From a virus: a stretch of DNA of 22,352 nucleotides. The stretch lies in the IMG/VR virus record IMGVR_UViG_3300014501_000085, positions 1 through 22,352 of that record; one strand, 5' to 3'. How positions within the stretch are numbered: the first letter of the stretch is position 1; each line of letters starts with the position of its first letter. Below the pieces are notes generated by a model. The model searched no databases, was not told the DNA's origin, and worked only from the letters and a program-made list of their open reading frames with translations. This document shows positions 1 to 22,352 of the stretch, piece after piece. The position numbers and the translations under genes were made by a program.

Positions 1-894
1 TCCTACTGCTACCCCAAGACGGTCCAGGTCATTCTTATCGAACGGACGAATGACAGGCATATCAGGGTCATCGCAGTCTGTCTGGATAAACGCCGCTCCT
101 GGTAATCCCTGCGAGCCAGCCGGTCCAGCAGCGCCAGCCGGTCCAGCAGCCCCTGGGGAGCCCTGAGAGCCGTCCTCGCCGTCTGTGCCATCCATGCCAG
201 GGGGTCCGGCCGATCCAGGCAAGCCTGAGGCTCCTGCTTTGCCTGCAGCCCCTTGGATGCTCCAGCCGTCCTGTCCGTCGTCACCAGGGTCGCCTTGCGG
301 TCCAGGTGGACCTTGGATGACCGGCAGAGTGAGCGGCAGGAACTTCGCTGATGTGGGGCTAGTCGCGGTGTAGATGGTGCCGGTCGTGAGCCCGGAGAAT
401 GCTGGCGCAGGCGCGGGGACGTTCTTCCACTCACCGCCTGAGAACCCGAGCACTTGCCCGTCTGTCGGGCTCGTGAGATCCACCCCGGCGAGGTAACCGA
501 ATGGTAGGAAGCCGAAGCCTGCCTGTGTCGATCCGCTCGCGAGTAGCACTTGGCCGACGTCGAGCTTCTGCACGAGGAAGTTTGGAGTGAGCGCAGGGTT
601 CGCGAACTGCGCCGGTTGCATCGGGAAGAGTGTAGGCTTGTCGGTGATGTCTGCCCAGGATACTTGCGCGTCAACAGGCTGCCAGCCGTAGCCGACAGCT
701 TCCTTCGTCAGGACATAGCCGGTCGTTCCGCCACCAGGGACTGTGCCACCAGCTTCGTTGATCGCGCTCTGAAGCGCAGTGACGCGATCCTGCAGACTGA
801 GCACGTCTTGCATGAGCCTATTTTGCTTTTCGTGCTCATAGGTCTTGGTGAAGTTGATCGGTATGATTCGCGGAGATGCGACAGGATTGACCAT
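1..894 (-). CDS. Collagen-like tail fibre protein (3' end cut by window edge)
   Basis: The reading frame is open from an ATG at 894 to the window edge (298 codons, no stop). The ATG overlaps the stop of the upstream 745-aa tail gene as TAATG. Residues about 25-45 look like a short coiled coil ([20 protein letters not shown]). A beta-rich middle contains a [12 protein letters not shown] motif seen in many tail-fibre proteins. Residues about 195-268 form Gly-X-Y collagen triplets ([24 protein letters not shown]), which in phage fibres build a trimeric collagen-like rod. The visible end ([12 protein letters not shown]) continues leftwards into an unseen C-terminal domain, probably the tip. Its place at the end of the tail operon fits a host-contact fibre. 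The receptor is unknown. An out-of-frame ORF over the same region is a shadow of the repeats. Confidence 0.85.
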
Positions 895-3131
895 TACCTA
901 TCGCCATCTTCGCCCGTTTGTGTACGCCACGTTCCCATTGTCCACGGGATACCAGCGGTGCTGCCGAGACCAGGAGCGGAGTCATAGACGCGTATCGCGA
1001 TCTGTCGGCCTTTGGCGCGCGCGCTTACCTTCTGCGTGAGACCAGTCACTGTGTATGGTCCCTTGAGCTTGTAGGCATCAACAGGGTATTTGCGGATCTT
1101 CACCACGACCTGGATAGTGCCTGGGATAGTTGAAGGCGACGTAGTTGCTGTGCCTGCGTGCGTCTCGCCATTCGCCACAGCGTTATCCAAGGTGATTGTC
1201 GTGACGCTCGATGCAGAGCACACGAACGTGCCGTTGTCTGTGCTGTCAGCGAACCCAGTGATAACGAAGGTAAGACCAGCGAATGCATTCGAGCCGCCTC
1301 CGGTGAGCGTGCCCGTGTAGATCGTTGATCCGGCATCAGCCACACCAGCAGCTGTGAGTACGAACGGGCCGACAGTCGCCGTGCTTATAAGCGTGCCCTT
1401 GAAGTTCGGAACCATGTGGTGCGTGTTGACTAGCTGTCCAGACTGCATTACGTCCACGTCCCATGACTCGATGAACTCACCGAAGTTCGGCGAGCCGTTC
1501 GCAAGGTTGCCTGTCTCGTGCTGATACATGCTAGAAGTGTTGGCAGCCGTGTTGTAACAGAACATGTAGGGCGCGAAGAACTGATCCGACACGTCATGGC
1601 CGCATGAGCGGTTGATGTCGCCCATGTTGTTTCCAGACGCGCCCTGACCTAGCCATGTGCCAGTGCTCCACACGCTCAGCAGGAAGTTGTAGCAGACGTA
1701 GGAGTCGTTCTCGCCAGTGCCAGCAACGCTCGGGTAAACCCACCAGATCTCACTGAACGTGCGATTGACGAACGCGAAACACTTCTCAGACTGCTGCAGA
1801 TCGAGGTTCGTGCCGGTCTCCGGTGACCCGAATACCTCGTTCCACACGTCGCACGGCATCACTGACAGTGTGCCGTTGTAGAGCATGAAGTTGTCCACCG
1901 CCATGAGGTAGCTGATGCCGTTGAAGTCCACGGCCGCGTTAGGTCCCATTGCGCGCGTGCTCTTGCCCAATCCAGTCGATGCATACACGTTCGTGTCGCC
2001 GGTAGGAGTGAAGTAGGCGCAGCTATCTGTGCAGGCAACGAAGTATCCGCCGCGAGTCTTCGTCACGGCGATGATGCCTGAGCCTGCATTCAAGCGTAGG
2101 TCCCCGGCGTTGTTCGTAACCGCAGGGAACCATGTCGTGTAGTCTTCAGCCGCGCACCACGCGATGTAGTTCGGATCGAGCGTGCCTGTTGGCTGGTCGT
2201 CAGCATTGAGGATGCTCGTGCCGAAGCAGATGATTTGGCGCTGGTCAGTCGCAACGATTACGACGTTGTTGTAGAGCGGCGCGTTCGGCGAGATCAGTAC
2301 TGCTGCGGCCCCTGGTCCTGTGGAGTGTTTCCAGATGTAGATGCTGCCTCCGCGAGGAGACGCAATGAGATCCTCCCCCCAGTTTTGTAGGGACCACATG
2401 CCAACCTGGGACCAGAGGTTTGAGACTTGAGAATACGGTGAGGATGATCCTGAGTGGATAAGTCCATCACGGGGTGTACCCCACGTACCTGCGCCCCAGG
2501 TGCCTGTGCCCCAGCCGTATTGGAGGACCGAGCTTGCTTCCATCGAGGCAACATTGTATTTAGCGCTGCCTGTGCCGCCGCCAGCGCCATTTCCAGTAGC
2601 AGCATTTCCTGCAATGATGGTGTACTGCCCTGGTGCATTGACGTCGTATATTTCGTATTGTCCATTGAGCGTTACCCCGTGGAACGTTGAGAAGCCTGCG
2701 AACGTGACGTAGTCACCAACCTGCTGATTGGTGTAGTTGGTATCTATGACTGTGACAGAAGTTGAAGTGTTTGTAGTCGTGAACGGATTCGTGAGCGTAC
2801 CGGTAGAGATCACAGGAGTGATGTCATAGATCGTGCCCTGGTTGTAGATGTACAGGTGTGAGTTCGTGCCAATCGCAGTCCACTGCTGACCATCGAGCGA
2901 CTGCCAGTCATGCGTATTGCGGCATGCACCTACGATGGTGCCAGGAGTGATGTCAACCCATCCGCCTATCTTCTGAGCGAGGCCGGATGACGGAGCGAAG
3001 CGCACGAGGTTTCCGAGCTTCCATCGCCCCTGAGCTTCGTTGTCTGCGAGCACTGACAGGATGCCTGGAGCAACCTGCATCGGCAGCATATCGTCTTCGA
3101 TCTTTTGCCGTTCATACGGTAACTTAAGCAT
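894..3131 (-). CDS. Phage tail/neck structural protein (745 aa)
   Basis: Large virion protein. The N-terminus (residues about 40-110) has the pattern [22 protein letters not shown], then [16 protein letters not shown] and YDITPV. I recognise this pattern from large tail or neck proteins encoded next to adaptor genes in podovirus-like phages; it looks like a beta-propeller or hub protein, but I know of no assigned activity. A beta insertion follows at about 125-190. Residues 602-667 form a compact beta module (GTLTGGG, then [13 protein letters not shown] and DNGTF) that also occurs twice in the 403-aa virion protein encoded at 9086-10297. No enzyme motif is visible. Its ATG overlaps the stop of the 628-aa gene (TAATG), and its own stop overlaps the fibre gene, so translation is probably coupled. 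Structural role is likely; the exact position in the virion is inferred. Confidence 0.8.
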
Positions 3132-5017
3132 TAGCCGTACTTCTGCTTACGTGCCGCTCGCGATGCCGCGAGGGTCTGCGCTTGCTGAGCAGCTGTTGCG
3201 CGAGCCTGAATGTGCGCCTGCAATGGCGTGACGTTGTTGTTGGTAGGCGTGAAGCCAGTGCCAGTGCTGGTGCTCTTCTGTGTGTTCGTGGATGAGTCGC
3301 CGCCTGCAGCGATCCATTGTCCGTAGCCATTCCAATAGCCGCCCGTGCCGCCCGTTTCGCCGCCAGTGTTGTCAGCTAGCACGCCGCCTGCTACGGTCGG
3401 AGCAGCAACCTTTGCGATCTGACCGGCAACACCACCTAGACCGCTGAATGATGATCCAGCTGACGGTGACGGGAGAGAGTTGAGCAACGAACCGCCAGCG
3501 CCTTGAACGGCTCCGGCCACACCGTTGCGCAGATAGCCAGTAACTCCCCCTGCTATGGTGCTCCCCACTCCAGATGGGATATTGATACCTGTCGAGCCAC
3601 CAATCGAGCTACCAACGCTGCTGATTGCGCCCTGAACGTACGGCTTGAGCGCGGCCTCTCCTGCGTCTATTGCGCCACCTACGAGAGACTTTCCGATACC
3701 TTCGCCTTCAACTAGATCTGTCGCGGTGCCCTGCAATCCTGCGATGGTTGCACCGCCAGCCGCCGATGCTGCTGTGCCAGTGAGACCCATAGCTCCACCT
3801 ATGGCAGAGCCTGCAGCCCCTGCGGTGAGGAACATACCTGCAGCATCGATAGTAAACACGCCCATGCCGATGTTATTGTCGCGGTTCTGAGCTTCGTATG
3901 CTGTGTCGTTAGAGGCGTAGGTCGCTAGATCTGGATCTGTTCCCTTGCCTCCCTTCGTAGTGTTGTAGTCAGTAGTAGCGCTCGTGCTAGTGTCGTTGCC
4001 CCACTCAGTATTGAGGTCGCTGGGTCCACCGCCTCCACCTACCCTCCCAGTGCCGCCTGATGGTGTGCCACTGAGCTTTGCGATATACGGTTGAGCAGCC
4101 GCATAGAACGCTGCATACTGCTGTGATGTATTGATCGAGTCGCCACCGAACCCGGAGAGCGTTGCACCGTGCAGAAGGTATGCGCCACCGCCAGTTGAGT
4201 TAGCCAGGGCGAATGCTGCGGCATAGTTGCCTGAGCTGATGTCCTTTGTGACCTGCTGACCGTTCGTCGATCCTGCATACGTTTGCGCGCCGGGCAATGC
4301 CTTGGACCAGTTGATGACCGCGCTGTTGTTAGCAGCGTTTGGGTTGTTGACTGTCTTCGCATAGTCCGCAGCCTGAGCCGCAGTCATGTTGCCGCCGTTC
4401 ATTACACCGTATGTGCCGCTCGTCTGGTCATTCACTAGAGCGCCGCCATACCCAGTAGACATTGGCTCGAAGATGCCACCAGGACCAGTTCCGGCGTCCT
4501 TGACGAGAGCGGCCGAACTGGCAGTAGCTGGAGGACTGTTTTGGATAACGACGCCATATCCATCTGTGGTCGAGCCGGTGCTGCTAGCAGCTGGCACAGT
4601 AGCGCCGAATGGGCCTGGCTGAGTCTTTGGAGCCGCTGCAGATCCAGAGCTTGTGCCAGTCGTCTTTGGAGTAGTAGTTGGCTTAGCACCCGGCACAGTA
4701 GGGGTGATCGTAGCCTTTGGAGTAGTGGACGTTGACGTTGCGAGCGGAGACGTTGGTGTGGTCGTCTGCGTAGTCGGAGGAGGAGAAGGATGCGCAGCCT
4801 CATACGACTGAAACGCGGTGAGCCCGCCGCCAGTAGCGGCCGTAGATGCGTTGGGGTTATTTCCCCCAGCGGTCGAGTATGACTGGTAGTCTGACGGTTT
4901 CGTAGACGCAGAATCGGCCTGTGCCGGTGCTTTAGGCGCAGCAGATGCAGCGGCAAGCGCAGGTTCGTTATCTGCTCCTGGTTGCAACCCTACTCCGGGG
5001 CGAGTGAGAGCAGCCAT
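3131..5017 (-). CDS. Gly/Ala/Thr-rich virion protein, possible DNA-ejection protein (628 aa)
   Basis: Low-complexity protein of 628 residues. Residues 20-145 are Pro/Thr/Ser/Ala-rich and look disordered. Residues 200-320 are more globular (aromatic, AQ-rich). Residues 325-375 are Gly/Asp/Thr-rich. Residues about 383-510 are a long Gly/Ala small-residue stretch with glycine-zipper character (NNIGMGVFTIDAAGMFLTAG onwards), suggestive of membrane insertion. The C-terminus is a basic, Ala/Gln-rich helix ending RAARKQKYG. An ejected inner-virion protein with a membrane-active Gly/Ala segment is a reasonable guess from position among tail genes and composition, but no family motif proves it. A tail-fibre-associated linker is an alternative. 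Both ends overlap neighbours as TAATG. Confidence 0.72.
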   Translation of the reverse strand: MAALTRPGVGLQPGADNEPALAAASAAPKAPAQADSASTKPSDYQSYSTAGGNNPNASTAATGGGLTAFQSYEAAHPSPPPTTQTTTPTSPLATSTSTTPKATITPTVPGAKPTTTPKTTGTSSGSAAAPKTQPGPFGATVPAASSTGSTTDGYGVVIQNSPPATASSAALVKDAGTGPGGIFEPMSTGYGGALVNDQTSGTYGVMNGGNMTAAQAADYAKTVNNPNAANNSAVINWSKALPGAQTYAGSTNGQQVTKDISSGNYAAAFALANSTGGGAYLLHGATLSGFGGDSINTSQQYAAFYAAAQPYIAKLSGTPSGGTGRVGGGGGPSDLNTEWGNDTSTSATTDYNTTKGGKGTDPDLATYASNDTAYEAQNRDNNIGMGVFTIDAAGMFLTAGAAGSAIGGAMGLTGTAASAAGGATIAGLQGTATDLVEGEGIGKSLVGGAIDAGEAALKPYVQGAISSVGSSIGGSTGINIPSGVGSTIAGGVTGYLRNGVAGAVQGAGGSLLNSLPSPSAGSSFSGLGGVAGQIAKVAAPTVAGGVLADNTGGETGGTGGYWNGYGQWIAAGGDSSTNTQKSTSTGTGFTPTNNNVTPLQAHIQARATAAQQAQTLAASRAARKQKYG

Positions 5018-6669
5018 TAGCCGATTGCTCCCTTGACGTGCGGAGTCAATCCTCCTGTCTTGAAGGTCACCGCCGAAGAGTTGATGAGGACAGCGTTGCC
5101 AGCATCGCCAGCTGCGCCGCCTGCGTCAGTGTATGTGCCGCCACCGCCATCGCCGCCAGCCGTACCAGCTGCACCCCAGTTGCCGCCATCGCCACCAGCG
5201 CCGCCTGCCATGCCTGAGCCTGATGCATTGCCAGCGCCACCGGCACCATTGGCATCAGTACCAGCTATGCCGATGATCGAGCAGCCGCCATCTGTCGCCG
5301 GATATGATCCGGTGTCAGGGTTGATTGCGGTCGCGCCCTTACCAAAGCGCTGATTGCCGCCAGCACCGCATCCGCCACCGCCACCGTTGGCAACTAGTGT
5401 TGCTGCGCCTGAGTTAGCTGCGCCAAGTCCACCACCGCCTCCGCCTCCACCGCCGCCCCAGATGTACCCAGAGTTCGTGATGTACAGCGTCGTGCTTGAG
5501 CCGGGCCCGAAGATCGCGGGACCGCCATCGCCACCAGCTTGAGATAAAATGCCCGTCTGGTTGCCGCCTGAGCCGGTCATGATCTGCCATCCGCCATCAC
5601 CACCATATCCACCACCGCCCTGGATGTAGCCGAGGTTGATGAGGTTCACGACTGAGCCAGAAGGCATGCCTGAGAGATCCATCGCAGGCAGTAGTGGCGT
5701 CATCGAACTAACCAGGACTCCCGGCGCGACAGTGATCGTGATGTTTGGCGTGCCTGAGACCGTGCCGCCCATTGCCGCGAGCAGATTGAAGTTGTGCGTG
5801 TTGTTTGAGATCGTGATGGCGAACGGCACAGCTGAGCCTGTCGTGTAGCCGGTAACAGGGATATTGCAGATCCACGCGTCGAGCGAGTTCAGGAATACCA
5901 TCTCGATGACCGTGAAGCCATTGGCTGATTGGTCGATTGCGTTGTTGCCGTTCGGGAATACGAAGCTACTTGAGAACGAGCACGCGTGTGCGCCGCCACT
6001 GTCCTGGGCAACGATCAATGTCATCGGCTGCCCATCACGAACGCCTGTCGTGGTGAACGCGGCATCTCCAGTCAGAACGATCAACTGGCTGTTGCCATTG
6101 AACGCGTCGAGAGACGGCGTTGACGTGTACGGTATCTGGTAGAACGGGTAGCTATTCTGGTTGAAGTTGACGTTGCTCGGAGCGACACCACCGCCAGTGC
6201 TGCTTACGTTCGGATCGAGTCGTGCATATGTGGACGCGGCCGAGCCGCCCAAGGTCGATGCATTGCCCGCTGCGCTGATGACGTTTAGATTGCCATCGCA
6301 GTAGCATAAGGTCACGCCGCCCTGGGGAAGCACAAGCGCAGTCGTTGGAGTTGCTGTCTGCAACGTCACCGTGTATGCGCCTGAGGTCGCGTTATTGACG
6401 AGGTAGGTCTTGTTGACGTTCGGTATCGTGACGATGATATTCGCCGACAGCGTGCCATTGAACGCAAGGATCGCGTTGTACGCCGGGCTCGCTGAGCCTG
6501 GAGTCGGCGCAGACAGATCTACGTTGGTAGAGCCTAGCGTGATCGCATCGTAGCCAGCGATGGAGTTCTCCAACATCTGGAAGAGAGCATTCGCAACGCC
6601 GCCCCAAGTGTTGGAGTCAGTGCCAGCAACCTGAAGCGTCAATCCTAATGCCGGTGTATATGAGACCAT
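5017..6669 (-). CDS. Glycine-rich tail fibre/adhesin (550 aa)
   Basis: The N-terminus (residues 1-45, YTPALGLTLQVAGTDSNTWG then LFQMLENSIAGYDAITLG) matches the attachment-domain pattern at the start of many phage tail-fibre proteins. Residues 60-340 are beta-rich. From about residue 350 to 535 the protein is dominated by glycine runs (IQGGGGYGGDGG and an eleven-glycine run) separated by short hydrophobic strands. This resembles the polyglycine-II sandwich of phage distal adhesins such as T-even Gp38, where loops between glycine helices bind the receptor. The C-terminus is GGLTPHVKGAIG. Receptor binding at the tail tip is therefore the likely role. The gene starts 4 nt after the adaptor stop, with an AGGTAG ribosome-binding site, and its stop overlaps the next start. 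Confidence 0.85.
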   Translation of the reverse strand: MVSYTPALGLTLQVAGTDSNTWGGVANALFQMLENSIAGYDAITLGSTNVDLSAPTPGSASPAYNAILAFNGTLSANIIVTIPNVNKTYLVNNATSGAYTVTLQTATPTTALVLPQGGVTLCYCDGNLNVISAAGNASTLGGSAASTYARLDPNVSSTGGGVAPSNVNFNQNSYPFYQIPYTSTPSLDAFNGNSQLIVLTGDAAFTTTGVRDGQPMTLIVAQDSGGAHACSFSSSFVFPNGNNAIDQSANGFTVIEMVFLNSLDAWICNIPVTGYTTGSAVPFAITISNNTHNFNLLAAMGGTVSGTPNITITVAPGVLVSSMTPLLPAMDLSGMPSGSVVNLINLGYIQGGGGYGGDGGWQIMTGSGGNQTGILSQAGGDGGPAIFGPGSSTTLYITNSGYIWGGGGGGGGGGLGAANSGAATLVANGGGGGCGAGGNQRFGKGATAINPDTGSYPATDGGCSIIGIAGTDANGAGGAGNASGSGMAGGAGGDGGNWGAAGTAGGDGGGGTYTDAGGAAGDAGNAVLINSSAVTFKTGGLTPHVKGAIG

Positions 6670-6673
6670 CTAC

Positions 6674-7387
6674 CTATTCCTGTGCCGGGTTAGAGGCCGG
6701 TGTTTTTCCATCTGGCATCCCAAGACCTTCGCCCTGGAGCACTGACATGTCCTTGCGGCGCAGAGCGCGCATGCGAACCTTGTCGCTGCTGAGCTTCGCC
6801 GTGTAATCCGTCATCGCTGCCGAGAGTCGCGCTGTGTTCTTCAGGAGCAGCGATACCTCGACCAACATCGCTAGGAGCAGTAGCTCGGACACATTGGTGC
6901 TGAGCCATGTTGCGCTGCCGCTGTCGTTCAGCGATGCAGGCGCATATGGTCCCCAGTTGACGAGACCATAGGTCACATCAGGGAACGGGGCGATGATCCA
7001 GTTTGTGATGTCAACCTCGGCATAATACTGCGGAGGACCAGTAAAGCCGGGGACGAGATAGTCCTTCACCCAGCCATAGTCGCGCAGCAGTATCGGGACG
7101 AACTTACCAGCCGATGGCGAGCCCGTTGGGATCAGGTATCCCAGCGCGTCTGTCACGATGATGCCGGAAGGTCGCGCCACAAGGCCGGTTGTGTTGCTGG
7201 ACGCGTAGGACTGCCCGGTCGATACGGTATCGAAAATCGTGAGATCCAGGTCTATTGTAACCCGGTTTTCTGACAGGTAGACCAGCTGAGCCAGCGTCGT
7301 CGCGTTCACCCAATCAGAATCAGTGTCATCGAGCCATGTTTGCGCAGCGTTCGTGAGGGTCGTGTAGGTAAATGCCAAGCCAGTCAT
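6674..7387 (-). CDS. Phage adaptor-like neck protein (237 aa)
   Basis: Predicted head-tail adaptor. Residues 1-45 form a helix-rich start (YTTLTNAAQTWLDDTD, then LAQLVYLSENRV), followed by LVARPSGIIVTDALGYL, the aromatic GPPQYYAEVDITNWIIAPFP, and a C-terminal helical half (WLSTNVSELLLLAMLVEVSL then LLKNTARLSAAMTDYTAKLS). This arrangement, with paired helices around a small beta domain and a 'leu-rich then WNT/WLS' helix, is typical of phage adaptor/tail-tubular-A-type proteins that form a ring below the portal. It sits between a virion protein and the fibre, and its ATG overlaps the upstream stop (TAATG). It is less likely to be a tail-terminator. Family assignment is from pattern memory, not a search. 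Confidence 0.75.
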   Translation of the reverse strand: MTGLAFTYTTLTNAAQTWLDDTDSDWVNATTLAQLVYLSENRVTIDLDLTIFDTVSTGQSYASSNTTGLVARPSGIIVTDALGYLIPTGSPSAGKFVPILLRDYGWVKDYLVPGFTGPPQYYAEVDITNWIIAPFPDVTYGLVNWGPYAPASLNDSGSATWLSTNVSELLLLAMLVEVSLLLKNTARLSAAMTDYTAKLSSDKVRMRALRRKDMSVLQGEGLGMPDGKTPASNPAQE

Positions 7388-8301
7388 TAAATCACCGTGA
7401 TGTCATAGACGCCATGATTGGCGAATGGTGAAGCGTTCGTAAGATCCCACTCCCACGTCGCATACGTTCCGTGCGTCGCATAGGTAGCAGCTGAAGTGTC
7501 CACCAGGACGGCGTTTTCGTGTTGGTCAGTGAACCCTAGGCTCGTGAACATGCCCTGCACTGGCATGACTCCACCGAGCTTATCGATAGAGATGTTCAGC
7601 GTGGACGGCGGTCCATTGTCAGCCGAATAGAGGCTGATGACCGTGTACCCATTGATCGTCGTCGGAGCAATCGAGCCGTAGCTGTCCACGAATCCATAGT
7701 ACTGATCGAAGCCTACGTAGCCAGCCGTCAGGACGATCACCGGATATGAGAGCGTGACAACGTTGCTCGGGCCGGTAGGCGTCAAGCCTTCATTCTGCCC
7801 CCACCATGTTCCTGTCACATAGTAGGACGTGCCGCTCACCCATGCATCGTCAGTGTAGGTGAGCCCAGTCACGACTGGAGGCGGATCGCCAGCGATCAGG
7901 TCAGGTCCAGGGATGAATAGGTCCACCGGAATGACCGGGAAAACCTGTGCGATGCGCAGGTAGGTCGCATTCCCTGGTGTCAAGCTCCAGACATACCAGC
8001 ACTTAAGCGTGCCCCAAGGCGTGTCTTGCTGCGTCCAGTTGAGCACAGCAGCGCCCGCGACTATCGCGCCAGTGATGACAGGCGGGATAGCATTGGGCTG
8101 TACGTTGTCCGGCGCAGGCTTCTCAATGGCAATACCCTCTTCAGGATCGAACGGCTCTTCCTGCTGCTGCGGGCCGTCATACCACTCAGGATGCACAAGC
8201 AAGCCGCGTAGATAGCCATCCTCGACCATGTCTTTACGCAGCATCTTCTGGCCGCTGCGGTTGCAGATGGCAATGGCGTTTTTGTCGCGTGCGTATGGGA
8301 T
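7387..8301 (-). CDS. Virion protein with probable ATC start (304 aa; 285 aa from first ATG)
   Basis: The first ATG is at 8244, but coding-like sequence continues upstream in frame: IPYARDKNAIAICNRSGQK precedes MLRKDMVEDGYLRG. In the protein family I recognise, the start of this 'RDKNAIAxCxRSG ... DMVEDGYL' zinc-ribbon-like motif belongs to the mature protein. An in-frame TGA at 8317-8319 bounds the extension, and there is no ATG, GTG or TTG between it and 8244. A GGGGAG Shine-Dalgarno lies 6 nt before an ATC at 8299-8301, which I therefore take as the start. The rest has beta-rich, fibronectin-like stretches (WVSGTSYYVTGTW, LTPTGPSNVVTLS). The stop overlaps the adaptor start. The product is probably a neck or tail-associated structural protein. 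If ATC is not used, translation begins at 8244 and loses the motif. Confidence 0.65.
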   Translation of the reverse strand: MPYARDKNAIAICNRSGQKMLRKDMVEDGYLRGLLVHPEWYDGPQQQEEPFDPEEGIAIEKPAPDNVQPNAIPPVITGAIVAGAAVLNWTQQDTPWGTLKCWYVWSLTPGNATYLRIAQVFPVIPVDLFIPGPDLIAGDPPPVVTGLTYTDDAWVSGTSYYVTGTWWGQNEGLTPTGPSNVVTLSYPVIVLTAGYVGFDQYYGFVDSYGSIAPTTINGYTVISLYSADNGPPSTLNISIDKLGGVMPVQGMFTSLGFTDQHENAVLVDTSAATYATHGTYATWEWDLTNASPFANHGVYDITVI

Positions 8302-8302
8302 G

Positions 8303-8383
8303 TTAGTCTCCCCGCTTCAGATACGCCTTGAGCGCATCAAGCACCACAACGCTGTCCTTTACCCGCCCAAGAACGGCGTTCAT
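8303..8383 (-). CDS. 26-aa mini-ORF coupled to both neighbours
   Basis: The ORF reads MNAVLGRVKDSVVVLDALKA then YLKRGD. Its ATG overlaps the stop of the 234-aa adaptor gene (ATGA), and its TAA lies 1 nt before the ATC proposed as the start of the next virion gene. It fills the 80-nt gap exactly and looks amphipathic-helical. It could be a real small protein or a translational-coupling leader that delivers ribosomes to the weak downstream ATC start. A third option is the 5' part of a +1 frameshifted product, because an SD-like GGGGAG sits directly before the TAA-C stop context. Too short to assign by homology. Confidence 0.5.
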   Translation of the reverse strand: MNAVLGRVKDSVVVLDALKAYLKRGD

Positions 8384-9084
8384 TTCCAACCCCAGCCGTT
8401 CGTGCGTACCCTAATGCGCGTGTTAGCCTTCTCGCGCGTGCTATCCATAGCGATCTTGAACTCTTCAGCCGCTTCAACCTTCAGCCCTGCATACCGCTCA
8501 GGTCGCCACTTCTGTGCGAACTTGGCTGCGAGCCCGCATACAGCTGCCTCAGTCCACACGTAGGGAATGAACAGCGTGTTGTTGGATTGCCCGGCGTCTT
8601 GAGCGCGGTTGAATACCGAGCTATTCCAGATGTCCGTATCGTTCTGTGATGCCTGCCAGATGTAGATGACTGGCGCACCGTTGGCATTGACCGTGTTGTT
8701 GTTCACCCAATACATCGTCGGCCGACCCTGCTGCATCTTGTCAGGGATCGATTCGTAGTCTGAGCGGCTGATCTTGTATGTCTCAACGTCATAGCCATCC
8801 CGAGTCAGGTAGGAATGGAACACATCGATGGCGGGACTGATGAGCGGGATCTGAATCTGTCCCTGCGTGAGCGTCACTGAGTACGTCGTCATCCAGGGCT
8901 GCTTAAAGCCGCGCGCTGTCCACGCTGCGAACATGAAGTTGAGCGAACGACGAATTGAGATCAGATGCTCGACATCCATAGACGCCGGGTTGATCCCACA
9001 GCGCTCGACTGACTCCGAGATGTATGCAGCTACTTCCGGGCTGAAGTTCCAGGTGCCGCTAGTGACGATGGTAGACGCCGCCAC
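8380..9084 (-). CDS. P22 gp4-like head-tail adaptor / tail-accessory protein (234 aa)
   Basis: The start is GTG, 1 nt after the stop of the 403-aa gene. Motifs in order: helix YISESVERCGINPASMDVEH, SIRRSLNFMFAAWTARGFKQ, a beta region (SVTLTQGQIQIPL), ISRSDYESIPDKMQQGRPTM, VIYIWQASQND, then C-terminal helices FIPYVWTEAAVCGLAAKFAQ and EEFKIAMDSTREK. The 'RRSLN-M...W..RG' and 'SR.DY..IP.K...GRP' patterns are characteristic of gp4-type adaptor proteins of short-tailed phages, which plug and extend the portal after packaging. Residues such as the tandem RSL/WTARGF helix are intact and the length is normal. This is the most secure functional call in the virion block. Confidence 0.85.
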   Translation of the reverse strand: MAASTIVTSGTWNFSPEVAAYISESVERCGINPASMDVEHLISIRRSLNFMFAAWTARGFKQPWMTTYSVTLTQGQIQIPLISPAIDVFHSYLTRDGYDVETYKISRSDYESIPDKMQQGRPTMYWVNNNTVNANGAPVIYIWQASQNDTDIWNSSVFNRAQDAGQSNNTLFIPYVWTEAAVCGLAAKFAQKWRPERYAGLKVEAAEEFKIAMDSTREKANTRIRVRTNGWGWK

Positions 9085-9085
9085 A

Positions 9086-10297
9086 CTATGCGCGCTCTAC
9101 GTTCACATCGAGCTGCACTTCAGCAGTCGTGGTCACAATGCGGTATGCGAAATGCATCTGCGGTGTAGGCGTGACGAAGCCAACCGTGAGTGCAGCCGTT
9201 GCCGGTGCAGCCAGCGATAGAGCATTCGACATTAGCGAGCTGCCTGAGAACGTGCCGTCATCCTCATAACCGCTCTGGTTTGGCTGACCTTGGAGTACAG
9301 GCCAGTTAGGATTATTCGTAAGGTTGTTAGGCGACGCGTAGTACTGGTACGAGTACGGATCGAGGAAGTTCTGATCCGTGCTCTCGATGTTGTAGTTGCC
9401 CGAACTTAGTACAGCTGCCGAGACTGAAGCGCGCCGGAACCCAGCGCACAGCCAAGGTGAGTAGTTCGTTCCGCCCCAGCCTGCTTCGATGGTGTATCCA
9501 CCGCCAGCCGCTGCTGATGCAGTCGTGCCATATTTGGCTGTAGCTGCGTGCGACTCTGTGACGCCAGCCGCGTCCGCGACAACGATGACTGTCGTGGAAT
9601 TACTCACAACCGTGAACGTGCCGTTGTTCCCGGCGTTGGCGAAACCAGCAACGACTATGGTCGCACCAGCGAAGTTATTCGTGCCACCACCCGTGATGGT
9701 GCCTGTGTACGTGTTGTTGCCAGCAGCATACGCGACTGCCGTGAGTGTGAGGGTAGTGGGATCAGTCTCTGCGACAGCCGAGGCATTGACCACACCGATA
9801 TGAGCGGCGGTCGCGGCCGTGACCGTGAACGTGCCATTGTTCGCCGCATTGGCGAATCCTGAGAAGGTGACATCCTGACCGACCAGGGCAGCGAAGCCAG
9901 TGATCGTGCCAAGGTACAGCGCCGGGGATCCGGTCTGAACGGCCGTGATGACGAATGTCGCGCCAGCTGAACTGCCCGAGGCTACGATAGCCGTGACCGT
10001 GGCGAATAGAGCATTTGTGCTGAATGCAGTGGCACCCTGAGCCGTTGCGGAGGGGATGACCTCGACGATGGTATTCCCGCTTCGATCCAATCCCGTGACC
10101 GTGATAGCGCCAATGACGCTCGCATCCGAGGGGGTGAACAGTACCGGGCTCGCCGACACATACGTCTGACCGGTAGGATTCGTCACAGAGGGGGCCGCAG
10201 TCAGGGTCCAGGGTACTCCGGCAACCGGCGCTGCGCCGACTGCGAAGCCTGCAGCGTTCGACGTGATGGGGGATGCGATGAGATGCAGGCGGCGCAT
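9086..10297 (-). CDS. Modular beta-rich virion protein (403 aa)
   Basis: Structural protein with visible modules. Residues about 15-125 form a beta domain (VTGLDRSGNTIVEVIPS then FSTNALFATVTAI) that resembles the central domain of the 255-aa decoration-like protein encoded upstream. Residues 127-187 and 197-254 are two copies of one module (FSGFANAANNGTFTV and VAGFANAGNNGTFTV). A third copy lies in the 745-aa tail protein. The C-terminal 150 residues contain GWGGTNYSPWLCAGFRRASV and a final strand MHFAYRIVTTTAEVQLDV. No catalytic motif is seen. A capsid-decoration or neck-fibre role is inferred from position before the adaptor. The ATG overlaps the upstream stop (TAATG). Confidence 0.75.
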   Translation of the reverse strand: MRRLHLIASPITSNAAGFAVGAAPVAGVPWTLTAAPSVTNPTGQTYVSASPVLFTPSDASVIGAITVTGLDRSGNTIVEVIPSATAQGATAFSTNALFATVTAIVASGSSAGATFVITAVQTGSPALYLGTITGFAALVGQDVTFSGFANAANNGTFTVTAATAAHIGVVNASAVAETDPTTLTLTAVAYAAGNNTYTGTITGGGTNNFAGATIVVAGFANAGNNGTFTVVSNSTTVIVVADAAGVTESHAATAKYGTTASAAAGGGYTIEAGWGGTNYSPWLCAGFRRASVSAAVLSSGNYNIESTDQNFLDPYSYQYYASPNNLTNNPNWPVLQGQPNQSGYEDDGTFSGSSLMSNALSLAAPATAALTVGFVTPTPQMHFAYRIVTTTAEVQLDVNVERA

Positions 10298-10524
10298 TAC
10301 TGTGCAAATCCTGTCTTGACGCGCTGTGTCGCTATGCCCAGATGCTTCTCGATAGTGCCTACACGCGCTTCGAGGTCTGCAACCATCGCTTGAGCCTCAC
10401 CTAGCGTAGGCGCAGTCGCCGAAACGTAGGGGACATTCGCGACTGTTGCGGGCACAGCGGCGAACGATAAATCGGCCGTGAGCTTGGCGAGATCCGCCTG
10501 GATGGTGCTAGTGGGTGTGCTCAT
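10297..10524 (-). CDS. Small coiled-coil-like protein in virion operon (75 aa)
   Basis: The 75-residue protein has an N-terminal helix (STIQADLAKLTADLSFAAVP), a short Thr/Ala-rich linker and a C-terminal helix rich in heptad hydrophobics (EAQAMVADLEARVGTIEKHL), ending KTGFAQ. It has no signal or membrane segment. It is the first gene after the internal terminator/promoter element at 10585-10637 and overlaps the 403-aa gene as TAATG. Small coiled-coil proteins at this point in phage operons can be scaffold-like or chaperone-like, but I do not recognise a family. Function unknown. Confidence 0.7.
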   Translation of the reverse strand: MSTPTSTIQADLAKLTADLSFAAVPATVANVPYVSATAPTLGEAQAMVADLEARVGTIEKHLGIATQRVKTGFAQ

Positions 10525-10584
10525 GATTTTCTCTACTCCGACCCCCTACAGTAATCGGTTCCTGTACGGGTAAGTCATTGATTC

Positions 10585-10612
10585 ATTGTAACCGTGACGA
10601 TTCAGATATAAA
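10585..10612 (-). promoter_or_regulatory. Sigma-70-like promoter for the 75-aa gene and onward
   Basis: On the minus strand TTTATA (10607-10612) is separated by 16 nt from TACAAT (10585-10590). This gives a leader of about 50 nt before the ATG at 10524. Matches to consensus are 4/6 and 5/6. It lies immediately after the hairpin that ends the 255-aa gene unit. Confidence 0.4.
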
Positions 10613-10637
10613 CCGGCTCGAAACTGATACGAACCGG
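10613..10637 (-). terminator. Hairpin behind the 255-aa gene, terminator-like
   Basis: On the minus strand CCGGTTCG and CGAGCCGG form an 8-bp stem (one G-U) around a 9-nt loop, starting 19 nt after the TAA of the 255-aa gene. It is followed by TTTATAT, a weak U-rich tail. It probably ends or reduces transcription after the first late gene. The tail overlaps the -35 of the next promoter. Confidence 0.5.
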
Positions 10638-10655
10638 CATATTTCTGATACGTTC

Positions 10656-11423
10656 TTATGCCTGGGTGACACCAAACGCCTGTGCGTTCGTCGGGCCTCC
10701 AAGGGTCACATACTCCAAGTAGAAAGTCGTCGTTGCCGCTGCCTCGGTCGTTGCCGGGAGGTAGGTGCCCCGAACGTCACCAGTGAGGTTCGTTGCCGGG
10801 GAAGTCGGGTCAGGGACCACAACCGTGCCAGCATCAGCCGCCGCTACCCCAGTGCTCGTGGTCACGTAGCTACCGACCGGGATGTTTCCCGTCGCGAGTA
10901 GGTATGAGAGGCCGATTGCCGCGCCCGTGCCTACCGTGACCGCGCCAGCTGTGAGAGCCGAGAACGTGATCGAGGCTACAGACATGAACGCCTTGAGCGT
11001 GACCACAGCCGTTTCACCGTTTAGGGAGAGGAGCTGGGACATCGCTGCGCCGTAATAGTCAAACCCTGATATCAGAACCGTCTGGGTCGTGTCCCCGGCG
11101 TTGTTACTGACTACAGATACCGTGCGCGGGAAGTCCATCGTTGCGACTAAGCCGCCAGTTGTGCTGTTGGCCGGAACTGCGAGTGATCCGCCAATCGGGT
11201 GAGCGTTCGGGGGTACAGTGACTAAGGCAGCCGCTGTGTATGCCGTGAGGATGTTGTTCGCTACGGCGACGCCTACGTTGCCGAGGTTTTCAAACTGACG
11301 CAGAACGACCGGGACGCCATTAAGCTGTCCGGCAGCTGAAACAGCGTTGCCAGCGCGGAGGTTATCCGTAATTGACAAACGGTGCTGCGGGTACGTGTAG
11401 CCTGCGTTGAACGGGGTAGCCAT
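10656..11423 (-). CDS. Capsid decoration-like virion protein (255 aa)
   Basis: First gene of the late block, about 70 nt downstream of an extended -10 promoter, and set apart from the rest by a terminator-like hairpin, suggesting separate and possibly high expression. The N-terminus (PFNAGYTYPQHRLSITDN) leads into a beta-rich domain: VSVVSNNAGDTTQTVLISGF, DYYGAAMSQLLSLNGETAVV, FMSVASITFSALTAGAVTVG, then DVRGTYLPAT and a C-terminal strand TTFYLEYVTLGGP. It has no HK97 major-capsid features that I can identify, so I call it a decoration-type or accessory head protein. Its middle domain parallels residues 55-125 of the 403-aa protein. A minor capsid protein is the alternative. Confidence 0.7.
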   Translation of the reverse strand: MATPFNAGYTYPQHRLSITDNLRAGNAVSAAGQLNGVPVVLRQFENLGNVGVAVANNILTAYTAAALVTVPPNAHPIGGSLAVPANSTTGGLVATMDFPRTVSVVSNNAGDTTQTVLISGFDYYGAAMSQLLSLNGETAVVTLKAFMSVASITFSALTAGAVTVGTGAAIGLSYLLATGNIPVGSYVTTSTGVAAADAGTVVVPDPTSPATNLTGDVRGTYLPATTEAAATTTFYLEYVTLGGPTNAQAFGVTQA

Positions 11424-11499
11424 TGATTTATCTCACTTTTATTTGCCCTGTACGCGGGGGAAGACGCGCGCGGATTACCGCGATTTTGCCGTTACGTCT

Positions 11500-11508
11500 A
11501 TCATAGCA
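11500..11508 (-). promoter_or_regulatory. Extended -10 promoter for the virion block
   Basis: The minus strand reads TGC-TATGAT: an extended -10 TGn followed by a 5/6 match to TATAAT. The -35 region (TCCGAC, about 11523-11528) is poor, as is usual for extended -10 promoters. Transcription would start near 11493, giving a 70-nt leader that contains the hairpin CGCGG-TAAT-CCGCG (11469-11482). A similar TGC-TATAAT occurs at 18464-18472. Confidence 0.5.
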
Positions 11509-11531
11509 CGGTTTGACAATAGGTCGGAAAC

Positions 11532-11560
11532 TTGACTTCTGGCCGGGACGCGAGTATCGT
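11532..11560 (+). promoter_or_regulatory. Sigma-70 promoter of the plus-strand gene block
   Basis: TTGACT (11532-11537), a 17-nt spacer, then TATCGT (11555-11560). Transcription would begin near 11567, 20 nt before the first small ORF. It is divergent to the late promoter only 24 bp away, so the two could share a regulator. Confidence 0.55.
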
Positions 11561-11587
11561 TGCCGCAACGACCACAAGGAAAGACAG

Positions 11588-11683
11588 ATGACATACTCAC
11601 AAGCACGAACCCTCAACACCCTCGTAGGCCGCATCGATGCAGCCATCCTCAAAGCGATCCTCTGGGTCGCGGGAGTCAAATAA
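11588..11683 (+). CDS. 31-aa leader ORF
   Basis: ATG at 11588, about 20 nt after the expected transcription start, with AAGGAAAG as ribosome-binding site. The product begins MTYSQARTLNTLVGRIDAAI and ends LKAILWVAGVK. The TAA is 1 nt before the ATG of the next gene (TAACATG), so translation is probably coupled. It is an amphipathic helix in appearance. Function unknown; it may simply be a small early protein. Confidence 0.6.
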   Translation: MTYSQARTLNTLVGRIDAAILKAILWVAGVK

Positions 11684-11684
11684 C

Positions 11685-12152
11685 ATGGCGCAGAACCTCA
11701 AACACACCGCGACCATCGACGGTTGCGTCTTCAAGCGGGGCAGCGTCAGCAAGCGCTACTCACACGCGGTCATCAACCAGTGGGACATCGCCCAGGCACG
11801 CACCGAGCGCGGTCTCGAAGCGAGCAAGAACTGGAAGCGCAACCTCGCCTACTTCCAGTCCTGGGTAGACGGCACTTGCGAGTTCTTCGCGAAGCCTTCC
11901 TACCGCAGTGAGGAGGACCACAAGCGGATGGTCTGGGAATCCATCTCAAACGCCAAGGCATGGATCGCCCTGGGTGAGCTGGGCCACATCTCTGAGTCCA
12001 TCGAAGCCTTCGATGACTCAATGAAAAACTCGCACGTATCGAGCGATGGCAAAAGTTTCTACGGGTGCGCTGGCTGGTGCAGCCGCCTGGACTTAGCGCA
12101 GAAGCTCGCCGCGCGCACCCACGGTCACATCGTAGCCACGGAGATCAAGTGA
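11685..12152 (+). CDS. Hypothetical early protein (155 aa)
   Basis: I place the start at ATG 11685 (MAQNLKHTATIDG), not the upstream in-frame ATG at 11637: it follows the 31-aa ORF's stop by 1 nt and has GGGAG about 10 nt ahead. The protein is soluble, mixed alpha/beta and rich in Trp and charged residues (NWKRNLAYFQSW, HKRMVWESISNAKAWIALGE). Two cysteines close to the C-terminus (FYGCAGWCSRLD) might bind metal or form a disulfide. No recognised domain. Its stop overlaps the next start (TGATG). Confidence 0.75.
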   Translation: MAQNLKHTATIDGCVFKRGSVSKRYSHAVINQWDIAQARTERGLEASKNWKRNLAYFQSWVDGTCEFFAKPSYRSEEDHKRMVWESISNAKAWIALGELGHISESIEAFDDSMKNSHVSSDGKSFYGCAGWCSRLDLAQKLAARTHGHIVATEIK

Positions 12153-12358
12153 TGCCCAACATGAACTACGTCCGCGCCTTCCGCGTGGTCACCCAGGTCT
12201 TCACTGACAAGAGTGAGACCTATCACGTACAGTCCGGCGACAGGGTGATCGCCAGCTCGAACCACTTCGGCGATGCGGATCGCCTGATGGACAGCCTCAA
12301 CATCGCCATCGAGAGCTTCCTCTGCGGCGACCCGAGCCACGTCAACACAATCGGATAG
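12152..12358 (+). CDS. Hypothetical early protein (68 aa)
   Basis: ATG 12152 overlaps the upstream stop as TGATG, which decides the start over a longer in-frame version. The product has a beta-rich N-terminal half (NYVRAFRVVTQVFTDKSETY) and a helical C-terminal half (DADRLMDSLNIAIESFLCG). Compact single domain, no signal peptide, no known motif. The region immediately after the stop folds into alternative hairpins (12353-12400) ahead of the next gene. Confidence 0.7.
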   Translation: MPNMNYVRAFRVVTQVFTDKSETYHVQSGDRVIASSNHFGDADRLMDSLNIAIESFLCGDPSHVNTIG

Positions 12359-12400
12359 CAGTATCCCAGGTGCCCTTCTCACGAGGGGCATCGAGGATAC
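12353..12400 (+). promoter_or_regulatory. Alternative stem-loops in leader of the DUF6876-like gene
   Basis: Structure A: GTATCC (12361-12366) pairs with GGATAC (12395-12400) outside an inner stem TGCCCTT/AGGGGCA (12371-12377/12384-12390) with a 6-nt loop. Structure B: GGATA (12353-12357) pairs with TATCC (12362-12366). A and B share TATCC and cannot coexist. Part of B lies in the last codons and stop of the upstream gene, so a terminating ribosome would favour A. No U-tract follows. Confidence 0.45.
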
Positions 12401-12417
12401 AAACCAGGAGATCAATC

Positions 12418-12771
12418 ATGAGCGAACTAAACCCCAGCATCATGTCCGGCTTCACCGGCACCGAGAATCTGTACCGCCACCTGGGCGGAATCGTATTCAC
12501 TGACGGTGTCAAATACGTCGCGGACACAACGGGCGGCTACTGGCTGCTCGATCTGATCTTCTCGCACCAGCTCGACAAGAAGGTGCGCAAGGAAGAGTTC
12601 CAGGTGTGGAAGCTCGAAGTCACTTACAACGGCAACGCGGCCAAGGCAATCTGCGAGGATGGCGACGGCAAGGCTATCACCACCCAGGACATCGAGTTCA
12701 CGGACTTCCCGGCCCCAGGAATCACGCTCTGGTTCATCAACAAGACGATCCTCTTACCCTCGGAGTACTAG
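12418..12771 (+). CDS. DUF6876-like protein (117 aa)
   Basis: The start at 12418 is fixed by CCAGGAG 7 nt upstream. Conserved pattern in order: GFTGTENLYRHLGGIVFTDG, VKYVADTTGGYWLLDLIFSH, FQVWKLEVTYN, CEDGDGKAITTQDIEFTDFP and a C-terminal LLPSEY. This matches the DUF6876 family I know from phages and plasmids ('TDGVKYLAE..GAYWLLD', 'TDFP', 'LLPSEY'). Members are small soluble proteins of unknown activity. The length is normal and all landmarks are present. It has its own structured leader, so it may be regulated separately from the genes before it. Family assignment is from memory. Confidence 0.85.
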   Translation: MSELNPSIMSGFTGTENLYRHLGGIVFTDGVKYVADTTGGYWLLDLIFSHQLDKKVRKEEFQVWKLEVTYNGNAAKAICEDGDGKAITTQDIEFTDFPAPGITLWFINKTILLPSEY

Positions 12772-12773
12772 GC

Positions 12774-12956
12774 ATGAAGACACTCACCCTGCTCGCGCTG
12801 CTGCTCACGGGCTGCGCGACCGAGTCACCACGCGAAAAGCATGAGGCACAGTGCGAGCGCATGCGCGCACAGTTTAGCGCCGATCTGGTATTAGGTCATG
12901 GAGACCTGATGAACGAAATACATATCATCTCACGAGAGTGCGGGACAACATCATGA
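12774..12956 (+). CDS. Small lipoprotein (60 aa)
   Basis: A short signal peptide MKTLTLLALLLTGCATES with lipobox LLTGC predicts lipidation at Cys14 and a 46-residue mature protein with two further cysteines (HEAQCERMRAQF, SRECGTTS). It lies 2 nt after the DUF6876-like gene and overlaps the next, membrane-protein gene (ATGA). A small lipoprotein beside a single-span membrane protein recalls spanin pairs (Rz1/Rz), but the order is reversed, the proteins are not nested and Rz coiled-coil features are lacking. I leave its role open: envelope-associated, perhaps superinfection exclusion. Confidence 0.75.
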   Translation: MKTLTLLALLLTGCATESPREKHEAQCERMRAQFSADLVLGHGDLMNEIHIISRECGTTS

Positions 12957-13063
12957 GCACACGCAAGATCCTCTACGGCATCATGATCGCGATACTCACG
13001 GTCGTGTTTCTTTACCTTGTAATGCAAACGGAAAACAGTTGCGCCCAATGGTGCGGAGTTTAA
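12953..13063 (+). CDS. Single-span mini membrane protein (36 aa)
   Basis: ATG overlaps the lipoprotein stop (ATGA). The product begins MSTRKILYGIMIAILTVVFL: basic N-terminus, one transmembrane helix (about residues 6-24), then a short tail ending ENSCAQWCGV with two cysteines. N-in/C-out topology would put the cysteines in the periplasm. Probably translated together with the lipoprotein. Function unknown. Confidence 0.65.
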   Translation: MSTRKILYGIMIAILTVVFLYLVMQTENSCAQWCGV

Positions 13064-13066
13064 ATC

Positions 13067-13270
13067 ATGACAGCTAAAATCTACGACTTTGGCTTCTTCA
13101 AGCGCCAGCGCGTGCTGGACCAACTTGCTAAGACAGAGGCGCACACTAAGGACTGCGTAGGGTGCCAAACGCGCGTGCCGCTGAATTTTCACACCTTCCA
13201 CTGGCAGCACCCATATTTCGGGTCCAGTGACTGTGGATGCCCCAACGGGCAATCGCGGTGGTTCCAGTGA
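13067..13270 (+). CDS. Small Cys/His-rich protein (67 aa)
   Basis: Starts 3 nt after the previous stop. The N-terminus is basic (YDFGFFKRQRVLDQLAKTE). Then come CVGCQTR, a His/aromatic segment (NFHTFHWQHPYF) and CGCPNGQSRW. Four cysteines as CxxC and CGC plus histidines suggest a metal-binding fold, but spacing does not match a family I know. The stop overlaps the next gene as GTGA. Confidence 0.65.
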   Translation: MTAKIYDFGFFKRQRVLDQLAKTEAHTKDCVGCQTRVPLNFHTFHWQHPYFGSSDCGCPNGQSRWFQ

Positions 13271-13461
13271 GGGGCGCTCCTATCCCAGGGCATTGCTACG
13301 AGACCCACGCCGATGTCAGCTGGACGCGAGCAGAATGGCAAGACCGTATGCGCCGGGTGATACAGGCCGGTGGCCGCAGGCGCGTAGAGAACGGCGAGAC
13401 GTTCATCCACATACATGGCGGCAAGCTCAATTCGGAGATCTACGCTAATGTCCCAGCGTGA
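13267..13461 (+). CDS. Small basic hypothetical protein (64 aa)
   Basis: I choose GTG 13267, overlapping the previous stop as GTGA, in line with the junctions of this block. An ATG at 13237 would add ten residues inside the previous gene and has no clear ribosome-binding site. The product has a central helix WTRAEWQDRMRRVIQAGGRR followed by a beta hairpin (NGETFIHIHGGKLNSEIY). Charged and soluble; function unknown. It overlaps the zinc-finger gene by 14 nt. Confidence 0.6.
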   Translation: MRGAPIPGHCYETHADVSWTRAEWQDRMRRVIQAGGRRRVENGETFIHIHGGKLNSEIYANVPA

Positions 13462-13678
13462 CCCAGCCAACCCAGACTTCTCCGACCTGGAGCAGCTGGA
13501 AGACCTGAGAGGCGACGTCTACGTACCAGTGCATAGGGTAGCCCCCTCATCCCTCGGGCCCGCCACGGTGTCCTGCAGCCGCTGTAAGGGGACTGGGCAG
13601 CACCCCTGCGGGCGTTGCTTTGGGTGCGACGGTACTGGCCGGATGCTAGCTCGAAAGACTGGCATGCGGATCGGATAG
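13448..13678 (+). CDS. DnaJ-type zinc-finger mini-protein (76 aa)
   Basis: ATG 13448 lies inside the previous gene's end. The first 40 residues are acidic and unremarkable. Residues about 43-65 carry CSRCKGTG and, nine residues on, CFGCDGTG (two CxxCxGxG repeats as in the DnaJ central zinc domain, with an extra CGRC between). Two repeats should bind one zinc ion. It lacks the J domain and substrate-binding domains of real DnaJ, so it is an isolated zinc-binding module. In DnaJ this motif contacts unfolded protein; here the role is unknown. An in-frame ATG at 13415 belongs to the preceding gene's region and is disfavoured. Confidence 0.7.
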   Translation: MSQRDPANPDFSDLEQLEDLRGDVYVPVHRVAPSSLGPATVSCSRCKGTGQHPCGRCFGCDGTGRMLARKTGMRIG

Positions 13679-13679
13679 G

Positions 13680-13708
13680 TTGACAGCCAGCCAGCAAGCG
13701 CGTATACT
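13680..13708 (+). promoter_or_regulatory. Near-consensus sigma-70 promoter
   Basis: TTGACA (13680-13685), exactly 17 nt, TATACT (13703-13708). Only one base differs from consensus. It starts 2 nt after the previous gene's stop and gives a leader of about 20 nt containing CCAGGAG before the ATG at 13735. The strongest-looking promoter in the window. Confidence 0.85.
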
Positions 13709-13734
13709 CCAAACCAATAAACCAGGAGACTCAA

Positions 13735-13944
13735 ATGACAATTCTAGTACTGTACAACTCAAAGAAGCTGCTGAAGTCCGAAATAGGGCAGCCGCTGAAG
13801 TACCGCGAGACCTCGATGTTCGGTGCCGAGTACCGCCCTGACGGGGTGCTCACTGTAGCGCACCGCCCGCACATGACCGGCAAGGGCCGCGAGTTCTTCG
13901 CCCGCGTCACAATGAAGGGCGGGTTGATATCGAAGGTCGAATAG
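13735..13944 (+). CDS. Small phage protein with GREFFA(R/Q)VTM motif (69 aa)
   Basis: Ribosome-binding site CCAGGAG, 7 nt spacer. Sequence landmarks: ILVLYNSKKLLKSEIGQPLK, YRETSMFGAEYRPDG, then GKGREFFARVTMKGGLISKV. I recognise this arrangement from small hypothetical proteins common in phage early regions, with full length near 65-75 residues. No activity is known to me. Placed directly behind the strongest promoter in the window, so it is probably abundant early in infection. Confidence 0.8.
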   Translation: MTILVLYNSKKLLKSEIGQPLKYRETSMFGAEYRPDGVLTVAHRPHMTGKGREFFARVTMKGGLISKVE

Positions 13945-13953
13945 GGTTATAAT
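13924..13953 (+). promoter_or_regulatory. Sigma-70 promoter inside the end of the 69-aa gene
   Basis: TTGATA (13924-13929), 18-nt spacer, TATAAT (13948-13953, perfect). The -35 lies in the coding end of the 69-aa gene and the -10 just after its stop. It drives the ATGA-coupled chain that begins at 13983, which has TTGGAGG as ribosome-binding site. Confidence 0.75.
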
Positions 13954-13982
13954 CTAATCTCACAACTTGGAGGCAACAGCCA

Positions 13983-14231
13983 ATGAAGAGTTACTACGAA
14001 ACGGGGCGCAGCGAGACGCGCGAGCAGATGACCACGGGTTATGCTGCCATGATCCTCGCCGGGTTAGCCCCGATAGGCTCAAAGCTCTGGTTCGAGGCCC
14101 GCGCGGTGTTCGCTCGGTCACGCGCCAACAATAAGATCGAGGATGCCCGCTGGGACGGATACGCGGAAGGCGCGCGCGACCAACGCCTAGCAACTGCCGA
14201 GGATCGCCGCATAGCGATGGCTCGATCATGA
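13983..14231 (+). CDS. Hypothetical protein (82 aa)
   Basis: First gene of an ATGA-coupled chain. Ribosome-binding site TTGGAGG. The N-terminal 35 residues include a mildly hydrophobic helix (TGYAAMILAGLAPIGSKLWF) that could be a weak membrane segment or amphipathic helix. The rest is charged (RSRANNKIEDARWDGYAEGA, RDQRLATAEDRRIAMARS). Function unknown; no family recognised. Confidence 0.7.
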   Translation: MKSYYETGRSETREQMTTGYAAMILAGLAPIGSKLWFEARAVFARSRANNKIEDARWDGYAEGARDQRLATAEDRRIAMARS

Positions 14232-14443
14232 ACAACACCTTCCAAGACCTCAACGCTGGCGACACGGTTCGCTTCCGCATGCCCAACGGCATAGGCCGCA
14301 ACGGTCCCGAGTACAAGGCAGCGAAGGGCACCGTCATCAAGTACCTCGTGTTCCAGGATCATGTTTGCGTCAACGTCGGCCGGGGCAATCCCCAGGTCGT
14401 AGACAGCAGGAACTTCATAAGCGTTGTACGGAGGGTCGCATGA
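14228..14443 (+). CDS. SH3-like small protein (71 aa)
   Basis: ATGA overlap with the previous stop. The predicted fold is five short beta strands: AGDTVRFRMPNGIGRNG, then KAAKGTVIKYLVFQDHVCVN, then VVDSRNFISVVRRV. This alternation of strands and Gly turns looks like an SH3/KOW barrel of the sort found in small phage proteins that bind nucleic acid or partner proteins. Inference from pattern only. Translationally coupled to both neighbours. Confidence 0.7.
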   Translation: MNNTFQDLNAGDTVRFRMPNGIGRNGPEYKAAKGTVIKYLVFQDHVCVNVGRGNPQVVDSRNFISVVRRVA

Positions 14444-14595
14444 ACTACTCATGGAACAGGGGCGAGGTCATAGTGCGCCCGCGCGACACGCGCAGGCTAG
14501 TCACCCAGCAGGAGCAGACAGCCCTGCACCTGAAGCTCTTGGCTGCGGAGCGCCCGCCGCTCCCGGTAGCCAAGCGCATGGAGTTCAAGGCATGA
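14440..14595 (+). CDS. Hypothetical basic protein (51 aa)
   Basis: ATGA overlaps at both ends. Basic N-terminus (MNYSWNRGEVIVRPRDTRRL) followed by a helix (VTQQEQTALHLKLLAAERPP). Codon use resembles neighbouring genes. An earlier in-frame ATG at 14365 lies wholly inside the upstream gene and is disfavoured. Function unknown. Confidence 0.65.
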   Translation: MNYSWNRGEVIVRPRDTRRLVTQQEQTALHLKLLAAERPPLPVAKRMEFKA

Positions 14596-14738
14596 GAGAG
14601 TTCATCCGCATCGATGTACAGATGGCAGTGTGGGCAGTGCATATCCTGTACGACGCTGAAGACATCAGCGACTTCGAGTTCAAGGTAGCCTGCCGCTGCG
14701 AGTACTCAAACCCCGTCATCCTGGAGAAGTGGACATGA
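14592..14738 (+). CDS. Hypothetical protein (48 aa)
   Basis: ATGA overlaps at both ends fix the start at 14592. The product has a beta-helix character (REFIRIDVQMAVWAVHILYD, then FEFKVACRCEY) with a CRC pair. Not a membrane protein. No family recognised; real because it fills its slot exactly in the coupled chain. Confidence 0.65.
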   Translation: MREFIRIDVQMAVWAVHILYDAEDISDFEFKVACRCEYSNPVILEKWT

Positions 14739-14914
14739 AGCACAAAGACACCCTGCGCCGCGAAGCCATAGAGCGCCTGGAGCGAGACAACGTCGTCACC
14801 TTCGAGTGTAGGCTCAAGGCGGACGGGACGTTCGAGTCCGCCCAGGAATGTATTACCCGCCGCAAGGCTGAAGCCGCGCGCCTGCGCGAGAAGTTTGGAA
14901 GTCTAGTCAAATGA
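14735..14914 (+). CDS. Hypothetical helical protein (59 aa)
   Basis: ATGA start overlap at 14735 is preferred to an ATG 6 nt earlier. Almost entirely charged helix: KHKDTLRREAIERLERDNVV and RRKAEAARLREKFGSLVK, with a short beta centre (TFECRLKADGTFES). Could dimerise as a coiled coil. Stop overlaps the next gene. Function unknown. Confidence 0.7.
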   Translation: MKHKDTLRREAIERLERDNVVTFECRLKADGTFESAQECITRRKAEAARLREKFGSLVK

Positions 14915-15162
14915 AGGTCGTCCATCACGTTGCCTATGGTATGTGCTACACGGAGCGTCATCGCAAGAACCGTGGAGGCAGACAGGTGCACTACGTCGAA
15001 ATGTGGTGCCCGGCCACAACTAAGCTGAAGGCTATCCCGCCTGTGCTGCAGGCTGCCCCAGATCCTGACCTGCCGACAATGGTAGCGCCAGAGATGACCA
15101 TAAACACTCGCATGCGGTTCGAGGCTCGGACCATCAGCGAGATGATCCTCCCACGTCGATGA
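14911..15162 (+). CDS. Hypothetical protein (83 aa)
   Basis: ATGA overlap at 14911. Beta-rich first half (KVVHHVAYGMCYTERHRKNR, HYVEMWCPAT) with two cysteines, a Pro-rich hinge (PPVLQAAPDPDLPTM) and a short C-terminal helix (ARTISEMILPRR). Stop overlaps the next mini-ORF. No family recognised. Confidence 0.7.
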   Translation: MKVVHHVAYGMCYTERHRKNRGGRQVHYVEMWCPATTKLKAIPPVLQAAPDPDLPTMVAPEMTINTRMRFEARTISEMILPRR

Positions 15163-15248
15163 GCTGGCCACTGTCAGTGCTCTTGATCGTGGCATCTGTT
15201 ATGCTAGCCCTTGAACTTACAATCAGGAGATACCGTGGACGAAATTAA
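15159..15248 (+). CDS. Mini membrane protein (29 aa)
   Basis: ATG overlaps the previous stop (ATGA). The product is MSWPLSVLLIVASVMLALEL then TIRRYRGRN: one transmembrane helix and a basic tail, so the tail should be cytoplasmic (N-out). It overlaps the GTG of the following gene by 14 nt in another frame. Size and chain position resemble other phage micro membrane proteins. The coding frame could also serve as a coupling leader. Confidence 0.5.
   Translation: MSWPLSVLLIVASVMLALELTIRRYRGRN
15196..15204 (+). promoter_or_regulatory. Possible extended -10 promoter
   Basis: TGT-TATGCT inside the 29-aa ORF; extended -10 with a 4/6 core and no good -35. It would give a leader of about 24 nt ahead of the GTG at 15235. 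Confidence 0.3.
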
Positions 15249-15768
15249 AACCGGCGAGATCCCAATCTCTGAATGCTATCTGCCTACACAGGAAGATCTG
15301 GACCAGGATGACTACGTGCATGTCAAAGAGACCGACGTCAATCAGCTGGAACCGGTGCCTGATGAGGTCCCTCTTGCGGATCTTCAGAAGAAGCCGAAGT
15401 ACGCGAACAAGCTCGCTGAGGCATGGAACGAGTGCCTGTTCGGCCGCATACGTGCTGGCATCTTCAACGGGTTCCGTGGACTGCAGCGCAAGCGCCATCG
15501 AGGCACGAGCGCCATGACTACAGGCAGGGAAATAGAACGCCTGAAGGATCTTGGGCAGACACCGGCAAAGGGTCGAGTGCGTCTCGCGATGGCTCACGGC
15601 CTTGGATCGCTCCAAGTCGAGTCTGACGCTGTCGAGCTGGCGCGCCTGGGCAAGTACCAGGACGCCATCAAGCTCCTGGAGAGCTGGACCCCTCACTACG
15701 ACCGACACCAGGAGCGCAAGGCGTTTCGCCTTGACCTGTGGCGCGCACGGCTACTGGTGCAGTCATGA
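15235..15768 (+). CDS. Hypothetical protein (177 aa), TPR-like C-terminus possible
   Basis: I choose GTG 15235 because AGGAG lies 5 nt upstream; an in-frame TTG at 15211 has no site. The first 60 residues are acidic (EIPISECYLPTQEDLDQDDY). The middle is very basic (GRIRAGIFNGFRGLQRKRHR). The last 80 are helical, with ELARLGKYQDAIKLLESWTP resembling one half-repeat of a tetratricopeptide. An internal ATG (MTTGREIERLKDLGQ) could start a shorter product. Largest gene of the early chain; function unknown. Stop overlaps the next start (ATGA). Confidence 0.7.
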   Translation: MDEIKTGEIPISECYLPTQEDLDQDDYVHVKETDVNQLEPVPDEVPLADLQKKPKYANKLAEAWNECLFGRIRAGIFNGFRGLQRKRHRGTSAMTTGREIERLKDLGQTPAKGRVRLAMAHGLGSLQVESDAVELARLGKYQDAIKLLESWTPHYDRHQERKAFRLDLWRARLLVQS

Positions 15769-16103
15769 ACATAACTGAAGCACAACGCCGGATGGAACAG
15801 GCAGAGCAGGCGGGTCGCGACATGCAGGCGTTGGTGGATTCACTGACAGCTATCGTAGCCGTCATGAGCCAGCAGCTCTCCCTGCAGCGCGCAATGATTT
15901 GGGCTATGTGCTCGCAGGCAGCGATGGATGAGGTCTCTCAAGATCCTGTGCAGAATCCGTGGCTCGGGCTGAAGTCTGAGTTCGCCGGGAAGATCAACCC
16001 CCTGGTGACTGCTCTCAACAAGATGATGGGCATCAAGGTAGCGCCGATCCCCGAGGGTGCATCCAAGTCAGTAGTAGTTGCGACTGAGATGCCGAGAAGG
16101 TAG
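15765..16103 (+). CDS. Hypothetical helical protein (112 aa)
   Basis: ATGA overlap sets the start at 15765. Residues 5-45 form a long helix likely to be coiled coil (EAQRRMEQAEQAGRDMQALV, DSLTAIVAVMSQQLSLQRAM), then helices to residue 85 (KSEFAGKINPLVTALNKMMG) and a loose tail. Last gene of the plus-strand block. The stop codon TAG is also the first three bases of the -10 box of the putative small RNA promoter. Function unknown. Confidence 0.7.
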   Translation: MNITEAQRRMEQAEQAGRDMQALVDSLTAIVAVMSQQLSLQRAMIWAMCSQAAMDEVSQDPVQNPWLGLKSEFAGKINPLVTALNKMMGIKVAPIPEGASKSVVVATEMPRR

Positions 16104-16106
16104 AAT
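16078..16106 (+). promoter_or_regulatory. Sigma-70 promoter of putative small RNA
   Basis: TTGCGA (16078-16083), exactly 17 nt, TAGAAT (16101-16106, 5/6). It ends the coding region of the 112-aa gene. Expected start is near 16113, just ahead of the first of three hairpins and with no ORF behind it on this strand before the terminator. Confidence 0.55.
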
Positions 16107-16112
16107 ACTCGA

Positions 16113-16192
16113 ATTGCGCGATGGCGCGCAGCCCAGCCGGGTCCACTCCTACCCAGCTGGAAGATTAACCCCCTTGAATGGGGGTTTTTTTT
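16113..16192 (+). ncRNA. Putative ~80-nt three-hairpin small RNA
   Basis: Downstream of the promoter lie three consecutive hairpins. H1: TGCGCG/CGCGCA with loop ATGG (16115-16130). H2: ten-position stem 16133-16142/16151-16160 with one C-A mismatch and an 8-nt loop CCACTCCT. H3: AACCCCC/GGGGGTT (16167-16173/16180-16186) plus eight Ts. Almost all the sequence is paired except the H2 loop and a short spacer AAGATT. There is no ORF with a ribosome-binding site. It does not fold as a tRNA and is not a Rfam family I recognise. The region could be no more than an elaborate terminator of the 112-aa operon, but a simple terminator would not need H1 and H2 or the promoter. Confidence 0.5.
16167..16192 (+). 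terminator. Intrinsic terminator between convergent operons
   Basis: Stem AACCCCC/GGGGGTT, loop TTGAAT, then eight Ts on the plus strand (16185-16192). On the minus strand the same hairpin is preceded by eight As and followed by TTAATCTT, so it may work weakly in both directions. Ends the plus-strand block and the putative small RNA. Confidence 0.9.
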
Positions 16193-16250
16193 ATCGGCAG
16201 AGAAAGATCAGTACTACGATGAGTACTACCGCTCCGATACTGATGTACAC
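16191..16250 (-). CDS. Possible 19-aa membrane micro-ORF
   Basis: GTG at 16250 with AAGGGA about 8 nt upstream. Product VYISIGAVVLIVVLIFLCR (GTG-encoded Met first) is one hydrophobic helix with a terminal Arg. The TAA abuts the terminator. It continues the run of small membrane proteins, but 19 codons can be chance. Confidence 0.3.
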   Translation of the reverse strand: MYISIGAVVLIVVLIFLCR

Positions 16251-16260
16251 GGACGTTCCC

Positions 16261-16428
16261 TTAGTTGAAGTGCCAAGTGTGAAGGTTGCCCACGCCGATC
16301 ACCCATGTGAGGATGATGAACGTGAAGGATGCTGTCATCCAGTTGATAGACGGTTTTACCGGAGGCTTGACGGAGACCGCCATGCACACCAGCGCCAGGA
16401 TCAGGGAGACGAACTGAAGCTCAGTCAT
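16261..16428 (-). CDS. Two-span small membrane protein (55 aa)
   Basis: The ATG overlaps the stop of the 95-aa gene as TAATG. The product has helix 1 (LQFVSLILALVCMAVSV), a short basic loop KPPVKPS, and helix 2 (WMTASFTFIILTWVIGVG), ending NLHTWHFN. Two closely spaced spans and a small size allow a holin-like hypothesis, but no lysin is nearby in this window and the loop is short, so the role is open. The overlap supports real translation. Confidence 0.6.
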   Translation of the reverse strand: MTELQFVSLILALVCMAVSVKPPVKPSINWMTASFTFIILTWVIGVGNLHTWHFN

Positions 16429-16715
16429 TAGCGATGACCGTGGCTGCTATGACGCCCGCCGCCATGCCAACCACCATGCCCACGACCGCCGTGACCGTAG
16501 CCGCCACGACCGTAGCCGCCATGCCCTACTGAGAACCACACGCCGGAACCTTCCCAGCCGTAGCCGTTCCAGTATCCACAGTCAGGGTTGTAGAAGCCTA
16601 CGTCACCGACGTATGCGCCACAGACTACCGGGACAGCTATACCGATGCTGACCTGAGCCTGCGCGGCCGTCATGCCGAGGACCGATAGAACGAGTGCCGT
16701 AAGTAATGCTTTCAT
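16428..16715 (-). CDS. Exported Gly/His-rich protein (95 aa)
   Basis: I start at ATG 16715, not the longer upstream in-frame candidate, because residues 1-20 (MKALLTALVLSVLGMTAAQA) form a classic signal peptide with AQA cleavage. The mature part begins QVSIGIAVPVVCGAYVGDVG, followed by aromatic/Gly sequence and a C-terminal Gly/His/Arg tail (GHGGYGRGGYGHGG, then GGGRHSSHGHR). The His-rich tail may bind divalent metal. Location is the periplasm or outer surface. It lies 1 nt after the 73-aa gene (TAACATG) and overlaps the two-span protein. Confidence 0.75.
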   Translation of the reverse strand: MKALLTALVLSVLGMTAAQAQVSIGIAVPVVCGAYVGDVGFYNPDCGYWNGYGWEGSGVWFSVGHGGYGRGGYGHGGRGHGGWHGGGRHSSHGHR

Positions 16716-16716
16716 G

Positions 16717-16938
16717 TTACGCCACCTTCGAGGCCGCGACCGCCGCCGTAACTGCAGCCGCTGATGCGGGAGGGGCGGTGACTGCGTGAGCCGCGACAAC
16801 TGCCGGGGCGAACTTCGTCACGACAGAGTTGAGATCAGCCTGGGCAGACGCTAGTTGCTTGTGCAACCAAGTGTACCCAACCGTTGCGCCTACGACGCCA
16901 CCGGCAACGAAGGCAATACCGAGTCCGATAAAATCCAT
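16717..16938 (-). CDS. Small membrane-anchored protein (73 aa)
   Basis: Ribosome-binding site AAGGGG 8 nt upstream. N-terminal transmembrane helix (FIGLGIAFVAGGVVGATVGY, about residues 3-22), then a short charged helix (WLHKQLASAQADLNSVVTKF) and an Ala/Val/Pro-rich C-terminal 35 residues. The form resembles single-span phage accessory membrane proteins (an N-terminal anchor with a cytoplasmic or periplasmic stalk). No family proven. Coupled to the Gly/His-rich protein. Confidence 0.7.
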   Translation of the reverse strand: MDFIGLGIAFVAGGVVGATVGYTWLHKQLASAQADLNSVVTKFAPAVVAAHAVTAPPASAAAVTAAVAASKVA

Positions 16939-16949
16939 TGTGTGTCCCC

Positions 16950-17735
16950 TTATTTACTAAGCTGCTTCACTAGCTGCCGCTGTTCGACTTCAATCAGCTG
17001 TTCTTTAGTGACGAAGTCAGTCGTATCAACCTGTACCGCGATTTGAGCAACCTCGCACATGGAGAGAAGCTCCATATGACAGTCGTCACCCAGGGCGTTC
17101 TTCACGAATGAGATCTTGCACGCTACGTCTTGGGCAGCTTCCGGCGCGTTGTTGGCGCAGAAGTACTTGACGAGTTCGAGCCGAGCACAATCATCGTCCT
17201 TCTTGGACTTACCGAACGATGCGCCCACGATCAGCAGCTGGAGACCAGCCCCGTCGTGGTAGCGGCATGACGCTGTCGTCTCGCCGTAGCCTGCGATGGC
17301 TGTAGCTGCCAACCGAGGGCTCGATAGGTTCACCGACTGCCCGGCACCGTTGCCTGAGCTTTCGACGTTGTTGCTCGCCGTGGCCTTGCCGCCTTCAGCG
17401 TTCGAGAAAGATGTTCCGCCCTTGCCGCCCTGGGAATTGGACACTGACGTGCCCCCAGCTCCACCAGCGCCAGCCGCGCCGCCTGCACCACCAGCTCCAC
17501 CTGAGCCGCCCGCGCCGCCTGCACCACCAGAGATGACAGCACCGTTACCTGAGCCCAAGCCATTGACCGTAGTCGTGCTGGTGCTGGTGCTGGTTGACGT
17601 GTTGTTGTTTCCGACTACGTTGCCGCTGGCGACGTTGCCAGTCCCTGCGTTGTTAATCGGCGGAACCTGCGAAAAGGCGTTGCCGCCGCCAATCAAAAAG
17701 GCCAGTGCCAACGCGAGCTTAAATGCGTGTTTCAT
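16950..17735 (-). CDS. Exported GGX-repeat protein with Cys-rich C-terminal domain (261 aa)
   Basis: Residues 1-22 form a signal peptide (MKHAFKLALALAFLIGGGNA). Residues 30-65 are Asn/Ser/Thr-rich. Residues 70-96 are Gly-Gly-X triplets (GGAGGAGGSGGAGGAGG). Residues 97-135 are Ser/Gly/Lys-rich repeats. From residue 140 a compact domain carries six cysteines (157, 183, 193, 206, 219, 227) around ASCRYHDGAGLQL and KKDDDCARLELVKYFC. I have seen this C-terminal pattern in exported phage hypothetical proteins, with a low-complexity N-terminal half of variable length. The polyglycine-type stretch resembles that of fibre adhesins, so secretion or surface binding is possible. Start by GGAGAC ribosome-binding site. 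Function unknown. Confidence 0.75.
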   Translation of the reverse strand: MKHAFKLALALAFLIGGGNAFSQVPPINNAGTGNVASGNVVGNNNTSTSTSTSTTTVNGLGSGNGAVISGGAGGAGGSGGAGGAGGAAGAGGAGGTSVSNSQGGKGGTSFSNAEGGKATASNNVESSGNGAGQSVNLSSPRLAATAIAGYGETTASCRYHDGAGLQLLIVGASFGKSKKDDDCARLELVKYFCANNAPEAAQDVACKISFVKNALGDDCHMELLSMCEVAQIAVQVDTTDFVTKEQLIEVEQRQLVKQLSK

Positions 17736-17826
17736 GTTTGTTGTGTCTCCTCAATTCAGTATGCTCTCAATCCGTCTGTGTGTTACCGCACATAGCACTA
17801 AGTGCGTATGGCGTATCAACTTATTG

Positions 17827-18246
17827 CTACTCCACGTCCTCGCAGACGGTCGGAGAGTGCGCGCTTTCGGCTCCTAGCGTGTTGAATGCGGTCATCGAGA
17901 CGCAGTGGTTTCCAATGGGCACGTCGGTGAACTCGTAGATCAGTTGCCCGAGACCAATCGTAATCGTTTGGGTGTCGTCGTAATAGATCTTGACCCCGGC
18001 GAGGTTCGTTAGCGCCGTGTCGTTGACGTTCTCGGTCGGGTCTACCCAGGTGAGGATCATGACGCCGGTCGTTGGCGCTGGCAGTGTGACCACCGGAGGA
18101 ACTACCACAGGGGGTGTCTTGGGAGGGACCACCACCGGAGGAGTCACCACCGGGACAGGCGCTGAAGATCCTGACGAGCCGCAGCCTGTCAGAAGTAGCG
18201 CCAGCAACAGGCTATAGCTACCTGCCGCCCTTTGGCTTGTACTCAT
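17827..18246 (-). CDS. Lipoprotein with fibronectin-type-III-like domain (139 aa)
   Basis: The lipobox LLTGC predicts lipidation at Cys22 after a hydrophobic helix (YSLLLALLLTGC). Residues 30-58 form a Pro/Val linker (VVTPPVVVPPKTPPVV). Residues 60-136 look like one fibronectin type III or Ig-like domain (GVMILTWVDPTENVND, LAGVKIYYDD, YEFTDVPIGNHCVSMTA, ESAHSPTVC). Predicted location is the outer membrane, facing the periplasm or outside. A phage lipoprotein carrying a binding domain on a stalk suggests receptor blocking or surface display (inference). The gene overlaps the 73-aa gene upstream by 29 nt; the start lacks a strong ribosome-binding site, so coupling is likely. Confidence 0.75.
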   Translation of the reverse strand: MSTSQRAAGSYSLLLALLLTGCGSSGSSAPVPVVTPPVVVPPKTPPVVVPPVVTLPAPTTGVMILTWVDPTENVNDTALTNLAGVKIYYDDTQTITIGLGQLIYEFTDVPIGNHCVSMTAFNTLGAESAHSPTVCEDVE

Positions 18247-18439
18247 GACGAGAGTTAGTCATATCCGAGCCTGAGTCTGATACCACACCGTTGCCGCCGC
18301 GCTTCGCGCTGGCTGCAGCATCAGAATTCGCAAACGACGTTGACTTGCCGCCGCTGACCGTGCTGGCAGGCTTTACGCCATTCTTGGCAGCTCCGGCAGT
18401 GTTGCCGCGCCTCTCATCTTTCATAGCCCTTCCGCTCAT
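18218..18439 (-). CDS. Small basic Ser/Gly-rich protein (73 aa)
   Basis: Start at ATG 18439 with AGGGGG 7 nt upstream; a longer in-frame start would have no site. Disordered-looking and positively charged: MSGRAMKDERRGNTAGAAK at the start and HEYKPKGGR at the end, with Ala/Ser/Gly between. It lies just behind the extended -10 promoter at 18464-18472. Could be a small nucleic-acid-binding protein, but nothing specific is visible. Overlaps the lipoprotein gene. Confidence 0.65.
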   Translation of the reverse strand: MSGRAMKDERRGNTAGAAKNGVKPASTVSGGKSTSFANSDAAASAKRGGNGVVSDSGSDMTNSRHEYKPKGGR

Positions 18440-18463
18440 GTGTGAACCCCCTGGTGATCCACC

Positions 18464-18472
18464 ATTATAGCA
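18464..18472 (-). promoter_or_regulatory. Extended -10 promoter of the exported-protein block
   Basis: Minus strand TGC-TATAAT: a perfect -10 hexamer with the TGn extension, no clear -35. The stop codon of the 59-aa gene is inside the hexamer. It would drive the 73-aa basic protein, the lipoprotein and possibly the genes after it. Closely similar to the late-block promoter core at 11500-11508. Confidence 0.6.
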
Positions 18473-18644
18473 CCGTGGCAAGCTCGGCCTTCAGCGCCTC
18501 GATCTGAGCGTCGAACTTCCCCTTGCCCTGCTTAGTGTCCCTGAGTCCACCATTAGCGAATTCGAAGAACGCCAGCTCAGAGAGAAGCTCTGCGCGGGTC
18601 GCCTTCGGAACTACTACAACCGGGGGGCTGGGGAGAGAAACCAT
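18465..18644 (-). CDS. Small helical protein (59 aa)
   Basis: ATG at 18644, inside the last 31 nt of the 149-aa gene. Landmarks: VVVVPKATRAELLSELAFFE, FANGGLRDTKQGKGKFDAQI, EALKAELATVL. The phrase ELAFFEFANGGLRDTKQGK is one I associate with short phage hypothetical proteins. Mostly helical, charged, no membrane segment. Function unknown. Ribosome-binding site weak, so probably coupled to the gene before. Confidence 0.6.
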   Translation of the reverse strand: MVSLPSPPVVVVPKATRAELLSELAFFEFANGGLRDTKQGKGKFDAQIEALKAELATVL

Positions 18645-19063
18645 GCTCGGGCCGTGGGGTGAAGACCAGGAAGCAACTCCATCTTGAATGGCGGACGTAT
18701 GCCATGCTCATCGAACTGACCCTTGCGCTCTACCTTCAGCGCGCCTGGATAGGTCGTGTCCCGCTCATCCCGGTAGTGCTTCGGCTTGTTGCGGAGACCG
18801 CGATGCAAGCGCCTGCACTCATTGCAGGAAGAGTTGGACGTGGATCGCGGGCCGACGTGCCCCTTGGCACATATGCCAATGTAGCTCTTAGCACCTGCAG
18901 CCCTTGCCGCATCGAGCGCGGCCGTGTTAGGAGTTTTTTGTCCGGTCTTGTGCCGAACGTAGCAGGACCGTGCGCTGCAAGTATCCTTTGACGCCCATGT
19001 GTCCCGGCGTCGCTTGTACTCTAAGCCGCAGGTCTTGCACGTATAGACTACGAGCGCTGTCAC
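18614..19063 (-). CDS. Double zinc-binding protein, HNH-associated motif without HNH (149 aa)
   Basis: GTG start overlapping the upstream stop (GTGA). Two putative zinc sites: first C9xxC12 with C29/C34 (YTCKTCGLEY, DTCSARSCYVRH); second C65xxxH69 ... C80xxC83 (CAKGHVGPRSTSNSSCNECR). The second pattern 'C..GH...R.. SN..C..C' is the zinc module found in front of or next to HNH homing endonucleases and related phage proteins. Here no HNH catalytic triad follows; the tail is a Pro/Arg-rich stretch. It may bind DNA but should not cut it. Could be an HNH-nuclease remnant or an orphan domain. Confidence 0.7.
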   Translation of the reverse strand: MTALVVYTCKTCGLEYKRRRDTWASKDTCSARSCYVRHKTGQKTPNTAALDAARAAGAKSYIGICAKGHVGPRSTSNSSCNECRRLHRGLRNKPKHYRDERDTTYPGALKVERKGQFDEHGIRPPFKMELLPGLHPTARAWFLSPAPRL

Positions 19064-19266
19064 TTCTGCAACTCGATCAGCAGCAAGTCTGCATTCAAGA
19101 CAGCAATCCTAGGGTATGCCTCCAGGTGGTACAGACTCTTACCAGACAGCATGCCAGCCAATAGCTTGGCAGCTATCAGCTCTCGCTTCGACATTAAGTT
19201 GACCGGTAGGTTGCCGTTGTAGGCAGCAACATTAACATGGCCTTCTTGGACATCATCAGTTGTCAT
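19060..19266 (-). CDS. Small phage hypothetical protein (68 aa)
   Basis: ATGA overlaps the upstream stop at 19263-19266. A loose N-terminus (TTDDVQEGHVNVAAYNGNLP) leads to a helix LMSKRELIAAKLLAGMLSGK and a second helix YPRIAVLNADLLLIELQK. The 'RE..AAK.LAGML ... A...AD.LL.EL' pattern resembles very common short phage/prophage proteins in which a helix-loop-helix counts as the whole domain. Function unknown. Confidence 0.7.
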   Translation of the reverse strand: MTTDDVQEGHVNVAAYNGNLPVNLMSKRELIAAKLLAGMLSGKSLYHLEAYPRIAVLNADLLLIELQK

Positions 19267-19442
19267 CGGTGTATCCTCGCGCCGTTGCGGAAGCCTGCAG
19301 GCTGAAAGCCGCGCCCGGTCTTCTTGGACCCAGAGCGCAGTACGTCAATCGCTTCGATGTCCTTCGCGTTGTAGCGAGGGGTCGCGCCGCGTAAGTTCCA
19401 ACGAGAGAACTGTCGGGCGTAGATCTTAGGCGCTTCATTCAT
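19263..19442 (-). CDS. Hypothetical basic protein (59 aa)
   Basis: ATG 19442 overlaps the previous stop (TGATG); GGAGG lies 6 nt upstream of it, favouring it over the GTG 3 nt earlier. Contains NEAPKIYARQFSRWNLRGAT, PRYNAKDIEAIDVLRSGSKK and a Gly/Arg tail. No membrane or metal motif. A competing frame over the same DNA lacks junction overlaps. Function unknown. Confidence 0.65.
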   Translation of the reverse strand: MNEAPKIYARQFSRWNLRGATPRYNAKDIEAIDVLRSGSKKTGRGFQPAGFRNGARIHR

Positions 19443-19858
19443 CACGGACCTCCAAAAGGTTCGAGGGTTGCGGGATCGGGACTGTCGAGCCGGGCACCAA
19501 TATCATTCAGCGAGCATGCGTCGTCTATGGCGCTGCGGAAGTACGTGTGGTCAGCGTCAGCCGGATGCTTGCCGCGATCAGCACAGTTCGTGAGCTGGCA
19601 CATACGAGTTCGGTACTTCAAAAGTAGCGCTACCCACACAGCGTTCGCAGTCACGATGGCGAGCCCGCCACTGAAGCTCCACCACTGGTGGAGATGAGGG
19701 TAGAAAAAAAGATTCCAAAAACCCCACAGCATGAAGAACGCAGTAGCAGGGATGTAGAGTCCCTTCACTGCCTTATCCTTCAGGACTTGGCGTATGTGCT
19801 GCGCGATGAAATACGCCCCTACTGCCTCGAAGCAGCAGTTGAAAAAGTCAGGTGTCAT
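19442..19858 (-). CDS. Phage membrane protein (138 aa)
   Basis: The N-terminal 82 residues match a small phage membrane-protein family I recognise: TPDFFNCCFEAVGAYFIAQH, a polar turn with KGLYIPATAFFMLWGFWNL, and WWSFSGGLAIVTANAVWVAL. Two strong transmembrane helices (about 34-52 and 58-81) follow an amphipathic start. The last 55 residues are hydrophilic with two cysteines and look added (LTNCADRGKHPADADHTYFR onward). The family's job is unknown to me. AGAGG precedes the ATG, and the gene lies 15 nt after the ASCH gene. Confidence 0.7.
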   Translation of the reverse strand: MTPDFFNCCFEAVGAYFIAQHIRQVLKDKAVKGLYIPATAFFMLWGFWNLFFYPHLHQWWSFSGGLAIVTANAVWVALLLKYRTRMCQLTNCADRGKHPADADHTYFRSAIDDACSLNDIGARLDSPDPATLEPFGGP

Positions 19859-19873
19859 CTTGGAAAAACCTCT

Positions 19874-20293
19874 CTACGCGCTGTCTTGCAAGCGCACCCA
19901 AATAATTGCGCCTCTCGGATGGTTATAGGCAATCGGTCGATCAAGCTTCGCCGACTGTTCCAGGACCCAGGCGTACGTGCAAGGATAAGGCGGTCCTTGC
20001 CGGAGAAGCTCTTCGCGGTTTATCGCATGTAAACCAACAGTTTCTAAGAGTTCACTGATGGTTAGAGGTCCCCTTACTGCCACTAGATTGCAGTATCCCG
20101 AAACCATCTTGGACCGCGCGGGAATGATGCCAATACGACCTCTGACGTGGGTAGCTGATCCTCGTATTTCCCAGGTCTTTGAGCCATCAAGAATCTTGTC
20201 GGCCCACGGTTGACGGACTATCAACGCGCGGCTCGCTGCATATGCTCCCTTTTGCGCTGTCTCTTCGTACGGGAGGATGAAGTCGGGTGTCAT
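19874..20293 (-). CDS. ASCH-domain protein (139 aa)
   Basis: The ATG at 20293 overlaps the stop of the mini membrane protein (ATGA). Residues 23-135 form an ASCH domain: SRALIVRQPWADKILDGSKT then WEIRG (the G.K..E.R signature at residues 37-44), VRGRIGIIPARSKMVSGYCN, TYAWVLEQSAKLDRPIAYNH and PRGAIIWVRL. ASCH folds are PUA-like; family members bind RNA or modified bases, and some cleave RNA. Signature Lys39, Glu42 and Arg44 are present. The extra N-terminus MTPDFILPYEE is unusual, and its first five residues repeat those of the membrane protein encoded next. Possible RNA-binding regulator or defence/counter-defence factor (inference). Confidence 0.85.
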   Translation of the reverse strand: MTPDFILPYEETAQKGAYAASRALIVRQPWADKILDGSKTWEIRGSATHVRGRIGIIPARSKMVSGYCNLVAVRGPLTISELLETVGLHAINREELLRQGPPYPCTYAWVLEQSAKLDRPIAYNHPRGAIIWVRLQDSA

Positions 20294-20418
20294 GTGTAGT
20301 AGTGACACAGAACAACCAGCACCACCGCAACTGGGATCAGCGCAGGCCAACGCATGCATACGCCGATGACCCCAGGAGAAGATGCAATGTTCATGACCAC
20401 ATCAAAGAACGTCTTCAT
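20290..20418 (-). CDS. Mini membrane protein, copy B (42 aa)
   Basis: ATG 20418 with AAGGGG 7 nt upstream. Product: MKTFFDVVMNIASSPGVIGV then CMRWPALIPVAVVLVVLCHY YT. One C-terminal transmembrane helix after an MRWP motif. Its partner at 20421-20528 has the same MRWP-hydrophobic layout, so the pair probably arose by duplication. The stop overlaps the ASCH gene. Function unknown. Confidence 0.65.
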   Translation of the reverse strand: MKTFFDVVMNIASSPGVIGVCMRWPALIPVAVVLVVLCHYYT

Positions 20419-20420
20419 GC

Positions 20421-20528
20421 TTACCCCTTGTAGGCAGCGTAGCAAGCGCCACAGGCAGCAACGACTGCGGCCAGTACCGGCCACCGCATAACTACGTTGA
20501 CGATGAATGAGTTGAACGGGAAGTACAT
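20421..20528 (-). CDS. Mini membrane protein, copy A (35 aa)
   Basis: ATG 20528 shortly after the stop of the exported protein gene, which ends at 20530. Product: MYFPFNSFIVNVVMRWPVLA then AVVAACGACYAAYKG. One hydrophobic helix after MRWP, with a basic C-terminal end. The TAA precedes copy B's ATG by 2 nt and its AAGGGGTAA serves as copy B's ribosome-binding site. Too short for family assignment. Confidence 0.6.
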   Translation of the reverse strand: MYFPFNSFIVNVVMRWPVLAAVVAACGACYAAYKG

Positions 20529-20529
20529 C

Positions 20530-21000
20530 TCATTTCCCCTTGAGGTTCCAGCCGAACCAGTAGCTGACATACGCCTGCACTCCAGCGCCATTCATACCAG
20601 GGGTTGAACTGCTCACGAGAGTGCGGCCGTCCCAGCCGTCACCCCAATGATGCTCATACGACTCTTCAACTCCTAGAGTAACGATGCCGTCGCCGAAGTG
20701 GCGATCAACGCGCATACCAACAGCCGGGATCATCTTGTCGTTGTATGACAGGTGATTGTGGTCGTCGCTGATGGTGAAGCTGGCGTATGTGTCGAACGTG
20801 AACTTGCCGAACTTATACCAGTCAATACCTTGGGTGATCTTACCCATGTACAGCACGTTGCCGGTCTCGGGAGTGTTAGCCATCACGCTACTTGGAGCGA
20901 TCACAGCACCCCAGGACGAACCGGGGTATGCGAGCGGGCCATCAGCGAGCACAGCAGACGAAGCGAGAATCGCAGCGACTGCAAACGATAAGGTCTTCAT
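20530..21000 (-). CDS. Exported beta-rich protein next to glycosyltransferase (156 aa)
   Basis: Signal peptide MKTLSFAVAAILASSAVLA, cleaved before DG; AAGGAA ribosome-binding site 10 nt upstream decides this start over the longer ORF. The mature part has regular beta strands: LYMGKITQGIDWYKFGKFTF, TYASFTISDDHNHLSY, PAVGMRVDRHFGDGIVTLGV, and ends with QAYVSYWFGWNLKGK. Repeating amphipathic strands and a C-terminal aromatic strand suggest a small outer-membrane barrel or a periplasmic sheet like the BcsS-type accessory proteins of polysaccharide synthesis; the neighbouring glycosyltransferase supports a link to surface glycan, but this is inference. It follows the glycosyltransferase by 14 nt, probably as one operon. 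Confidence 0.7.
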   Translation of the reverse strand: MKTLSFAVAAILASSAVLADGPLAYPGSSWGAVIAPSSVMANTPETGNVLYMGKITQGIDWYKFGKFTFDTYASFTISDDHNHLSYNDKMIPAVGMRVDRHFGDGIVTLGVEESYEHHWGDGWDGRTLVSSSTPGMNGAGVQAYVSYWFGWNLKGK

Positions 21001-21014
21001 GAGAAACGGTTCCT

Positions 21015-22076
21015 TTAGGTTGTGATAAAATCGTAACGCTGAACTTTGTTCCATGCCAGGATCTTTTTCCGGCACAGAATAATCTCTACGAAACTACTCA
21101 GGAAGGCGTACAGATTCAGATACGCCAGCCAGTAAAAAATCGGCACCTTACACAGTACATCCCAGCGCTTTGTCTTGAGCGCGATGACAACACCTACCCC
21201 CAAGTAGCACAGCATATCAACCAATACCCCAAAGCCTACCCATTTTAACGGGAACAGCCAGCACAGGATCGGCAGAGTGAATAGTCGATTGAGTAGTAGG
21301 GTGTCGAGTACAAGATACATCATGTACCAGTCAACAGGTAGTTTCTTCGTGAACGCAAACGTCTTGTGCTTGAGAATGATCTGCCAGAAGCCACGGTTCC
21401 ACCGCATATTCTGCTTCATGTAGTCCTTGAAAGTACTTGGGTCCTGGGTACTGACGCCAGCTGCGTGGATGTACTTGATCTTCCCCTTCATCCTGTGGAC
21501 CTGTATCGTCAGATCCATGTCTTCCGCGAGCGTACCTGAGTCTATATTCAATTTCATCAAGTCGGCCAGCTTGTACATCGAGGCACAGCCCGGCGAGACG
21601 GTAATCATGTTGAAGTTTGCTTGACCGCCCTTGATGACCTCGTGCGAGAAGGTGTACTCATACGCGCGCAGAGCGGCCCAGATATGGTTGTTCTTGGCAG
21701 ACTTGACCTGCCCTATCAAAAGCGTAGCGTCCGGGTGAGTCTCGGCCGCTTCGTACATCGCGTTCAGGAACTGCGACTCGACCTTGGAGTCAGCGTCAAC
21801 GAACACGACCCAATCGTACTTGTTCTGAAGCTGGAAGTGAGCGAGCCCGTGGTTCTGTGCGTTCGCCTTGCAGCCGCCCTTCTCAGGGACGGTGTAGACA
21901 TTGGCTCCCCTGCGGCGCGCTAGTGCTGCCGTCGCGTCTGACGACATGTCATCTACAACGTAGATGTCACGGCACTCGAACCCGGCGTCACGCAGAGAAT
22001 CGAGCGTACCTTCGATCACGCGCGCCTCGTTGAACGCTGGAATCAGCACACAGATTTTAGGACCGTCATTACTCAT
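21015..22076 (-). CDS. Membrane-bound family-2 glycosyltransferase (353 aa)
   Basis: A GT-A fold with the landmarks of processive or lipid-linked family-2 enzymes: CVLIPAFNEARVIEGTLDSL (10-29), YVVDDMSSDATAALA (39-53, with DD), WVVFVDADS (89-97, DxD), TVSPGCASMYK (159-169), GTLAEDMDLT (181-190, ED) and QNMRWNRGFWQ (222-232, Q..RW). The C-terminal third holds three or four transmembrane helices (about 253-275, 277-302, 312-336). These motifs match the chitin/hyaluronan/cellulose-synthase branch, smaller than bacterial cellulose synthase and lacking a PilZ domain. It should transfer sugar from a nucleotide-sugar at the inner membrane, possibly altering the host surface. It has no Shine-Dalgarno; TATACT lies 7 nt before the ATG. 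Confidence 0.92.
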   Translation of the reverse strand: MSNDGPKICVLIPAFNEARVIEGTLDSLRDAGFECRDIYVVDDMSSDATAALARRRGANVYTVPEKGGCKANAQNHGLAHFQLQNKYDWVVFVDADSKVESQFLNAMYEAAETHPDATLLIGQVKSAKNNHIWAALRAYEYTFSHEVIKGGQANFNMITVSPGCASMYKLADLMKLNIDSGTLAEDMDLTIQVHRMKGKIKYIHAAGVSTQDPSTFKDYMKQNMRWNRGFWQIILKHKTFAFTKKLPVDWYMMYLVLDTLLLNRLFTLPILCWLFPLKWVGFGVLVDMLCYLGVGVVIALKTKRWDVLCKVPIFYWLAYLNLYAFLSSFVEIILCRKKILAWNKVQRYDFITT

Positions 22077-22083
22077 GTCAGGG

Positions 22084-22089
22084 AGTATA
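22084..22089 (-). promoter_or_regulatory. -10-like box just upstream of glycosyltransferase start
   Basis: TATACT on the minus strand ends 7 nt before the ATG at 22076, so transcription would begin at or beside the start codon (leaderless message). No clear -35 box. Read-through from the tRNA cluster is the alternative. Confidence 0.3.
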
Positions 22090-22113
22090 CACGAACCGGA
22101 GATCTTGGGAAGG

Positions 22114-22189
22114 TTGCGCGGGCTGGATTTGAACCAGCGATGTTTGCCTTATGAGGGCAACGCTTTAAGCCGGACTAAGCTACCGCGCG
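22114..22189 (-). tRNA. tRNA with CAU anticodon (Met, or Ile2)
   Basis: Folds as a complete 76-nt cloverleaf. Acceptor CGCGCGG/CCGCGCA has a C1-A72 mismatch and six pairs. D stem is GCTT/AAGC. The anticodon arm is TTGCC-CTCATAA-GGCAA, anticodon CAU. The T arm is GCTGG-TTCAAAT-CCAGC. Discriminator A; the 3' end continues CCT, so CCA is not encoded. The C1-A72 mismatch is an initiator-tRNA feature, but C11-G24 and an anticodon stem without three GC pairs are elongator features. Could be read as Met or, if lysidine-modified, as Ile (AUA). Confidence 0.85.
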
Positions 22190-22193
22190 GCAA

Positions 22194-22268
22194 TGGCTCC
22201 GAGAGATGGATTCGAACCACCGACATCCGCCTTAACAGGGCGTCACTCTACCACTGAGTTATCCCGGA
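22194..22268 (-). tRNA. tRNA-Asn (GUU), CCA encoded
   Basis: Acceptor TCCGGGA/TCTCGGA (one G-U), D stem ACTC/GAGT, anticodon loop CTGTTAA with GUU, T arm GGTGG-TTCGAAT-CCATC (one G-U), discriminator G as in bacterial tRNA-Asn, followed by an encoded CCA (22194-22196). The anticodon stem ACGCC/GGCGG has an A-G mismatch at 27-43 and four good pairs. Four nt separate it from the tRNA-CAU gene. Confidence 0.88.
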
Positions 22269-22275
22269 ACAAACA

Positions 22276-22352
22276 TGGCGAGACGGCAAGGACTCGAACC
22301 GAGCGAGCTGACTCCGTGCAAGGGAATCCTGGGTGCCCTGCCCACAGCCCAA
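22276..22352 (-). tRNA. tRNA-like element at window edge (anticodon loop UGC?)
   Basis: The 3' part is tRNA-like: T loop TTCGAGT, then CCGTCTC, G and encoded CCA (22276-22278). An arm ATTCC-CTTGCAC-GGAGT would give anticodon UGC (Ala), and TGGG/CCCA could be a D stem. But the T stem CTCGG/CCTTG has two mismatches, and no 5' strand matching CCGTCTC is present before the window ends. Either the gene extends past the edge with unusual loops or it is a decayed tRNA. Confidence 0.4.

Follow-up and report, generated by a model that had tools for sequence, protein, structure and literature searches.

The DNA analysed here, referred to as the window, comprises the whole 22,352 bases of IMG/VR record IMGVR_UViG_3300014501_000085. 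Judging by its protein matches, which include virion structural protein PHROG 3287 and, as distant relatives, phages of several bacterial groups, the window derives from a tailed phage. Structural genes read leftward from 1 to 11.4 kb, small genes read rightward from 11.6 to 16.1 kb, and further genes read leftward from 16.26 to 22 kb. The element described below occupies a 157-base gap at the meeting point of the rightward cluster and the second, convergent leftward cluster. Two 11/12 sigma-70 promoters are found in the rightward cluster (13680-13708 and 13924-13953), and two tRNA genes (Met CAT and Asn GTT) lie at the right end of the window (22112-22268).

A protein search with the 111-residue sequence of the gene product upstream of the element was used for the identification of relatives. 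In the viral collection the family as found comprises three records only: the window, IMGVR_UViG_3300037233_000021 (G001; 54.8 kb, syntenic with the window and approximately 70% identical to it in DNA) and IMGVR_UViG_3300050138_000019 (L019; 22.6 kb). No relatives of the upstream gene were found in bacterial and archaeal genomes or in named phages. The region of G001 corresponding to the rightward cluster has sigma-70 sites of 12/12 and 11/12 at 9355 and 10845 of L016, and the place matching the two tRNA genes holds six. Within the structural gene at 894-3131, 188 bases (2944-3131) are 92% identical to G001, most other aligned parts being about 70% identical; in G001 this match lies where the contig begins. 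The last gene of the rightward operon has no PHROG match and no Pfam match. Across the three phages its product hardly varies in the stretch DEVSQDP..NPWLGLKSEFAGKINPLV, and 54 nt of its DNA match G001 at 96% identity (window 15924-16007). The features of the locus are as follows.

15765..16103, + strand: open reading frame of 112 aa, last gene of the rightward operon; protein homologues 87% identical (G001) and 67% identical (L019)
16078..16106, + strand: promoter-like site TTGCGA-17-TAGAAT, 9/12 consensus, overlapping the end of the 112-aa gene
16115..16130, + strand: hairpin 1 from folding, UGCGCG-AUGG-CGCGCA; present in G001 with loop AUGU, absent from L019
16133..16160, + strand: hairpin 2 from folding, with loop CCACUCCU at 16143-16150; conserved core, whose stem carries compensatory changes in L019
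16159..16166, + strand: flank GGAAGAYU leading from hairpin 2 to the terminator; conserved, identical in all three phages
16167..16192, + strand: intrinsic terminator AACCCCC-TTGAAT-GGGGGTT followed by T8, from the terminator scan
16261..16428, - strand: 55-aa gene from the open reading frame list, last of the convergent leftward operon; convergent layout also in G001 and L019

A preliminary description of this DNA had proposed a small RNA here, made of three hairpins ending in a T8 terminator, with no open reading frame and resembling neither a tRNA nor a CRISPR-repeat RNA. Folding confirmed the three hairpins at these positions as the minimum-energy structure of 16113-16192 (-40.2 kcal/mol, z -5.1), and none of 200 shuffled sequences folded as well. 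The two hairpins without the terminator gave a z of -3.1, and only 4 of 8910 80-nt windows, taken over both strands of the whole window, folded as well as the full segment. Hairpin 2 consists of a lower stem of 5 bp, a C.A mismatch (16138/16155) and an upper stem of 4 bp. The exclusion of a tRNA and of a CRISPR-repeat RNA was also borne out, as the tRNA search was negative and none of the 4227 Rfam models reached its gathering score. No second copy of the element was found in the window, in G001 or in the G002 record that holds L019.

A GC-rich stem-loop with a run of T directly after it on the transcribed strand, as in an intrinsic terminator, is present at 16167-16192 and also in G001 and L019, where the terminator has another sequence, GGCCCTGGTCACTCCGGGGC plus T7, at the same place. 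The site at 16167-16192 is the strongest + strand terminator-like site within 10.0-22.35 kb. A reading of the element on the minus strand was rejected: the T runs lie on the + strand in all three phages, the scans list no minus-strand terminator-like site at the element, and a U.G pair in the L019 stem would become a mismatch if read from the opposite strand.

Pattern searches for further copies were unproductive. The exact 18-mer of hairpin 1 matched 8 other viral contigs, which are attributed to chance because none continues into the element, and a degenerate hairpin 1 pattern matched G001, two unrelated contigs and nothing else. A loop-plus-flank pattern matched 59 IMG/VR stretches, among which the hairpin and terminator were also present in G001 and L019 only.

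Of the 61 non-coding bases that follow the stop codon of the 112-aa gene, up to 16164, 57 match between the window and G001. The neutral reference was the four-fold degenerate sites of eight genes, which are approximately 41-61% identical between the same two phages; at a neutral identity of p = 0.6 the binomial P is 3e-9. The 62-nt alignment contains five differences, none of them at a paired position (P 0.03 from the position count alone). Identity drops to about 55% just past hairpin 2, and the form of the terminator is kept while its sequence has changed. On this comparison of sequences, the RNA part of the element is under selection, with a constraint above that on silent sites of the surrounding genes. 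Local exchange between phages may account for some of this conservation, since the upstream gene is also unusually conserved in its DNA (up to 96% over 54 nt).

The more distant relative, L019, differs in what precedes the hairpin. A DUF4326-domain gene (780-1124), which has no counterpart at this place in the window or G001, lies between the conserved gene and hairpin 2, and its stop codon sits in the 5' arm of the hairpin. The L019 arms, CUCGCU-GAGGU and ACCUC-A-AGCGGG, enclose the loop CACUCCU and are followed by the flank GGAAGACU and then the terminator GGCCCTGGTCACTCCGGGGC-T7. In a model-based alignment all nine pairs of hairpin 2 were kept, three of the nine were changed on both sides and none was broken. 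Pairing was found in 100% of the alignment cells, compared with 30-47% when the partners were slid by one to three columns. With three sequences only, 28 of 500 shuffles reached the observed covariation value; when the arms were shuffled around a fixed loop, 10 of 5000 folded as well. No model match to hairpin 1 was found in the record of L019, and hairpin 1 showed no covariation; folding of the corresponding place gave an unrelated 5-bp hairpin within coding sequence. Of the two hairpins for which covariance support had been sought, hairpin 2 thus shows compensatory changes, and hairpin 1, absent from L019, shows none. The 9-mer GGTCACTCC occurs twice in L019, in hairpin 2 (1125-1133) and in the terminator hairpin (1160-1168), as if two copies of a seed (GGUCACUCC) were displayed; in G001 it is present in the terminator and absent from hairpin 2.

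Hairpin 2, its flank and the terminator form the constant unit of the three phages, which closes the rightward operon and has convergent genes beyond it. L019 retains hairpin 2, the GGAAGACU flank and the terminator despite a different preceding gene and the loss of the promoter-like site and hairpin 1, and in each of the three phages the hairpin is followed immediately by a + strand terminator. Because this unit lies at the operon end, a structured 3'-end or terminator module of the rightward phage operon is favoured over an autonomous small RNA, with a probability of roughly 0.6. Polymerase from strong upstream promoters, such as those at 13680 and 13924, would transcribe hairpin 1 and hairpin 2 and would halt at the T8 terminator, before reaching the leftward operon that converges on this one. 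The selected core is hairpin 2, whose loop CRCUCCU and 3' flank GGAAGAYU are fixed; this hairpin probably protects the 3' end and presents a site at which a protein or RNA partner can bind. A function beyond termination is likely, as a plain terminator would not need so conserved an upstream hairpin and loop. The fold, selection on both sequence and structure, the place before a + strand terminator in the three phages and the convergent layout were observed; we infer transcription of the element as the operon 3' UTR, stabilisation of its end and a partner bound at the loop.

A stable RNA possibly released from the operon 3' end would be compatible with the structured operon end. A small RNA derived from the 3' UTR, cut from the operon mRNA or surviving as its 3' end and binding a host or phage target through the loop, is a sub-case of that reading, and the confidences in the two overlap; it is put forward tentatively, as a possibility short of even odds. 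The hairpin stays at the operon end though the preceding gene changes, and the loop and flank are conserved, both of which suit such an RNA; against it, a scan of the window gene starts gave no conserved target.

A free-standing small RNA of approximately 80 nt, running from the promoter at 16078-16106 to the end at 16192 and acting in trans through its loop on purine-rich ribosome-binding sites, is doubtful. The preliminary description had placed a promoter here, and the sequence TTGCGA-17-TAGAAT is indeed present and sigma-70-like, with correct spacing and the fold beginning right past the predicted start at about 16113. G001 keeps the site as TTGCAA-17-TAGAAT, and a 9/12 promoter at the right distance in both phages could be real. 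By itself, a 9/12 match is weak, because 11 such sites occur in 12.4 kb where 5.1 are expected. Nor is its persistence in G001 independent evidence, because the site lies in the last codons and stop of a conserved gene, the stop TAG forming the first bases of the -10 hexamer. No promoter-like site was found in the 5.8 kb of L019 scanned, so that the promoter-like site accompanies the RNA in G001 and not in L019. Hfq-type small RNAs have a tail of 7-8 T, and a tail of this length is found here; a conserved loop on stems free to change is also the expected look of a pairing seed. The proposal of an independent small RNA held as regards a selected RNA structure and failed as regards independence, given a promoter that overlaps a conserved gene and, in L019, a hairpin at the end of another gene with no promoter.

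The action of the C/U-rich loop on ribosome-binding sites, also proposed earlier, was not supported. The loop was paired with a hand-compiled set of 47 gene-start entries for the window, in which start 15235 was entered more than once; GGAG occurs upstream in 18 of the 47, which speaks for such an action. The mean pairing energy was -7.5 kcal/mol, compared with -6.9 after shuffling of the loop, and 31 of 200 shuffles reached the same level. The best two window targets, 14729 (-14.7) and 15235 (-13.0), pair via GUGGAC over GTG start codons, and their G001 counterparts reach only -5.0 and -3.8; target prediction against the window gene starts thus did no better than shuffled loops and yielded nothing conserved. 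A phage-specific family of regulatory RNAs released where the rightward operon ends, in which the fixed loop CRCUCCU(ACC) would be a trans-acting anti-Shine-Dalgarno seed against mRNAs of the host or the phage, on drifting stems, is an unlikely proposition.

An antiterminator RNA like HK022 put, in which two hairpins joined by a short unpaired linker bind polymerase and cause read-through of the next terminator, is highly improbable. Two adjacent hairpins do lie 3' of a promoter-like site, with one unpaired nucleotide between them in the minimum-energy fold of the window, but the unit measures 46 nt and stands at an operon end facing convergent genes, L019 lacks hairpin 1, and a model search of HK022 gave nothing. 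Conservation due to a short peptide (MARSPAGSTPTQLED, from ATG 16121) is still less credible: an open frame exists in both the window and G001, yet the 15 codons carry four substitutions, three of which alter the amino acid, the stop is lost in G001, the L019 spacing is off by two bases, and there is no suitably placed Shine-Dalgarno sequence. The statement that the element contains no open reading frame needs qualification to this extent: mechanical frames exist (16078-16431 with a TTG start, and the 15 codons from ATG 16121 to TAA 16166-16168), and the short one is no gene because its frame is not kept in the relatives.

Detected in raw sequence, the locus is a clear case of non-coding phage RNA with a structure constrained above the silent sites of nearby genes. 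If the loop has a target in trans, one more phage RNA regulator would join a short list; if it has none, phage operon ends can bear selected RNA structure beyond the terminator.

Among known systems, phage small RNAs with their own promoter include lambda OOP, 77 nt and antisense to cII (PMC12197685). The element resembles OOP in length and in a promoter-like site of its own, and differs in that the site is missing from the third phage. Put RNAs are approximately 70 nt long, follow early promoters and exert their effect on long operons further downstream (PMC9378689). Like HK022 put (PMC9378689), the element sets two hairpins side by side in a phage transcript, but the size and position differ, with 46 nt at an operon end here in place of about 70 nt with two long irregular hairpins near an early operon start, and HK022 had no model match. 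The alpha-r14 (cuckoo) small RNAs of rhizobia, such as NfeR1, carry the motif CCUCCUCCC in each of three hairpin loops (PMC10746234). As in these RNAs, there are several hairpins, and an anti-Shine-Dalgarno-like CUCCU loop is fixed on variable stems (PMC10746234); unlike them, the element lacks CCUCCUCCC, its loops being AUGG, CCACUCCU and UUGAAU, has no Rfam match, pairs with the gene starts of the window no better than shuffled loops and stands at an operon end. Like the intrinsic (rho-independent) terminators of convergent phage operon ends, the element has a GC-rich stem and T8 where two convergent operons meet, the sequence being replaced while structure and place are kept; unlike these, it carries a further hairpin on the upstream side, with a fixed loop and under selection, which termination alone does not require.
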